Shown: positions 1 to 64,000 of the stretch, in pieces
Numbering within the stretch: position 1 is the stretch's first letter
How the letters are laid out: the number at the start of each line of letters is the position of its first letter
From: Fibrobacter sp. UWB2
Lineage (GTDB): Bacteria > Fibrobacterota > Fibrobacteria > Fibrobacterales > Fibrobacteraceae
NCBI RefSeq assembly: GCF_002210425.1
Contig: NZ_MWQK01000001.1
Coordinates: forward strand, 310,001 to 374,000
Reading direction: 5' to 3'
Length of the DNA: 64,000 bases
Position numbers and translations under genes: made by a program
Notes under the pieces: model-generated
Seen by the model: the letters and a program-made list of their open reading frames with translations, nothing else
The model's database searches: none
Told to the model about the DNA's origin: nothing

Positions 1-208
1 AGTTCGTCACGTCAACACGGTCAAAATCCACGAGAATGAGCTTCTTGATGCCTGCGCGAGCGAGATTGATGGCGACGTTTGAGCCGAGTCCACCTACACC
101 ACAGATGGCAACTGTGGCCTGTTCCAATTTTTGAACAATTTCTTCGCCTTGCTTTTGTACGAGTGCGCGTCGGAACTCTTCCCTGCTCGGGATTCGAACG
201 CTTTCCAT
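1..208 (-). CDS. thiF: ThiF-family adenylyltransferase (N-terminal part, cut by window edge)
   Basis: The reading frame starts at ATG 208-206 and runs off the window at base 1, so only about 69 N-terminal residues are present. They contain the nucleotide-binding glycine-rich loop CGVGGLGSNVA followed by a strand ending LILVDFDRVD, which is characteristic of the ThiF/MoeB/E1 fold. In this family the enzyme adenylates the C-terminal glycine of a ThiS-type sulfur carrier for thiazole synthesis. The start overlaps the thiS stop (TGATG), so the two are probably translationally coupled and share the upstream TPP riboswitch. ThiF rather than MoeB or HesA is inferred from the thiS neighbour. Confidence 0.85.
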   Translation of the reverse strand, partial: MESVRIPSREEFRRALVQKQGEEIVQKLEQATVAICGVGGLGSNVAINLARAGIKKLILVDFDRVDVTN

Positions 209-414
209 CACCCGCCTCCAACAAAGTTCACAACTTCGACGACATCCCCCGCTTCGAGGACGACCTCAGCATACTTTGATTTGGGGACGATTTCCAAATT
301 GCGCTCAACGGCGATGCGCTTTGTATCGTAATTTGCGGACGCCAAATATTCGGCAATGGTCATGCCTGCCGCTGCGACGTTTTCACCGTTGATTTTGACT
401 GGATTTGAGTTCAA
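208..414 (-). CDS. thiS: Sulfur carrier protein ThiS
   Basis: This 68-residue protein ends in the sequence FVGGG, the di-glycine tail that is adenylated by ThiF and converted to a thiocarboxylate. The length and the ubiquitin-like pattern (acidic middle, then GDVVEVVNFVGGG) fit ThiS. The start appears to be TTG at 414-412, with a Shine-Dalgarno AGGGAGG five bases upstream; that Shine-Dalgarno is part of the 3' end of the TPP aptamer. The gene overlaps thiF by one base. It would donate sulfur for the thiazole half of thiamine in the cytoplasm. MoaD-like proteins are similar, but the TPP riboswitch settles the assignment. Confidence 0.92.
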   Translation of the reverse strand: MNSNPVKINGENVAAAGMTIAEYLASANYDTKRIAVERNLEIVPKSKYAEVVLEAGDVVEVVNFVGGG

Positions 415-419
415 TGGAA

Positions 420-503
420 CCTCCCTACGTTGGCATTATCCAAATCAGGTTCGGTCGAAGTTTTCAACTTCCTCTCAGCCCGTTTTACGAGCTCCCGTAA
501 GCG
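420..503 (-). promoter_or_regulatory. TPP riboswitch (THI box) controlling thiS-thiF
   Basis: Read on the minus strand, the leader contains the diagnostic THI-box strings GGGCTGAGAGGAAG, GAACCTGATTTGGATAATGCC and the closing AACGTAGGGAGG in the right order and spacing. A P1 stem can form between CTTACG (501-496) and CGTAGG (429-424). The GGGAGG that ends the aptamer is also the Shine-Dalgarno for the TTG start of thiS, so ligand binding would be expected to limit ribosome access directly. No terminator hairpin lies between aptamer and start codon, which supports translational control. Confidence 0.95.
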
Positions 504-572
504 TCATAAAATTAACTATTGGAGATGTATTTGGCAACTAACTTGGGGCTTTGCCACGCTTTTTCTAAAAGC

Positions 573-602
573 AAAAATGCTCCGCAAGCGCGGAGCATTT
601 TC
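573..602 (-). terminator. Intrinsic terminator of the small basic protein gene
   Basis: The 12-bp inverted repeat AAAATGCTCCGC / GCGGAGCATTTT (574-585 and 590-601) has a four-base loop and ends in T residues on the minus strand. It lies 22 bases past the stop of the gene at 624-932 and separates it from the thi operon leader. Confidence 0.85.
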
Positions 603-623
603 AAAAGATTTTGAGAAGTAAGA

Positions 624-932
624 TTACTTGTCCTTAGCAAATTTCTTAGAGGCGGCCTTGACCTTCGGATCGTTCTGAGCGTCCTTGATCTTCTGCTTGA
701 TACCATCTTCGATGGACTTCTTGAGCTTTGCAGCAAGGTTGGGGAAACGATCTTCCAGGGAATCACTAAAGACAGCCGGCTTCTTTGCAGCAGCAGGAGC
801 ACCACCCTTGCGCTTGCCGTTGAACGGGCGCTTTTTCTTGGACGGAGCCTTCTTTACTTGAGATTTTTCTTGGGATTTTGTTTCCTGAGGCTTAACTTCT
901 TCTGTGGATTTGACTTCTGCTTCTTCTGCCAT
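624..932 (-). CDS. Small lysine-rich protein of unknown function
   Basis: This is a 102-residue protein that I do not recognise. The first 30 residues are rich in Glu, Lys and Ser, followed by a very basic stretch (SKKKRPFNGKRKGG) and a C-terminal half likely to be helical, with DRFPNLAAKLKKSIEDGIKQ. No membrane segment or signal peptide is visible. The basic composition would suit a nucleic-acid or ribosome-associated protein, but that is only inference. The ATG at 932 follows AAGAGG at a good distance, and a strong terminator lies downstream, so it appears to be transcribed alone. Confidence 0.75.
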   Translation of the reverse strand: MAEEAEVKSTEEVKPQETKSQEKSQVKKAPSKKKRPFNGKRKGGAPAAAKKPAVFSDSLEDRFPNLAAKLKKSIEDGIKQKIKDAQNDPKVKAASKKFAKDK

Positions 933-1007
933 ATATATACCTCTTGGAAAATTGTTTAAGTTGACGGGCGCAAAGATAGTAAAAAATCGGGAAAAAGCAA
1001 GTGAGGG

Positions 1008-2906
1008 CTAGTGATTCTCCAGCCAATGCGCGAGGACGGTGATGTCGGCGGGGCGCACTCCGGGCACGCGGCTAGCTTGCCCAAGCGTTAGCGGCTTGTG
1101 GGCGTTGAGGCGCTGGCGGCTTTCAATGCTGATAGCCGTAATGGACATGTAATCGAAGTCCGGCGAGAGCTTGACCTTTTCCATCTTCTTCTGGTCGTCA
1201 ATTTCGCGTTCCTGGCGGTCAAAGAAACCGGCATAGAGCTCTTCGGCATACATGTACCACTGGTCACGGCGCGTGATTTTAGCATCCGGTGCAGCCACCT
1301 TGAAGAAGGTTTCGGGGTCGATTCCCGGACGGCGGAGCACGTTAATCCAGCGGGTGCGTTCGGAGGCAAGAGCCTGACCGCCCGCTTCAAGAATCGTATT
1401 CGCTTCTTCCGGCGTTGCAGATGTTTCCGTAAATTGCGTCTTGAGGCTTGCCATAAGGTCGCGGCGGCGAGTCCAGTCTTCCCAATCGCGGTCGCTGATC
1501 ATGCCAATCTTGCGGGCCTTTTCCTTGAGGCGCATTTCGGCATTGTCACTGCGGAGGAACAGACGGTATTCGGCACGGCTAGTGAACATGCGGTACGGTT
1601 CATCGAGCAGAATATTCACGAGATCATCGACCATCACGCCGAGATAGCTTTCGGAGCGCCCGAGAATGAACGGTTCCTCGCCCTTGACCTTAAGCGCTGC
1701 GTTGATGCCGGCCATAAGGCCCTGCCCCGCAGCTTCTTCGTAACCGCTTGTGCCGCAGACCTGACCTGCAAAATAGAGTCCCGGAACATTTTTGCATTCG
1801 AACGTCGGGTAAAGTTGTGTGGCATCGACGGAATCGTATTCCACAGCGTAACCGATCTGGAGCACTTTCGCGCGGGTAAGGCCTGGAATCGTGTGGATGG
1901 CCGCAAGCTGGATGTCTGCCGGCAAGCTAGAGCTGAAACCGTTGATGTACACACGCCCGATGTCAGCCTGTTCCGGTTCGAGGAACAGCTGGTGCCCGTC
2001 GCGGTCGCCAAAACGGTTGATTTTATCTTCGATACTCGGGCAGTAGCGCGGGCCCTTGCCGTGGATACGGCCGCTGAACATCGGGCTATCCTTGAAGCCA
2101 CTGCGCAGAATATCGTGCGTCTTGATGTTCGTGCGCGTAATCCAGCAGACGCAATCATTGCGGATAAACTTGTTAATCTGGTCACCCCAGAACTTATCAG
2201 GCGTTGCTCCGTCAAAATGGCGGTCGCTCATCGGCCACGGATGCTCGTCGCCGTGCTGCACGTCGCATTCGTTAAAGTCAATAGAATCTGGATCCAAGCG
2301 GCTCGGCGTGCCTGTTTTTAGGCGGCGCAGACGGATGCCGTTCTTGGCCAAACATTCCGAGAGTTTGTCTGCACTCGGCTCGCCCACTCGCCCACCAATG
2401 CTCGTTTCAAGCCCGGTGAACATCTTGGAGGCAAGGAACGTTCCGCTCGTCACCACAATCGCACGAGTGATATAGCGGTCGCCATTCAAAAGTATCAGTT
2501 CCAGGCGACCGTCGTTCATACGTTCAAACGATGCAAGTTCGCCTTGAATCAGCGTGAGTCCCGGCAAACTTTCCATCGTCTCGCGGGCAACTTCGCTGTA
2601 ATACTTCATATCGCACTGTGCTCGCGGTCCCCAAACTGCAGGGCCCTTGCTCATGTTGAGCATGCGGAACTGGATGCCCGCCTTGTCGGTCAAAAGCCCC
2701 ATGAGGCCGCCGAGAGCATCGATATCGCGAACAATTTGGCCTTTAGCAACGCCACCGACTGCCGGGTTGCACGACATTCTGCCAATTGCGTTCAAATCCA
2801 TCGTAAGCATGGCGGTTTTGACACCAATCTTCCATGCTGCATGCGTGGCTTCAATACCGGCGTGACCGCCACCGACAACGACAACATCAAATTCTGCGAT
2901 AATCAT
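1008..2906 (-). CDS. mnmG: tRNA uridine-5-carboxymethylaminomethyl modification enzyme MnmG (GidA)
   Basis: This 632-residue protein has the family's normal length. It begins with a Rossmann FAD-binding motif (VVVGGGHAGIEA, residues 9-20), continues with the MnmG signature MSCNPAVGGVAKGQ, and has GTPSRLD and the conserved CGTSGYEEAAGQGL motif near residue 390. With MnmE it installs the 5-carboxymethylaminomethyl group on U34 of certain tRNAs, using FAD and methylene-tetrahydrofolate. No mnmE is in the window. The start ATG at 2906 gives the canonical short N-terminus. A second folate/FAD tRNA enzyme, TrmFO, lies at 45851. Confidence 0.97.
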   Translation of the reverse strand: MIIAEFDVVVVGGGHAGIEATHAAWKIGVKTAMLTMDLNAIGRMSCNPAVGGVAKGQIVRDIDALGGLMGLLTDKAGIQFRMLNMSKGPAVWGPRAQCDMKYYSEVARETMESLPGLTLIQGELASFERMNDGRLELILLNGDRYITRAIVVTSGTFLASKMFTGLETSIGGRVGEPSADKLSECLAKNGIRLRRLKTGTPSRLDPDSIDFNECDVQHGDEHPWPMSDRHFDGATPDKFWGDQINKFIRNDCVCWITRTNIKTHDILRSGFKDSPMFSGRIHGKGPRYCPSIEDKINRFGDRDGHQLFLEPEQADIGRVYINGFSSSLPADIQLAAIHTIPGLTRAKVLQIGYAVEYDSVDATQLYPTFECKNVPGLYFAGQVCGTSGYEEAAGQGLMAGINAALKVKGEEPFILGRSESYLGVMVDDLVNILLDEPYRMFTSRAEYRLFLRSDNAEMRLKEKARKIGMISDRDWEDWTRRRDLMASLKTQFTETSATPEEANTILEAGGQALASERTRWINVLRRPGIDPETFFKVAAPDAKITRRDQWYMYAEELYAGFFDRQEREIDDQKKMEKVKLSPDFDYMSITAISIESRQRLNAHKPLTLGQASRVPGVRPADITVLAHWLENH

Positions 2907-2954
2907 GCGCCAAATTTAAAAAATAACGGGCAATACGGCTATAGAAAAACGTAC

Positions 2955-2992
2955 TATAAAAAGGAACACATCCCGCAATGCGAGATGTGTTC
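2955..2992 (-). terminator. Intrinsic terminator after the thioredoxin-like lipoprotein gene
   Basis: On the minus strand GAACACATCTCGC and GCGGGATGTGTTC form a 13-bp stem with one mismatch (2964-2976 and 2980-2992), followed by CTTTTTATA. It lies about 40 bases beyond the stop of the gene at 3035-4354. Confidence 0.85.
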
Positions 2993-3034
2993 AAAGGCGA
3001 TGCCGAAACAATGTCTGGCACAAGAAAATTTGGC

Positions 3035-4354
3035 TTACTTCTTGGCCTTAGCGGACTTGGCGTCCTTCTTGGCTTCCTGCTTTGCTTCAGTAGCCTTGAC
3101 GGAATCAGCTGCCGGCTTCTTGACTTCGATCTTCCATTCAACGTTCTTGCCGTTGAGGAGTTCAGCGATTTCCTTCTTCAAGTCTTCCTTTTCCTTTTCG
3201 AAGGCGGCATACTGCTTGTAAGTGCCGTTCGGGTTCACGAGGTAGACCTTCGGAACGTAGCCATCGCTGTAGAGTTCACCGAACTGACGGGATTCGTCCC
3301 AAACAACGCTAATCGTTTCGTCGAACTTGGCGTCGTCGATAAAGCGACGGATACCCGGCTTGTTGTTGCCACCGCTAGCGATAGAAACAGTCGTGAGGCC
3401 CTTCTGTGCAAATTCCTTTGCAATTTCGAGAATCTGCGGAGCAGCGTGAGCGCAGTGACCGCAAGTTGCAGAGAAGTAGAACATGAGGAGCGGCTTACCA
3501 GCAAAATCGCTCAAGTCTTCGCTCTTCACCGTAATACCGGAAGCCTTTACCTTGAAGTTCATCTTGGCCGGCATACCGTTTGCAAGCGTATCGCCACGGA
3601 GAGAAGCGACCTCGGCCTTGAGCTTTTCTTCTTCGGCCTGCTGCTTCTTGGTCATTTCTTCACGAATCGTCTTCAATTTTTCGTTAAAGCGGTCACCAAC
3701 GGCCTTGAGGGTATCTTCCGGGAGCGTCAAAGCAGACGTTGTATCGCGAAGCTTCTTACCGGCATCGCGAATGCCGAGCACAAAGTATTCGCCATCGAAA
3801 TCGGTCTGGAACTGGCGACCAATGCTATAGAACTGGTTACCAAACTGGACACCGACGAGGTAGGAGAACTTCTGCTGTTCAGAAGCGTTGGCCTGGAGCG
3901 TGACCTTTTCATTTTTGACAGCCGGAGCTGCATTGATCGGCAAAGCCTTGCGGAGGGAATCAATAAGAGCGCGGCGCTGTTCGTCACTTAAATCCTTGGC
4001 GGTAGAATCCGGCTGCGTCTTGAAGTAACGTTCACGCATATTGCCCTGGATACGTCTGCTAACAGCGGCGAGAGTATCCTGCGGAAGCTGGAGCTTGGCG
4101 GTTGTGTCGTTCAAGTTAGCAAGAGCATCGCGGAAACCCTGGACTGTAGCATCTTCATCAATGCCTTCACCAGTTTGCCAAGGGAGATTCGAAAAGTTCT
4201 GGAGGCCGAACTGGGCACCAAGCATGTATGCAAATTTCTGGTCGTCTGCAGAATCCGGTGTGATAGCGGCAGATTTTGCAATCGGTTTCTGGGCTTCACC
4301 GCAAGCAACTAGGGCTAGGGCTGCAGCACCAAGAGCAATCTTTTTCAGTTTCAT
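3035..4354 (-). CDS. Lipoprotein with two FKBP-N-like domains and a thioredoxin-like domain
   Basis: This 439-residue protein carries a lipoprotein signal (LVAC, Cys18). Two related segments, about residues 37-110 and 158-230, look like the helical N-terminal domain of FkpA-type peptidyl-prolyl isomerases (QKFAYMLGAQFG and QKFSYLVGVQFG). No FKBP catalytic domain follows. Instead residues 275-400 form a TlpA/thioredoxin-like domain with the redox motif C298-G-H-C301 and the cis-proline segment GYVPKVYLV. The tail is rich in Lys and Ala. It probably acts at an outer or inner membrane as a thiol-disulfide reductase with dimerisation domains. The single gene is bounded by its own terminator. The FkpA-N assignment is from sequence pattern only. 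Confidence 0.8.
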   Translation of the reverse strand: MKLKKIALGAAALALVACGEAQKPIAKSAAITPDSADDQKFAYMLGAQFGLQNFSNLPWQTGEGIDEDATVQGFRDALANLNDTTAKLQLPQDTLAAVSRRIQGNMRERYFKTQPDSTAKDLSDEQRRALIDSLRKALPINAAPAVKNEKVTLQANASEQQKFSYLVGVQFGNQFYSIGRQFQTDFDGEYFVLGIRDAGKKLRDTTSALTLPEDTLKAVGDRFNEKLKTIREEMTKKQQAEEEKLKAEVASLRGDTLANGMPAKMNFKVKASGITVKSEDLSDFAGKPLLMFYFSATCGHCAHAAPQILEIAKEFAQKGLTTVSIASGGNNKPGIRRFIDDAKFDETISVVWDESRQFGELYSDGYVPKVYLVNPNGTYKQYAAFEKEKEDLKKEIAELLNGKNVEWKIEVKKPAADSVKATEAKQEAKKDAKSAKAKK

Positions 4355-4372
4355 CTTTTTAGACTCCTAAGT

Positions 4373-4404
4373 CAAAAAAATCTTTAGGAATGCACCCATT
4401 CCTA
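4373..4404 (-). terminator. Intrinsic terminator of the DUF2914 gene
   Basis: TAGGAATG and CATTCCTA (4385-4392, 4397-4404) pair around a four-base loop, and on the minus strand the stem is followed after a few bases by seven T residues (4379-4373). It sits just upstream of the next gene's start at 4354. Confidence 0.75.
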
Positions 4405-4428
4405 TTTTGCGTCTTAATATACATATTT

Positions 4429-5547
4429 TTAGCGTAGGGAATCACGGACAAAACCATTTTTAGGCATTCCTTCGAGCACTTTAAACGAAGTCGAGCCGAT
4501 AACAGCCCCATCCTTATATGCTGTTTCTACGCGATAATCCCCCGTCGGTATATTTTTCTTTTTGGAATAGCTGCGATACCCAGCATCTCGCCCACCGCGA
4601 ATGACCATCCTGCTTGACGAAATCTTGTCCGTCAATTTAAACTTTCCGGTGGAAGGTTCTTTGTAGTACCATCGGAATTCAACAGGAGCTTTGAGTTCTG
4701 CCGGTCCGTAAACAGAGGACATAAAGTAAATTTCATCCCCATCGTCTTTATGGATTGTAGCTTTGGAAAAACCATTTCGCTGCCAAAAACTGAGCCTATC
4801 CGCATCACACGAGTATGTTTCGTTGTCAAAATTTTTACACACAACCTGTTGTTTTACAATTAGGGGCACTGGAGGAATCCAGTTGGCGATATACGCAACG
4901 GATAAGATGACGCTTATGGATATAGGCGCAACTAGAGTCCTTTTATGGCGCTCTGATTTAAACCAAAGTAAATAACATATTCCTGCAGAAATGATTGTAC
5001 TTAAAAAGAACCAGAACGCCCCCATCTCGTGAGCCAAGTGCGGAATTAAAAAGTTGAAGAACATTGTTCCGAGCAAACAAAAGAACGCAAGGCTGACTCC
5101 AAATTTTTCGTATTTCTGTTTCAGGAATTCATTGCCCACAAGGAGCGCAACTAGGAATAAGACGATGGTAAATGACGCTATGGAACCAGAACTTTTGAAA
5201 TAGCAAATGACTAGCGCACTGTAAAGGTTCCCAAAGCAAAATTGCACGGCCCAGGTCAATCGGTCTATCCAAGACGAAGGCCATTCGCGATTTAAGACTC
5301 TGCTGAAAAAAGATGATTCGACTTCGGTTTTATCTTCTTCATGGACTACGCTTTTTGTCGCAATGAAAAATATCGAGACTAGAGCAACCAAATAATAAAA
5401 TGACAATAGGATTAAGTCCCTTCCGTAAACTTTGTGTCCTATGGTCATCGAATCCCAGCTGAACCCGCCCAAAAAAGCAATCGCCGGGATGAACTTTTCG
5501 ATTTTTTGCACTGCGGCTTTTTCCCGCAAATGGTTTAAAAATTCCAT
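4429..5547 (-). CDS. Polytopic membrane protein with C-terminal DUF2914-like domain
   Basis: The protein has about 372 residues. The N-terminal two thirds contain six to eight hydrophobic segments (for example LILLSFYYLVALVSIFF and GAFWFFLSTIISAGICYLLWF). The C-terminal 100 or so residues are soluble and match the DUF2914 pattern: FRWYYKE, then YRSYSKKKNIPTGDYRVE, then a strand ending FKVLEG. The function of this family is not known to me. I chose ATG 5547; a TTG codon five codons upstream (5562) is possible but neither has a clear Shine-Dalgarno. The gene diverges from proS, and about 70 bases of shared promoter region lie between them. Confidence 0.75.
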   Translation of the reverse strand: MEFLNHLREKAAVQKIEKFIPAIAFLGGFSWDSMTIGHKVYGRDLILLSFYYLVALVSIFFIATKSVVHEEDKTEVESSFFSRVLNREWPSSWIDRLTWAVQFCFGNLYSALVICYFKSSGSIASFTIVLFLVALLVGNEFLKQKYEKFGVSLAFFCLLGTMFFNFLIPHLAHEMGAFWFFLSTIISAGICYLLWFKSERHKRTLVAPISISVILSVAYIANWIPPVPLIVKQQVVCKNFDNETYSCDADRLSFWQRNGFSKATIHKDDGDEIYFMSSVYGPAELKAPVEFRWYYKEPSTGKFKLTDKISSSRMVIRGGRDAGYRSYSKKKNIPTGDYRVETAYKDGAVIGSTSFKVLEGMPKNGFVRDSLR

Positions 5548-5615
5548 GACCGAAAAATACAAAAAATACGAGATTTAGCTAAATTTAAGCCGTAAAATTT
5601 TAAAAGGCAAAAACA

Positions 5616-7310
5616 ATGAAACTCTCCAAGTACTTTTACGTCACGCTCCGCGAAACGCCGAGCGATGCCACCATGCCCTCCCACATCTTCCTTATGCGCG
5701 GCGGCTATATCAAGCCTGTTTCTACCGGTATCTATTCCATGATGCCGATTGGTTACCGCGTCATCCAGAAGATCGTAAATATCATCCGCGAAGAAATGAA
5801 CAAGATTGGCGGTATCGAAGTGGACTTGCCGGTGGTGCAGACCGCTGAACTTTGGAGCGAATCTGGCCGTTACCAGGCTATTGGCGAAGAACTCCTCCGC
5901 TTCAAGGACCGCAACAACCACAACATGGTGCTCGCCATGACGCACGAAGAAGCCATGACCGACCTCGTGCGCTACGTGCTCAACAGCTACAAGCAGCTCC
6001 CGGTGATGCTCTACCAGTTCAAGACCAAGTACCGTGACGAAGCCCGTGCCCGTGGCGGTCTTATCCGCGTCCGCGAATTCTTGATGAAGGATGCCTACAG
6101 TTTCCACACCAGCCAGGAAGACCTCGACCGTCACTACCAGGAAGAATACGATGCCTACCTCCGCATCTACCGTCGCGTGGGCATTGAACCGGTGGTGGTG
6201 CAGAGCGATACGGGTATCATGGGCGGTAAGGTCGCTCACGAATTCATGCTCGATACTCCAAACGGCGAAGACTACTTGATTCTCTGCAAGAAGTGCGGCT
6301 ACCAGGCCAACCGCGAAATCGCAAAGTTTCAGCGCGTGCCGTTCAAGGGCGACGAAAATGCCGCTCTCGAAAAGGTCGCTACTCCGAACAGCGAAAGCAT
6401 CGAAGAAATCACCAAGTTCCTGAACGTTCCGGCAGAATCTACAGCCAAGTGCGTGTTCTTCGATTTCGAAGGCAAGCTCATCACGGTCGTGGTTCCGGGC
6501 AACCTCGACGTTTCCGAAATCAAGCTCCACAACCTCTTGAAGGCCAAGGAACTCTATCCGGCAGAAGACAGCCTCATCAAATCTTGCGGCATGGTTCCGG
6601 GCTTTGCATCTCCGATCAATTCTCACGACACCCGCATCATCGTGGACGAAGCCATCGCAGATTCCTTCGATCTCGTCACGGGCGCAAACGAAGAAGGCTT
6701 CCACTTCAAGCATTGCAACCCGAAGCGCGACTTCCCGAAATTCGAAGTGGCCGACATCGCCGAAGCTTCCGAAGTCTGCAAGTGCCCCTGCTGCGGTGAA
6801 CTCCTCACCGAAACTCGCGGCATCGAAATGGGTAACATCTTCAAGCTCGGTACCAAGTTCTCTGAATCCATGGGCGCCAAGTTCCTCACCGCCGAAAAGA
6901 CGACTGCTCCGGCGATCATGGGCTGCTACGGCATCGGCGTGGGCCGCTTGATGGCATCCGTCGTGGAAAACAGCCACGATGACTTCGGACCGATTTGGCC
7001 CAAGTCCATCGCTCCGTTCCAGGTGGAAATCGTACCGATCGGCAAGGAAGCAGAACTCATGGAACTTGCAGAAAAGTTCGAAAAGGAACTCGAAGCTGCC
7101 GGCATCGACGTGCTCGTCGACGATCGCGACGAACGTCCGGGCGTGAAGTTCAAGGACGCTGACCTCTGGGGTTCTCCGGTGCGTATCGCCATCGGCAAGA
7201 AGGGCCTCGCTAACGGCGAAGTTGAATGGAAGTTCCGCAACGAAAAGCAGTTCACCATGGTCAAGGTCGAAGACGTCATCGCCAAGGCCAAGGCATACTT
7301 CGCTGAGTAA
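5616..7310 (+). CDS. proS: Prolyl-tRNA synthetase (bacterial type)
   Basis: This 564-residue class II aminoacyl-tRNA synthetase is close to the usual 570 residues of bacterial ProS. It shows the N-terminal motif TLRETPSDATMPSH, motif 2 (YRDEARARGGLIRVREF), an inserted editing domain of the YbaK type between about residues 240 and 380, motif 3 (CYGIGVGRLMASVVE) and the C-terminal anticodon-binding domain (FQVEIVPIGK onward). It charges tRNA-Pro in the cytoplasm and clears misacylated Ala-tRNA-Pro. AAAAGG lies ahead of the ATG. The gene ends at a palindromic repeat and a strong terminator. Confidence 0.98.
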   Translation: MKLSKYFYVTLRETPSDATMPSHIFLMRGGYIKPVSTGIYSMMPIGYRVIQKIVNIIREEMNKIGGIEVDLPVVQTAELWSESGRYQAIGEELLRFKDRNNHNMVLAMTHEEAMTDLVRYVLNSYKQLPVMLYQFKTKYRDEARARGGLIRVREFLMKDAYSFHTSQEDLDRHYQEEYDAYLRIYRRVGIEPVVVQSDTGIMGGKVAHEFMLDTPNGEDYLILCKKCGYQANREIAKFQRVPFKGDENAALEKVATPNSESIEEITKFLNVPAESTAKCVFFDFEGKLITVVVPGNLDVSEIKLHNLLKAKELYPAEDSLIKSCGMVPGFASPINSHDTRIIVDEAIADSFDLVTGANEEGFHFKHCNPKRDFPKFEVADIAEASEVCKCPCCGELLTETRGIEMGNIFKLGTKFSESMGAKFLTAEKTTAPAIMGCYGIGVGRLMASVVENSHDDFGPIWPKSIAPFQVEIVPIGKEAELMELAEKFEKELEAAGIDVLVDDRDERPGVKFKDADLWGSPVRIAIGKKGLANGEVEWKFRNEKQFTMVKVEDVIAKAKAYFAE

Positions 7311-7313
7311 ACG

Positions 7314-7348
7314 TGTCATTCCCGCCTTGAGCGGGAATCTCCTTTTTT
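7314..7348 (+). repeat. Short palindromic repeat (GTCAT-CCCG family)
   Basis: This copy reads GTCATTCCCGCC, a short loop, GCGGGAATCTCC and T residues. It belongs to a family of at least nine related elements in this window (consensus GTCATnCCCG, loop, CGGGnATCTCC, T-run), always intergenic. Here it lies directly behind proS and may help terminate transcription. Confidence 0.8.
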
Positions 7349-7355
7349 AAAAATT

Positions 7356-7386
7356 GCAAGCCTGCTTTACAAGCAGGCTTTTTTCT
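7356..7386 (+). terminator. Intrinsic terminator of proS
   Basis: A perfect 10-bp stem AAGCCTGCTT / AAGCAGGCTT (7358-7367 and 7371-7380) with a three-base loop is followed by a run of T residues. Confidence 0.92.
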
Positions 7387-7432
7387 TTGCTCTATTGCCC
7401 CATCCCTGTAAAATTGATTATCTTATAAATAT

Positions 7433-8725
7433 ATGATGAACTCTATTGACTGGTCTGTGGGCTGGTGCTATGTCTGCACCGTGCTCTTGCTTTTTTTGAT
7501 TGTCACCATTTTGCTGTTGCTCGACTACTGGAAAAGGCAAAAGCTTTATACGCTTTTCGCGGGCAACCTCGGTGAGTTCATCGTTGTGCTCTCGGACAAG
7601 TTTGAATTTATCAGTTCGCTTCCGCAGTTCATGTCGGACCCGCTCTTTGACAATTTGAGCAAGGACCGCTTGTTCCGAGATATTCTTCCGCCGAAGGACT
7701 GGGCTCGTCTCAAGCTTTACTTTGACGATATCGACAAGCACCCCGAAATGCCGTTCATGTTCTCGTACAAGCGTGATGACGGCACCATGCTCTGGTTCGA
7801 AATGCGCTGCCAGCACCAACGCCTTTCGATGGACGAGTCTCGTTACATCTGCTTGATTAAGAACATTTCTAACACGGTCGAAAACCAGCATCGTTTGGAT
7901 GAAGCCGAAACAAAGCTCAAATCGCTCTTGCGCAACACGGGTGACTTCCTGTGGAAATTCGATTTCGAAAGCCGTCAGCTCTTTTTGCTCACGCCGATGA
8001 TGGATGATGACTATCGCGACGTCCCGCGCTCTGGAGGTGTGATTGACATTGAATCGCTCATGCCAGAAGACGACTTCAAGTTGCTCGAACGCGTGATGAA
8101 CGAATGCATGATGAAAGCCGGTGGCGAAGCCGCCTATGACGACAAAGGCCACTTGCTCGACGAACAGAGCCAGCTCAATCGCCTCGCCAATGAAAACGCA
8201 CGTTTTGGAACGCTCAAGATTCGTTGCTGGAACAGCGAAAAGAACCTCGTGTGGTACGACTTCCGTGGACACCTCGCCCCCGATGACGAAGACCGCATCG
8301 TGATGATGGGTTCTGCACGCCGCGTTGAAACATCTCCTGAAATTCCGTTCCTCATGAAGAGCGGCGTCGAAGAATCTCTAATAAATTCATTTTTCAATTT
8401 TCCGAATATTGGTATTTTCTGGGTCGATCGCAACTTCACTATTCTCGGATGCAACAACGCTTTTGCAACAGACAGCGGTTTTGCAAGCACCGACGAAGTC
8501 GTCAATCAATCTTTGAAAGATGTCATCTCCGTCAAGTACCTCCCCTATTACGATTCCATGATCAAGGACGTATTTGACAACGGCTCCCCCAAAAGTTGGA
8601 AAGGCAAGTTTGACGATAGCGATTTGATTTGCACCATCAATGTCGTGCCGATGCTCAAGTCGCTCCTCAAGTCCGGCTATACCGTGAGCCGCGTACTGTG
8701 CATCTACATGCGAATCTCGGGATAA
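7433..8725 (+). CDS. Membrane-anchored PAS-domain protein without recognisable output domain
   Basis: This 430-residue protein starts with one membrane segment (about residues 11-33, rich in Leu, Val and Ile) followed by a soluble region with PAS-like units. One covers about residues 45-150 (MLWFEMRCQH, then SRYICLIKNIS, the usual PAC ending). A second covers about 160-300 (LLRNTGDFLWKFDFESRQLF), and a third lies near the C-terminus (FPNIGIFWVDRNFTILGCNNAF). No histidine kinase, GGDEF, EAL or HD-GYP domain follows, so it may be a sensor that works through a partner. The start is MMN at 7433 or 7436. It converges on the next gene with only nine bases between the stops. Confidence 0.7.
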   Translation: MMNSIDWSVGWCYVCTVLLLFLIVTILLLLDYWKRQKLYTLFAGNLGEFIVVLSDKFEFISSLPQFMSDPLFDNLSKDRLFRDILPPKDWARLKLYFDDIDKHPEMPFMFSYKRDDGTMLWFEMRCQHQRLSMDESRYICLIKNISNTVENQHRLDEAETKLKSLLRNTGDFLWKFDFESRQLFLLTPMMDDDYRDVPRSGGVIDIESLMPEDDFKLLERVMNECMMKAGGEAAYDDKGHLLDEQSQLNRLANENARFGTLKIRCWNSEKNLVWYDFRGHLAPDDEDRIVMMGSARRVETSPEIPFLMKSGVEESLINSFFNFPNIGIFWVDRNFTILGCNNAFATDSGFASTDEVVNQSLKDVISVKYLPYYDSMIKDVFDNGSPKSWKGKFDDSDLICTINVVPMLKSLLKSGYTVSRVLCIYMRISG

Positions 8726-8734
8726 GACGTTATC

Positions 8735-9772
8735 TTATTTATACTCTGAAACATTTTTAAAGAATGTTATCGGGAATGTGACGACTTCGATTGATTTCAA
8801 CTTCGGGAAATACCATCTGCATAAAGCTCTCTTGATCTCGTCATCAAAATCTTTATTGCCGGTGTTCGAGGATTGAATTTCAATTTTTTGAACAGAGCCA
8901 TCTAAACCAATATTCAGCTGAAAAACTATAGTTCCGCTAAAATCAGGATCGACATCGTCTTGATTATTCTTTTGGCATGATATTGCGCGATTTCTGTTTA
9001 AATGTTTGTTATAAATGTGATGCAATCCAGGGGTCCGTATGCGAAAGACTTTTAAAATCGGAGCTTTATCATATATAACCCCATTAGATATTTTTAATTC
9101 GTCACCCGTCGGGGCGTTTACTGCACTATTCACTTTTGTTTTAAGCATTACTGGAGAGCCGTCAAGAATCCCAGCAAGTCTATCATGATAAAAGTCAAAT
9201 GACAGCGAAACAATGTTTTTACCAACATCTTTAAAACGAGTCTGCATCAGATGTTCCGCAATTTTCTTTTTAAATGTTTTGCTGGCTTTATTATCAACCT
9301 TATCAAATTCTACCTTATCAACAAAACCGTTCTTATTTATGAAAATGTCTACAGTTAAAAAAAGATGATTCCATTGCTCGTGAACATCCTTCTTGTAAAA
9401 TGAATCATAAGTTTCAAACAAAGCGTTTGATTTTTCACGAAGGATATCGGCAATTTTCTCTACATCATCGTTATAGACGCTGTCGTCAATTAGAACAGCT
9501 CTTGATACTTTTATTTCAACACCATTTGCACTAAATTGAGTTTGATCAAACCTGTAAATTGGATTTGAAACATTGTTGCTATTTGGAGTTTCGTTCTGCA
9601 GTTCTTTTACATTATCAATAACTTTTTGTTCTTCATACGAAGAAACACTAGGCTTGTCATCAACTATTGAGGATTTATCCGCATTCTTATCGGCGTCGCT
9701 GCAACTTGCCCACAACACCGATGTTGCTAGAATCGCAAACTTACGCAAATAATTTCTAAAAGACTTCGCCAT
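8735..9772 (-). CDS. Lipoprotein with TonB-C/AgmX-like domains
   Basis: This 345-residue protein has a lipoprotein signal ending WASC (Cys24). The C-terminal 90 residues show the pattern of AgmX/PglI or TonB C-terminal domains: GTIVFQLNIGLDGSVQKIEI, then TGNKDFDDEIKRALCRWYFP. A related segment lies earlier (about residues 120-215; WNHLFLTVDIFINKNGFVDKVEF, then LMQTRF), suggesting a duplicated domain. Such domains are found in envelope-spanning or peptidoglycan-associated proteins. Function here is unknown. Base composition is more AT-rich than neighbouring genes. The start ATG at 9772 opens a typical signal peptide. Confidence 0.7.
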   Translation of the reverse strand: MAKSFRNYLRKFAILATSVLWASCSDADKNADKSSIVDDKPSVSSYEEQKVIDNVKELQNETPNSNNVSNPIYRFDQTQFSANGVEIKVSRAVLIDDSVYNDDVEKIADILREKSNALFETYDSFYKKDVHEQWNHLFLTVDIFINKNGFVDKVEFDKVDNKASKTFKKKIAEHLMQTRFKDVGKNIVSLSFDFYHDRLAGILDGSPVMLKTKVNSAVNAPTGDELKISNGVIYDKAPILKVFRIRTPGLHHIYNKHLNRNRAISCQKNNQDDVDPDFSGTIVFQLNIGLDGSVQKIEIQSSNTGNKDFDDEIKRALCRWYFPKLKSIEVVTFPITFFKNVSEYK

Positions 9773-9799
9773 AATTTATATATACAAAATCTATGGATC

Positions 9800-9828
9800 A
9801 AAAAAACACCAGCCTCGTAAGAGACTGG
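9800..9828 (-). terminator. Intrinsic terminator of the GH94 gene
   Basis: CCAGTCTC TTAC GAGGCTGG (stem between 9809 and 9828, one mismatch) is followed on the minus strand by GTG and seven T residues (9806-9800). It lies behind the cellobiose phosphorylase gene and in front of the lipoprotein gene. Confidence 0.85.
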
Positions 9829-9854
9829 CGCTTTTGAAATGTTCAAGATTCTCC

Positions 9855-9888
9855 GAGAAGGAGGTGCCCGCTCGATGGCGGGCATGAC
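9855..9888 (-). repeat. Short palindromic repeat (GTCAT-CCCG family), minus orientation
   Basis: On the minus strand it reads GTCATGCCCGCCATCGAGCG and then GGCACCTCCTTCTCG. It is a member of the same palindromic family as the copy behind proS, placed between the GH94 stop and its terminator. Confidence 0.8.
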
Positions 9889-9898
9889 ACCGGGTAAA

Positions 9899-12427
9899 TT
9901 AACCCAATGTCACTTCGACCTTGTGGATTCCCTTCGTAAAGATCGGAGCGACGTTGGAATCGATTTCCTGACCGTCGACAACCATCTTTGCGACGCCCTT
10001 GCAGACGTGATCCGGGTTCTTCACCGTGATCTGGTAAGTAGCACCGCGGAACTTACGGGTAGCTTCGAAGCCATTCCATGCGCTCGGAATGCAAGGATCG
10101 ACAACGAGACCGTTGAAACTTGCGCGGATACCGAGGATGAACTGCGTTGCAGCCTGGTAAGTCCAAGTAGAAGTACCGGAGAGCCATGCGTTACGGCCCA
10201 TACCGAACTGCTTGTGTTCGTCACCGAGGATGTTCTGCGGATAGCAGTACGGTTCAGATTCGAACACGTCGAGGATGCCGTTCTTGGAAGCCGGGTTGAT
10301 CTGGTTGTAGTACTGGAATGCGTTGTCGCCACGGCCGAGGATCGTTTCGGCGATCATCACCCACGGGTTCGTGTGGAGGAAGATACCGCCGTTTTCCTTT
10401 GCTCCAGGAGGATAGGTGGAGATGCCTCCGACAGCCGGTTCAAAGCCACGGTAACCCGGAGTAGAGCTCTTCACACCGTACTTGGTGTTGAGAAGCTTGT
10501 TCAAGCTGTCCATGCCCTGCACTGCGCGGTCGCCGAAAGCGATGCCAGCGATGACCGGCCAGGACTGGCCGTTGCAGTAAATCTTGCCGTACTTGGCAGA
10601 AGAAACGCCGTAGCCGTTGCCGTCCTTGTCAAACCAACGAGTCCACCACTTGCCATCCCAAGCGCTGTCGTTGAATGCCTTCTTGACATCTTCGTACCAG
10701 CCCTTGTACATTTCAACGGCTTCCTTGTCGCCGAGAGCTTCTTCAATGCCCATCATTTCGAGCAAAGCCTTTGCGTACAAAGCTGTGTTGAACGTAGATT
10801 CTGCACCGAGCGGGAGGTTCATGCAGTCGTTCCAGTCGGCAAAGCCGAGGAGCGGGAGGTTGTGCTGACCGAGGTGTTCGCGAGTGAACTTGAGAGCGCG
10901 CTTCAAGTGTTCGAGGACAGTGCCCTTCGGACGTTCAGCATGCTTCTTGCCTGCAACGTAGAACGGAATTTCTTCGTTGAGGAGGTCCATCTTGCCGGTT
11001 TCCTTGAGGTAGGTAGCGACAGTGAGGACGATCCAGAGGTGGTCATCGCCGTACCAGTCAGCGTATGCCGGATTGCCGTTAGCGTCGAGAACGCCAGCCT
11101 TTTCGCGGGAGTCACCGGCGTTAGCTTCGTTACCCGTGTCTTCAGCAAGGGCGAGCGGAGCGTACTGGTGCATAGCGTTACCTTCCGGACGCTGCACGGA
11201 GATGAGGTTCTTGGTGAGAACGAGAGCTTCTTCAGGCATGTGGCTCATGACGCCCATGAGGTCCTGAGTAGAGTCACGGTAACCGATACCGCGGCTGGTG
11301 CCGTAGCCCAACTGATAGAGGGACAGGTAGCGGCTCCAGTTCTTGGTGGTGTGGCACTGACGCGGGTTGTGCACGTTCACCATCGTGTTGAAAGATGCAT
11401 CCGGGGTCTTGACCTGGATCGTGGAGAGGTAGTTTTCCCAGAACTTTGCGAGTTCGTCGAAAGCCTTGTCGACGTTCTTCAAGTCACGGTACTTCTTGAT
11501 AGCCTTGGCTGCAACCTTGAGGCTCTGTTCCTGACCGAGCTGGGTGCAGGTACGGAAAGTCTTCTTGGCAGCGATCTTGCCAGCGTGGATCATGAGAGCA
11601 GCGATGTTGTCGCCACGGTCGCATTCGCTATTAGCAAGTTCCTTGTTCTGGAGGCTGAGCGGATTTGCCCAGGAACCCATTTCGTTCTGGCCGAGGAATA
11701 CGCGGCGGTCGCCATCGAAGGAACCAACCTTGCAGTCAGCAGTAACGTAGTTCACGGCGTAGTCGCGCTTCATGTAAGCGTACTGTTCCAAAACGACGTG
11801 GCCGTCCTTTTCCCAGTGGCCCTTGAGGGTCATGGTCTGCGGAACCCAGTCGGCGTTCGTGAGCTGCTTTTCAGCTTCGAAGTGGCTGAATTCATAAACC
11901 GGGATGATGTCCACTTCCTTAGCGCCACCGGCAATGTTCGTTACCTGGATGTCCTGGAGGAGAGTGTTGGAGCCCGTCGGGACGAAAATCGTGACCTGCA
12001 CGCGGAGGCCGTAAACTTCGGCAATCCAGCGCATGTAGGAAAGACCCACGTGGCATTCCCACTTGTCGAGTTTGACGAGAGTCGGAACGTAGAACGGGGA
12101 GAAAATCTTGTAGTTCTTGCCATCCTTGATACGGATGTAAATAGTGCTGGCCTTGAAGTCAGAGCACGGCATCTGTGCAATGTACTTGGTGATACGGTTG
12201 AGTGCCGGGTCGCCTTTGCAAACGAGAGTGCCGCCGGTCGTATCGACGATACCGCCGAAGTTAAGAGTACCGACGTAGTTGCACCACTTGATCGGGGTAG
12301 CCGGGGTGGTGAGCACGTATTCTTTTGCAGCGTCATCAAAGTAGCCATATTTCGGGGCAGCGGCCTTTGCGGGCTTCTTTGCCGGGGCCTTCTTTGCAGC
12401 GCTCTTCTTCACTGTTTTTGTAGCCAT
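9899..12427 (-). CDS. GH94 cellobiose phosphorylase
   Basis: This 842-residue protein has the GH94 layout: an N-terminal beta-sandwich (FGGIVDTTGG), a linker and an alpha/alpha barrel. The barrel carries RGIGYRDSTQDLMG (about 379-392), which binds phosphate and substrate, and GFADWNDCMN with the catalytic acid region at D531-D534. The family cleaves cellobiose with inorganic phosphate to glucose 1-phosphate and glucose, saving ATP during cellulose use. Cytoplasmic location is inferred from the lack of a signal peptide. The first 26 residues form an unusual Lys/Ala/Pro-rich tail absent from most homologues. A cellodextrin or other disaccharide specificity cannot be excluded. Downstream lie a repeat and a terminator. 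Confidence 0.9.
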   Translation of the reverse strand: MATKTVKKSAAKKAPAKKPAKAAAPKYGYFDDAAKEYVLTTPATPIKWCNYVGTLNFGGIVDTTGGTLVCKGDPALNRITKYIAQMPCSDFKASTIYIRIKDGKNYKIFSPFYVPTLVKLDKWECHVGLSYMRWIAEVYGLRVQVTIFVPTGSNTLLQDIQVTNIAGGAKEVDIIPVYEFSHFEAEKQLTNADWVPQTMTLKGHWEKDGHVVLEQYAYMKRDYAVNYVTADCKVGSFDGDRRVFLGQNEMGSWANPLSLQNKELANSECDRGDNIAALMIHAGKIAAKKTFRTCTQLGQEQSLKVAAKAIKKYRDLKNVDKAFDELAKFWENYLSTIQVKTPDASFNTMVNVHNPRQCHTTKNWSRYLSLYQLGYGTSRGIGYRDSTQDLMGVMSHMPEEALVLTKNLISVQRPEGNAMHQYAPLALAEDTGNEANAGDSREKAGVLDANGNPAYADWYGDDHLWIVLTVATYLKETGKMDLLNEEIPFYVAGKKHAERPKGTVLEHLKRALKFTREHLGQHNLPLLGFADWNDCMNLPLGAESTFNTALYAKALLEMMGIEEALGDKEAVEMYKGWYEDVKKAFNDSAWDGKWWTRWFDKDGNGYGVSSAKYGKIYCNGQSWPVIAGIAFGDRAVQGMDSLNKLLNTKYGVKSSTPGYRGFEPAVGGISTYPPGAKENGGIFLHTNPWVMIAETILGRGDNAFQYYNQINPASKNGILDVFESEPYCYPQNILGDEHKQFGMGRNAWLSGTSTWTYQAATQFILGIRASFNGLVVDPCIPSAWNGFEATRKFRGATYQITVKNPDHVCKGVAKMVVDGQEIDSNVAPIFTKGIHKVEVTLG

Positions 12428-12481
12428 TTTATCTCCGTTAGAGAGGGGGTGTTATAAAAAGTGATTAGTGGCTGGTGATTC

Positions 12482-12496
12482 ACGGTTAGTAACCGT
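12482..12496. promoter_or_regulatory. Perfect palindrome upstream of the GH94 gene (candidate operator)
   Basis: ACGGTT AGT AACCGT is a perfect inverted repeat about 55 bases upstream of the GH94 start, and another AACCGTT half-site lies at 12503-12510. Its position suits an operator, but no cognate regulator is known. It also sits in a stretch of low-complexity repeats, so the match may be accidental. Confidence 0.4.
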
Positions 12497-12562
12497 CATC
12501 AGAAACCGTTAAAACTTTTGCGGGGTAAATTTAGAAATTAGTTAGTAATAGCAAGTAGGAGA

Positions 12563-12597
12563 TAGGAAGTGAAAAGACGAAAAACGTCTACTTCCTA
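12563..12597. repeat. Inverted repeat between padR and the GH94 gene
   Basis: TAGGAAGT, four unpaired bases, AGACG, a loop of five A residues, CGTCT, ACTTCCTA forms a 13-bp interrupted stem. It lies 22 bases past the padR stop and could serve as a terminator for that gene, although the T-run falls in the loop on the minus strand rather than after the stem. Confidence 0.55.
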
Positions 12598-12619
12598 CCG
12601 TCTAGAGTTTACTAAAAAA

Positions 12620-13216
12620 TTACTCATCAAACTTTTCGAAATCACGGTTACCGAAATTGATATAGAAGTATCCGCCGAGTTTCTTGCTGCGGACCGGGTC
12701 GCGCAAAATGCCGATAGCGGCACGCACGTACTTGAGTTCCACCAAGATGTGGTCACGGCTCATGCAGTTGAGGAACGGGCCTTCGGGGTAAAGCGTCGGG
12801 CGCGGTTCTTCGGCAATCATTTTTTCAAGATTTTCGATTTCCTGAACCAGTCTACGTTCATGTACTTCGAGCGTGCGGATAACTTCCTTGTTTTCGGCAC
12901 CGTAAAGGAAAGCAAAACCAAGCGTACGAGGATCGTCGTTGAATCCGGTCAAATGCTTCAGGACTTCTTTGCGAAGGACTTCCCTACCCTTGTCCGTGAT
13001 GTTAAACACCATGCGTTCCGGGCGGTTTCCGTCGCGTTCGGAATGACCGACAATGCATTCGTTCTTTTCAAGCGTTATCAGTCTGTTATAAACGGTCGAA
13101 GTGCTAATCTTCGCCCAGCGGTCAAGTTCTCTGTCACGAATTTCCGTGATGATATCGTACCCACTGCGTTCGTGCTCCAGAATGAGGCCGAGCAATACAA
13201 GATCGTAACGGTTCAT
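12620..13216 (-). CDS. PadR-family transcriptional regulator
   Basis: This 198-residue protein has the N-terminal PadR winged helix (LLGLILEHERSGYDI, then AKISTSTVYNRLITLEKNECI and the wing RPERMVFNITDKGREVL) and a C-terminal helical dimerisation region (RTLEVHERRLVQEIENLEKMI) of the Vir-type PadR subfamily. PadR proteins generally repress genes next to them and lose DNA binding on ligand contact. The nearest candidates are its own gene and the GH94 gene downstream on the same strand. A palindrome lies at 13240-13254, upstream of its start. AAGGAA precedes the ATG. Confidence 0.88.
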   Translation of the reverse strand: MNRYDLVLLGLILEHERSGYDIITEIRDRELDRWAKISTSTVYNRLITLEKNECIVGHSERDGNRPERMVFNITDKGREVLRKEVLKHLTGFNDDPRTLGFAFLYGAENKEVIRTLEVHERRLVQEIENLEKMIAEEPRPTLYPEGPFLNCMSRDHILVELKYVRAAIGILRDPVRSKKLGGYFYINFGNRDFEKFDE

Positions 13217-13239
13217 TTATATTCCTTGATTTTGCTAGT

Positions 13240-13254
13240 ATTCCAAATTGGAAT
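13240..13254. promoter_or_regulatory. Palindrome upstream of padR (candidate autoregulatory operator)
   Basis: ATTCCAA A TTGGAAT is a perfect inverted repeat around one central base, 24 bases upstream of the padR start codon, where it would overlap the core promoter. Autoregulation through an adjacent palindrome is usual for PadR proteins, but this sequence is not the classical ATGT/ACAT type. Confidence 0.5.
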
Positions 13255-13477
13255 AATTGACTTAACAGAAAACTACATTTTTTTCGCAAAAAAAATAGCC
13301 CGTTTTAAAAAAATCAGAAAAAAATTGATTTACATCCCAAAAAAGACATTTTTAGTCGCTATTTTCGTATGAGATTCGTCACTCAGAAGGGTGGATTGCC
13401 ATTTTTTGCGCATTTACGTTCTCTATTTATTGTATTTGTTTATATTATTATTGATAAAAGTACGATTGGGGAGCAAT

Positions 13478-16054
13478 GTGCAGAGTATCCAAAAAGTAAA
13501 TAAGAAGAGCAATCGCCTTAAATATTCAATTATAAGGTTTGCGCCCCTTATCCTCGTTGTCTATTTGGTCATCGAGGCTTTTACTGCATTTCAGGAAGAA
13601 GATAAAAGAGCGGTCACGGCACGTAATAGGGATTACATCAAGGATATTACCCTAGCCATGGCCAACAAGCTAGACGACATTTTCACGAACTCGCTCAAGT
13701 CCATCGAAGCCCTCACAAAAATCAGTTCTGACAATATCAAAAATGACGAAATAGATGTCGTTTATCTTGCCGAACTCGAAAAGATGGGACAGTTCGACCA
13801 CCTGCGGTTCACGAATACGCAAGGCATAACGCAAAACTCATCTGGCGAGAAGATTTATTCTGGCGACAAGTGGTACTTTACCGAGGGCATGAAGGGCACA
13901 AGCGGCATATTTGTCTTAATGCCGACGAACTCTTCCATGGCGTTTATCGTCTTCTATGCGCCCGTATTCCAGAACGGCAAAATTGTCGGCATCCTCTCCT
14001 CGTCGTATGACGAAAACACCATCAAGAGATTTCTGGACTACAAGGTCTACGGCGCACACGCCTCTGCTGGCATCGTGAACACCGACGGCGTCAGCCTTAT
14101 CGCCTTGGAGTCCATGAAAATCCAGCTAACTTCGATCCAAGGTCTCCCCCGTTACAATTTCAAAAGCTTCCTCTACACTTCGCAGTTTGATGAAGTAAAC
14201 CGCAATAGAATCATCCGCGCCTACACGATGCGAATGCCGTCGGACTACGAATTTCAAGGAGAAACAGATGACATTCAAGGCTACATCGCTCCGCTCCACA
14301 CGATTCCTTTGAGCGTCTATTCGAACTTTCCGACCGAAGCGGCCAATAGCCTTTATTCCATGGGATTAAAGGCCGGTCGAATGTTGCAGTTTCTGCTCGT
14401 TATCATATTTGCGGGCTACATTATCTACTTGTTGATTGTCCAACTCATCATCAGACGTCACGAAGCGCGCCTAAACCGTTTGGCCAATTACATCGCTAAA
14501 GCAGAAAACGCCATCGCAAGGGCGATGATTTTTGTCGATGCCGAAAAAGGAACTTTTGAAGACCTCTCTTCTATGCCGATGCCGTTCCCGAAAAAAGGAA
14601 TCTTGGACAATCTCGTTGAAGGATTTATCCAGTTCAACGACGACATGCAGAACGGCGATGACTTTAGAATGTTTTTCAACGTCACCATAAAGGAACGTAA
14701 GGTTTTGAACTACATTCCCAGTGTTGTTTTCTGTAGCACAAAACCTGATGGGAAGAAAGAATACATAGCAATGGTCTACATTCCTGTTGACGTTAAGAAA
14801 AATGTTGTCTACAAAGGAATTATTTTATTCAGAAACATCACGACTGAAAAATCGAAGGAGCTCGAGGCAAACCGCAAGCTTTCGCAAGCCTTGGCCACCG
14901 CCCGCGAAGCAAGCAACGCGAAGACGACATTCCTGTTCAACATGTCCCACGACATTCGCACTCCGATGAATGCGGTCACAGGCTTTACGGCTATGGCCAA
15001 AAAGCACATCGATGAACCAGAAATGGTCAAGGAATATCTTGAAAAAATTGACATCGCCGGAAAGCAGCTTTTGTCGCTTGTGAACCAGGTGCTCGAAATG
15101 TCGCGCATTGAATCTGGCAAGATTGTCCTGAAGGAACAGAAAAGCGATATCGGAAACGTGATTACGGCATTGATGACGACTTATGGCACTCATGCTGAAT
15201 CCAAAGGAATCAAGTTTACCGCAACAATTGCAAATGTGGAGCACAGGTTTGTTTCTGTCGACAGCGACCGCATTAACCAGATTATGGCAAACATCATCGG
15301 GAACGCCATCAAGTACACGCTTGAAGGCGGAAGCATCGACTGCGTCGTGAACGAGCATATATGCGACCGGAAAGGCTATGGACTTTATACCATGGTCGTT
15401 GAAGATACGGGTATCGGCATGGCTCCCGAATTTTTGGAACACATTTACGATGAATTTGCTCGCGAAAGTTCTACCACGGTCAGCCATATTCAGGGGACCG
15501 GCCTCGGTATGACCATCGTCAAGAAGTTGACGGACCTGATGGGCGGTACGGTCAAGATCGAATCTGAAAAGGGCAAGGGCACTAAGATCACAGTTTCTAT
15601 CCCCATGAAATGGTGCGAGGACATTGTTCCTGATGCAATCGACCAAAAAAACGTGGAGACCCATTCTCTCAAGGGCATGAAAGTACTTCTCGTCGAGGAT
15701 AACGAGATGAATCGAGAAATTGCAGAAGAACTCCTGACTGAACAAGGGATAATTGTCGACATGGCCGAAGATGGCGACATCGCCGTTGATAAACTAAACA
15801 AGGCTGCCCCCGGTGATTATGACCTCATTTTGATGGATGTCCAGATGCCCCGCATGAACGGTTACGAGGCGACAAAGGCCATCCGCAAACTGGATAATCC
15901 GCAAAAAGCAAGCATTCCCATTATCGCCATGACGGCAAATGCTTTTGAAGAAGACAAGAAAAACGCTTTCGATGCAGGTATGAACGGGCACTTGGCAAAG
16001 CCGATTGACGCACAAAAGTTAATCCAAACGCTCACGAATTTCAGATTGAACTGA
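13478..16054 (+). CDS. Hybrid sensor histidine kinase with extracytoplasmic sensor domain
   Basis: I place the start at GTG 13478 because GGGGAG lies six bases upstream; the frame stays open to an ATG at 13391 but that has no ribosome binding site. The 858-residue protein has a first membrane segment (FAPLILVVYLVIEAF), a Cache-like extracytoplasmic domain, a second membrane segment near residues 300-325, and a HisKA domain (MSHDIRTPMN, phosphoacceptor H491). The HATPase domain (IIGNAIKYT, VVEDTGIGM, GTGLGMTIVKKL) and a receiver with phosphoacceptor D787 (LILMDVQMP) follow. It should relay phosphate from an external signal to its own receiver. No partner regulator with a DNA-binding domain is adjacent. 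Confidence 0.9.
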   Translation: MQSIQKVNKKSNRLKYSIIRFAPLILVVYLVIEAFTAFQEEDKRAVTARNRDYIKDITLAMANKLDDIFTNSLKSIEALTKISSDNIKNDEIDVVYLAELEKMGQFDHLRFTNTQGITQNSSGEKIYSGDKWYFTEGMKGTSGIFVLMPTNSSMAFIVFYAPVFQNGKIVGILSSSYDENTIKRFLDYKVYGAHASAGIVNTDGVSLIALESMKIQLTSIQGLPRYNFKSFLYTSQFDEVNRNRIIRAYTMRMPSDYEFQGETDDIQGYIAPLHTIPLSVYSNFPTEAANSLYSMGLKAGRMLQFLLVIIFAGYIIYLLIVQLIIRRHEARLNRLANYIAKAENAIARAMIFVDAEKGTFEDLSSMPMPFPKKGILDNLVEGFIQFNDDMQNGDDFRMFFNVTIKERKVLNYIPSVVFCSTKPDGKKEYIAMVYIPVDVKKNVVYKGIILFRNITTEKSKELEANRKLSQALATAREASNAKTTFLFNMSHDIRTPMNAVTGFTAMAKKHIDEPEMVKEYLEKIDIAGKQLLSLVNQVLEMSRIESGKIVLKEQKSDIGNVITALMTTYGTHAESKGIKFTATIANVEHRFVSVDSDRINQIMANIIGNAIKYTLEGGSIDCVVNEHICDRKGYGLYTMVVEDTGIGMAPEFLEHIYDEFARESSTTVSHIQGTGLGMTIVKKLTDLMGGTVKIESEKGKGTKITVSIPMKWCEDIVPDAIDQKNVETHSLKGMKVLLVEDNEMNREIAEELLTEQGIIVDMAEDGDIAVDKLNKAAPGDYDLILMDVQMPRMNGYEATKAIRKLDNPQKASIPIIAMTANAFEEDKKNAFDAGMNGHLAKPIDAQKLIQTLTNFRLN

Positions 16055-16104
16055 CAAAGTATCAAAAAAATTATTATAATAAAGAAAAAAACAAGGAGAT
16101 AAAT

Positions 16105-16782
16105 ATGAAAACCAAATTCTCACGCTTCGCAATATCGCTCGCTGTTGCGGGTGCATTCGCACTTGTAGCAACGACATTCACCGGCTGCTCGATCATCAAG
16201 AAGCTTCAGGCTGCTAAAGTCCTCATCCAGACCAAAATGGAGTATAAGGACCTCACCTTTGATAACGTCGATGTTTATGACGACGTTATGGAACTCGTGA
16301 ATAACGGAATGGATGGATTCTTGCCGAACCCGAAGGCCGTTATGCTGGTCAAGGACTTGTCCCAGAACATCATCAACAAGAGCCTCGGTAATGCAAACTT
16401 TGACGTTTACCTGAACGCCAATAACACAACTAAGGACACCTTGTGGATCAACAAGCTCCAGATCGAAATCAAGTTCGATACGCTTGTTACGGTTCCGCTC
16501 ACGCTCAAGGACACCATCAGACTTGCTCCGGGCGACAACGACTTGCACTTCAACGCCGCATTCCCGCTTGATGCAAACGTCTTTAAGATTAACCAAATCA
16601 CGTACTACGGCATTGCTGGCTTTATCGACGTATCCCTCACCGAAGGCGGAGAACCGGTTTCTCAGGACTTCGAAATCAAGAGAGACGTGAAGCCCGAAGA
16701 TGTCGAAAAGCTCCAGAACCTCGTCCGCGACAGATTGTTCGATCTTCTCGTGAACAAGTGGCTCGGAAAAATTATTAAATAA
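16105..16782 (+). CDS. Lipoprotein, possibly LEA14-like
   Basis: This 225-residue protein has a signal peptide with lipobox FTGC (Cys28). The middle part, FDVYLNANNTTKDTLWINKLQ followed by strands of alternating hydrophobic residues, is reminiscent of LEA14-type (Why) beta-sandwich domains, which often occur in bacterial lipoproteins. The last 40 residues are helical and basic. The role is unknown. AAGGAG precedes the start. It is followed after six bases by the M3 oligopeptidase gene, so the two probably form one transcript. Confidence 0.65.
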   Translation: MKTKFSRFAISLAVAGAFALVATTFTGCSIIKKLQAAKVLIQTKMEYKDLTFDNVDVYDDVMELVNNGMDGFLPNPKAVMLVKDLSQNIINKSLGNANFDVYLNANNTTKDTLWINKLQIEIKFDTLVTVPLTLKDTIRLAPGDNDLHFNAAFPLDANVFKINQITYYGIAGFIDVSLTEGGEPVSQDFEIKRDVKPEDVEKLQNLVRDRLFDLLVNKWLGKIIK

Positions 16783-16788
16783 TAACAC

Positions 16789-18483
16789 ATGAAAAAACGC
16801 AACTTTGTTCCGGATAATTTAAATCCGGATGACGAAAAAGAAATCTCTAGACTATATCGCGCTCTTTTGCAGCGCGATATTCCTGTAAACGTCGAAAAGC
16901 TCCGTCAATGGATTCTAGACTGGAGCGAACTGGAATCGGTTCTAGGCGAAGTGAGCTGTAGGCGCTATGTCGCCATGACTTGCGATACCCGCGACGAAAA
17001 GGCCGCCAAGGCTTATTCGGATTTTGTCGAAAACATTCAGCCAATCATGATTGAATACGACGACAAGCTGAATAGAAAGCTGATGGCCCACCCGTCCAAG
17101 GACGCCCTCAAAGGCGAATTTGGCGAATGGCTCAAGGGCGTTCAAGTTTCTCTAGACTTGTTCTCCCCCGATAACATTCCGCTTGAAACCGAAGAAAACA
17201 AGGCAATTCAGGCCTACCAGAAAATCACCGGTGGCATGAGCGTCGAGTTCGACGGCGAAGTCAAGACCATGCAACAGCTCGCTGCCTACATGGAAAAGAC
17301 CGACCGTGACCTCCGCGAACGCGCCTGGCGAGCCATGTGGGAACGCCGCCTCCAGGACAAAGATGCGTTAGATCAGTCTTACTATAAGTTGTTTGAAATT
17401 CGCAAGCAGATTGCCAAGAATGCAAACTGCAAGGATTTCATCGACTACATCTTCCTCGCGAAGCATCGTTTTGACTACACTCCTGCCGATTGCGAAGCTT
17501 TCCACGAAAGCATCGAGAAGCTGGTGCTCCCGTTGCAGAAGGAAATGTACAAGCGTCGCGCCAAGAAGATGGGACTTGAACGTTTGCGCCCGTGGGACTT
17601 GGATGTCGACCCGCTGAGCAGGCCGCCTCTCAAGCCGTACCAGAGTGGTGACGAACTCATTGAAAAAGTCGATTCCATTTTCGAAAGCATCCATTCGCAA
17701 GCCGGCAAGTGGGCTCGTGAAATGCAGGCGAAAAAGCTTATCGATCCGGATTCCAGACTGGGCAAGGCTCCGGGCGGATACCAGATCGGTTTTGACGAAA
17801 GCCGTCTCCCCTTCATTTTCATGAACTCCGCGAATACGGACCGCGACATTTACACGCTGTTGCACGAATCCGGCCATTCGTTCCATCAGTTTGCTCTCGC
17901 AAACCAGCCGATTTTTGCCTACCGCGATGTTCCTGCTGAATTTGCCGAAGTCGCAAGCATGAGCATGGAACTCATCGGCATGTCGAATCTGAAGCCGTTC
18001 TACGGCGACAATCACGAAGCGATAGTCCGCAGCACTGAAGGCGAACTCGCCGATGTGATTTGGCTGTTCCCGTGGGTCGCAAGCATCGACAGTTTCCAGC
18101 ATCGTCTGTACAACTTCCCGACTCATACCGCCGAAGATCGCAGCGATATCTGGAGCGAAATTATGGACCGCTACGATGCCGGTGTGGATTACAGTGGACT
18201 TGAAGCCGTTCGCCGCAACTTGTGGCAAAAGCAACTTCATTTGTTCGAATGCCCGTTCTATTATATCGAATATGGCATCGCACAGATTGGCGCTTTGCAG
18301 GTCTGGGCAAACTTCAAGAAGGATCCGCAGAAGGCAATCGACGATTTGTTCAAGGCCGAAAGTCTGGGTAGCAGCCGTCCGATTCCAGAGCTCTTCGCAA
18401 CAGCAAACATCAAGTTCGATTTCACGCCGAAAACGCTGGAACCCTTGATGCAAGTTGTATGGGATGAGCTGAGCAAGTTGTAG
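16789..18483 (+). CDS. M3-family oligoendopeptidase (PepF-like metallopeptidase)
   Basis: This 564-residue protein has the thermolysin-type zinc motif HESGH (in TLLHESGHSFHQFAL) with the M3-typical downstream Glu (AEVASMSMELIG), the third zinc ligand region. The length matches oligoendopeptidase F and related enzymes. No signal peptide is seen, so it should act in the cytoplasm on short peptides. It starts six bases after the lipoprotein gene stop and is closed by a palindromic repeat. Confidence 0.93.
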   Translation: MKKRNFVPDNLNPDDEKEISRLYRALLQRDIPVNVEKLRQWILDWSELESVLGEVSCRRYVAMTCDTRDEKAAKAYSDFVENIQPIMIEYDDKLNRKLMAHPSKDALKGEFGEWLKGVQVSLDLFSPDNIPLETEENKAIQAYQKITGGMSVEFDGEVKTMQQLAAYMEKTDRDLRERAWRAMWERRLQDKDALDQSYYKLFEIRKQIAKNANCKDFIDYIFLAKHRFDYTPADCEAFHESIEKLVLPLQKEMYKRRAKKMGLERLRPWDLDVDPLSRPPLKPYQSGDELIEKVDSIFESIHSQAGKWAREMQAKKLIDPDSRLGKAPGGYQIGFDESRLPFIFMNSANTDRDIYTLLHESGHSFHQFALANQPIFAYRDVPAEFAEVASMSMELIGMSNLKPFYGDNHEAIVRSTEGELADVIWLFPWVASIDSFQHRLYNFPTHTAEDRSDIWSEIMDRYDAGVDYSGLEAVRRNLWQKQLHLFECPFYYIEYGIAQIGALQVWANFKKDPQKAIDDLFKAESLGSSRPIPELFATANIKFDFTPKTLEPLMQVVWDELSKL

Positions 18484-18509
18484 GGCGTAAACTCAGCTTC
18501 TTCGCCTAC

Positions 18510-18545
18510 TGTCATGCCCGCCATAGTGCGGGCATCTCCTTTTTT
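18510..18545 (+). repeat. Short palindromic repeat (GTCAT-CCCG family)
   Basis: TGTCATGCCCGCCATAGTG, CGGGCATCTCC and a run of T residues form a GC-rich hairpin with terminator character directly behind the oligopeptidase gene. Confidence 0.8.
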
Positions 18546-18608
18546 AGCTCTTAATTACAATTTTTTTTGATAAATTTCAAAAAAAATGAAAAAAATGCGC
18601 CGTAAGAC

Positions 18609-18637
18609 TTGACAAACGAAAAAATAAAAGTTATTAT
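18609..18637 (+). promoter_or_regulatory. Sigma-70-type promoter of tRNA-Ser and rpoZ
   Basis: A perfect -35 box TTGACA (18609-18614) is separated by exactly 17 bases from TATTAT (18632-18637). It is followed by a leader hairpin ACCTCC-TCAAT-GGAGGT (18645-18660) and then by tRNA-Ser. This is the clearest promoter in the window. Confidence 0.9.
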
Positions 18638-18669
18638 TGGCGCACCTCCTCAATGGAGGTCATCCTAAC

Positions 18670-18754
18670 GGAGGGATGGCCGAGTGGTTGAAGGCGCACG
18701 CTTGGAAAGCGTGTTTACCTTACGGTAACGAGGGTTCGAATCCCTCTCCCTCTT
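18670..18754 (+). tRNA. tRNA-Ser (anticodon GGA)
   Basis: The sequence begins GGAGGGATGGCCGAGTGG, has the anticodon loop TTGGAAA (anticodon GGA, reading UCC/UCU), the long variable arm ACCTTACGGT typical of class II tRNAs, the T arm GAGGGTTCGAATCCCTC, and the acceptor 3' strand TCCCTCT. The 3' CCA is not encoded. A short protein-like frame through it is an artefact of the tRNA sequence. Confidence 0.96.
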
Positions 18755-18777
18755 CTAAAAATTTTTCGAGGTACCTA

Positions 18778-19092
18778 ATGGCTGAATCTCAAAGAGTTTA
18801 TCTTGATGATATCTATGCTAGTGAAGAATGTCAGGGTTCGGTTTTCCGTGCTGTTGTCATGATGGCTCACGAAGCCCGCTTCATTAACAATCAGGCCAAA
18901 CAGGGTTACATTCAGCTCACTCAAAAGCCGACAACGATTGCTATGAACCGTTTCAAGGAACATAAGCTTACGATGATCGAAAAAGGCGTTAATGACGTGA
19001 CTGAAGAAGCAGTAAAGGCTTCCGCCGCAGAAGTTGCTCCGACTGCCGAAGCTGTTGCTGAAGCAAGCGATGCAGCTGCAGATGCATTCTAA
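18778..19092 (+). CDS. rpoZ: RNA polymerase omega subunit (putative)
   Basis: This 104-residue protein lies 23 bases after tRNA-Ser and begins at ATG 18778 behind CGAGGT. The segment VVMMAHEARFINNQAKQGY followed by KPTTIAMNRFKEHKLTM matches the conserved part of omega (two helices, then the K-P-x-x-I-A motif). The C-terminus is an Ala/Glu-rich tail. Omega helps assemble and stabilise RNA polymerase. The reading frame stays open upstream through the tRNA gene, but that part is not coding. It is probably cotranscribed with the tRNA and ends at a strong terminator. Confidence 0.75.
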   Translation: MAESQRVYLDDIYASEECQGSVFRAVVMMAHEARFINNQAKQGYIQLTQKPTTIAMNRFKEHKLTMIEKGVNDVTEEAVKASAAEVAPTAEAVAEASDAAADAF

Positions 19093-19115
19093 TCTTCGAA
19101 AAATAAGAATTCAAA

Positions 19116-19144
19116 AAAGACCGCTTTCGAGCGGTCTTTTTTTT
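19116..19144 (+). terminator. Intrinsic terminator of rpoZ
   Basis: A perfect 10-bp stem AAAGACCGCT / AGCGGTCTTT closed by a TTCG tetraloop is followed by eight T residues. Confidence 0.95.
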
Positions 19145-19151
19145 GCTTCAT

Positions 19152-19187
19152 CGTCATACTGAGTGGCGAACAGCCGCGAAGTATCCA
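19152..19187 (+). repeat. Dispersed repeat-like sequence (CGTCAT-CTGAG type)
   Basis: CGTCATACTGAGTGGCGAA and then CAGCCGCGAAGTATCCA resembles the common bacterial intergenic repeat CGTCATCCTGAGCGAAG, GAAGGATCC. It is the only copy seen here, so the call rests on general familiarity. Confidence 0.45.
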
Positions 19188-19198
19188 AAGCTGAACAA

Positions 19199-19272
19199 TG
19201 TCATGCCCGGCACGGACCGGGCATCTCCCATTTATTAACGAGAAGGAGATTCCCGCTTTCGCGGGAATGACA
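19199..19272. repeat. Head-to-head pair of GTCAT-CCCG palindromic repeats
   Basis: A plus-oriented copy (19200-19232, GTCATGCCCGGCACGG, then CCGGGCATCTCC) is followed after eight bases by a minus-oriented copy (19241-19271, AGAAGGAGATTCCCGC, then GCGGGAATGACA). Together they form a long inverted repeat. The same paired layout occurs at 21899-21972. Confidence 0.8.
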
Positions 19273-19326
19273 AAAAAACGACTCCGGAGAGTAGGGATTT
19301 TTAGATTACAGGCATCACCCTTTCAA

Positions 19327-20451
19327 TTAATTGCTTTTCAAAAGTTTCGACGTTACACCGCGACGAATCTTGCTAGCGGCACGCCCGAGAGCGTCAAACA
19401 ATCGTTCTGGCATAGATTCTTCCAAATTCTTGTTTGGAATTCGGCGCTTTGAAATGGATACAGGCTTATCCGCAGTATCGGCTCGCTGTTCTTCAATCTT
19501 CCAGATGAAATCATCGGAGCGCGATGGCATGGGGTTCTGCACGACATTTTTACCGACCGCCTGCAAATAAAGCCCACTCTTGTAATTCTTGAGAAGGAAA
19601 GCATTTGGAGTGTTCACTCCGGCATCTTCGAGCTGGTATTTTTGGTGCGCACCGCCATTGTAGCCGTATGTCGAAGCGGTTACACCCGCAGCGGTAGACT
19701 CATTTGGGATATCGACCACTCGGTTGCCAAGCTGGAAACGGTAAGTAACGGGCTTGTCGCCCATCGAATAAATCTTCACAAATGTCGCCGTATCGGCGCA
19801 ATCCATAAGTTCAAGCGTATTCGAGGATGTTATCCCCATGCATTTCTTCTCGGATAGGGACTTGATCCTCCCCTGCTTGAAGAACGCTTCCTTAAAGATG
19901 TCTTGGTACATGGCGTTCACGATTTTCACGTGATTGATCAAGTCCTGTTCGGAATGGACTTCGCTCTTGTAATTGATGCCATATGGCCAAAAATGCTGGC
20001 TATCGCCCTTGAGCACGGCATCTGGACCATCAATTTCCTTGATGAGCGCCTGGGCTTTTTCGCCTTGAAACACGCCGTCCTTAAACATGGCCTTGTATTC
20101 CGAAGTCGTGCCCATGCCCATGGTATGGGCCATTTCGTGCATGGCGGTGCCCACGTACATATAATTGCGGTCCTTGCCAAAGCGTAGGTCGCCATTGCTG
20201 CTTGCCTCAGCCGTCGGGACTCCCGTACTGTAGTAAACTTCGATATGCTTCGAAAGGTCGGAATACTTGTTGTATAGGAAAACCGCCGAATCCATCGCCG
20301 CCGTAATGAGCTCATAAGCGTCAAGTTCATCTTGGGTCGGATTGGCAGTTTTATTCAAATGGTATTCAACGTTGCCAGCAAAAGCGCTTGACAACGGAAG
20401 CAGGAAGGAGAAAATTCCTATAAAACTTGATTTTTTTAGAAAATGATTCAT
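19327..20451 (-). CDS. Secreted zinc metalloprotease with lectin-like C-terminal domain
   Basis: I choose ATG 20451 because AGGAAGG precedes it; 374 residues follow. The signal peptide ends near SSAFAG. The catalytic motif HEMAHTMGMG (HExxH plus a following Gly) lies near residue 130, so it is a zincin-type peptidase, with the third zinc ligand uncertain. From about residue 215 the sequence looks like a ricin-type or RICIN-like sugar-binding unit (KCMGITSSNTLELMDC, then QKYQLED, FLLKNYKSGLYLQAVGK). The tail is very basic (SKIRRGVTSKLLKSN). It may act on extracellular glycoprotein or plant material. The domain split is from pattern recognition only. Confidence 0.7.
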   Translation of the reverse strand: MNHFLKKSSFIGIFSFLLPLSSAFAGNVEYHLNKTANPTQDELDAYELITAAMDSAVFLYNKYSDLSKHIEVYYSTGVPTAEASSNGDLRFGKDRNYMYVGTAMHEMAHTMGMGTTSEYKAMFKDGVFQGEKAQALIKEIDGPDAVLKGDSQHFWPYGINYKSEVHSEQDLINHVKIVNAMYQDIFKEAFFKQGRIKSLSEKKCMGITSSNTLELMDCADTATFVKIYSMGDKPVTYRFQLGNRVVDIPNESTAAGVTASTYGYNGGAHQKYQLEDAGVNTPNAFLLKNYKSGLYLQAVGKNVVQNPMPSRSDDFIWKIEEQRADTADKPVSISKRRIPNKNLEESMPERLFDALGRAASKIRRGVTSKLLKSN

Positions 20452-20593
20452 AAAAAACCTTCCTATACACAATTTTAATTTACACTATTCCATATATATA
20501 AGCAAGTAAAAAAGTTTTTTTGAGGATGCAAGAACTTTTTAATAAACCAAAATGTAATTTTACCGCGGAATATCAATCATAGGAGAAGCCCCA

Positions 20594-20977
20594 ATGAAGG
20601 CTAAAATATTCGCATGTTGTTCTGCCATCGCTCTTGCTGCCCTGACAGGCTGTTCGGGAAGCCAGAGCGGAATCAACCGTTCCCTTGGACAAGCCGATGC
20701 AACGCGCTCGCTCGTCAACGAAAACAAGCTCGATGCAAGCATGACGTCGGATTCATACGCTAAGCTTGTTGCCGCCAAAGCCTTGAAAGAAGATGGTAAA
20801 ATCGAAGAAGCCCAGGCTCTTGCAGAACAGAGCGAACTCGAAATGCGACTCGCCATAGCCAAGTCTGAAAATGAAAAGGTCAAGAACGAAGACAAGAAAC
20901 TCGAAGAATCTCTCCGTGCTGATGAAGAACGCAAGGTCTTGTACCAGAGCATTCTCGAAAAGGAAACCAAGAAGTAA
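20594..20977 (+). CDS. DUF4398-like lipoprotein
   Basis: This 127-residue protein has a lipobox LTGC (Cys20). The mature part is helical with repeating Ala and Glu and the DUF4398-like stretch SYAKLVAAKALKEDGKIEEA, then QSELEMRLAIAKSE. TAGGAG precedes the ATG. Twelve bases after its stop begins an OmpA-family gene, a pairing commonly seen for DUF4398 proteins. It is probably an envelope-stabilising lipoprotein, which is inference from the partner. Confidence 0.75.
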   Translation: MKAKIFACCSAIALAALTGCSGSQSGINRSLGQADATRSLVNENKLDASMTSDSYAKLVAAKALKEDGKIEEAQALAEQSELEMRLAIAKSENEKVKNEDKKLEESLRADEERKVLYQSILEKETKK

Positions 20978-20989
20978 GGAGCCGCAAAG

Positions 20990-21874
20990 ATGAAGACGAT
21001 TAAGATTTTGACTCTCGGCGCGCTCGCCGTTTCCATGAGCTTTGCAGCAGAAGCATCCTCCGTCACCCCTGTTGACCAGTGCAGACTCGCTCTCGACAAC
21101 GCCAAAACAAATTTGCCATCCAATGCTTACGCCGCAAAGCTTACGCTTGCCGAAGGCTATGGCACTCTCAATGCTCTTGAAACAATTTATGCTGACGACG
21201 ACGATTCCAAGTTGATTCCGACATTCTTGGGAAACTGCAAAAAATACGCAGAAATCGCCAAACTCCAGAGCGAAACTCAGGCAATCCAGAACCACATTGC
21301 TGAAAACTGGGAAAAGCGAGCCGCCACAAACCGCACCATCGAAGCCATCCAGGAACAGATTGGCGAAGCCCGTAGCGGTAAGGTCTCTGACCTCGAAGCC
21401 GAAAAGCAGGCTATCAAGGCCCAGAAGGACAAGCTCGAAGCCAGCAAGAACGAAGCTATGGACAAGTTAAACGCCCTCCAGTCCCAGATGATTCAGGTGA
21501 CGAAGGACGCTCGCGGTATCATCCTCTCGATGTCCGACATTTTGTTCGACGTGGGCCGTGCCACCTTGAAGACCGACCTCATGACAAGCCTTGCCAAGAT
21601 TGCCGGTATCCTCTCCGTTTACCAGCAGTTTGACGTGTCCATCGAAGGTAACACCGACAATACCGGTTCCGAAGAATTCAACATGACGCTTTCTCAGCAG
21701 CGTGCTGAAAACGTGATGAAATTCCTCGTGGAACAGGGTATCGCAGAAACCCGCCTCACCGCTAAGGGCCTTGGCATGACTATGCCGATTGCGGACAACT
21801 CCACCAAGGAAGGTCGCCAGAAGAACCGTCGCGTGGACCTCGTTATCACGGACCGTACGCAGAAGGTGAAGTAG
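20990..21874 (+). CDS. OmpA-family peptidoglycan-binding protein
   Basis: This 294-residue protein has a signal peptide (AVSMSFAAEA), an N-terminal helical DUF4398-like region with Cys pairs (VDQCRLALDNAKTN), a long coiled-coil segment (about residues 90-165) and a C-terminal OmpA domain. The OmpA domain shows ILFDVGRATLKTD, the motif SIEGNTDNTGSEEFNMTLSQ, and GRQKNRRVDLVI, which hold the residues that bind diaminopimelate in peptidoglycan. It would tether the outer envelope to the cell wall. It forms an operon with the preceding lipoprotein gene, with GGAG ahead of the ATG. A pair of inverted repeats follows. Confidence 0.9.
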   Translation: MKTIKILTLGALAVSMSFAAEASSVTPVDQCRLALDNAKTNLPSNAYAAKLTLAEGYGTLNALETIYADDDDSKLIPTFLGNCKKYAEIAKLQSETQAIQNHIAENWEKRAATNRTIEAIQEQIGEARSGKVSDLEAEKQAIKAQKDKLEASKNEAMDKLNALQSQMIQVTKDARGIILSMSDILFDVGRATLKTDLMTSLAKIAGILSVYQQFDVSIEGNTDNTGSEEFNMTLSQQRAENVMKFLVEQGIAETRLTAKGLGMTMPIADNSTKEGRQKNRRVDLVITDRTQKVK

Positions 21875-21898
21875 TTCAAGATTAAGAACTATTTTTGT

Positions 21899-21972
21899 TG
21901 TCATCCCCGCCTTGTGCGGGGATCTCCTTTTATATACGAGAAGGAGGAGCCCGATTAAATCGGGCATGACAA
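21899..21972. repeat. Head-to-head pair of GTCAT-CCCG palindromic repeats
   Basis: The plus copy (21899-21931, GTCATCCCCGCC, then GCGGGGATCTCC) and the minus copy (21939-21971, GAGAAGGAGGAGCCCG, then CGGGCATGACA) face each other over a short AT-rich spacer. The loops and arms differ, but the outer parts pair. It lies behind the OmpA gene and may end its transcript. Confidence 0.8.
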
Positions 21973-22097
21973 ATGATCTAAAATTCATCAACTTTTTGAT
22001 AGAAAAGCCTTTTAATCGAGCCTATTTTTTCTAGATTTAGGCATGTAACTTTTAAACCGGCGGCGCAAGTCGCCAATCAAAACAAGAGGTAAAACAA

Positions 22098-23099
22098 ATG
22101 GCAGTTTCTTACAAGGAACTCGGCTTGGTTAACACCAAGGAAATGTTTGCTAAGGCAGTTAAGGGTGGCTATGCTATCCCGGCTTTCAACTTCAACACCA
22201 TGGAACAGATGCAGGCTATCGTGCAGGCCGCCGTTGAAACCAAGTCTCCGGTGATCATGCAGGTCTCTAAGGGTGCTCGTAACTACGCTAACGGCACCAT
22301 CCTCCGCTACATGGCTCAGGGTGCTGTTGAATACGCCAAGGAACTCGGCTGCGCAAATCCGCAGATCGTGCTCCACCTCGACCACGGTGACTCTTTCGAA
22401 CTCTGCAAGGACTGCATCGACAACGGTTTCTCTTCCGTGATGATCGACGGTTCTGCTCTTCCGTACGAAGAAAACATCGCCCTCACCAAGAAGGTTGTTG
22501 AATACGCTCACGCTCACGACGTGACCGTCGAAGCTGAACTCGGCGTGCTCGCCGGTGTGGAAGACGAAGTCCAGGCTGAAGAATCCCACTACACCAAGCC
22601 GGAAGAAGTGATCGACTTCGCTACCCGTACGGGCTGCGACTCCCTCGCTATCTCCATCGGTACCAGCCACGGTGCATACAAGTTCAAGCCGGAACAGTGC
22701 ACTCGCGACCCGAAGACTGGCAAGCTCGTTCCGCCTCCCCTGGCATTCGACGTGCTCCACGCCATCGAAAAGAAGCTCCCGGGCTTCCCGATCGTTCTCC
22801 ACGGTTCTTCTTCTGTGCCGCAGGACGAAGTTGACACGATCAACGCTCATGGTGGTAAGCTCCCGGATGCAGTCGGTATTCCGGAAGAACAGCTCCGCGA
22901 AGCTTCTCGCTCTGCTGTCTGCAAGATCAACATCGACTCTGACAGCCGTCTCGCTATGACTGCCGCTATCCGTAAGTATTTCGACGAACATCCGGAACAC
23001 TTCGACCCGCGCCAGTACCTCAAGCCGGCTCGTGAAAACATGAAGAAGATGTACATGCACAAGATCGTGGATGTGCTCGGCTCCAACGACAAGCTCTAA
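22098..23099 (+). CDS. fba: Class II fructose-1,6-bisphosphate aldolase
   Basis: This 333-residue protein is a class IIA/B-type aldolase with the zinc-binding signature VLHLDHGDSFE, the acidic metal site VEAELGVLAGVEDEV, and the phosphate-binding HGSSSVPQ and KINIDSDSR motifs. It splits fructose 1,6-bisphosphate into glyceraldehyde 3-phosphate and dihydroxyacetone phosphate. Codon usage is strongly biased to C-ending codons, consistent with high expression. AAGAGG precedes the ATG. The 3' region carries an unusual series of RNA hairpins before the terminator. Confidence 0.97.
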   Translation: MAVSYKELGLVNTKEMFAKAVKGGYAIPAFNFNTMEQMQAIVQAAVETKSPVIMQVSKGARNYANGTILRYMAQGAVEYAKELGCANPQIVLHLDHGDSFELCKDCIDNGFSSVMIDGSALPYEENIALTKKVVEYAHAHDVTVEAELGVLAGVEDEVQAEESHYTKPEEVIDFATRTGCDSLAISIGTSHGAYKFKPEQCTRDPKTGKLVPPPLAFDVLHAIEKKLPGFPIVLHGSSSVPQDEVDTINAHGGKLPDAVGIPEEQLREASRSAVCKINIDSDSRLAMTAAIRKYFDEHPEHFDPRQYLKPARENMKKMYMHKIVDVLGSNDKL

Positions 23100-23204
23100 T
23101 GAGACCGCTCGGCTCTATCGCAGATTAAAAATGTGATATCGCCTCGCTCTCGCAACCGCCCTCGGTTAATACCGAGGGCTTTGTTGCTCACAGGAGACCG
23201 TTCG
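23100..23204 (+). other. Structured RNA element, copy 1 (3' region of fba)
   Basis: The element begins GAGACCGCTCGG. It forms a first hairpin TATCGCA / TGTGATA (23116-23122, 23132-23138), then the invariant string CCTCGCTCTCGC. Next comes a two-part hairpin with outer stem GCAAC / GTTGC (23152-23156, 23183-23187) and inner stem GCCCTCGGT / ACCGAGGGC (23158-23166, 23171-23179). It ends with GCTCACAGGAGACCGTTCG. A second copy with the same order and different but paired stem bases lies at 54589-54691. I know of no matching RNA family. Confidence 0.6.
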
Positions 23205-23332
23205 CGCCTAGAATCCATAGAAATATGTGATAGCGTACACTCTCGCAAAAAGCTTTAAATTGTTCCAAGGCGAGTGCAGCGCTCAAGCTTGCTTGAGCAT
23301 TGCCGAGCCACAGAACAAAGCAACGAAGTTGC
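23205..23332 (+). other. Degenerate second unit and extra hairpins behind fba
   Basis: This stretch repeats parts of the preceding element (ATGTGATA at 23225-23232 and CTCTCGCAA at 23240-23248). It then holds a perfect hairpin GCTCAAG CTTG CTTGAGC (23281-23298) and GCAAC GAA GTTGC (23320-23332). No reading frame of interest is present. It is probably a partial tandem copy of the structured element plus the lead-in to the terminator. Confidence 0.45.
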
Positions 23333-23333
23333 A

Positions 23334-23367
23334 AAACCGCTGGGCAATCGCCTAGCGGTTTTATTTT
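23334..23367 (+). terminator. Intrinsic terminator of the fba transcript
   Basis: AAACCGCT, one mismatch, GGC, AATC loop, GCC, one mismatch, AGCGGTTT forms a stem of 11 pairs, followed by a T-rich tract. It lies about 235 bases after the fba stop, so the structured region is included in the transcript. Confidence 0.88.
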
Positions 23368-23380
23368 ATATATTAAAACT

Positions 23381-23594
23381 ATGATTTGTCCTCATTGCGG
23401 CGCCGAATTGAAACAAGGCGCGACCTTCTGCCCCCACTGCGGGAGCGACAAGAATACCGGCTGGAAAGAAGGCGCTGAATACAGCGACCTCGACCTCCCC
23501 GACTACGATGAAATTGTCGAAAATGAATTCGGCGAAAAGAAGAAAAAGTCCAGCCCGCTCACGATTATCGCGGTAGTGATTGTCGCGCTTGCGT

Positions 23595-23617
<23 letters not shown>
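23381..23617 (+). CDS. Small zinc-ribbon membrane protein
   Basis: This 78-residue protein starts at ATG 23381. It has an N-terminal zinc ribbon with two CxxC pairs (ICPHCGAEL, then FCPHCGSD), an acidic middle and one C-terminal membrane helix (LTIIAVVIVALAFMAAMVL). Such proteins are common and of unknown function. A longer frame runs upstream to 23300 but crosses the fba terminator. The 3' end overlaps the 3' end of the convergent kinase gene by 23 bases. No clear Shine-Dalgarno is visible. Confidence 0.75.
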
Positions 23618-27580
<3,963 letters not shown>

Positions 27581-27584
<4 letters not shown>

Positions 27585-28672
27585 TCCCTACATTCCTCAG
27601 AAGAAGAAGTGTCCTTGAACCGTTCGTAAATTTCGGGAAGTTGGTCGGCTATGGCGAGGAACGCATCGACAACATCGGGGTCAAACTGCGTGCCGCGGCC
27701 CTTGATGATTTCGCTTACGGCAACCTGATGCGGATACGGTTCCTTGTACGGGCGTTTCGAGACAAGAGCGTCATAAACGTCGGCAACGGCCATGATACGT
27801 GCGCCGATTGGAATATCGTCGTGTTTCTTGTGGTTGGGGTATCCTTCCCCGTTCCAGTGCTCGTGGTGGCCAAGTGCCATCTCGGCTGCAATACGCACCA
27901 TCGGGCTATCGTGCAGTTCCTTGGTCGCCTCTTGCAAGACATCGTAGCCCATTTGCGGGTGCTGCATCATAATCTTGCGTTCGTCTTGTGTGAGCGATCC
28001 TGGCTTTCGCAATATGCGGTCATGGATGCCGACTTTACCAATGTCATGGAGTGGCGCGGCTGTAGCGAGATTTTCGATATATTCCGGTGAAATCGTATCG
28101 GTATACTTCGGATTCTTACGGAGTTCCTCGGCAATGCGCTGGACAATAATCTGGGTGCGCTTGATATGTTCGCCCGTCTCCGGGTCGCGGTATTCTGCAA
28201 GCGAACCGAGGCTCATTAGCATGACCTTTAAGGTCTTTCGTAAATCCGCAGTCTTTTCATCGACAAGTTCGTGCAAATGGTCGCGCTGTTGCTTGAGCTG
28301 GAGCTGGTTCTTGATACGGAGCGTCACAAGTGCCGGGTTGAAAGGCTTTGTGATGTAATCGACTGCACCCAAATCAAGCCCAATCTGTTCGCTCTTGCTA
28401 TCGGCCTTGGCGGTCAAGAAAATCACCGGAATACCCTGAAGGATATTCTTCTCGCGCATGATTCTCAATGTTTCGTAGCCGTCCATTTCAGGCATCATCA
28501 CATCGAGCAAAATCAAGTCTGGGCGAATCTTTTCGGTGAGCTCAATAGCTTTTTTCCCGTTAAGTGCAACACAAACGTCATAGTCATTCGACAGAATACC
28601 TTCCAACACGTCAATATTCGTCTTGGTATCATCAACAACTAAAATTTTTAAACGCGACCGTTCCATATTCAT
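27581..28672 (-). CDS. Response regulator with HD-GYP phosphodiesterase domain
   Basis: This 363-residue protein has a receiver domain with acidic pocket (VVDD) and phosphoacceptor D57 (LILLDVMMPEMDG), a short coiled coil, and an HD-GYP domain (PLHDIGKVGI, then HHEHWNGEGYP, DVYDAL). HD-GYP proteins hydrolyse cyclic di-GMP. It overlaps the giant hybrid kinase gene downstream, whose Hpt domain is a likely phosphate source for its receiver. The start ATG at 28672 has no strong Shine-Dalgarno; another ATG lies two codons on. It diverges from the GH43-like gene. Confidence 0.93.
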
Positions 28673-28833
28673 ACAATTATAATATACGTTTAAAATACCA
28701 AATATTACAACTCATTTTATTACACCATAGAACATAAAATAGACTTATTTTCGCTGTGGATTATTTTTCAAGAGTTCCAATACCCGGTTTTGTGACTTTT
28801 ATCACGGGTGAAAGTATATTTAAAATGGTCATT

Positions 28834-28864
28834 AGTCAATAGTTTTTAGTCAATGGTCGTTATT
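28834..28864 (+). repeat. Left copy of an inverted repeat flanking the GH43-like gene
   Basis: AGTCAATAGTTTTTAGTCAA followed by TGGTCGTTATT is nearly identical to the reverse complement of 30737-30767. It lies just upstream of the ribosome binding site of the GH43-like gene. Related AGTCATTAGT-like low-complexity sequence occurs at 30676-30705. Confidence 0.7.
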
Positions 28865-28882
28865 CCTTGCTAAGGAGACTTT

Positions 28883-30676
28883 ATGAAGAAATTTGTTTCG
28901 CTAGTAGCCCTGTTAGCTCTAGGAGCACAAGCGCAGGAGATTGTCGAAGTAACCCCATTCTATGCCGCATACGACAGCATTAAGCTAGGCAACCAAATAA
29001 ACGACCTTTACGAAGACCTCAAGCTCCCTTCCTATGTAACAACGGACAAAAAATATCCGATTACCTGGACCAGTAGCGATACCCTTTTTTTAGGGCACGA
29101 CGGGCATATCAATGGACGTTTTGTCGGAGAAAATAAGGTAGTGGACCTTACAGCAAGTATTACGGATGATTTGCATAACCGGACAGAGAAAAAACTGTTC
29201 AAAGTTTCCATCCACGGCTTTGAACCTTACTCCAACTACCTCTTTGCGTATTTCCCGGCAAACGACAACGAAAATATCTATTACGCCTTGAGCAATGACG
29301 GCTACAACTTTACACCCATGAATAACGGGAAACGCGTCGTGGCTGCCGATACGGTGAGTTACAAGAAAGGCCTCCGTGACCCGCATGTGCTGCGTGCACC
29401 TGATGGTTGGTTCTACATGGTGAATACCGACATGAAGAGTGCCGAAGGCTGGGCTAGCAACCGCGGTATGGTGCTGATGAAGTCCCGAGACCTTATCAAC
29501 TGGAAGCACAGCACAGTACATTTCCCGGACAAGTACAAAGGCAAGAACTTTGCAAACGTCACGCGCGTGTGGGCGCCCGAAACCATCTGGGACGCAAATT
29601 ATGTGAACAAGGACGGGAGCAAGGGCAGGCCACTTGTTTATTACTCGCTGTTGACCAATGACGGGACCATTCCTTACGACAAGGTGTTTTTCAATTACGC
29701 CAACGAAGACTTTACTGACCTTGAAGGCGACCCGATTCATTTCTTTGACCGTGGCAAATCGACCATTGACATGGATATTGTCTACAATCCTGTAGATAAG
29801 CTTTATCACGCGTTTTACAAAAACGAAGGGGACGGCGGCATCTGCAAGGTGCAGGCGCAGACATTAACCTCGGAAAACGGCACTAAAGCCCCGACCTGGT
29901 ACAAGCGCAGTGGAGCATTGCAACAGACGACCGAAGCTGTCGAAGGTGCTGGCGTGTTCAAGCTCATCAACCAGAATTCCTGGGTGCTCATGTACGATTG
30001 CTATATGAATGGGCATTACCAGTTCACGAGCAGTACCGACCTCGAGAATTTCAAGTTCGTGCAAGATACAAAGACGAGCGGCGCGTTCACGCCACGCCAC
30101 GGCACAATTCTCCCGATTACCGCTCAAGAAACGGCTGCACTCATGAAGGTCTTCCCCACGCCGGATTTCGAGCCAAAAGTGATTGAAATTCCAGATTCGA
30201 TTGGCGTCTGCGATGGCAAAAAAGTTGTGGGTCCCTGCAGCCCGACAAAGATTATCCCGTACGTGAAAGTTGGCGATGAAGGTTGGAAAGAATCGACTGA
30301 TTTGAAAGTCGCTAAAGGCGCTACAGTGCAACTTGGCCCGCACCCGTGGGATGGCAAAATTTGGAGCTGGGAAGGTCCGGACGGATTCAAGTCCACAACT
30401 CGTGAAAACACTCTTAAGAATTTGGATGGCACCAAGAGCGGCTACTACTCTGTGACGTACACAAACGAAACAGGCTGCAAGAGTGTTGCTAAAATCAAAA
30501 TTGTCGTAGACGATCCAGACCATCCGTACGAAGAACAGCCTCCGGTAAGCATTGGTAATCGCGGAATGCGCGAAAGCCGCAAGGATTTACGTTTGAACCG
30601 CAACCCCGTTTATTTCGATTTGCTCGGCAACAGACTTTCTGGCAAGCCGCGTAACGGAATGTTCGTAGTAAAATAG
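28883..30676 (+). CDS. Secreted GH43-like glycoside hydrolase with C-terminal tail domain
   Basis: This 597-residue protein has a signal peptide (LLALGAQAQE), an N-terminal immunoglobulin-like domain (about 30-110) and a five-bladed-propeller-like GH43 region. The propeller region has a likely catalytic base (GLRDPHVLRAPDGWFYMV), the pKa-modulating Asp region (IDMDIVYNP) and a candidate acid Glu in TTEAVEGAGVFK. A further small domain (LGPHPWDGKIWSWEG) follows, and the tail YFDLLGNRLSGKPRNGMFVV resembles C-terminal sorting domains. GH43 enzymes attack arabinan or xylan side chains; the specific substrate cannot be read from the sequence. AAGGAG precedes the ATG. Inverted repeats flank the gene. 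Confidence 0.8.
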   Translation: MKKFVSLVALLALGAQAQEIVEVTPFYAAYDSIKLGNQINDLYEDLKLPSYVTTDKKYPITWTSSDTLFLGHDGHINGRFVGENKVVDLTASITDDLHNRTEKKLFKVSIHGFEPYSNYLFAYFPANDNENIYYALSNDGYNFTPMNNGKRVVAADTVSYKKGLRDPHVLRAPDGWFYMVNTDMKSAEGWASNRGMVLMKSRDLINWKHSTVHFPDKYKGKNFANVTRVWAPETIWDANYVNKDGSKGRPLVYYSLLTNDGTIPYDKVFFNYANEDFTDLEGDPIHFFDRGKSTIDMDIVYNPVDKLYHAFYKNEGDGGICKVQAQTLTSENGTKAPTWYKRSGALQQTTEAVEGAGVFKLINQNSWVLMYDCYMNGHYQFTSSTDLENFKFVQDTKTSGAFTPRHGTILPITAQETAALMKVFPTPDFEPKVIEIPDSIGVCDGKKVVGPCSPTKIIPYVKVGDEGWKESTDLKVAKGATVQLGPHPWDGKIWSWEGPDGFKSTTRENTLKNLDGTKSGYYSVTYTNETGCKSVAKIKIVVDDPDHPYEEQPPVSIGNRGMRESRKDLRLNRNPVYFDLLGNRLSGKPRNGMFVVK

Positions 30677-30736
30677 TCGTTAGTCACTGGTTATTAGTCA
30701 TTAGTTAAAGAATCACGGCAGAGTCGCCTAACAGAA

Positions 30737-30767
30737 ACCAATGACCATTGACTAAATGCTATTGACC
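30737..30767 (-). repeat. Right copy of the inverted repeat flanking the GH43-like gene
   Basis: Read on the minus strand it is GGTCAATAGCATTTAGTCAA then TGGTCATTGGT, matching the left copy at 28834-28864 with few differences. It overlaps the 3' end of the ThiE-like gene and supplies its last residues and stop codon. Confidence 0.7.
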
Positions 30768-31348
30768 AATCTATTAAGCTTTATAAACGCATTCACGGGG
30801 TCTGCGTAATTCCAGACGCCACCAAGCGAAGCGACTCCGGCAGGCGATAACTTCTTAAAATCGTCAATCGTATCCGTATCGACGCCTCCCCATAAAATGA
30901 GGGAGGCTTTTGCGTTTATGCTTAAAGAAGTTCCAAGCGTTTCAGCAGGTTCAATCGCCGAAAGCGGTTGCATCATCGGGCCAACGAGAGCGCCCGTCAC
31001 CCATTCCGGGAGCTTTTCGGCTTCTTCCGCATTTTTGCAAAGGGCTACACAGTTGATGCGTTTCCAGCTTTCAGGGACCTCGCCCATGAAACTTTGTGCA
31101 TCGCAGACGCAACCGCGAACATCAAGCTCTTCGGCCATGTCTGGCGTTCCACGCACCCAAATGCGGTCGCGCAATTCCATCGGGAGACCTAGCAGCCAAC
31201 GATCGTAATCGTTGAATGTCGCACGAGCATTCCCTCCTCGCCCACGCTTGTCGAGAATCAAACGGGTTAAACCACGGCGAAACATTTCTTCGATATCGTC
31301 ATGTTCTGCAGCAAAATCATCAGGACAAGTAAAAAGCCAAAGTCGCAT
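30752..31348 (-). CDS. Thiamine-phosphate synthase-like protein (ThiE/TenI family)
   Basis: About 198 residues from ATG 31348, which is preceded by GAGGAA. The pattern is a TIM barrel of the ThiE/TenI family: MRLWLFTCPDDF at the start, the conserved VTGALVGPMMQPLSAIEP region and LILWGGVDTDTIDDF with a C-terminal GVASLGGVWNYADP. Several residues that bind pyrophosphate in true ThiE are not evident, so a TenI-like or divergent role is possible. It starts two bases after the stop of a FISUMP lipoprotein gene and is far from the thi operon at the window start, with no TPP riboswitch. The last residues are encoded within a repeat. Confidence 0.7.
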   Translation of the reverse strand: MRLWLFTCPDDFAAEHDDIEEMFRRGLTRLILDKRGRGGNARATFNDYDRWLLGLPMELRDRIWVRGTPDMAEELDVRGCVCDAQSFMGEVPESWKRINCVALCKNAEEAEKLPEWVTGALVGPMMQPLSAIEPAETLGTSLSINAKASLILWGGVDTDTIDDFKKLSPAGVASLGGVWNYADPVNAFIKLNRLVNSI

Positions 31349-31350
31349 TT

Positions 31351-31947
31351 TTATTTCCTCACACATCTGACGGAGAGGGCAAATTCTTCGTAGGTTTCAT
31401 CGTACGATACGCTGGAACGGCCTTTTTCGAGCATCACGGTGCGGGCATAATTTGCACGGACCTCATCGGTTGTCCAAAAGTAGGCGTATTCGTCAAAATA
31501 ATTATAGTATTCCAAGAAATGGTAACCGCCACCGATTTCTGAAACAAAGTCCAATGACATCAATGAATCTGCGGCAAAATCAAAACCGCCTACAGTTTCA
31601 ATCAAGTTGTCAAAATCTGCTTTTGATGGGATTTTCCAACCTTGCGGGCAAGCAACCATCGCTACATTCCAGGCGTAAAGTCTCCCCTGCTTCTCACAAT
31701 ATTCTGCGCTGTCGTTATAGCAAGACGTTCTTTTGTAAAGCGAGTCCGAAGCATCAAAATAATTCAAGTTTTGAGCCATCCAGACTAGGCCACCAATTTC
31801 AATGGTCTTGTAGCTTTGTAAGTCGCGAGCGTCAACGAAAATGCCTGTGCGGGAATCCTCGTCCGCAGAGCCCACCGAAGAATCCGAACACGCCCAAAAC
31901 GCGATTGCAAAAAAGACAGAAACGAAAGCCCCTAAAAAATCTCTCAT
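31351..31947 (-). CDS. FISUMP-domain lipoprotein
   Basis: This 198-residue protein has a lipobox FWAC (Cys20), a short acidic linker and one Fibrobacter major paralogous domain (YKTIEIGGLVWMAQNLNY, then CEKQGRLYAWNVAMVACPQG, then WKIPSKADFDNL and the ending VRCVRK). These domains are abundant in Fibrobacter surface lipoproteins; the function is unknown but binding to plant polymers is often suspected. The gene is two bases from the ThiE-like gene, so the two are cotranscribed. Confidence 0.88.
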   Translation of the reverse strand: MRDFLGAFVSVFFAIAFWACSDSSVGSADEDSRTGIFVDARDLQSYKTIEIGGLVWMAQNLNYFDASDSLYKRTSCYNDSAEYCEKQGRLYAWNVAMVACPQGWKIPSKADFDNLIETVGGFDFAADSLMSLDFVSEIGGGYHFLEYYNYFDEYAYFWTTDEVRANYARTVMLEKGRSSVSYDETYEEFALSVRCVRK

Positions 31948-31987
31948 ATTATCAAATATAATAAACGATTTTTTCGCACTACAAGAT

Positions 31988-32038
31988 GGCGATTCCGGCT
32001 CGTCCCCGTCAAGCGAGGACAGGTAGGCCGGAATGACA
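31988..32038 (-). repeat. Long palindromic repeat related to the GTCAT family
   Basis: GATTCCGGC and GCCGGAATGACA form the outer arms and GTCC / GGAC an inner stem. On the minus strand it starts TGTCATTCCGGCC, like the other elements, but has a longer loop and lacks the ATCTCC end. Confidence 0.65.
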
Positions 32039-32123
32039 TGTCAAACCAAGATAATATTTCTATATTTGCGTGCGGATTGACGATTTGATGATCAAACCGC
32101 CACGGTTAATAACGAGGCACTCG

Positions 32124-32819
32124 ATGGATTTGAAAATACTCCCTCAGCCAGACGATGTTACGTGCGGACCGACTAGCCTACACGCTGTTTACTCTTATCT
32201 TGGCTATAACATTCCCCTTAAAAAGCTCATTTCCGAAATTGAATTTTTGGAAGAAGGCGGCACGCTAGGTGTTTTCCTTGGTATTGACGCCCTCAAGCGC
32301 GGATTCAAGGCTACCATTTATTCTTACAATTTAAAGATTTTTGACCCGACGTGGAGCAAGCTCAAGATGCCCGAGCTCCGCGAAAAACTGGTCGCTTTGC
32401 ATAAAACAAAACACGCCCCCAAACTCAAAAAGGCAATTGACGCCTATATCCGATTCATTGACCTTGGCGGAACCGTCGCTACGGCAGACCTTCGCGCAAG
32501 CATGTTCGAAAGTTATTTCAAGCGCAATATTCCGGTGCTTTGCGGCCTCAGCGCCACCTATCTTTATCGTTCCCCTCGCGAATACACAAACGAAAAAGAC
32601 CAGTCCGTCTTTGATGATATCCACGGCGAGCCGATGGGGCATTTCGTAGTGCTTTACGGACTCGACGAAAAGAAGCAGTTCATGGTTGCAGATCCGGATT
32701 GTACAAACCCGATGGCAAACGGCCCTTATTACAAAGTAGACAAGTTCCGTCTAATCCACAGCATTTTGCTGGGTGTCATGACGTACGACGGAAATATTCT
32801 TGTTGTGGAGAAAAAGTAA
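32124..32819 (+). CDS. C39-like (papain-fold) cysteine peptidase
   Basis: About 231 residues from ATG 32124, chosen for the ACGAGG six bases upstream; the frame is open to a GTG at 32070. The papain-fold triad is visible as Cys (QPDDVTCGPTSLHAV), His (GHFVVLYG) and Asp (FMVADPD). There is no signal peptide, so it is cytoplasmic. It overlaps the N-formylglutamate amidohydrolase gene by one base (TAATG). Proteins of this type are reported beside RimK-like and GCS2-like amide ligases in other bacteria, and both kinds of ligase occur together at 59406-62225. Confidence 0.8.
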   Translation: MDLKILPQPDDVTCGPTSLHAVYSYLGYNIPLKKLISEIEFLEEGGTLGVFLGIDALKRGFKATIYSYNLKIFDPTWSKLKMPELREKLVALHKTKHAPKLKKAIDAYIRFIDLGGTVATADLRASMFESYFKRNIPVLCGLSATYLYRSPREYTNEKDQSVFDDIHGEPMGHFVVLYGLDEKKQFMVADPDCTNPMANGPYYKVDKFRLIHSILLGVMTYDGNILVVEKK

Positions 32820-33502
32820 TGAAAGCTCCGGCACTGATGATTACCTGCGAACATGCGAGCAACGCTGTGCCGGCTTTCGTCCTGCGCGCATTCCGCGATT
32901 CCAAAATTCCCGATGACGTTCTCGCCTCCCATCGAGCTTACGACATTGGTGCATATAAAGTATTTTCAAATCTTGTAAAACGATTAAAGCCCGACTTCCA
33001 TTGCTCTAGTCGGTTCTCGAGACTCGTGGTCGACATGAACCGCAGTGCGACCAACAAGACGTTCTTTTCGGAATTTACTGTTGGATTACCAAATACCGTA
33101 AAATCGCACATGATGAGTCTTTGGGAAAAGTATCGTGAGAAGATTGAAAACTTTGTTGCAGGCATAATTCCGCCAAACGCCCGCAAAAACGAGAAAAATG
33201 CACCGAAGGAAGCTCCGCTCAAGGTCATCCACCTCGGAATCCACAGCTTTACGCCTATATTAAATGGTGTCGAGCGCGACGCCGATGTCGGGATTCTTTA
33301 TGACCCGAGCCGCCCTGCCGAAGTGAAAATTGCGCAAACGCTCATCCAGAACATCCACGAACGCGCCCCGAGGCTTAAAATCCGCAAGAATTACCCGTAT
33401 TTGGGCAAGTCCGATGGCCTTACGACCACGCTTCGCCAAAAGTTCGGCCCAAGTTACGCGGGACTTGAAATCGAGATTAACCAAAAGCTACTTGATTTTT
33501 AA
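32819..33502 (+). CDS. N-formylglutamate amidohydrolase-family protein
   Basis: About 227 residues from ATG 32819, preceded by GTGGAG. The family motifs are present: ITCEHASNAVPA at the N-terminus, SHRAYDIGA, VDMNRSA, the metal-site region LGIHSFTP and RKNYPYLGKSDGLTTTLR near the C-terminus, ending with a Glu-rich LEIEINQKLL. HutG-type enzymes hydrolyse N-formylglutamate, but members beside amide ligases probably act on other N-acyl-glutamate or peptide substrates. It is translationally coupled to the C39-like peptidase gene. No histidine utilisation genes are near, which argues against a role in histidine breakdown. Confidence 0.88.
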   Translation: MKAPALMITCEHASNAVPAFVLRAFRDSKIPDDVLASHRAYDIGAYKVFSNLVKRLKPDFHCSSRFSRLVVDMNRSATNKTFFSEFTVGLPNTVKSHMMSLWEKYREKIENFVAGIIPPNARKNEKNAPKEAPLKVIHLGIHSFTPILNGVERDADVGILYDPSRPAEVKIAQTLIQNIHERAPRLKIRKNYPYLGKSDGLTTTLRQKFGPSYAGLEIEINQKLLDF

Positions 33503-33565
33503 ACTTTTTTCAAAAATTGGTTGTCCGTTTTGGATAATCTTATTTAATTTTAAGCTTGGATTTTT

Positions 33566-33596
33566 GCCCTTCTTGCGTGTATCGCACGCCGAAGGT
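33566..33596 (+). promoter_or_regulatory. Hairpin in the nifJ leader
   Basis: CCTTC, two bases, GCGTG, TATCG loop, CACGC, one base, GAAGG forms a 10-bp interrupted stem about 50 bases upstream of the nifJ start. No T-run follows, so it is not a terminator. It could stabilise the mRNA or bind a regulator. Confidence 0.45.
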
Positions 33597-33643
33597 GTAT
33601 ATGATCAGAATTTTTACGAAAAAACCTAAAAACGGAGATATCC

Positions 33644-36600
33644 ATGGCAAAAAAGATGATTGCGTGTGACGGTAACGAAGCCACCGCTAGCGTTGCATTT
33701 GCGGTTAGCGAAGTCGCTGCAATTTACCCGATTACACCGTCTAGTCCTATGGCTGAGCACGCCGACAACTGGAGTGCTGCAGGCAAGAAGAATATTTGGG
33801 GACAGGTTCCCCGCGTGTTTGAAATGCAGTCCGAAGGTGGCGCTGCCGGTACCGTTCACGGTGCTTTGCAGGCCGGTGCTTTGACCACGACCTTCACCGC
33901 ATCTCAGGGTCTTCTCTTGATGATCCCGAACATGTACAAGATTGCGGGCGAACTGACCCCCACGGTCTTCCACGTCACTGCACGTGCTCTTGCTATGCAG
34001 GGCCTTTCCATTTTCGGTGACCACTCCGACGTTATGGCTTGCCGCCAGACGGGTTTTGCAATGCTCGCCTCCAGCTGCGTACAGGAATGCCAGGACCTCG
34101 CTCTCGTGGCCCACGCTTCTACACTCGAAAGCCGCGTTCCGTTTATGCACTTCTTTGACGGCTTCCGCACTTCTCACGAAGTGATGAAGATTGAAGCTCT
34201 CGAAGACGGCGTTATCCGTAATGTCATCGACGAAAAGTATGTGAAGGCATGCCGTGAGCGCTGCCTCACACCGGACCGTCCGACCATGCGCGGTACCGCC
34301 CAGAACCCGGACGTTTACTTCCAGGGCCGCGAAACGGTGAACCCGTTCTACGCCAAGGTTCCGGAAATTGTCCAAAAGTACATGGACAAGGTTGCAAGCT
34401 ACACTGGCCGTCAGTACCACATCGTGGACTACGTCGGTGCACCCGACGCCGAACGCGTGATCATTTCCATGGGTTCTTCGACCTGCACCATCGGTGACAC
34501 CGTCAAGTACCTCAACGGGAAGGGCGAAAAGGTCGGTCTCGTCAACATCCGCCTTTACCGTCCGTTCCCGATGGAAGCTGTCGTTGCCGCTCTCCCGAAG
34601 ACTGTCAAGAAGATTGCCGTCCTCGACCGCTGCAAGGAACCGGGTTCCGCAGGCGAACCGCTCTTCCAGGATGCCCTGACCGCTATTTCCGAAGCCGTGA
34701 TGGCAGGCAAGATGGCTATGCCGAAGATGATCGGCGGCCGCTACGGTCTTTCCTCCAAGGAATTCACGCCGGCCATGGTCAAGGCCATCTACGACGAACT
34801 CGCCAAGGCCGACCCGAAGGCACGCTTCACCGTCGGTATCAACGATGACGTGTGCCACACGAGCCTCACCATCGACCCGAACTTCAAGCTCGAAAGCGAC
34901 TTCTTCCAGGCTATGTTCTTCGGTCTCGGCTCTGACGGTACTGTCGGTGCAAACAAGAACTCCATCAAGATTATCGGTAACGAAACCGACAACTACGCTC
35001 AGGGCTACTTCGTTTACGACTCCAAGAAGTCTGGCTCCATGACCACCTCTCACCTCCGCTTTGGTAAGAGCATCATCGACGCCCCGTACCTCATTGGCGA
35101 AAACGAAGCTGACTTTGTCGCATGCCACCATACTCCGCACCTCGAATCTGTCGACATGCTCAAGTATGCCAAGGACGGCGCAACGTTCCTCGTGAACACC
35201 CCGCACTCCGCTGACACCGTTTGGGATACCTTCCCGCGTCCGGTTCAGGAAGCCATTATCAAGAAGCACCTCAAGGTGTTCGTCATCGACGCTTATGCTG
35301 TTGCTGCAAAGACCGGCATGGGCCGTCGCATCAACACTGTGATGCAGACCTGCTTCTTCTCTAAGCTCGGTAACGTTCTCGATGCAGAAACCGCTATCAA
35401 GTACATCAAGAAGTACGCCGAAAAGACCTACGCCAAGAAGGGTATGGAAGTCGTCCAGAAGAACTGGGACGCTATCGATGCTTCTCTTGCTAACCTCTTC
35501 GAAGTCAAGGTTCCGTCCGCTGTCACCAGCACGAAGGAATTCCGCGCTCCGATCCACGGCAACGCTCCGAAGTTCGTGAACGAAGTCACCGCAGAAATCA
35601 TCAAGGGCAACGGCGAACAGCTCCCGGTCTCCAAGATGCCTTGCGACGGTGTGTTCCCGACCGGTACCACCAAGTACGAAAAGCGCGACCTCGCCCTCAA
35701 CATCCCGTCCTGGAATCCGGACGCTTGCGTGCAGTGCGGCAAGTGCGCCATGGTCTGCCCGCATGCAGCCATCCGTATGAAGGTTGTGGACGAATCCGCC
35801 GTGAAGAACGCTCCGGAAGGCTTCAAGTACACCCCGGCCAAGGGCTTCAAGCTCGAAGGTTCCGAAAAGCCGGTATTTGCAATTTCCGTGTCCAGCTACG
35901 ACTGTACGGGTTGCGGCGTTTGTACGCAGGCCTGTATCGGTAAGGACAAGACCGACGCTACCAAGAAGGCCATCAACATGGTGCCGCAGGAACCCATCAA
36001 GGTTCAGCAAGGCAAGTGCTGGGACTTCTTCGTCGACCTCCCGGAATTCGACCGTACCAAGGTCAACAAGAATCTCGTCAAGCAGGCAATGCTCCTCGAA
36101 CCGTTGTTCGAATTCTCCGGCTCCTGCGCAGGCTGCGGCGAAACCGCTTACGTGCGTCTCGTTTCTCAGCTCTTCGGTGACCGCATGGTTGTCGCTAACG
36201 CTACGGGTTGCTCCTCCATTTACGGTGGTAACCTGCCGACCACACCGTGGGCAAAGAACAAGGAAGGCCGCGGTCCGGCTTGGGCAAACAGCTTGTTCGA
36301 AGACAACGCTGAATTCGGTCTCGGTATGCGCCTCGCTATCACGAAGCATGCCAAGCAGGCTTTGAGCCTCCTCGAAGCCGTGAACGTTCCTGCCGAACTC
36401 AAGGAAAAGCTCACGACCCAGAAGCAGGACGACGAAGCCGGCATCAAGGCCCAGCGTGAAAACGTTGCCGCCCTTAAGGCCGCTCTCGCCGGTGCAACCG
36501 ACGAAGCTTCTGTCAGCCTCCGCGACGAATTCGCCGACTACCTCGTGAAGAAGTCCGTGTGGATCTTCGGTGGTGACGGTTGGGCATACGACATCGGTTA

Positions 36601-37213
36601 CGGTGGTCTCGACCACGTGATGGCAACTGGTGAAAACGTGAACATCTGCGTCCTCGATACCGAAGTGTACTCCAACACCGGTGGACAGGCTTCCAAGGCC
36701 ACGAACCGTGGCGCAGTCGCCCTCTTCGCCGCCGCTGGTAAGCGCGCTGGCAAGAAGGACCTCGGCCTTATCGCCATGAGCTACAAGAATGTGTACGTGG
36801 GCCGTATCGCCCTCGGTGCAAACGACGCTCAGGCCCTGAAGGTTCTTCAGGAAGCAGAAGCTCACAATGGTCCGTCGCTGATCATCTGCTACTGCCCCTG
36901 CATCAACCACGGTTTCGATCTCAACAGCCAGCTTCAGCACCAGAAGATGGCCGTGGATTCCGGTTACTGGACGCTCCTCCGTTACAACCCGGCCCTCGCT
37001 GCAGAAGGAAAGGCTCCGCTTATCCTCGACTCCAAGAAGCCGACAATCCCGGTTGCGGAATACATCTACACCGAAAACCGCTTCAAGGCCCTCACCCGCA
37101 CCAATCCGGAAGTCGCCAAGGTACTCGCCGACGATCTCCAGAAGGAAGTGGACGCCCGCTACGCATTCTACGATGCAATGAGCAAGGATACGGAAGGGCT
37201 GATTAGCCTCTAA
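33644..37213 (+). CDS. nifJ: Pyruvate:ferredoxin (flavodoxin) oxidoreductase
   Basis: This 1189-residue single-chain enzyme has the usual length. The order is the N-terminal domain (AIYPITPSSPMAEHAD), a central gamma-like domain, two 4Fe-4S motifs (CVQCGKCAMVCPH and CTGCGVCTQACIGKD), and the C-terminal thiamine-binding domain with the third cluster ligand CAGCGE and IFGGDGWAYDIGYGG. It converts pyruvate and CoA to acetyl-CoA, CO2 and reduced ferredoxin in the cytoplasm. Codon bias is extreme, which points to very high expression and explains a 1206-codon open frame on the opposite strand. CGGAG precedes the ATG. A repeat and a terminator follow. Confidence 0.98.
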   Translation: MAKKMIACDGNEATASVAFAVSEVAAIYPITPSSPMAEHADNWSAAGKKNIWGQVPRVFEMQSEGGAAGTVHGALQAGALTTTFTASQGLLLMIPNMYKIAGELTPTVFHVTARALAMQGLSIFGDHSDVMACRQTGFAMLASSCVQECQDLALVAHASTLESRVPFMHFFDGFRTSHEVMKIEALEDGVIRNVIDEKYVKACRERCLTPDRPTMRGTAQNPDVYFQGRETVNPFYAKVPEIVQKYMDKVASYTGRQYHIVDYVGAPDAERVIISMGSSTCTIGDTVKYLNGKGEKVGLVNIRLYRPFPMEAVVAALPKTVKKIAVLDRCKEPGSAGEPLFQDALTAISEAVMAGKMAMPKMIGGRYGLSSKEFTPAMVKAIYDELAKADPKARFTVGINDDVCHTSLTIDPNFKLESDFFQAMFFGLGSDGTVGANKNSIKIIGNETDNYAQGYFVYDSKKSGSMTTSHLRFGKSIIDAPYLIGENEADFVACHHTPHLESVDMLKYAKDGATFLVNTPHSADTVWDTFPRPVQEAIIKKHLKVFVIDAYAVAAKTGMGRRINTVMQTCFFSKLGNVLDAETAIKYIKKYAEKTYAKKGMEVVQKNWDAIDASLANLFEVKVPSAVTSTKEFRAPIHGNAPKFVNEVTAEIIKGNGEQLPVSKMPCDGVFPTGTTKYEKRDLALNIPSWNPDACVQCGKCAMVCPHAAIRMKVVDESAVKNAPEGFKYTPAKGFKLEGSEKPVFAISVSSYDCTGCGVCTQACIGKDKTDATKKAINMVPQEPIKVQQGKCWDFFVDLPEFDRTKVNKNLVKQAMLLEPLFEFSGSCAGCGETAYVRLVSQLFGDRMVVANATGCSSIYGGNLPTTPWAKNKEGRGPAWANSLFEDNAEFGLGMRLAITKHAKQALSLLEAVNVPAELKEKLTTQKQDDEAGIKAQRENVAALKAALAGATDEASVSLRDEFADYLVKKSVWIFGGDGWAYDIGYGGLDHVMATGENVNICVLDTEVYSNTGGQASKATNRGAVALFAAAGKRAGKKDLGLIAMSYKNVYVGRIALGANDAQALKVLQEAEAHNGPSLIICYCPCINHGFDLNSQLQHQKMAVDSGYWTLLRYNPALAAEGKAPLILDSKKPTIPVAEYIYTENRFKALTRTNPEVAKVLADDLQKEVDARYAFYDAMSKDTEGLISL

Positions 37214-37221
37214 TCGGAACA

Positions 37222-37254
37222 TGTCATGCCCGACTTGATCGGGCATCTCCCTTT
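37222..37254 (+). repeat. Short palindromic repeat (GTCAT-CCCG family)
   Basis: TGTCATGCCCGACTTGAT and CGGGCATCTCCCTTT form a hairpin directly behind nifJ, in front of the main terminator. Confidence 0.8.
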
Positions 37255-37259
37255 ACAAA

Positions 37260-37296
37260 AACACCCCGTCACGATGAGTGGCGGGGTGTTTTGTTT
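37260..37296 (+). terminator. Intrinsic terminator of nifJ
   Basis: ACACCCCGTCAC and GTGGCGGGGTGT form a near-perfect GC-rich stem followed by TTTTGTTTT. Confidence 0.92.
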
Positions 37297-37311
37297 TAAA
37301 AGCGGGCGTCC

Positions 37312-37446
37312 ACCGCCAAGCGAAGGAGGCTACTATTAAGTAGCCTTCGTAGCGCGGAGCATTCAACGTCACAAGTTCTTGTATGCGATAGTTGAATGCG
37401 GAGTCTCATACGCGACAAGAGAAATCTTGCCGCTCGTTTTTTATTT
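37312..37446 (+). ncRNA. Candidate small RNA between nifJ and the GH9 gene
   Basis: Three stem-loops follow each other: GGCTACT ATTA AGTAGCC extended by CGAA/TTCG (37321-37349); a 9-bp stem GCATTCAAC / GTTGAATGC (37359-37367, 37391-37399) enclosing ACAAG TT CTTGT; and GCG, CAAGA, GAAA, TCTTG, CGC followed by TCGTTTTTTATTT. The last is a good intrinsic terminator. No gene ends here, because nifJ already has its own terminator, so an independent transcript is likely. I could not see a convincing promoter. Confidence 0.5.
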
Positions 37447-37586
37447 CATCATGAAACACGTTACAAGGCCTTATCGTATCATAGCCGTATCATAGAAAAT
37501 TAATTTATAAAAAAACATAATTTATTGCAAAAATTGCATTCAAAAGATGTATATTAACGTATACAGACCAAAACAAAGGAGGAAAA

Positions 37587-40142
37587 ATGCGTAAGCATGT
37601 GGTTTTGGGAATGGTTGCATTGGGTACAGCTATAGCCACATCGGCATCAGAATCAACACCTTACGATTTAATTCGACCTGTCTATCCGCTCAAATGGGAT
37701 AATGACGCGTTTGACAAGTTCGAACTAGCAAATACAGAAAACACGGGCTTATTGCCCAAGGAAAAAAAGCCTGAATCTTACAAGGCGAACGCCTTTATTC
37801 CAGATTCGCTAGACCAGGCTTATTACGATGCGCTAAACACGCATATTTCGCCTATCCGAGTCAATCAGGCGGGGTACCTGACATCGGACACGGAGCGGCA
37901 ATTCTACTATATCGGCGAAGCCACTAAATTCGAAATTGTCGATGCAGATGGCAATTCGCTCTCCCCTGCTGTCTCAGGTGACTTAACGTCAAAGACAACA
38001 GAAGTCTCATCAGACTGGACAATTAAAGCTCAAACGAATGCTCTTACTTTAAGCCGCGATCGCTATACGGTTTCTTTTGCGGGGTCCACAGGCGTTCTCA
38101 AAGCGGGAAAAATACCACAAAGCGTCCCAACTGACAAACGCCTTCGCATTAAAATCGGCGATGAAATCTCGAGTACATTCATCGTAAGCGACAAAGTCTA
38201 TTCCATGGTGCGTGACGCAAGCCTAAAATTCTTTGGCATCCAGCGTAGCGGGGAATCCGAATCCTGGTTCCACGACAAGAGCCACACCAAAGATGGCAGC
38301 GGTAAATTCACGTACGACGACGAGGAAGTTTCCGAGTTCACTCCGCAGGAAGGCGCTCTGCAAGGCGGCTGGTACGATTGCGGAGACCATCTCAAGGAAT
38401 CGATGACCATGTCGTATGCGTTCATGAGTCTTGCCGTCATGGCCGCAACAAACGAATCCAAGGACAAAGACCATTACGCCTACAATCAAAGTGAAACCGT
38501 AAATACAGACGGCATTCCGGATATTCTACGCGAAGCAAAGCATGGTGCGGACTTCTTTATCCGATCCTACAACTTCGCCAACGGCATCATCGACAACATG
38601 GTCGTATCCGTCGGTAACTTCGGCGCTGATCATGGCTATTGGGGCAAGCCCGAAGAACAGGATACATTGTCCGCAATTCGTCGAGGAAATGCAAGCGAGC
38701 GCGATTTGCGCTTGGGAGAACTTGGTTCCAACATCTCTGGCATGATTGCAGCAGGCCTTGCCATTATGGGTAAGCAATACGCCGTTTACGACAAAGCTTA
38801 CGCCGAAACCTGCTTAAAAATCGCCGAAGAAATGTACGACTTCGCAAAGTCCCTCGCCCAAGGAAAATCCTCTTACGGCGATGGCAAACTCTTCAAATAC
38901 AATAAGCGCGCAGCAAGTTGGGCTACGCCTGCCTACAATGGCAACAATGAATTCTATGACGACTTAGCTCTCGCCTCTGTCGCGCTCCTGTACGCTACAG
39001 GCAAGACGGTCTATGCCGATGACGCACTCCGTTCCAAGGACTTGGTCAATGGGCAGACGTTCGGAGACGGCGCAGGCTTTTTTGAAGGAGGCTGGTTTGC
39101 TACAAATGACAAGGGATTCTTCAAAAATGCTAAAAATACAAGCTGGGCCAATTCCTACGCTTTTGCAACGTACGCCTTGTATAAACTGATTCTTGCCGAT
39201 AAGACCAAAGCGACAACGGAATACGGACTTAGCGAAACGGAATGGCTCAACGCTATCGAAGACTGCATTACGGACATGATTGCAAATCTTGGCGATATAT
39301 CGCAAGACGACGGAACCGCTTCTATCAGCCTGCTTTCCGACGCTATCGCCTGGAAACAGGGTATCGTTAAATACGATGCCAACTGGTTCAATATGCAAAC
39401 GGATCTAGCCTGGCAGTATAACGCTTACCAAGCTGGCAATATTTTTGAAGTCCTTGCTTATGCCGATGTCGCCGCTGACCTCGAAAAGAAAAACTTAACA
39501 CTCCCCAATTTGGGTGCTGTTTCGTGGAAATCGAGTGAAATGTGGCAGCTCGGAATTAACCAGTTGAACTACATGCTGGGAGTCAATCCCTGGGATATCT
39601 CGTTTGTCTACGGCGTAGGAGACAAGAACGACGCTCACCCGTTCCACCGAGCCTCGAACCCGGAAGGCCGAAACATGGAAAACACCAAGGATTACAAATA
39701 CCGAGTCCCGGTCGGAGCGTTGTATGGCGGAACGGCCCCCCAAGCCAAGAGTGCTATCATACCGCAAAATACAAGTGTCGAAGACTACTACATTTCCGAA
39801 GCATGCCTTGCGGGTTCTGCAACACTAATGGCCGCAACAACCATAGTATCAAGCCCTGCTGAAGAAGGTTCCGGACCGACCGTTGGAATCAAGAAAACGA
39901 CTAAGCCGCTCAAAAGCGCGACAATCGACCAGAATACCGTATCCCTCATGATCCATGCCCCAGGCAATGGCCAAAAGAGGGTCCAGGTATTCGACTTACT
40001 CGGCAATACAGTCTATAAAGCAAACTTCAATAGTGAAAACATAAATGTTCCGTTTAGCGCCATGCGCCACAAGGGAGCATTACAGGTTAGGGTCTTTAAC
40101 GGGGGGAAAGTAGCGGCAGCAAAGACAATAATCCTAAAATAA
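37587..40142 (+). CDS. Secreted GH9 endoglucanase (cellulase) with C-terminal tail domain
   Basis: This 851-residue protein has a signal peptide (GTAIATSASES) and an N-terminal CelD-type immunoglobulin-like domain (ISPIRVNQAGYL). The GH9 (alpha/alpha)6 barrel carries the nucleophile/base region GGWYDCGDHLKESM, the substrate region LGVNPWDISFVYGVGDKNDA followed by HPFHRAS, and the acid Glu region ISEACLAGSATLM. The C-terminal 70 residues (VQVFDLLGNTVYKANF, ending AAKTIILK) resemble sorting domains of the Por/type IX kind. It cleaves beta-1,4-glucan outside the cell. AGGAGG precedes the ATG. Residues 20-85 before the Ig-like domain have no match I recognise. Confidence 0.93.
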   Translation: MRKHVVLGMVALGTAIATSASESTPYDLIRPVYPLKWDNDAFDKFELANTENTGLLPKEKKPESYKANAFIPDSLDQAYYDALNTHISPIRVNQAGYLTSDTERQFYYIGEATKFEIVDADGNSLSPAVSGDLTSKTTEVSSDWTIKAQTNALTLSRDRYTVSFAGSTGVLKAGKIPQSVPTDKRLRIKIGDEISSTFIVSDKVYSMVRDASLKFFGIQRSGESESWFHDKSHTKDGSGKFTYDDEEVSEFTPQEGALQGGWYDCGDHLKESMTMSYAFMSLAVMAATNESKDKDHYAYNQSETVNTDGIPDILREAKHGADFFIRSYNFANGIIDNMVVSVGNFGADHGYWGKPEEQDTLSAIRRGNASERDLRLGELGSNISGMIAAGLAIMGKQYAVYDKAYAETCLKIAEEMYDFAKSLAQGKSSYGDGKLFKYNKRAASWATPAYNGNNEFYDDLALASVALLYATGKTVYADDALRSKDLVNGQTFGDGAGFFEGGWFATNDKGFFKNAKNTSWANSYAFATYALYKLILADKTKATTEYGLSETEWLNAIEDCITDMIANLGDISQDDGTASISLLSDAIAWKQGIVKYDANWFNMQTDLAWQYNAYQAGNIFEVLAYADVAADLEKKNLTLPNLGAVSWKSSEMWQLGINQLNYMLGVNPWDISFVYGVGDKNDAHPFHRASNPEGRNMENTKDYKYRVPVGALYGGTAPQAKSAIIPQNTSVEDYYISEACLAGSATLMAATTIVSSPAEEGSGPTVGIKKTTKPLKSATIDQNTVSLMIHAPGNGQKRVQVFDLLGNTVYKANFNSENINVPFSAMRHKGALQVRVFNGGKVAAAKTIILK

Positions 40143-40167
40143 AATCAATCCAACATACTCCTATGGG

Positions 40168-40207
40168 GCATACTCCGCCAAACACCTCGGCGGGGTATGT
40201 TTTTTTT
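40168..40207 (+). terminator. Intrinsic terminator of the GH9 gene
   Basis: GCATACTCCGCC and GGCGGGGTATGT form an 11-pair stem with a nine-base loop, followed by eight T residues. Confidence 0.92.
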
Positions 40208-40295
40208 AACAAAAAATCAAAAATTTAAGGTTTTTTGCAAAAAAAAAAGTATTTTATGGACGGCTATTACATAATTGAATTTACAGAGGAATTTC

Positions 40296-41546
40296 ATGAG
40301 CTGGTCTTACTCAAGAGAGCATCAAAAGAATATTCTTTGCATGATCATGGCTGGTGGACAAGGGAGCCGTCTACAGCCCCTCACCCGCGACCGTGCAAAA
40401 CCCGCCGTCCACTTTGGCGGAACTTACCGCATTATCGACTTCGTTCTCAACAATTTCATCAATTCCGGCATTTTCAAGATCAAGGTTTTGACGCAGTTCA
40501 AGAGCGATTCGTTGAACAAGCACATTTCTGCCGCCTGGAGCCTGAATGCAAGTTTGGACCAGTATGTGGACCTCGTGCCCGCCCAGATGCGTACGGGTGA
40601 CGAATGGTACCGCGGTACTGCCGACGCCATTTTCCAGAACATCAACTTGATTACCGATGAACGCCCGGACCTCGTGGCAATTTTCGGTGGCGACCACATT
40701 TACAAGATGGACATCAACCAGATGATTGATTTCCACTTAAGCCGAGCAGCCCTCCTCACGATTGCTGCTATTCCGGTGCCGGTCGAAGAGGCTCGCGAAT
40801 TCGGTATTATCGAAATTGACGCGGACAACCGCATGATTGGTTTCGAAGAAAAGCCGAAGGAACCGAAGCAGATGCCGAACCGTCCGGGTTGGTGCCTCGC
40901 CAGCATGGGTAACTACCTCTTCACGAGCAAGTTCCTCGTGCGCGAACTCTTGAAGGGCGCAAACGATGGTGCAACGGACTTTGGCAAACACATCATTCCG
41001 CGCTTGTACAAGGAATACCCGGTGTACGTTTACGACTTCAACACGAACATCGTGCGTGGCGAAAAGGCTTCTACAAAGGGCTACTGGCGCGACGTGGGTA
41101 CGCTTGACGCCTTCTTCGAAGCAAACATGGACCTTTGCTCCGAAAATCCGCCGTTCGACCTTTATAACAACTACTGGCCGATCCGTACTTACAACTGGAA
41201 CCAGCCGCCTGCACGTTTCTTTGCGGGCGACAATGAAAGCCATCAGGGCGCAGCCGTCGATTCCATCGTTTCTGCTGGCTGCATTATCGGTGGTGGTACG
41301 GTTGTGAAGAGCATTCTCTCGCCGGGAGTCACCATCCAGAAGGACGCTCTCGTCGAAGAATCCATCCTCTTCCCGAACGTGACGATTGGCCCGGGTGCCA
41401 AGGTGCGCCGCGCTATCGTTGAAAAGGGCTTGCATATTCCGGCCGGTTTCCAGATTGGTTACGACTTGGAACGCGACAAGCAGCTCTTCCACGTGACCGA
41501 ATCCGGTATTGTCGTCCTCGCCAAGGATACGATTATCAAAGCCTAA
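40296..41546 (+). CDS. glgC: Glucose-1-phosphate adenylyltransferase (ADP-glucose pyrophosphorylase)
   Basis: About 416 residues from ATG 40296, chosen because AGAGGAA lies just upstream; an upstream TTG in frame is unlikely. Motifs: the nucleotidyl-transferase loop MAGGQGSRLQPLTRDRAKPA, the region GTYRIIDFVLNN, WYRGTADAIFQN, FGGDHIYKMD, the glucose-1-phosphate site IIEIDADNRMIGFEEKP and a C-terminal left-handed beta-helix. It makes ADP-glucose from ATP and glucose 1-phosphate, the committed step of glycogen synthesis. Glucose 1-phosphate could come directly from the cellobiose phosphorylase encoded at 9899. A terminator-like repeat follows. Confidence 0.96.
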   Translation: MSWSYSREHQKNILCMIMAGGQGSRLQPLTRDRAKPAVHFGGTYRIIDFVLNNFINSGIFKIKVLTQFKSDSLNKHISAAWSLNASLDQYVDLVPAQMRTGDEWYRGTADAIFQNINLITDERPDLVAIFGGDHIYKMDINQMIDFHLSRAALLTIAAIPVPVEEAREFGIIEIDADNRMIGFEEKPKEPKQMPNRPGWCLASMGNYLFTSKFLVRELLKGANDGATDFGKHIIPRLYKEYPVYVYDFNTNIVRGEKASTKGYWRDVGTLDAFFEANMDLCSENPPFDLYNNYWPIRTYNWNQPPARFFAGDNESHQGAAVDSIVSAGCIIGGGTVVKSILSPGVTIQKDALVEESILFPNVTIGPGAKVRRAIVEKGLHIPAGFQIGYDLERDKQLFHVTESGIVVLAKDTIIKA

Positions 41547-41573
41547 CAAGGCGAGCATACATAAAGTCTCGGA

Positions 41574-41606
41574 AGTGCCCGCCATAGCGCGGGCATTTCC
41601 TTTTTA
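41574..41606 (+). repeat. Short palindromic repeat behind glgC
   Basis: AGTGCCCGCCATAGCGC and GGGCATTTCCTTTTT give a hairpin with T-run. It is a shortened member of the GTCAT-CCCG family and probably ends the glgC transcript. Confidence 0.75.
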
Positions 41607-41682
41607 TGTTGAAAACCCTATATTTACGCTAGGTTTTGTAAAACCCTCCCCAAAAGCGCCATAAATTTCTAAATTAGCGCGC

Positions 41683-42504
41683 ATGAACGAAGAACAAAGC
41701 GCTAAATTCTCTCAGAAGTTACAAGATATTGCAAAGGCTCCCAAGTACCGTGGGGCTATTTTCCAGATTGAAGCCGATGAAAAAGGCCTCGCCCTCGTTG
41801 ATGTGAAGGAAGCAAGCCTCAAAGTCTACTTGATGATTGACCCGGAATGCGACAAGATTTTGGAAACGCGATTCTTTACGTACGGCGGGCCGCTCTTTAC
41901 CGCCCTTGCCGATTCGTTCTGCCGCAAGATTCAGATGGCTACGGTTGATGACGCTTGCAAGATTACCGCCGAAAGCCTCGAAGAAGAACTGCGCGACACG
42001 CCGGACGTGCGTGCCATCCCGGAAGATGCTGTAGAAATCAAGCAGATGAATACGCTCATCTCAAAGATTTTGCTCGTCTACCCCGAAAAGAAGGCAACCG
42101 CAATTATCGTTCGCGAGAAGATGGAACGCATCAAGTACCGCACGCAGACCGCAGAAGGTCGTGCCGAAGCTGATGCCGAATGGAATGCGCTTACCAAAGT
42201 CCAGAAGATTGAAAAGATTGAAGCATGGCTGCACCAGACCGTCCGTGGAACGCTCCAGGGCGACGGTGGCGATGTGCAGATTCTCGACTTGACGGACGAC
42301 AATCGCTTGCAAATCCGCTACCAGGGCGCTTGCGCCGGATGCGGCAGCGCTATGGGCGGCACGCTCTTCTACATCGAAGACGAACTCAAGAACAACGTCT
42401 ATTACAACTTGATTGTTGAACCGGAAGACCCGCTTGCAAACCTCCCCCAGAATCCAGATTTGCCGGGCTTGGATGACAACAATCCGCCTGCAAGCTTATT
42501 CTAG
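41683..42504 (+). CDS. NifU-like iron-sulfur protein with degenerate IscU-type N-terminus
   Basis: This 273-residue protein has an N-terminal half (about 25-105) that follows the IscU/NifU-N fold (KVYLMIDPECDKILETRF, then TYGGPLFTALADSFC and ATVDDACKITAESLEEEL). The scaffold cysteines are lost: the usual YGC is YGG here. The C-terminal part (about 180-245) is a normal NifU domain with TLQGDGGDVQILDL and the cluster-binding pair C217-x-x-C220. It probably carries an Fe-S cluster on the C-terminal domain for transfer to target proteins, while the N-terminal half has become structural. It stands alone between two terminators. Confidence 0.82.
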   Translation: MNEEQSAKFSQKLQDIAKAPKYRGAIFQIEADEKGLALVDVKEASLKVYLMIDPECDKILETRFFTYGGPLFTALADSFCRKIQMATVDDACKITAESLEEELRDTPDVRAIPEDAVEIKQMNTLISKILLVYPEKKATAIIVREKMERIKYRTQTAEGRAEADAEWNALTKVQKIEKIEAWLHQTVRGTLQGDGGDVQILDLTDDNRLQIRYQGACAGCGSAMGGTLFYIEDELKNNVYYNLIVEPEDPLANLPQNPDLPGLDDNNPPASLF

Positions 42505-42511
42505 TTATACA

Positions 42512-42546
42512 AAAGACCTCCTTCATCCGAAGGAGGCCTTTGTTTT
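42512..42546 (+). terminator. Intrinsic terminator between convergent NifU-like and FISUMP genes
   Basis: AAAGACCTCCTTC, ATCC loop, GAAGGAGGCCTTTG forms a strong stem with one mismatch and a following T-run. Its symmetric form could serve both converging genes. Confidence 0.88.
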
Positions 42547-42559
42547 TAGGCTCTAAAAA

Positions 42560-44155
42560 TTAGTCTACGACGCAGCGAACGCTACCATAGATAGCGTCGT
42601 CAACACTTTTTACTCTATACAAGCCAGAGTTATCCCAATCCTTGAGGGCATATACGCCATTAGAGGCAATCAAGTGCGTTTGCAAGTTCACGTACTTCCA
42701 AGATTCCTCGGTACCGCATTGGGATTTAACGCAGTAGCCCGGATAAATAATGCTGAAGCCAACCGAATTCTCTGCGATATGGATTGAGCCCTTGTAATCA
42801 TCTTCAGTGTATTCTGATACGAGGTCGTATTTCTTGTCGGCGTCAATAAGCTTGGCATATTCATTGTAAGTTGCCACGTGCGTTCCTTCGGGGCAAATGC
42901 CTTGAACTTTGTCACTAGGCACTTCTTCGGCTCCGGCCAAAGCCTGTTTATGTGTATAAAGCCTGCCGTAAAAGTCGCAGTGCATCGAGTTGAATTCGTG
43001 ACAAATGGATCCTTCAGTTTCGTACTTAAGGTTTTCGGCAAACCAGGTTACACCATCGATTTGAATCGTCTTGTAATACTGGTTATCTCGTTTGTCCAAA
43101 TACAGGCCATATTCCATATCGTCGTTAAGCGCAATCCATGCATACTTGTAATAGGAATTCGTAGCGCGGTCGTAGAGATTATTGTCCTTGCAGACATATT
43201 TTGTAGCGTCGTATTTGCGACCACGGCAGAGGTCATAAGCGGAACCGTCTTGACAGAACTGTTCCTTGTAGTTGATAGCCTTACCGCCACAATTGAGCAA
43301 GTCGCTCAGGCAGCGAACCGAAAGTCGTGTTTTGGGTTCGCCACTGACAAAGCATGTTCTGCTTGAGGAAGCGTCGTTTCGACCTTCGCAGAATGGGTAA
43401 TAGAATCTTGCGTCCGTGTCGGGTTGCGGCAAATTGTCAAAGACTGTAGAGGTCGGGAACGGGTCAAACTTAAAGAAGTTTTCCGTTTCGTAATTGGTGT
43501 AGTTTCTATCGCGGCTCCAGAAGTTTTCGTCGGTGCCTGAACCGTTACCCAATGTAACCGGTTTTGCATTAAATCCATAATCGTCGGTACCATTCCAATC
43601 ACCCAAAACTTCGTCATTGGGCCAACCTGTGGTACTTCTCAACTTTTTACCGGCAACATCAGAGCCACCCACGTATTCCACGAGCGTTTTAAATTCTTCG
43701 ATGCTCGGCAAATGGAAGTCTTCGGGGCATGCCTTCAAGGCATCTTCGTAAACGTAGAGGCTGCTATCGCCAAGACTCATGTTTTCGGCCGTCCAAACTT
43801 GAGTTCCGATAGAAACGACCTTGTAGACCTTTCCATCACGGGAATCCGTAATAGAACCTGTTGGCACAGAAAGGCCTACGCTAGACGAAGATTCCGGTTC
43901 CTGAGAAGAGGAAGAGGCTAATTGCGAGCTAGAAGAGGACTGATTTGCAGATGAAGAAGAGGCATTCGAGGCTTCGGATTTTGCAGACGATGACGAAGCA
44001 CTTTCGCCTGCGGCAGACATATCAGAGCTAGACGAAGAGGATTCTTCACCAATAACAGGGGCGCTCATTGTCGGGTTGGAATCGCCGCACCCCACAAATG
44101 TCAGTGGCAAAGCGGCGCTAATAGTCAATAGACTCGCAATTTTTTGGAAATTCAT
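42560..44155 (-). CDS. FISUMP-domain lipoprotein with serine-rich linker
   Basis: This 531-residue protein has a lipobox FVGC (Cys23), then a linker of about 70 residues made largely of Ser with Ala and Glu, then two Fibrobacter major paralogous domain units. The first (from about 100) shows YKVVSIGTQVWTAENMSL, then DFHLPSIEEFKTL; the second (from about 355) shows YYKTIQIDGVTWFAENLKY, then GRLYTHKQALAGAE and the ending YGSVRCVVD. Between them lies a Cys-containing region. The serine linker suggests display away from the outer membrane. AGGAGAA precedes the ATG. Function is unknown. Confidence 0.88.
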   Translation of the reverse strand: MNFQKIASLLTISAALPLTFVGCGDSNPTMSAPVIGEESSSSSSDMSAAGESASSSSAKSEASNASSSSANQSSSSSQLASSSSQEPESSSSVGLSVPTGSITDSRDGKVYKVVSIGTQVWTAENMSLGDSSLYVYEDALKACPEDFHLPSIEEFKTLVEYVGGSDVAGKKLRSTTGWPNDEVLGDWNGTDDYGFNAKPVTLGNGSGTDENFWSRDRNYTNYETENFFKFDPFPTSTVFDNLPQPDTDARFYYPFCEGRNDASSSRTCFVSGEPKTRLSVRCLSDLLNCGGKAINYKEQFCQDGSAYDLCRGRKYDATKYVCKDNNLYDRATNSYYKYAWIALNDDMEYGLYLDKRDNQYYKTIQIDGVTWFAENLKYETEGSICHEFNSMHCDFYGRLYTHKQALAGAEEVPSDKVQGICPEGTHVATYNEYAKLIDADKKYDLVSEYTEDDYKGSIHIAENSVGFSIIYPGYCVKSQCGTEESWKYVNLQTHLIASNGVYALKDWDNSGLYRVKSVDDAIYGSVRCVVD

Positions 44156-44323
44156 TTATTATTCTCCTTTTTCAGAACAAAATATACAAAAAAAACTTTG
44201 CAAAAAGAAGTGGGATACTCCGCAAAAAAGACGCATCGAAATTGATTTGCTTTAGGTGAGACGACTGCGCCATTAGCTCTAAAATGCTATATTTTTAACG
44301 GAAAAATCCACAAAGGAAATGAT

Positions 44324-45376
44324 ATGTCCGAAGAACTCGTTTTGAAATTCGTTGACCCGCAGCCGATGCGCTACGGTGAAAACTCCCACCAGTCCGCTGT
44401 ATTCTACCGCGACCCGACCTGCACCGAAGCAAACCTCGCTTCTGCAAAGCAGCTTTGGGGCAAGGAACTTTCTTACAACAACATCGTCGATGCTGACGCC
44501 GCCCTCGAAATGGCTCGCGAATTCAGCGACGGCAATGCTGTCGTGATCGTAAAGCACATGAATCCGTGCGGTCTTGCTACGGGCGAAACGCTCCGCGAAG
44601 CTTTGGAAGCCGCTTGGGCAGGTGACCCGGTGTCCGCTTTCGGTTCTGTGATTGCAGTGACCCGCAAGGTCGATTTGAAGACTGCCGAATTCCTCAAGGG
44701 CAAGTTCGTTGAAATCTTGCTCGCTCCGGCTTTCGATGACGACGCTCTCGAATTCCTCAAGAACAAGTCCAAGGACATTCGCCTCCTCGAAGTGGGCGAA
44801 ATCAAGAAGGCTACCGCTTGCAAGGTTTACAAGCACGTGATTGGCGGTATGCTCGTCCAGGACCGCGACATCGGTACTTGGGAAAAGTTTGAATGCGTGA
44901 CGAAGGCTCAGTTCCCGAAGAACAAAGAAGACCTCGCCCGCTTCACTTGGCTCGTTACCAAGCATACAAAGTCTAACGCTATCGTGATGTGCTACGAATA
45001 CAAGCCGGGTTACTTCCAGGTGATGGGTCTTGGCCCGGGTCAGCCGAACCGCATTGACTCGAACCTCCGCCTCTGCCAGCCGCGCGTCCGCGACAACGTC
45101 GCACGCCTTCCGGAAGCAAAGGAATTCTTCGACGAAAACGGCAAGCTCATCAATGAAGCTGGTCTCAAGGCTCTCGAAAAGAAGGTCTTCGGTGAAGTCG
45201 TTATGGGTTCTGACGCATTCTTCCCGTTCCCGGACAACGTCGAAGCCGCACACGATGCCGGCGTCCGTTACATTGTTCAGCCGGGTGGCTCCAAGAAGGA
45301 TGACCTCTCCATCGAATCTGCAGACAAGTTCGGCATTGCGATGGTGTTTACCGGAATGCGCCATTTCCGCCACTAA
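44324..45376 (+). CDS. purH: AICAR transformylase (PurH C-terminal domain only)
   Basis: This 350-residue protein matches only the AICAR formyltransferase part of Pur[46 protein letters not shown], the region [12 protein letters not shown] and the ending [14 protein letters not shown]. The N-terminal IMP cyclohydrolase domain of bifunctional PurH (about 200 residues) is absent. The enzyme transfers the formyl group of 10-formyl-tetrahydrofolate to AICAR. The following ring closure can be supplied by the PurO-type protein at 48604. It heads an operon with an unknown gene, trmFO and a regulator. GAAATG context and AAAGG precede the start. Confidence 0.93.
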
Positions 45377-45393
45377 TTCATTATAAGGTAAGA

Positions 45394-45849
45394 ATGATTC
45401 CAGTATCTCAAAAAGAATCAAACCAAAGGGAGAAGGACCTGTATTACGCAGTCCTCTCCTTCTTGAAGACTGTCCGCAAGGCCGGCAAAACGACCGCCAA
45501 GGAATGGAATGATTACCGTTCCAAGTTGAGCGGTATTGCGCCCTCGCCCGAAATGAGCAAGGCTACCGACATGTGGACTATGGATAACCTGGATCAGTTC
45601 CAGCCGGATAAGACGCAGCTCCCGCCGTTGAATGACATGGAGTCTGTCGCTAAGGTTTCGCCCGAGTTCTTGTCTCAATTGCTTGAGGCTTTGTACTACG
45701 GCATGCTGAACTTGACTCAGGCGAATCTTATTTCGGACGAAATTCAGGATGCGGACCCGGAATGCGTAAGTACGGCATCCCTCGAAGAATTGTTGGTCAA
45801 GCTCTGGATCGGTAACGCCAAGAGCTATAGAAAAATTGTTGTGAATTAA
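45394..45849 (+). CDS. Protein of unknown function in the purH-trmFO operon
   Basis: This 151-residue soluble protein starts 17 bases after purH and ends one base before trmFO, so it is within the operon. It looks mainly helical, with a Lys-rich N-terminal half (KTVRKAGKTTAKEWNDYRS) and an acidic C-terminal half (LTQANLISDEIQDADPE). I see no signal peptide, membrane segment or known motif. Tight packing between two folate-linked enzymes does not by itself show a folate role. Confidence 0.75.
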   Translation: MIPVSQKESNQREKDLYYAVLSFLKTVRKAGKTTAKEWNDYRSKLSGIAPSPEMSKATDMWTMDNLDQFQPDKTQLPPLNDMESVAKVSPEFLSQLLEALYYGMLNLTQANLISDEIQDADPECVSTASLEELLVKLWIGNAKSYRKIVVN

Positions 45850-45850
45850 A

Positions 45851-47182
45851 ATGAACGAACGAGTACGTGTTATTGGTGGCGGTCTTGCAGGCTGCGAAGC
45901 GGCTTTACAATTGGCAAGCCGTGGTTTTCAGGTAGATTTGTACGAAATGCGCCCCAACAGGCAGACGCCCGCCCACAGGGATGGACACCTCGCCCAACTC
46001 GTCTGTTCTAACAGTTTCAAGGCTTTAGGCATTACAAGCGCCCATGGCCTTTTAAAAGCGGAACTCACTCTGCTCGGAAGTTTCCTCCTGGATTGCGCGC
46101 GCGAAGCGGCAGTGCCTGCAGGCGATTCCTTGACGGTGAACCGCGACATTTTTAGTGAACTTGTCGAAAAGAAGATTGCAGAATTTCCGAACATCACGCT
46201 GCACCGCGAAGAAGTGACAAGCCTTGAAGGCGATTGCCCGACACTTGTTGCCGCAGGTCCTTTGGCAAGTGATGCTCTCGCCGACGATATTTTTAAACGC
46301 CTCGGCAGTAACCGTCTGCACTTTTTTGATGCGATTGCACCTGTCGTCGAGACAGACAGCATCGACTTTGACCATGCGTTCTACATGAACCGCTGGGAAA
46401 AGGGCGAAACGGCAGACTTTATCAACTGCCCGCTCGACAAAGAAACTTATACAGAATTTGTGAACAAGCTCTGCGAAGCAGAAGCGACTGAACCGCGTCC
46501 GTTCGAAAAACGCGAACTTTTTGAAGGCTGCCTGCCGGTCGAAGAAATGGCGCGTCGTGGCTACGAAACTCTCCGCCACGGGCCCATGCGCCCCATCGGG
46601 CTTGGGCTTGGAAACAACGGACATCTGTGGTATGCCGTAATCCAGCTCCGTGCCGAGAACAAGCAGAAGACTTTGTTCAATATGGTCGGTTTCCAGACGC
46701 GCCTCAAGTGGGGCACGCAAAAGGAAATCTTTACCATGGTGCCTGCCCTCCGTAATGCAAAATTTGCACGCCTCGGCTGCATGCATCGCAACACGTTTAT
46801 CGAATCGCCGAAGTTCCTAGATAAGACGCTCCGCTTGCGTCCGGAACTCGATTGCGCCAAGGATATTCCGCCTACGTGGTTTGCAGGCCAGATTACGGGT
46901 TCTGAAGGCTACACCGAAGCGGTTGCAACTGGTTGGTACGCCGCTTGGAATATGGCGCAGACGATTTTGCACGGGCATTCTGACCCGCTCCCTGAAGAGA
47001 GCTGTATCGGCTCCTTGATGAACCGCCTTGTCGAAGAGAACGAGGATTTCCAGCCGATGAACTTCAACTTCGGCCTCCTCCCCCATCACGAGGGACTCAA
47101 GAAAAAGAACAAGAAAGAGATTCTTGCCGAACGTGCTGAACGCGCCGTTCGCGAATGGATTGCGGCCCGCAATATGGCATAA
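45851..47182 (+). CDS. trmFO: Methylenetetrahydrofolate-tRNA-(uracil-5-)-methyltransferase TrmFO
   Basis: This 443-residue FAD enzyme has the N-terminal Rossmann motif RVIGGGLAGCEAALQLA, the signature LVCSNSFKAL, HGLLKAELTLLGS, GCLPVEEMARRG and the C-terminal FAD part GQITGSEGYTEAVATG. It methylates U54 to ribothymidine in the T loop of tRNAs, using methylene-tetrahydrofolate and FADH2. It starts one base after the unknown gene and is followed by a regulator three bases beyond its stop. Together with mnmG this gives two folate-dependent tRNA modification enzymes in the window. Confidence 0.96.
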   Translation: MNERVRVIGGGLAGCEAALQLASRGFQVDLYEMRPNRQTPAHRDGHLAQLVCSNSFKALGITSAHGLLKAELTLLGSFLLDCAREAAVPAGDSLTVNRDIFSELVEKKIAEFPNITLHREEVTSLEGDCPTLVAAGPLASDALADDIFKRLGSNRLHFFDAIAPVVETDSIDFDHAFYMNRWEKGETADFINCPLDKETYTEFVNKLCEAEATEPRPFEKRELFEGCLPVEEMARRGYETLRHGPMRPIGLGLGNNGHLWYAVIQLRAENKQKTLFNMVGFQTRLKWGTQKEIFTMVPALRNAKFARLGCMHRNTFIESPKFLDKTLRLRPELDCAKDIPPTWFAGQITGSEGYTEAVATGWYAAWNMAQTILHGHSDPLPEESCIGSLMNRLVEENEDFQPMNFNFGLLPHHEGLKKKNKKEILAERAERAVREWIAARNMA

Positions 47183-47185
47183 ATT

Positions 47186-48577
47186 ATGCGTGACGAGATC
47201 AAACAAGCGATTTTGCAGCAAGAGCTGAAAGACGGGGAAATGCTCCCGTCTGTACGCAAGCTGATGAAAACGTTTGGAGTTTCGTCGGGAACTATCCAGG
47301 GCGTACTCAAGCAGCTCTCCGAAGAAGGTCTCATTTACAGCATCCGCGGCAAGGGATTCTTCTGGGGCAAGGCTCCAGATGCCAATGATCTTGCGCAAAT
47401 GCTCTCGAAGACAGTCCATCGCGAAACCGTGCTCGAACGCCTTGAACGAGAATTTTCAACGGACTGGGAAAAGGGATTCCTCGACCCAAATAGGAATTTG
47501 CCGCTTGCGAAGGAACTTTCCGACCGCTATAACGTGTCGCAGACGATTCTCCGCAAGTTCCTGATCCACAAAGTGAATCAGGGAATTCTCGTGCGACGCG
47601 GGCGCTTGTATGCATTCGCCTCCCCGCTCAAGACAAAGACGGTCAAGAATTTCAGCGAGATTTTGTTCGTTACGCGATGCAATTCGTGGGGCGGCTTTAC
47701 CGCCGAAAGTGAACGCGAACTCGATTTTTTGCGCCTCGTTTACCAGACCGCCGGTGAACAACATTTCAAGCTCATTCTGCTCGGCATCAATGAAGAAAGC
47801 GGCAAGCTCATCGACCGCAGTGGAAAAGTCTGCCGCCTGACGGATTATCCGAATGCCATCGGTGCAGTGCTTTCGACACTCTTGGTGCAGAATCCGCACG
47901 CGCTTTTGCAGCTCTTTTACGGTGTGAAATACCCCGTCTCCGTGTGGTGGGAACACCCGTTGCAAAACATCCCGCCGAGATTCTTGAGCAAGAACAACTG
48001 GGCATTTTTTAACTCCACATTCGGAGAAATCCCGGGCCAGCAGCTCGGCAAATACCTTTTGCAGAAAGGCTTTAAGAAGGTCTGTTATTTCTCTCCGTAC
48101 CATAACAGTTCCTGGTCCAAAGACCGCTTGACAGGCCTCATGAATTCGGGGCTAGAAGTCATTGCATTTACCGATGACGAATATGCAAGCCCGTGGGACT
48201 ACAAGGAAATTGCAAGACAGAGAGTTTCGAGATTTTCCGTCGAATCGTACGCCCGCAACCTCGTGAAGAAAAAGCTTTTGCAGTTCGCCAAGAATGTTCC
48301 TGAGGATTGCAATTGCTGGGTCTGCGTAAACGACGAAGTTGCAGGTATCTTCTACGAAATGAGCGATGACGGCGATTGCACATTGCCGGGCGATAAGACC
48401 GACCCGAACGTGCTCGGATTCGACAACTCCGCCGAAAGCTACTTGTTGCGCATTGCGTCGTATGACTTCAACACGAGCGCACTCATCAAGCAGATTTTCT
48501 ACTACATCGAAAATCCCGATGGCTTCGGGAATAAAAAACGCCTGCACCAGATTCTGGGGCAGGTCGTCGAAAAGTAG
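47186..48577 (+). CDS. GntR/LacI-type hybrid regulator with two winged-helix domains
   Basis: This 463-residue protein begins with a GntR winged helix (LPSVRKLMKTFGVSSGTIQG, then LSEEGLIYSIRGKGFFWG). A second related unit follows at about residues 75-145 (LPLAKELSDRYNVSQTILRK, then LVRRGRLYAF). The remaining 310 residues resemble a periplasmic-binding-protein sensor as in LacI or AraR (KVCYFSPYHNSSWSKDRLTG, then CWVCVNDEVAGIFYEM and NVLGFDNSAESYLL). Such architecture usually binds a sugar. It is the last gene of the purH-trmFO operon, an odd place for a sugar-type regulator. A short hairpin follows. Confidence 0.82.
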   Translation: MRDEIKQAILQQELKDGEMLPSVRKLMKTFGVSSGTIQGVLKQLSEEGLIYSIRGKGFFWGKAPDANDLAQMLSKTVHRETVLERLEREFSTDWEKGFLDPNRNLPLAKELSDRYNVSQTILRKFLIHKVNQGILVRRGRLYAFASPLKTKTVKNFSEILFVTRCNSWGGFTAESERELDFLRLVYQTAGEQHFKLILLGINEESGKLIDRSGKVCRLTDYPNAIGAVLSTLLVQNPHALLQLFYGVKYPVSVWWEHPLQNIPPRFLSKNNWAFFNSTFGEIPGQQLGKYLLQKGFKKVCYFSPYHNSSWSKDRLTGLMNSGLEVIAFTDDEYASPWDYKEIARQRVSRFSVESYARNLVKKKLLQFAKNVPEDCNCWVCVNDEVAGIFYEMSDDGDCTLPGDKTDPNVLGFDNSAESYLLRIASYDFNTSALIKQIFYYIENPDGFGNKKRLHQILGQVVEK

Positions 48578-48583
48578 GTTGTG

Positions 48584-48600
48584 CGCCCAAAGGGCGCAGT
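48584..48600. terminator. Hairpin between convergent genes
   Basis: TGCGCCC AAA GGGCGCA is a perfect 7-bp stem between the regulator and the purO-like gene. There is no T-run on either side, so its terminator role is uncertain. Confidence 0.4.
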
Positions 48601-48603
48601 CAA

Positions 48604-49338
48604 CTAAACATTCTTATTCACGATAATGGTCTTAGCTTCGAAGGTTTCGCGGTCAATCCACTTGACCATCAAGGAAACCTTGTTGTCAGCGTTGAGAGCG
48701 TCCCAGTAAGCCTTGAGCGTTTCTTCAGCAGTGGCGAAAATCGGCATGAGCTTCGGGAAACCGTTGAAAGACGGAATCGGCTTGCCATCCGTTTCGTACG
48801 TGCTGATGAAGTGGCCAAGACCGTTCAAAGCCTTTTCGAATTCAAACGTCATGCGTTCGCAGCCAGCGTCTTCGCTATTGTTGCGGCTCTTGAGGATGGA
48901 GAGCTTGTAGATAGCCGGTTCAGCATTCTTGTAATGAATACCGGAAATACGCGGCGTGAAGTTCGGAGCATCGTCTTCGTACTGGCGAGTGCGGAGAGCG
49001 CTTTCGAACGTGCCACCGAGCTTGATAGCGTTGTAAATCGTGTCCGTCTGGTCACCGTTCGTGATAATCTGGACGTCCTTCGTGTGGCGAGCCGGATAGT
49101 AAATGATGAGGTGCGGGTCCGTGAGCTTGGATTCATCAAAAGCCTTGGTCTTCATAAAACCAGTGTCGGCTTCGATTTCAAACACGCGGTTGCGGCTGTT
49201 CACGCTACGGCCCATGATCCAGTAAACCTGCACGTAGGACTTGCCATCGGCGCTTGTGCCAAGCACAATGCCACGGCCCGGATACGGGTTCTTGGAGAGG
49301 TCGTTGAAATTCTGTTTTGCTTCTTCTGTGTAGTTCAT
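48604..49338 (-). CDS. purO: PurO-type IMP cyclohydrolase
   Basis: This 244-residue protein matches the archaeal-type IMP cyclohydrolase family that also occurs in some bacteria: NPYPGRGIVLGTSADGKSYV, YWIMGRSVNSRNRVF, ITNGDQTDTIYNAI, TPRISGIHY, and GLGHFISTYETDG followed by PIPSFNGFPKL. It closes the ring of FAICAR to IMP, the last step of purine synthesis. It supplies the activity missing from the single-domain AICAR transformylase at 44324. It is the third gene of a minus-strand run gatB, small membrane protein, this gene, with 43 bases before its start. Confidence 0.9.
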   Translation of the reverse strand: MNYTEEAKQNFNDLSKNPYPGRGIVLGTSADGKSYVQVYWIMGRSVNSRNRVFEIEADTGFMKTKAFDESKLTDPHLIIYYPARHTKDVQIITNGDQTDTIYNAIKLGGTFESALRTRQYEDDAPNFTPRISGIHYKNAEPAIYKLSILKSRNNSEDAGCERMTFEFEKALNGLGHFISTYETDGKPIPSFNGFPKLMPIFATAEETLKAYWDALNADNKVSLMVKWIDRETFEAKTIIVNKNV

Positions 49339-49381
49339 ATTGATTTCGGCGTGCCAGCGGCACTTTGTTGTAGGTTTAAAC

Positions 49382-49705
49382 TTATCTCTTCGGGTTGTAA
49401 TTGTTCATCAGGACCATTGCTAAGGCAACGCAGAACATCACTACGCTACCGACAACCACTTGCTGTTTGTGGTCGTACTCGCGCTTGACGTAAGTCGGAT
49501 TTTCTTCGTTGAGTTCCTGGAGCGTCGGGCCTTTGGCGAGAGTCGAGGAATCTACGCCAAAAACCTTTTCCTTTTGTTCCTCGGTCATGTTCAACGTGCT
49601 GACGTAAGAGCTGTCCGAGCGATCCATCTTTGCAATGGCAGAGGACGGGAAAGAAAGAAAGAGTGCAAACAAAACCACGAGCAACAAACTGCCCTGGATT
49701 GCCAT
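49382..49705 (-). CDS. Small exported membrane protein, start codon within a repeat
   Basis: From ATG 49705 the protein has about 107 residues: an N-terminal hydrophobic signal or anchor (GSLLLVVLFALFLSFPSSAIA), a polar region with MTEEQKEKVFGVDSST, and a C-terminal membrane helix (VVVGSVVMFCVALAMVLM). I do not recognise the family. The frame is open to a GTG at 49753, but residues before 49705 are the translation of a dispersed repeat (RHYEPRRG). The ATG and the preceding GGGG also come from that repeat. It lies between gatB and the purO-like gene. The exact start is uncertain. Confidence 0.65.
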   Translation of the reverse strand: MAIQGSLLLVVLFALFLSFPSSAIAKMDRSDSSYVSTLNMTEEQKEKVFGVDSSTLAKGPTLQELNEENPTYVKREYDHKQQVVVGSVVMFCVALAMVLMNNYNPKR

Positions 49706-49729
49706 GCCCCTACGGGGCTCGTAATGACG
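49691..49729 (-). repeat. Dispersed repeat overlapping the start of the small membrane protein gene
   Basis: On the minus strand it reads CGTCATTACGAGCCCCGTAG then GGGCATGGCAATCCAGGGC, with the inner palindrome GCCCC GTA GGGGC. It resembles a common intergenic repeat (GTCATTACGAG, GGGCATGGCAATCC). It provides the ATG used by the downstream gene. Confidence 0.7.
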
Positions 49730-49772
49730 ATTTTTCGATTTCGAAAAAAACACTCTTTCGTCTCTCGTCTTA

Positions 49773-51230
49773 TTACCCTTCCTTAGCGAGCTTGTCGAGA
49801 ATCTGGTTCACGAGACCCGGGTTAGCTTTGCCACCGGACTTGCGCATCGTCATACCCACGAGGAAGCCCTTGAGAGCAACCTTACCAGCCTTGAATTCAG
49901 CGAACTGAGCGGCGTTAGCGGCGCAAACTTCGCGAACCACAGCTTCGATAGCGGCGGTGTCTGTCACCTGCACGAGGCCCTTTTCCTTAACGATTGCTTC
50001 AGGATCCTTGCCCGTTTCGAACATTTCGGCAAACACGGTCTTTGCAATCTTACCATTGATGGTGTTGTCTGCAATGAGGTTCACGAGTGTGCAAAGCTGT
50101 TCCGGCTTAATCTTGAGAGCGGAGAGACCGCCTTCCACGTCCTTGAGCTTGGCTAAGAGTTCCGTGATGACCCAGTTGGCGAGCACCTTGCCGTTCTTGC
50201 AGTTCTTGGCGGCGGCATCGTACCATTCGCTCACATCGCGGTCTTCGGTCAGCACCTGGGCGTCGTATTCAGAAACGCCGAAAGCGTTCATGAAGCGTTC
50301 GCGGCGTGCATCCGGCAGTTCCGGAAGGGTGCGGCGGATTTCTTCGACAAATGCAGGGTCGGTTACGAGGCGGACCATATCCGGTTCCGGGAAGTACTTG
50401 TAGTCGTGAGCGTCTTCCTTAGAGCGGATCACAATCGTCTTGTCCGCGTTGGGATCATAACGCTTGGTGCACTGTTCGACTTCCTTGCCTGCATCGAGCG
50501 TCGATGCCTGGAGGTTCATTTCGCAGTAGAGAGCCTTTTCGAGGTTCGTGAAGCTGTTCAAGTTCTTGATTTCGGCGCGGATACCGAACGGAGCGTCTTC
50601 GCTTGCGCGGAGGGAAATGTTACCATCGCAGCGCATGTTGCCGTTTTCCATGTTGGCGTTAGAAACGCGCGTGTATTCGAGCGTCTGCTTGATTTTCTTT
50701 AAGACAAGCACGGCTTCTTCCGGGCTACGGATGTCCGGTTCGGTCACGATTTCGCAAAGCGGAGTGCCGCAGCGGTTAGCGTCAAAATGGCTTTGGGACG
50801 GGCTCATGTCATGGATGAGCTTACCGGCGTCTTCTTCCATGTGAATACGGGTAATGCCCACGCGCTTTTTAGTGCCGTCAGCCTTCACAATTTCGAGCCA
50901 GCCGTTCTTGCAAATCGGATGGTCATACACCGGAAGTCCACCCGTCTGCGTGATCTGGTAACCCTTCGGAAGGTCCGGGTAGAAGTAGTTCTTACGAGTC
51001 CACATGGCGTTCAAATCAATTTCGCAGTTGAGAGCGAGACCCAAGCGAATAGCGTATTCCACAGCCTTCTTGTTCGGCACCGGCATTGCACCCGGCATAC
51101 CGAGGCAAACAGGGCAAACGTGCTTGTTCGGGCTTGTGTTCACTTCAATTTCGCAGCCACAGAACATCTTTGTCTTAGTGGCGAGCTGGCAATGGATTTC
51201 GAGACCAATAACAGGACAGTAATTAGACAT
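49773..51230 (-). CDS. gatB: Aspartyl/glutamyl-tRNA amidotransferase subunit B
   Basis: About 485 residues from ATG 51230, preceded by GGAG six bases upstream; an ATG four codons earlier lacks a ribosome binding site. It has the GatB signature PVIGLEIHCQL, the zinc Cys set CGCEIE with CPVCLGMPG, YFYPDLPKGYQITQ, and the C-terminal YqeY-like tail domain (ending KANPGLVNQILDKLAKEG). With GatA and GatC it converts Glu-tRNA-Gln or Asp-tRNA-Asn to the amidated forms. gatA and gatC are not in the window. It heads a run with the small membrane protein and the purO-like gene. Confidence 0.97.
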   Translation of the reverse strand: MSNYCPVIGLEIHCQLATKTKMFCGCEIEVNTSPNKHVCPVCLGMPGAMPVPNKKAVEYAIRLGLALNCEIDLNAMWTRKNYFYPDLPKGYQITQTGGLPVYDHPICKNGWLEIVKADGTKKRVGITRIHMEEDAGKLIHDMSPSQSHFDANRCGTPLCEIVTEPDIRSPEEAVLVLKKIKQTLEYTRVSNANMENGNMRCDGNISLRASEDAPFGIRAEIKNLNSFTNLEKALYCEMNLQASTLDAGKEVEQCTKRYDPNADKTIVIRSKEDAHDYKYFPEPDMVRLVTDPAFVEEIRRTLPELPDARRERFMNAFGVSEYDAQVLTEDRDVSEWYDAAAKNCKNGKVLANWVITELLAKLKDVEGGLSALKIKPEQLCTLVNLIADNTINGKIAKTVFAEMFETGKDPEAIVKEKGLVQVTDTAAIEAVVREVCAANAAQFAEFKAGKVALKGFLVGMTMRKSGGKANPGLVNQILDKLAKEG

Positions 51231-51269
51231 GTTAAACTCCAATAAATTTTACGCGGAAAAGATAGTATT

Positions 51270-51303
51270 TTAGAACTTAAAACTTAGAGCTTAGAACTTA
51301 GAT
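51270..51303. repeat. Short tandem repeat AGAACTTA / AAACTTAGAGC
   Basis: Imperfect repeats of a GAACTTA unit (AGAACTTAAAACTTAGAGC, then TTAGAACTTAGA) lie between gatB and the PIN gene. The rest of the 51243-51378 gap holds a GTGCT CAA AGCAC hairpin but no gene. Confidence 0.6.
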
Positions 51304-51378
51304 ATGCTTGTAAAACGCTCTAACCTCAAAGCGAAGCGTGCTCAAAGCACCAAAGGGGCGAGCCCATCCCCCAATAGC

Positions 51379-51828
51379 CTAAAGTTCGTCGAGCGTTACC
51401 ACGAGCGCATCGGTATCATCGCGGAAGTTCGTGCATTCCGTGAGGATGCAGTCGGCACCGTTCACAAACGCAGTCGCCAAACGCAACGATTCTGCTTCGG
51501 TCAGCTTGTGATTCGTGCGGGCTGCAGCCGCGAAAAGTTCTGCCGCCTTGAGCGACACATCGGCATTGACTTCGCAAAGGCGCACATTCGAGGACTTCTC
51601 AAAGAATTCGCGGTACTGCCTAGCAAGCACGCCATCGTTTGCGCCATACGCCTTCTTGCAAATTTCGAACAAAGTTACAGAAGAAACCAAGACCTGCACG
51701 TTATTCTCGTACACGCCATCGAGCACACCCGATACAATCGGGTAATAATCCGGGTGCATTTGCAAAAGCCTTACAAGCGGCCCCGAATCCAAAAACAATA
51801 TACGACTCTGTTCAATCGACTTAATCAT
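51379..51828 (-). CDS. PIN-domain protein (VapC-like nuclease fold)
   Basis: About 149 residues from ATG 51828, which overlaps the upstream gene by eight bases. The PIN fold is indicated by the first acidic site FLDSGPLVRLL, a second TLFEICKKAY and the late DCILTECTNFRDD. Solitary PIN proteins are often RNases. No antitoxin gene is adjacent, and the partner is instead a secreted protein, so a toxin role is not supported. A longer frame begins at 51870. Confidence 0.75.
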   Translation of the reverse strand: MIKSIEQSRILFLDSGPLVRLLQMHPDYYPIVSGVLDGVYENNVQVLVSSVTLFEICKKAYGANDGVLARQYREFFEKSSNVRLCEVNADVSLKAAELFAAAARTNHKLTEAESLRLATAFVNGADCILTECTNFRDDTDALVVTLDEL

Positions 51829-52900
51829 CTTCTTTGACCGGTTCGTAGATTTCCATGTAAGCGGCATCATGGCGCTGTCCAGAGCGCATCATCTTGAAGC
51901 GCCCAGCACGCGGATAGAAATACCAGTTCATCCATTCGCCACTCATGTCCGTGCGCTTGGTCTTGATGGCAATCGGCTTTTCACCATTGTAGAAATCTCG
52001 TTTGTGCGGAATCACGCGTTCCATCGCACGGTAGGTATGCACCGTACTGCCCGCCTTGCGTTCAATCGTCCCGTGACCATCCTTACTCCAAGTGATGTGC
52101 ACAATTCCATGTTCATCTTTTAGCGGCTCGCAAGTGTCAAAGCCGCTAGCGCACCACAGGTATTTCGGATAAGAGAAGCTATAAGAATCTAAATTAAACG
52201 TTTCTACAATGCGGTTATTGCCCTTGAATGTCGGGTAGTTACCGGCAAGCGTGTATCCGCCAACATTGTAGTCTTCGCAACCGCGCTGGGCTACGCGAAC
52301 AACTCGGTTAAACACGTCCACGCCTACAGCGCAGCCATCTTCTTTGTAGACAAAGCGAGCATGACCATTGACATTTTTCTTTTCGAGATTGCCCATTTCG
52401 ATTTCGGCAACGTTATCGTCCTTGCCATTCTGCACGATAATGTTAAAACGGTTGGCATTGCTCGGCGAGCTCTTGAGCACCACGCGCCCCGTTTCAGAGA
52501 CGTATTCCCCACTCAAGTCTGCGTATTCCTGCATAAAGCGGTCCAACTCCGAGCGCTTGACCCATACGTCGCCAAACTTGCAATTCACCGGAACATAGCG
52601 CGGCGGAGCCTTCGGTTCCACTTCTTCGTACGTCACGACCCTTTGCTTTTTGGTGACCGTCTGGTATTTTCCATTCTTCCCACGAACCTTTTCCTGGACA
52701 TCCACAAAACTTTCGTGTTCAATCCTGTCCTTGGGGATCGGGAGTTCCTTGATGGCATCCGAAGACATCAAATATCCAAGCGGGCGCCTTTCGTCTATCT
52801 CACCATTAATCTTCTTATAGACATCCAGTTTCATCTGGGCGAACGAACTTGCCGCAAAAACAGCCAACACAACCAACAAAATTTTTTTCAAAACAATCAC
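51821..52900 (-). CDS. Secreted protein of unknown function
   Basis: This 359-residue protein has a signal peptide (LLVVLAVFAASSFAQ). The mature part has several short beta-type segments and Cys residues (VNCKFGDVWVKRSEL, RGCEDYNVGGYTLAG, LWCASGFDTCEPL) and ends with RSGQRHDAAYMEIYEPV. I do not recognise the family. The mature protein could be disulfide-bonded in the periplasm. The 3' end overlaps the start of the PIN gene. AAAGAGGTG precedes the start region. Confidence 0.7.
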   Translation of the reverse strand: MIVLKKILLVVLAVFAASSFAQMKLDVYKKINGEIDERRPLGYLMSSDAIKELPIPKDRIEHESFVDVQEKVRGKNGKYQTVTKKQRVVTYEEVEPKAPPRYVPVNCKFGDVWVKRSELDRFMQEYADLSGEYVSETGRVVLKSSPSNANRFNIIVQNGKDDNVAEIEMGNLEKKNVNGHARFVYKEDGCAVGVDVFNRVVRVAQRGCEDYNVGGYTLAGNYPTFKGNNRIVETFNLDSYSFSYPKYLWCASGFDTCEPLKDEHGIVHITWSKDGHGTIERKAGSTVHTYRAMERVIPHKRDFYNGEKPIAIKTKRTDMSGEWMNWYFYPRAGRFKMMRSGQRHDAAYMEIYEPVKEDD

Positions 52901-53020
52901 CTCTTTTGGATATTTAAATTAGATTAATGGGGGCTTTATATGTAGTAAAAAAAAGATTAATATTTTTTTTCTAACATTTAAACGAGTATTTAAACATGGA
53001 ATTACCCCAAGGAGACTAAA

Positions 53021-54586
53021 ATGAAAAAAATGTTTCTTGCATCCTGCTTGTTGGCCGCATCCGTTTTTGCAGCTCCCGCAGCAGAAGATGTTAAGGCAGC
53101 CACCGAAAAGCCGGCAGTAGAAGCAAAAGCCGCCGTCACCAAGGCCAAGGCCGTAACAGCAAAGAAGGCCACAAAGGCCAAAGCCAAGGCTGAAACTGCA
53201 GTGAAGGACGCCAAGGCTACCGCAGCTGCTACCGACGCAAAGGCTCAGGAAGCCGCCAAGACAGCAACAGCAGATGCAAAAGCCGCTGTAACAGAAAAGG
53301 CCCCGGCAGCCGTCGAAGCTAAGGCAAAGGAAGAAGCAAAAGCTGTAGAAGCCAAGGCAGAAGCAGTCAAGGCTGATGCCGCTGCAGCCGTCGAAACTAA
53401 GGCTCCGGCAGAACCGATTATTCCGGCACTCGCTCCGACCCCGGAAGCCCCGAAGGCTGAACCTGCACCGGTTGCCGAAGTCAAGGCCCCGGCAGCTCCG
53501 GTCGCAGAAGCACCGGCACCTGTTGCAGCCCCCGCTCCGGCTGTTGAAGTCCCGGCTGCTGTAGAAGCACCGGCAGAAGTTGCCGCCGCAGAACCGGCCT
53601 CTACTGCAAGCCGCAAGAAAAAGAAGATGATCGAAAATGCAGTCTTCACCGTCAACGAAATTGACTTCGACATCAACGCTGACTTCGAACTCGAAGCAGG
53701 CAAGGTTTTCTGGACTTCTGAAGAAGACAGAAACTCTGACAACCTCGAAAAGTGGAGCGGTCAGGCTAACTTTGCTATCCTCGCCGAAACAAACAACTTC
53801 AAGGGTAAGATTGCTCTCGCCTTCTACCCCGGCGACTTGAAGACCGATAACATCAATGGTGAAACCGGCAGCGCCGAAGACTACTTCACTCTCGATGAAG
53901 CATGGGCATACCAGAGCAAGGGTAGCTTCAGCTTCAGAGTCGGTCGTTGGGACAACACCGACAAGAACGGCGACTACTTCGGTGGCTACATCGATGGTTA
54001 CATGAACGGTTTTCTCTCCGAACAGGATCCGGAAAACCAGTTTGAATTCGGCTTCGCTCCGAACGAAAACATCGACCTCGCCTTCTCCTTCATCAGCAAG
54101 GCAACCCACCTCAACAAGGGTGATCTCCGCTTGGTGTTCAACTTCCACGAACTCCCGAGCCTCGAACTCTTCGACATCCAGCTCGGCTACCGCAGCAACA
54201 TTTTCGACAAGGTTTACGATAGCGACGCCAAGGTTTCTCACAACGTTTCTTTGAAGGTTCGCGCACCGATTATCCCGGACTTCCTCACGCTCTTTGGCGA
54301 AGTTGCACTCATGGACCTCTCGGATGACCTCGTTGCCCCGCTCACCGGTGGTATCGAAATGAACTTCAAGACAGTTGACCGCGTGATTCTCGAAGCTGAA
54401 TTCGTCAATGACCGTAAGAAGAACGGTTACTACGAAGGCAACCCGAAGCACGTGAAGGACGTCCTTGGCGCCCTCTACCTCGAAAAGGCTCTTACGGACC
54501 GCTTCTCGCTCTCCGCAGGCTTCCACAGCTTTGGTGCTACGAGAGACTTCATGCTCTCCGGCAACTTGGTGGGTAGAATAAATTAA
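53021..54586 (+). CDS. Outer-membrane beta-barrel protein with Ala/Lys/Pro-rich periplasmic linker
   Basis: This 521-residue protein has a signal peptide (LLAASVFAAPAA), a very Ala/Lys-rich helical region (about 25-125), an Ala/Pro/Glu linker (about 130-200) and a C-terminal domain from about 210. That domain alternates short strands and turns (INADFELEAGKVFWTSEE, then FSFRVGRWDNTDKNG) and ends FMLSGNLVGRIN, as in porin-like barrels. The linker probably crosses the peptidoglycan layer. Channel specificity is unknown. AAGGAG precedes the ATG. The 3' region holds a structured RNA element, as in fba. A 535-codon opposite frame is a codon-bias artefact. Confidence 0.78.
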   Translation: MKKMFLASCLLAASVFAAPAAEDVKAATEKPAVEAKAAVTKAKAVTAKKATKAKAKAETAVKDAKATAAATDAKAQEAAKTATADAKAAVTEKAPAAVEAKAKEEAKAVEAKAEAVKADAAAAVETKAPAEPIIPALAPTPEAPKAEPAPVAEVKAPAAPVAEAPAPVAAPAPAVEVPAAVEAPAEVAAAEPASTASRKKKKMIENAVFTVNEIDFDINADFELEAGKVFWTSEEDRNSDNLEKWSGQANFAILAETNNFKGKIALAFYPGDLKTDNINGETGSAEDYFTLDEAWAYQSKGSFSFRVGRWDNTDKNGDYFGGYIDGYMNGFLSEQDPENQFEFGFAPNENIDLAFSFISKATHLNKGDLRLVFNFHELPSLELFDIQLGYRSNIFDKVYDSDAKVSHNVSLKVRAPIIPDFLTLFGEVALMDLSDDLVAPLTGGIEMNFKTVDRVILEAEFVNDRKKNGYYEGNPKHVKDVLGALYLEKALTDRFSLSAGFHSFGATRDFMLSGNLVGRIN

Positions 54587-54588
54587 TA

Positions 54589-54691
54589 TGACCGCTCGGT
54601 CCTTTTGCTAATCAAGATTCCGTCAGGACCTCGCTCTCGCCACCATGCCTCGTTTATACGAGGCACTTGTGGCTCACGGAAGACCGCTCGG
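54589..54691 (+). other. Structured RNA element, copy 2 (3' region of the outer-membrane protein gene)
   Basis: The order is GACCGCTCGG; hairpin GGTCCT / AGGACC (54598-54603, 54625-54630); invariant CCTCGCTCTCGC (54629-54640); outer stem GCCAC / GTGGC (54639-54643, 54669-54673); inner stem GCCTCG / CGAGGC (54647-54652, 54659-54664); then GCTCACGGAAGACCGCTCGG. The element lies three bases after the stop. Compared with copy 1 at 23100-23204 the stems keep pairing while their bases differ. Confidence 0.6.
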
Positions 54692-54695
54692 TTTT

Positions 54696-54728
54696 ACAAA
54701 AGCACCCTGCTTGGCAGGGTGTTTTTGT
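54696..54728 (+). terminator. Intrinsic terminator after the structured element
   Basis: GCACCCTGC TTG GCAGGGTGT (54702-54722) is extended by ACAAAA / TTTTGT on the outside, giving a symmetric terminator with a T-run. Confidence 0.92.
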
Positions 54729-54736
54729 ATAAACGA

Positions 54737-54766
54737 AAAATCCTGCGATGACCTCGCAGGATTTTT
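54737..54766 (-). terminator. Terminator of the small minus-strand gene
   Basis: AAAATCCTGCGA TGACC TCGCAGGATTTT is a perfect 12-bp stem with T residues on both strands. It lies 50 bases past the stop of the 65-residue gene and can also back up the plus-strand terminator. Confidence 0.85.
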
Positions 54767-54815
54767 TGCAATTATAACCTAATGTTTACTGCCGACAGAT
54801 AATGCGGCAAGTCCG

Positions 54816-55013
54816 CTAGAAGCCCTTGCGTTCCAGGTCGAGCAAAAGCGCTTGGAGGGATTCTTCGACCGAAGCGCGGAAGCTGTTCGATCCAAGACTG
54901 CAACTTGCAACGACTTCGTTACCAGAAGAAATTCGAATGACATCAAAGCCATTTTCGGATGTAAAGCAGACAGTCAAACCTTTATTCAGAGCTTTTTCGA
55001 GTAAATCGCGCAT
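54816..55013 (-). CDS. Small protein of unknown function (65 residues)
   Basis: The ATG at 55013 is preceded by AAAGGAG at five bases, a strong Shine-Dalgarno that supports a real gene. The protein begins MRDLLEKALNKGLTVCF and ends QALLLDLERKGF. Two short strand segments and two helices are likely, with no membrane segment. I do not recognise it. It has its own terminator and stands alone between the outer-membrane protein gene and the tatD-like gene. Confidence 0.75.
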   Translation of the reverse strand: MRDLLEKALNKGLTVCFTSENGFDVIRISSGNEVVASCSLGSNSFRASVEESLQALLLDLERKGF

Positions 55014-55153
55014 AGCGACTCCTTTAATGAGGTGATAAAAAACTTGGGTTGGCGCACCAACAAACTTAAACTAGGCTTTTTTACCCCAAAAAACAAGCAA
55101 ATAATTTTGTTTTTCCATAAATTCTTTGTATTTTAAAGATATAGGGGGCTATT

Positions 55154-55894
55154 ATGTTCGATTTTCACATTCATTTAGCACGATTACCCCAAAAAAAGCA
55201 GCTCACGCAGTTGCTTTTAGACCGCAATTATGACTTTATTGCGGTTTCTTGCGAACCCTGGGAATGGGAAGAAGTCTCGCAACTGAAAAAAGAGTTTTCA
55301 ACCGAAATCAAGCCTTTTAGAGTGACCTACGGGATCCACCCGATGATAGCAACGCAGGCCACTCGCGAAACTTTGGACCAACTACGCACCCATCTAGAAG
55401 AGGATCCGCTTGCCATGGTCGGCGAAGCGGGTGTCGACAAACGCTATCCGGGTTACGACGACGGCTCCCAGGACCAGATTTTTTTGGCACAGGCAGGGCT
55501 TGCTTTAGAACTCAAGCGGGATTTGCAAATCCACTGCGTTGGGGACTATATGCACGTGCTGAAACTTCTGGAAGAGGCGGGGTTTGAGTCCGTGGCTCAA
55601 ACCGATAGAGCCACAAGCGCGCCGTCTCGAGAAGCGCCGCGCCCGATTTTCCACCGCTTTGGCGGGGATGCGAATTTCGTGAAAAAAGCCCTCCCCTTTG
55701 GAGCGCTCTTTTCACTGCACGAGGATAGCTTCCGCAAGAAGTCGACCGCAGCAGCCATCAAACTCATTCCCGAAAGCAACGTGTTCTTCGAGACCGACGC
55801 CGATGAATCTTTCTTAGAGCCTGCGGAGCTTCTTGAAGAACTTGAAAGCCGCTTGGAATCAGTTCGGCTCGCCTACGCCAAGAGCCTTGAGTAA
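55154..55894 (+). CDS. TatD-family metal-dependent hydrolase
   Basis: This 246-residue protein has the TatD metal-site series in order: DFHIHL near the N-terminus, YGIHPM, VGEAGVDKR, QIHCVGDY, the His in FHRFGG and the late FFETDADESF. TatD-like proteins are DNases or related hydrolases in the cytoplasm. An insert of about 15 residues (S146-E160, SVAQTDRATSAPSRE) lies where family members go straight to the next His, and its DNA is tRNA-like. The 3' end overlaps the 3' end of the convergent mfd gene by 36 bases. TAGGGGG precedes the ATG. Confidence 0.88.
   Translation: MFDFHIHLARLPQKKQLTQLLLDRNYDFIAVSCEPWEWEEVSQLKKEFSTEIKPFRVTYGIHPMIATQATRETLDQLRTHLEEDPLAMVGEAGVDKRYPGYDDGSQDQIFLAQAGLALELKRDLQIHCVGDYMHVLKLLEEAGFESVAQTDRATSAPSREAPRPIFHRFGGDANFVKKALPFGALFSLHEDSFRKKSTAAAIKLIPESNVFFETDADESFLEPAELLEELESRLESVRLAYAKSLE
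55581..55640 (+). repeat. tRNA-like palindromic insert inside the tatD-like gene
   Basis: The segment starts with the perfect hairpin GGTTTGAG TCCGTGG CTCAAACC (55581-55603). It overlaps a tRNA D-arm-like string TGGCTCAAACCGATAGAGCC, where GGCTC and GAGCC pair (55594-55598, 55608-55612). A GC-rich part with TCTCGAGA follows. It is read in frame as SVAQTDRATSA. Only one copy is in the window. Confidence 0.5.
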
Positions 55895-58800
55895 AGGATC
55901 CGCCGACCTGATGGTTGCCGCCTGAACTTGGATATTTGCAAACGCTCGGAACACTTCGAGCGTCTTTTTTGCCATTTCCACGGGAGTCCCGCGCCCGACC
56001 TCGAACACAGCCTGTAACGGCGACATTCCCAAATAACGCATACTGCATGTGCAGAGGCTGCTGATTTCGCCAAGCACGCGCGGGTCCGGCGACGGAGTTT
56101 CTGCAAATGTCGCAACAATGACACCCTTGCGAAGCGCTAGTCCTTGGATGCGCAAACGACCTGCCAAAAGCCCAAGTTCGGTCACAAGCAAAAGCATCTT
56201 CGCCGGTGTCGGCACAGGGCCAAAGCGGTCCTGCAATTCGCTTTCGATGTTCTGCACATCCGCCTGCGTCGTGATTCGAGCAATGCGCTGGTACAGCGAA
56301 ATTCTCGTGAGACCGTCTTCCACGTAATCTTCGGGAAGGTATGCATCCACACCGATTTCCACACGCGGCTGTATTGGCTTTTCGAGAGCACCACCGCGCA
56401 GCATTTCAACCGCTTCACGCACCAAGCGCACATAAGTTTCAAAGCCGACTTCAGCAATAAAGCCGTGCTGTTCCTGACCGAGCAAGTTGCCCGCCCCGCG
56501 AATTTCGAGGTCGCGCATAGCGAGCTGGTAGCCGCTACCGAGGTCAGTAAACTGTTCCAACGCTTTGAGGCGGCGCATGGATTCTTGCGAGATTTCGCCA
56601 CGCTGTGGAATGACGAGGAAAGCCTTTGCCAAGACGCTACTACGGCCCACGCGGCCTCGCATCTGGTAAAGTTGGCTAATGCCAAAGTGGTGCGCGTTCA
56701 TGATGATAATCGTGTTCGCGTTTGGCACATCCAAGCCAGATTCAATAATGCTCGTGCTCACGAGAATATCGAATTTGCGCGAAAGGAATGCATCCATCAC
56801 GCGTTCAAGCTCGTGGTCTTCCATTTGTCCATGAGCCACAGCGACTTTCGCTTCGGGCGCCATCGCTTCGATATCTTCGGTGAGCTTGTAAATTGTCTGC
56901 ACGCGGTCATTCACCACGAACACCTGGCCGCCACGAGCGAGTTCATCGAGAATTGCATTCTTCAAGACTTCATCATCGCGCTGCATCAGCTTCGTTTCGA
57001 CCGGCAAGCGGTTAATCGGCGGTGTATTGATAAGCGAAATATCGCGAACGCCCGTCATGCTCAAGTGCAACGAACGCGGAATCGGAGTTGCACTCATGCT
57101 GAGCGTATCAACAGCAAGGCGAAGCTGGCGCAATTTTTCCTTTTGCTTCACGCCAAACTTTTGCTCTTCGTCAATAATCAAAAGTCCGAGGTCTTTGAAC
57201 TCGCTTTTGTTTGACAACAGCGCGTGCGTTCCGATGACGATGTTCACCGTACCAGCCGCGATTTCCTTGAAGATTTCCTTCTTTTCCTTGGCGCTCTTGT
57301 AGCGGTTCATGAGCGCAATCTTGACCGGGTAAGCGGCAAAGCGCTCGCAGAAGTTTTCGTAATGCTGAGCCGCAAGAATCGTGGTCGGCACGAGAATGGC
57401 GACCTGCTTATTCGACGCGACGCACTTGAACGCCGCTCGCATGGCAACTTCGGTCTTTCCAAAACCTACGTCACCGCAAATCAAGCGGTCCATCGGGCGA
57501 CGGCTTTCCATATCGCGCTTGATGTCGGCCGTGGCACGGAGTTGGTCTGGCGTCGGATCGTATTCGAACGAATCCTCGAATTCCTTTTGCATGTTGCCAT
57601 CAGGCGGGAAACCGAAACCTTCAACAAGTTCGCGCTTGGCATAAAGCTCCACGAGGTCACGCGCAATCTGGATAACCTTTTGCTTGACGCGCTTCTTGAT
57701 GTTTTCCCAAGTTTTGCTGCCGAGACGGTCGAGCTTTGTTTCTACATTTTCCGAGCGGTCGAGGCGTTCAATCTTTTGCAGGTCCGACACGGGGAACTTT
57801 AGGCGATCTCCGCCATCGTATTCCAGCAACGCGCAGTCGACCATACCGCCATTGACTTCCACGCGGACAAGTCCCAAGTAACGACCAATGCCGTGGTCTT
57901 CGTGCGCCACGAGGTCACCGCGATTGAGCGATTCCACCATCAACGCATTCGTCACCGAGCCCGCAATCTTGTGCTTGCGAGCTTTATTCGCATGGCGGTT
58001 TAAAATTCTCGATTCCGTGAGGAACGCAACATTATCGTCTTCGAGCCAAAAGCCTTCGCTCAGATTTCCGATAAAATAATCTTCAACAGGTAGGCCGTCA
58101 AAAACTTCACGCAAGCGGTTCACACCGCCTATCGTCTGGGCCATCACGTAAACGCGACCGCCCTTGTCATAGAATTCTTCGATTTCTTTGGCGACTGCAT
58201 CCGTACCGTTCGACGTAAAGTCTTGCGCGCGCATGTGCATCTCATGCCAGTTGCCGTCATCCACCTTGACACGAGTCATATCCAGCGACGCGCGGCCTAC
58301 GAACAAACGCGAAAGTTCGCCAATTTTGAACCAAATATCCGCAGGAGCAGCTACCCCCGCATCAGCCACGCGAGCTTCATCATAAGCGCCACGGAACGCA
58401 GCATACATCTTGGATGCATTCTCAGAAAGCAACGAAAGCTCTTCAAAGACAAGCGACGCACGCGGCATGTAATCTAAGAGGCTTGCGACCAAGCGCTGGT
58501 GATTCGGACGGTGCCACCAAAGCGCTTCCGTAGAACATTCCTCGCCCGCCATCACCGATTCCGGCACCGTGAATTCCCCCATCGGGAAGAACTCGATATG
58601 CGTCATCTGCTCCAGCGAACGCTGCGTAAAAATGTCAAACGCACGAATGGATTCAATCTCGTCGCCATAAAATTCAATACGGATGGGGTGCGGATAAAGC
58701 AAGCAGTTCACATCGACGATGCATCCGCGAATGGAAAACTCGCCCACGCCGCTCACCATCGGCTGTTCCGTAAAGCCGTGATCAAGGAACCACGGACGTA

Positions 58801-59257
58801 AAGACGAAGGCTCCAGCTGGTCGCCAACGCGGAGCGTACGCACCTGACGCATAATTTCGCCAGGTTCTGGGAGTTTCATCAAAAACGCATCCAGCGGACA
58901 AACAACAACAAACGGCTTTTCGGTATGCGAAACATCTCGGAAGAACTTCAAGCGTTCTTCAAGCACGCCCTCAAACGGCACCTTGATTTCGTAAGGTTTC
59001 AAGCCGAGCGACGGGAAAAAGCGAACAAACTCCTCGCCCACCATGCTTTCGAGATTCTCGACCCAAACTTCGGCACTGCGGTAATCCTTTGCAATCACCA
59101 GAATGTTCTGCGGGCTTTTCAAGAAGCGGTTCGCCACCATCATCGATGCAAGCGGAACCGACGCGCCATTGACATGAATGGCCTCGTTATCAACATTTTC
59201 AAAAAGCGAAATCGCAGGGAACGAATTTTCTTGAAGGAATTCCGAAATGGTAAGCAT
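55859..59257 (-). CDS. mfd: Transcription-repair coupling factor Mfd
   Basis: This 1132-residue protein has the full Mfd layout: UvrB-homology region (about 1-340, with FFPSLGLKPYEIKVPFEGVL), the RNA polymerase interaction domain (VAHEDHGIGRYLGL and VEVNGGMVDCALLEYDGGDR), then the RecG-like translocase. Translocase motifs are Walker A GDVGFGKTEVAMRAA, IIDEEQKFGVKQKEK, SATPIPRSLH and the region QMRGRVGRSSVLAKAFL. The C-terminal TRCF domain is present (PEDYVEDGLTRISLYQRIAR). It removes stalled RNA polymerase at DNA damage and recruits UvrA. The C-terminus overlaps the convergent tatD-like gene. The start ATG at 59257 opens MLTISEFLQ. Confidence 0.97.
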   Translation of the reverse strand: MLTISEFLQENSFPAISLFENVDNEAIHVNGASVPLASMMVANRFLKSPQNILVIAKDYRSAEVWVENLESMVGEEFVRFFPSLGLKPYEIKVPFEGVLEERLKFFRDVSHTEKPFVVVCPLDAFLMKLPEPGEIMRQVRTLRVGDQLEPSSLRPWFLDHGFTEQPMVSGVGEFSIRGCIVDVNCLLYPHPIRIEFYGDEIESIRAFDIFTQRSLEQMTHIEFFPMGEFTVPESVMAGEECSTEALWWHRPNHQRLVASLLDYMPRASLVFEELSLLSENASKMYAAFRGAYDEARVADAGVAAPADIWFKIGELSRLFVGRASLDMTRVKVDDGNWHEMHMRAQDFTSNGTDAVAKEIEEFYDKGGRVYVMAQTIGGVNRLREVFDGLPVEDYFIGNLSEGFWLEDDNVAFLTESRILNRHANKARKHKIAGSVTNALMVESLNRGDLVAHEDHGIGRYLGLVRVEVNGGMVDCALLEYDGGDRLKFPVSDLQKIERLDRSENVETKLDRLGSKTWENIKKRVKQKVIQIARDLVELYAKRELVEGFGFPPDGNMQKEFEDSFEYDPTPDQLRATADIKRDMESRRPMDRLICGDVGFGKTEVAMRAAFKCVASNKQVAILVPTTILAAQHYENFCERFAAYPVKIALMNRYKSAKEKKEIFKEIAAGTVNIVIGTHALLSNKSEFKDLGLLIIDEEQKFGVKQKEKLRQLRLAVDTLSMSATPIPRSLHLSMTGVRDISLINTPPINRLPVETKLMQRDDEVLKNAILDELARGGQVFVVNDRVQTIYKLTEDIEAMAPEAKVAVAHGQMEDHELERVMDAFLSRKFDILVSTSIIESGLDVPNANTIIIMNAHHFGISQLYQMRGRVGRSSVLAKAFLVIPQRGEISQESMRRLKALEQFTDLGSGYQLAMRDLEIRGAGNLLGQEQHGFIAEVGFETYVRLVREAVEMLRGGALEKPIQPRVEIGVDAYLPEDYVEDGLTRISLYQRIARITTQADVQNIESELQDRFGPVPTPAKMLLLVTELGLLAGRLRIQGLALRKGVIVATFAETPSPDPRVLGEISSLCTCSMRYLGMSPLQAVFEVGRGTPVEMAKKTLEVFRAFANIQVQAATIRSADPLLKALGVGEPN

Positions 59258-59405
59258 AGAGGGAAATGTAGAAAAAATCTCCCTTTTCCTCGCCTTACTT
59301 TACATTTCTTGAAATATTGAGCTATCTTTATAGCGTCAAAAAGCAAAGAGGTTTTTGGCACGCTCGACGCAACTTCGCCATGAAGACGCCACACGTGCAA
59401 ACATT

Positions 59406-60908
59406 ATGAAAAAAATAATTGTCGTGAACACTCCAAAGAATTGGAAGTTCCACATTCCCGAAGCCGAAATTGTCTCGGCAAAAGACTACCTTACTAATCC
59501 AGAATTTACAACTCAGAAAAACGTTCGCGTTTTCAACTTGTGCAAAGACTACAGCTACCAGAGCAAGGGCTATTATGTAAGCCTGCTTGCCGAAGCGCGC
59601 GGTCACAAGGTCATCCCGAACGTCAAGAACATCCGCGACTTCAAAGCCCCGGCAGTCGTGAAAATCATCAGCGATGAAATCGATGAACTGATCCAGAAGA
59701 GCCTGCACAAGCTGACCGGCACAGAGTTTGTGCTCTCGATTTACTTTGGGCAAAACGTCAGTGCGCAATACCTAGAACTTTCGCAGGCACTTTACCGCGT
59801 TTTCCAGGCTCCGCTCCTGCGTGCAAAATTTGTCTTCAAGCAAAAATGGTTCATCCAGTCCATCCGCCCGATTAGCGTTGACGAAATTCCCGAAACGCAT
59901 AAGGAAATGGTTGATCAGTTCGCCATTGAATACTTCCAGAAAGACCGCTACGTCTCCCCCAAGACGGAAGATTACGTGTACGACCTCGGCATTTTAACGA
60001 ACCCCGATGAAGTGGAACCGCCGAGCAACAAGGAAGCCATCCAGCTCTTTATCGAAGCCGCACAAGATACGGGTTTCCGCGTGGAAATGATTACCAAGAC
60101 GGACTACCACCGCGTCGGTGAATTTGATGCCATCTTCATTCGCGAAACGACAAACGTCAACCATCACACATACGCATTTGCACGCCGTGCCCAGAGCGAA
60201 GGCATCGCCGTCATTGATGATCCCGACAGTATTTTACGTTGTTCCAACAAAGTTTATTTGCAAGAACTGATGACGGTCGGCAAGATTCCCTCCCCGAAGA
60301 CGATAATCGCCCACAGCGAAAACCGCCACACACTCGCGAAAGAAATCGGATTCCCGATGGTCATCAAGACGCCTGATTCCAGCTTCAGCATGGGCGTCAA
60401 AAAGGCAAACAACAAGGAAGAACTCGAAAAAATTCTCGACACGATGTTCGAGCACAGCGACTTGCTTATCGCTCAAGAATTCACGCCCACAGAATTTGAC
60501 TGGAGAATCGGTATTCTCGACGGAAAGCCACTCTTTGCTTGCAAATATTACATGGCAAAGGACCATTGGCAAATTTACAACTGGGATAGCAAGGACAAAA
60601 ACGCTGTTTGTGGCAAATGGGATTGCCTCCCGATTGAAAGCGTCCCGCACGGCATCGTGAAAACGGCCCTCCGCGTAGCAAGCCTTATCGGCAACGGCCT
60701 TTACGGCGTGGACCTCAAGGAAATCAACGGTCACCCGGTCGTGATTGAAGTGAACGACAACCCGAGTATTGACCACGGTATCGAAGACCAAGTTGGCAAA
60801 AAGAAGATTTATCTCGCCATCATGAGGAGTCTGCGCCACCGCATCGAAGACCGCCAAAACGCAGCACAGCAGAAAGTACTCCAACACGAAAGGGATATGT
60901 TTTTATAG
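59406..60908 (+). CDS. RimK-like ATP-grasp amide ligase with N-terminal RLAN-type domain
   Basis: About 500 residues from ATG 59406. The N-terminal 200 residues (KNVRVFNLCKDYSYQSKGYY, then LLAEARGHKVIPNVKNI) match the domain often fused to RimK-like proteins. The C-terminal part is an ATP-grasp fold: FPMVIKTPDSSFSMGVKKAN, AQEFTPTEFDWRIGILDG and VDLKEINGHPVVIEVNDNPS with the metal-binding Glu and Asn. RimK-type enzymes attach glutamate or similar residues to proteins or peptides. The gene lies nine bases ahead of a GCS2-family ligase gene, so the two probably act in one pathway. The substrate is unknown. Confidence 0.88.
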   Translation: MKKIIVVNTPKNWKFHIPEAEIVSAKDYLTNPEFTTQKNVRVFNLCKDYSYQSKGYYVSLLAEARGHKVIPNVKNIRDFKAPAVVKIISDEIDELIQKSLHKLTGTEFVLSIYFGQNVSAQYLELSQALYRVFQAPLLRAKFVFKQKWFIQSIRPISVDEIPETHKEMVDQFAIEYFQKDRYVSPKTEDYVYDLGILTNPDEVEPPSNKEAIQLFIEAAQDTGFRVEMITKTDYHRVGEFDAIFIRETTNVNHHTYAFARRAQSEGIAVIDDPDSILRCSNKVYLQELMTVGKIPSPKTIIAHSENRHTLAKEIGFPMVIKTPDSSFSMGVKKANNKEELEKILDTMFEHSDLLIAQEFTPTEFDWRIGILDGKPLFACKYYMAKDHWQIYNWDSKDKNAVCGKWDCLPIESVPHGIVKTALRVASLIGNGLYGVDLKEINGHPVVIEVNDNPSIDHGIEDQVGKKKIYLAIMRSLRHRIEDRQNAAQQKVLQHERDMFL

Positions 60909-60917
60909 GGGTCAATC

Positions 60918-62225
60918 ATGAGCAATTACAAACTTTGGGAACGCTTCGGCGTTGAAATGGAATTCATGATTGTCGATCGCGACACGCTGAACGTGCTGCC
61001 GCGTGCCGATGTTCCCCTCGGAAAAGACAAAGACGGCAATCAACTCTCCGATGTAGAATACGACGACATCGGACTTTCGAACGAACTTGTAAGCCATGTG
61101 TTGGAATTCAAATGCGCTCATCCCAAGTCCACATTTGACGGACTTGGCAAGCGATTCTTCCACGAGATTCGCCGTGCAAACAAGAAGCTAGAAAAGATCA
61201 ACGCGATGCTTTTGCCGAGCGCCTGCCACCCGTTCATGGACCCGGCAGAGATGCAACTCTGGCCGTACGATTGCCTCGACATTTACCAAACTTACGACCG
61301 CATTTTCAACTGCAAAGGCCACGGCTGGGCCAACTTGCAAAGCACGCACCTGAACCTTTCTTTTGACGGCGATGAAGAATTTGGCGAGCTTCACGCAGCA
61401 ATTCGCTTGCTGCTCCCGCTAATTCCAGCCATTGCCGCCAGCAGCCCGTATCTCGACGGCAAATACACCGGCTATCGCGACGCCCGCATCGAAGTTTATC
61501 GCCACAATCAGGACAAAGTCCCTGAAATCACAGGCCAAGTCATCCCGGAACAGGCGTATAGCTACGATGAATACAACAAGATGATTTTTGACAAAGTTAA
61601 GAAGGCTATCGCCCCATACGATACCGAACACTTGCTCAATCATTTCTTCTTGAACAGCCGTGGTGCCATCGCTCGTTTTGATCGTGGAGCCATTGAAATA
61701 CGCCTTGTCGATATTCAAGAATGCCCGAATGCCGACATCGCCATTGTAGAGCTTGAAATAGCAACACTCAAGGCGATTGTGAATGGCAAATTCGCGGCAT
61801 CTCGCGAAAACGCATCCGCAGCAAATTCCGTGCCGCACACGCTCAAGGAATACCGCGACTTCTTGCGCAACTTCGACACAACTCGCCTTGCCGAACTCCT
61901 CGCCAAGACCACGAAGGACGCCGAAAACACCCAAATCGATTGGCAAGAATACCTCTCCGTATTTGGCATGAATCTCGCAGACGCTACCAAAAACGCCGCC
62001 GCAGTTACCGCCGGCGATATTTGGAAGCACATCTACAGCATCGTAAAAAACGACCTCACCGAAGTCTCGCAGAGCTTCATGGAAAAAATGCTCGAACGCG
62101 GAACGCTCTCCAGCGCCCTCTACAAAGCACTCGGCGACGCCCCCACCCACGAAGCATTTGTCACCGAATACAAAAAATTAGCCGATTGCCTTGCACACAA
62201 CCGGCTCTATGGAATTAGCGAATAA
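60918..62225 (+). CDS. GCS2-family carboxylate-amine ligase (glutamate-cysteine ligase-like)
   Basis: This 435-residue protein has the family start FGVEMEFMIVDRDT (the xGxExE metal motif), the region STHLNLSFDGDEEFG, YRDARIEVYRHNQ and FDRGAIEIRLVDIQECP. GCS2-type enzymes form an amide between a carboxylate, usually glutamate, and an amine with ATP. Beside a RimK-like ligase the product may be a modified amino acid or peptide rather than gamma-glutamylcysteine. TAGGGG precedes the ATG. It converges on the APH-like gene with six bases between stops. Confidence 0.88.
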   Translation: MSNYKLWERFGVEMEFMIVDRDTLNVLPRADVPLGKDKDGNQLSDVEYDDIGLSNELVSHVLEFKCAHPKSTFDGLGKRFFHEIRRANKKLEKINAMLLPSACHPFMDPAEMQLWPYDCLDIYQTYDRIFNCKGHGWANLQSTHLNLSFDGDEEFGELHAAIRLLLPLIPAIAASSPYLDGKYTGYRDARIEVYRHNQDKVPEITGQVIPEQAYSYDEYNKMIFDKVKKAIAPYDTEHLLNHFFLNSRGAIARFDRGAIEIRLVDIQECPNADIAIVELEIATLKAIVNGKFAASRENASAANSVPHTLKEYRDFLRNFDTTRLAELLAKTTKDAENTQIDWQEYLSVFGMNLADATKNAAAVTAGDIWKHIYSIVKNDLTEVSQSFMEKMLERGTLSSALYKALGDAPTHEAFVTEYKKLADCLAHNRLYGISE

Positions 62226-62231
62226 AACCGC

Positions 62232-63086
62232 TTACAATCCCAAGTCTTTTCGAGCTACCTGGAAATTCATTTCCAGGTATTTTAAATTTGCATCTTCGGC
62301 CATCAAATGCTCAAAGTCGAGAATCGGGAACAGCACGTACGGTTTGACGCGAGCATCCACCGCCGCCAATTTCTCCGGAGTATCTGCACCAAAATAATAC
62401 TTTGCAAAAACGTCCCAGCACTTGCGCATCATCGCCGCATTCATGTAATGAGTCGCCAGCAGAAAATCATCCGGCAAATAATGGCAGAAATAGAAATAAC
62501 AACCTAAATCGAAAAGCGGGTTACCGCAGGCAAACTCGCCCAAATCGATAAAGTACGCGCCATTATCATTGACAATCAAGTTGCCCGTCTGCATATCGCC
62601 ATGGACGCAACGAGAAACCTTTGGCGTTTCTTTAATGAGATTTCGAGCAAATTCCTTGACATTCTCAGGGAACATCTTCGATTCCTCAATCAAACGCGAA
62701 TACTTTTCCTCCGCATCTTGGAACGTGCCAGGAATGCACGACGTAGAATGCAGCTTTTTGCAATGCTCTGCAAAAACCTTGATGTATTCCTCAAGATGTT
62801 CGGGATTTTCGCCCACACATTTCGAAATCGAGCGTTTCCCAACAATGCGTTCATAAATCAGACCCAAACGACCGTCCTGTTCGACAATATCGCCCACATG
62901 CGGCGTCGGGATTCCAAGTGAAACCACTTTCCGGCAAATATCCTGCTCGCGAAGCAATTCCTCCTTCGTCGAGCAAAAACCCGGAAAACCCAATTTCAGC
63001 ATCCATTTGCCATCCGGACTATTGTAGTTCTCGGAATTGTGACGATTGCTGAACATCGTCCATTGTGATAAGTCAATTTTCTCCAT
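62232..63086 (-). CDS. APH-like phosphotransferase (Fibrobacter paralogous family)
   Basis: About 284 residues from ATG 63086, chosen because the kinase fold begins there; upstream in-frame starts (GTG 63158, ATG 63104) lack ribosome binding sites too. The catalytic loop CVHGDMQTGNLIV and the metal-binding FIDLGEFACGNPLFDLG are those of aminoglycoside/choline kinase-like enzymes. Related proteins form a paralogous group in Fibrobacter genomes. The substrate is unknown; a resistance role is not implied. It diverges from the micro-gene at 63236 across a palindrome-rich promoter region. Confidence 0.82.
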   Translation of the reverse strand: MEKIDLSQWTMFSNRHNSENYNSPDGKWMLKLGFPGFCSTKEELLREQDICRKVVSLGIPTPHVGDIVEQDGRLGLIYERIVGKRSISKCVGENPEHLEEYIKVFAEHCKKLHSTSCIPGTFQDAEEKYSRLIEESKMFPENVKEFARNLIKETPKVSRCVHGDMQTGNLIVNDNGAYFIDLGEFACGNPLFDLGCYFYFCHYLPDDFLLATHYMNAAMMRKCWDVFAKYYFGADTPEKLAAVDARVKPYVLFPILDFEHLMAEDANLKYLEMNFQVARKDLGL

Positions 63087-63128
63087 AATGGTAAAATACA
63101 CCATTTTATTGGAGAAATCACAAAAAAA

Positions 63129-63166
63129 TTCACTTTTTTCAAAAGTGAACAAAATCACACCGTGAT
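63129..63166. promoter_or_regulatory. Two adjacent perfect palindromes in a divergent promoter region
   Basis: TTCACTTTT TTC AAAAGTGAA (63129-63149) and ATCAC ACC GTGAT (63154-63166) follow each other between the APH-like gene and the micro-gene. They could be operator sites for a regulator acting on both directions. Confidence 0.5.
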
Positions 63167-63170
63167 GGAA

Positions 63171-63200
63171 TTCACATTAAAAAACACGCAAAACTAAATA
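63171..63200 (+). promoter_or_regulatory. Probable promoter of the 19-codon gene
   Basis: TTCACA (63171-63176) and TAAATA (63195-63200) are separated by 18 bases, a fair match to sigma-70 boxes. The -35 box lies directly after the palindromes. Confidence 0.55.
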
Positions 63201-63235
63201 TATTTTCGACATCCAAAAAGGAAAGGAGGGTGTAT

Positions 63236-63295
63236 ATGGAACCGCATAATCGCAGTAACGAAGGCGATGATTATATTCCGCCATTCAAACCGTAA
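63236..63295 (+). CDS. 19-residue micropeptide gene
   Basis: The frame ATG to TAA encodes MEPHNRSNEGDDYIPPFKP. An almost perfect Shine-Dalgarno (AAAGGAGGG) lies five bases before the ATG, a promoter-like pair lies upstream, and a terminator follows 15 bases after the stop. No other gene uses these signals. The peptide is polar with an acidic centre (EGDD) and a Pro/aromatic end (YIPPFKP), and has no membrane segment. It could be a functional micropeptide, a precursor peptide or a leader. I do not recognise it. Confidence 0.65.
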   Translation: MEPHNRSNEGDDYIPPFKP

Positions 63296-63310
63296 CATCA
63301 TTTAGTTACA

Positions 63311-63350
63311 ATGCAAAAAACGAGCCCGCAAGGACTCGTTTTTTTTGCAT
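63311..63350 (+). terminator. Intrinsic terminator of the 19-codon gene
   Basis: AACGAG, one mismatch, CC, GCAA loop, GG, one mismatch, CTCGTT, extended by ATGCAAAAA / TTTTTGCAT, is followed by T residues. The symmetry means it can also end purB on the minus strand. Confidence 0.9.
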
Positions 63351-63384
63351 AAATGAAGCCGTATCGCGACGGCAATAAGGCAAA

Positions 63385-64000
63385 TTAAACCTTCAATTCA
63401 CCAGCATCAATGGAATCCCATGCTGGGATTGCTTCGATAGCCGGGCGGACTTCTTCGGTCACGAACTTCACGACCTGACCAGGAGCGCGACCCACGAACT
63501 TGCGGAGGTCGAGGATTTCCTTGAGCTTTTCTTCGGTGATACCGAGCTTCTGGAACTTTTCGTTCTTCAGAACGCGTTCGAGCAAGTCATTGTCCTTACC
63601 CTGTTCCTTCACGACCTTGCCAGCTTCCATGGACATCACGCGGATTTCTTCGTGGAGTTCCTGACGGTCGCCGCCGTTCTTGACGCCTTCCATGATGATG
63701 TTTTCGGTAGCCATGAACGGGAGTTCAGCCATGATGCGCTTTTCGATGACCTTCGGATAAACGACGAGGCCGTTGGTGACGTTTTCAGCGATGATGAGCA
63801 TGGCGTCCATAGCGAGGAATGCTTCAGGAATTGCCAAGCGCTTGTTCGCACTGTCATCAAGCGTACGTTCGAACCACTGCGTCGCCTGCGTAAAGGCGGT
63901 GCTGTTCACCAGGGCCATCACGAAACGAGCGAGAGAGCAAATGCGTTCGCTACGCATCGGGTTACGCTTGTAAGCCATTGCGCTGGAGCCGATCTGTGTC
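63385..64000 (-). CDS. purB: Adenylosuccinate lyase (C-terminal part, cut by window edge)
   Basis: The frame is open at base 64000 and ends at 63385, giving the last 205 or so residues. The fumarase/aspartase superfamily signature [14 protein letters not shown] is at the cut edge, followed by the helical C-terminal domain ([20 protein letters not shown], then [13 protein letters not shown]). The enzyme releases fumarate from adenylosuccinate and from SAICAR in purine synthesis. This places a third purine gene in the window besides the transformylase and cyclohydrolase genes. The start lies outside the window. Confidence 0.95.

Follow-up and report, generated by a model that had tools for sequence, protein, structure and literature searches.

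The window analysed here, a 64,000-nt stretch of a contig from Fibrobacter sp. UWB2, contains a 19-codon gene located between the gene of an APH-family kinase (TIGR02172, with a family of paralogues in Fibrobacter), transcribed divergently, and purB, which is convergent. The first-pass annotation had proposed this frame together with a near-perfect Shine-Dalgarno (SD) sequence at ideal spacing, and the coordinates, the peptide and the SD sequence proved to be exactly as described (Table 1). Based on the layout of its promoter and terminator, the gene has a transcript of approximately 135 nt. Our genome comparison indicates that the frame is a real gene, overlooked by standard annotation and carried by about one third of the Fibrobacter species examined. 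Fibrobacter is an important cellulose-degrading genus of the rumen whose regulation has been little studied; none of the papers returned by our literature searches dealt with small proteins of Fibrobacter or with its CRP.

Table 1. Features of the microprotein locus, in window coordinates.
Feature	Position	Strand	Remarks
CRP-type operator 1, AGTGAACAAAATCACA	63144..63159	+	9/10 match to TGTGA-N6-TCACA; centred 47.5 bp upstream of the -10 box
CRP-type operator 2, CGTGATGGAATTCACA	63161..63176	+	9/10 match; centred 30.5 bp upstream of the -10 box
-10 element TATATT	63199..63204	+	
Shine-Dalgarno AGGAGG	63224..63229	+	ends 6 nt 5′ of the ATG
19-codon microprotein gene, MEPHNRSNEGDDYIPPFKP	63236..63295	+	frame, coordinates and peptide re-checked; kept in relatives
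Invariant C-terminal tail DYIPP[FY]KP	63269..63292	+	
Intrinsic terminator	63312..63349	.	stem ACGAGcCC/GGaCTCGT with A and T tracts

A promoter-like pair of hexamers and a strong terminator of its own had also been attributed to the gene. The TATATT -10 element of this pair is real, but its -35-like partner, TTAAAA, is weak, and hexamer pairs of this kind occur near chance in the region (6 found versus 3.1 ± 2.0 expected). Because the pair match is not significant alone, the promoter assignment relies on conservation and not on the hexamers. The terminator exists as well, and was not listed by a simple terminator scanner; since A and T runs are present on both of its flanks, it probably serves the convergent purB too, rather than the peptide gene alone. 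A 140-nt fold that includes this terminator is more stable than its shuffles (z = -2.84), with the terminator hairpin as its most stable part. An Rfam search of the whole window at the gathering threshold returned only tRNA and a TPP riboswitch (RF00059, positions 405-508 on the minus strand, 58.3 bits), with no match for the peptide transcript.

Using the degenerate pattern [DE]DYIPP[FY]KP followed by a stop codon, we identified 30 copies of the peptide in 29 of 80 genomes of the genus, where the reversed pattern had no match at zero mismatches. The remaining 88 genomes of the phylum lacked the pattern, no match was found in viral contigs, and each of its 21 matches among 84,980 species genomes was titled Fibrobacter. 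All 30 copies are the ends of 17-19-codon ORFs with an SD sequence in the same position. Most of the genomes surveyed are metagenome-assembled and some are mixed; the one with two copies (G006) has 8% contamination. The retrieval bias of a pattern with a fixed tail was tested in four ways: a search with the tail only, a search with up to three mismatches, a profile, and copies found by DNA comparison only. YIPP[FY]KP alone, without the stop codon or the upstream residues, recovered the same 30 sites and no others in the 80 genomes, followed by TAA in 27, TAG in two and TGA in one. With one to three mismatches allowed, no remnant of the tail appeared except for one unrelated site, and no decayed copies were found in the genus, the gene being either intact or absent. 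The profile search gave E < 1e-6 for the 30 copies and > 0.03 for all other sequences, and its scores beyond the genus were at chance level. The DNA search (266-bp query, 61 genomes) retrieved close copies with 98, 98, 97 and 95% identity and distant ones with 83-71% identity, and the aligned copies retain the frame, the 19-codon length, the SD sequence and the stop.

The peptide is missing from 51 of the 80 genomes; its function is therefore dispensable in many lineages. In peptide-negative genomes, the loci next to purB, to gshA and to the radical SAM gene were inspected and showed neither a replacement frame nor a CRP-type site. Comparison with Pfam, NCBIfam, PHROGs and PDB yielded no match at E ≤ 10 for queries of 19-21 residues, a length that gives such searches little power. 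The family is new, although of a kind already known.

The Pro/aromatic end of the peptide (YIPPFKP), noted earlier for its distinctive character, is what stays invariant in all copies: the last eight residues, DYIPP[FY]KP, occur without exception in the 30 copies with only the F/Y position varying, and the preceding residue is always D or E. The N-terminal 8-10 residues vary freely (EPHNRSNEG, DLPSRSNDG, AKTENKKDD, TYINVKTED and FEPSNEKE, for example). The copies have net charges of 0 to -3, the tail lacks Cys, and neither computation nor inspection revealed a hydrophobic stretch or a signal peptide-like start in any of them.

Frameshifts in related strains, or no conservation of the frame, had been named beforehand as the observations that would speak against the gene. 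The frame, the length of 17-19 codons, the SD sequence and the stop are kept in 30 of 30 copies, and the conservation with synonymous change that had been proposed for scrutiny in Fibrobacter was found, the changes being largely synonymous. The pN/pS ratio in the RSN clade is 0.167 in frame and 2.84 and 1.59 in the other two reading frames; under a column-permutation null, it has a mean of 0.86 and a minimum of 0.37, with none of 300 permutations as low as the observed value. Departures within the tail at codon positions 1, 2 and 3 number 0, 7 and 80. Considering the DNA-found copies only, the variable columns at these positions number 3, 4 and 9 for codons 2-10 and 0, 1 and 8 for codons 11-19; the copies are related by descent and their counts are hence not independent, but the direction is unambiguous. 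The UTRs and the codon third positions diverge between clades while the peptide tail stays, and therefore the selected product is the protein. From these comparisons, the 19-codon frame is a genuine coding gene under protein-level selection. It is a well-supported case of a protein family that gene finders miss because of its shortness and that sequence alone can reveal, argues that selection can maintain stand-alone peptides of fewer than 20 residues across a genus, and makes such peptides worth seeking through conserved promoter-SD-terminator cassettes.

Two palindromes had been reported upstream of the gene. They exist, but are best read as overlapping readings of two CRP-type operators with the consensus TGTGA-N6-TCACA. 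In 27 of the 30 copies, one or both operators have their centre exactly 47.5 or 30.5 bp upstream of the first position of the -10 box; the exceptions are a spacing of 29.5 bp in one copy (G006b) and distances that are not clear-cut in two (G007 and G023). The best upstream CRP-type site matches at least 9 of 10 consensus positions in 29 of the 30 copies versus 0.5% of shuffled upstream DNA. The -10 box itself is TATATT in 28 copies and TATTAT in one (G052), and none was picked up by the scan in G007. Assuming a TSS 7 nt after the -10 box, the operator centres would be located at about -42.5 and -59.5, near the positions of class II and class I activation by the E. coli CRP, respectively. Given the 17-bp spacing between the two centres, simultaneous occupancy is doubtful, and both operators are unlikely to be filled at once. 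A near-perfect palindrome, TTCACTTTTTTCAAAAGTGAA, lies directly 5′ of the operators (63129-63149), in the closest relatives only. The start of the TIGR02172 APH-type kinase gene (62232-63107, minus strand) is approximately 47-64 bp from the CRP-type sites, and this gene may share the operators divergently.

The genome of UWB2 encodes a CRP homologue (G000:C5:344836-345543) with cNMP_binding and HTH_Crp_2 domains and the recognition helix GTTRETVSR (motif RETV.R), and E. coli CAP is among its best PDB matches. We infer that a CRP-like protein would activate the microprotein gene. Orthologues of the homologue, with this helix motif that matches the operators, are present in 40 of 40 good genomes, so the presence of the peptide does not follow that of the regulator. 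The genome of UWB2 contains 65 CRP-type sites with no more than one mismatch, versus 28 in the reversed control, and their contexts showed no clear functional theme. At three of these loci (L087, L092 and L125), the sites lie 16-22 bp upstream of a TATATT -10 box, where they overlap the -35 region, which suggests repression there; compared with this arrangement, the spacing in the microprotein promoter stands out.

In most copies, the peptide gene is located 3′ of purB and directed towards it; in some of them, the interval contains a radical SAM/SPASM gene together with a Ser-rich lipoprotein-like one, or else other genes. In nearly all contexts, with ligA in L072 as the exception, the gene that comes next has a convergent orientation, and a terminator hairpin follows the stop codon in most copies, within approximately 25 nt in the window. 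Upstream of the peptide gene, in the window (59355-62225, plus strand) and in many relatives, an RLAN-RimK ATP-grasp gene adjoins a GCS2 ligase gene, a candidate amide-ligase pair. The GCS2 gene is present in 40 of 40 good Fibrobacter genomes, with or without the peptide, and is far from the peptide gene in three (G025, G007 and G020). The radical SAM/SPASM gene is located 55-130 bp downstream of the peptide gene in about nine loci (L035, L036, L063, L064, L066, L067, L074, L076 and L078), has orthologues in many peptide-negative genomes, and does not adjoin the peptide gene in the window. These neighbours were considered as sources of a partner for the peptide and rejected, given that they do not track it; a partner sharing its motif was also rejected, YIPP[FY]KP being absent from every larger protein of the 80 Fibrobacter genomes.

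On a tree of the CRP gene, the peptide is present in 24 of the 25 rows of one clade, the exception being a genome that is 69% complete (G038), and in five more carriers scattered among other clades, whose N-termini are divergent. Its presence requires 7 changes by parsimony versus 20.3 after shuffling. This history is best accounted for by an ancestral gene that was lost repeatedly, because the scattered copies are also near purB; transfer is a possible alternative.

Comparison of the copies shows that the promoter layout is conserved and that the frame evolves as a selected protein. With moderate confidence, we propose that the gene encodes a CRP-activated microprotein that is free in the cytosol and is predicted to dock on a conserved partner through its C-terminal tail. 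A CRP-family activator would bind one or both operators upstream of the promoter with the weak -35 element and switch on a monocistronic mRNA of approximately 135 nt, whose translation from the strong SD sequence would yield a soluble, mildly acidic peptide of 17-19 residues. DYIPP[FY]KP would then act in trans as a short linear motif docking on a conserved cytosolic partner, adjusting the activity of this partner when CRP is active, while the N-terminal half would serve as a variable spacer. Conservation restricted to the tail is in line with such a C-terminal docking motif. The terminator within approximately 25 nt and the convergent next gene point to action in trans and make a leader peptide unlikely, there being no co-directional downstream gene to control. 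The invariant eight-residue tail and the strictly placed CRP-type promoter offer a direct handle on the presumed partner.

The main rival, which we consider unlikely, is action on the ribosome, as conservation is confined to the residues closest to the stop codon; the last eight residues would pause termination, as in TnaC or ErmCL, or the free peptide would bind the exit tunnel, as apidaecin does. Both peptide-bond formation and release tend to be slow with a Pro-Pro pair and a C-terminal Pro, and TnaC likewise ends in Pro. Like TnaC and ErmCL, the Fibrobacter gene is a short ORF with conserved residues next to its stop, a pattern that would also suit a ribosome-acting nascent peptide. Unlike them, it has its own terminator followed by a convergent gene instead of a downstream gene that a leader could serve, and all three stop codons are used. 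A Y-I-P-x-x-[RK]-P-like segment is common to apidaecin and the Fibrobacter peptide. Apidaecin has 18 residues, the last eight intolerant of change and the N-terminal half tolerant, and its basic penultimate residue, an Arg, and its terminal Leu contact the release factor and the tRNA (PMC11347161). The Fibrobacter peptide resembles it in length (17-19 residues), in its nearly invariant last eight residues, in its variable N-terminal half and in its penultimate Lys, but is acidic rather than cationic and is the product of a chromosomal bacterial gene without a secretion signal. All 30 copies end in -KP and not in the penultimate Arg and terminal Leu required of type II PrAMPs; with the critical Arg17-Leu18 of apidaecin replaced by Lys-Pro, the peptide does not belong to the apidaecin family. 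It is a long shot that the chromosomal, CRP-induced peptide binds its own ribosome at termination through YIPP[FY]KP, as a tempered internal apidaecin; if true, such a peptide would couple the carbon or energy state to translation.

A dual-function regulatory RNA, in which a small RNA controlled by CRP would double as the message for a peptide, is improbable in our estimate. Spot 42 of E. coli and Salmonella, an RNA that base-pairs and is repressed by CRP, offers a similar layout, its short transcript being CRP-controlled and terminated and containing a tiny ORF (SpfP); the likeness is one of layout. In the Fibrobacter locus, by contrast, the layout suggests activation, and selection falls on the peptide. 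SpfP has 15 amino acids (PMC12119635), and a title cited in that paper states that it regulates CRP. The CRP-type control, the short transcript with its own terminator and a fold better than its shuffles are all in line with such an RNA, but the terminator hairpin is the most stable part of that fold, the transcript has no Rfam match, and with UTRs and third positions diverging between clades while the tail is kept, a peptide function alone suffices.

Docking of a free microprotein must also be weighed against a role of the peptide as a substrate, either a precursor or a carrier modified by the radical SAM/SPASM maturase or by the RLAN-RimK ATP-grasp and GCS2 ligase, which appears quite improbable. 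A conserved C-terminus behind a variable leader fits a core or a carrier, and the short ORF beside a radical SAM/SPASM gene in some copies, like the ligase pair upstream, recalls such systems, the former that of the PapB-type RiPP precursors. However, both sets of genes occur irrespective of the peptide, the tail lacks Cys, co-inheritance is absent and the genes are on opposite strands; the maturase scores 180 bits versus the PapB cut-off of 340. Finally, a chance frame in conserved regulatory DNA, with no gene at all, has a negligible probability: open frames as short as 19 codons commonly arise by chance, but the synonymous change is specific to this frame, the stop and SD positions are invariant, and copies are found across clades whose flanking DNA has diverged.

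The radical SAM/SPASM family of Fibrobacter, PapB-like but below that cut-off, has up to four paralogues per genome, and its enzymes are paired with Ser-rich, lipobox-like small proteins starting with MDIRKxKVEKNxxWS. In the genome of UWB2, its members are located at G000:C1:548797-549873, C1:579663-580739 and C5:248881-249957.
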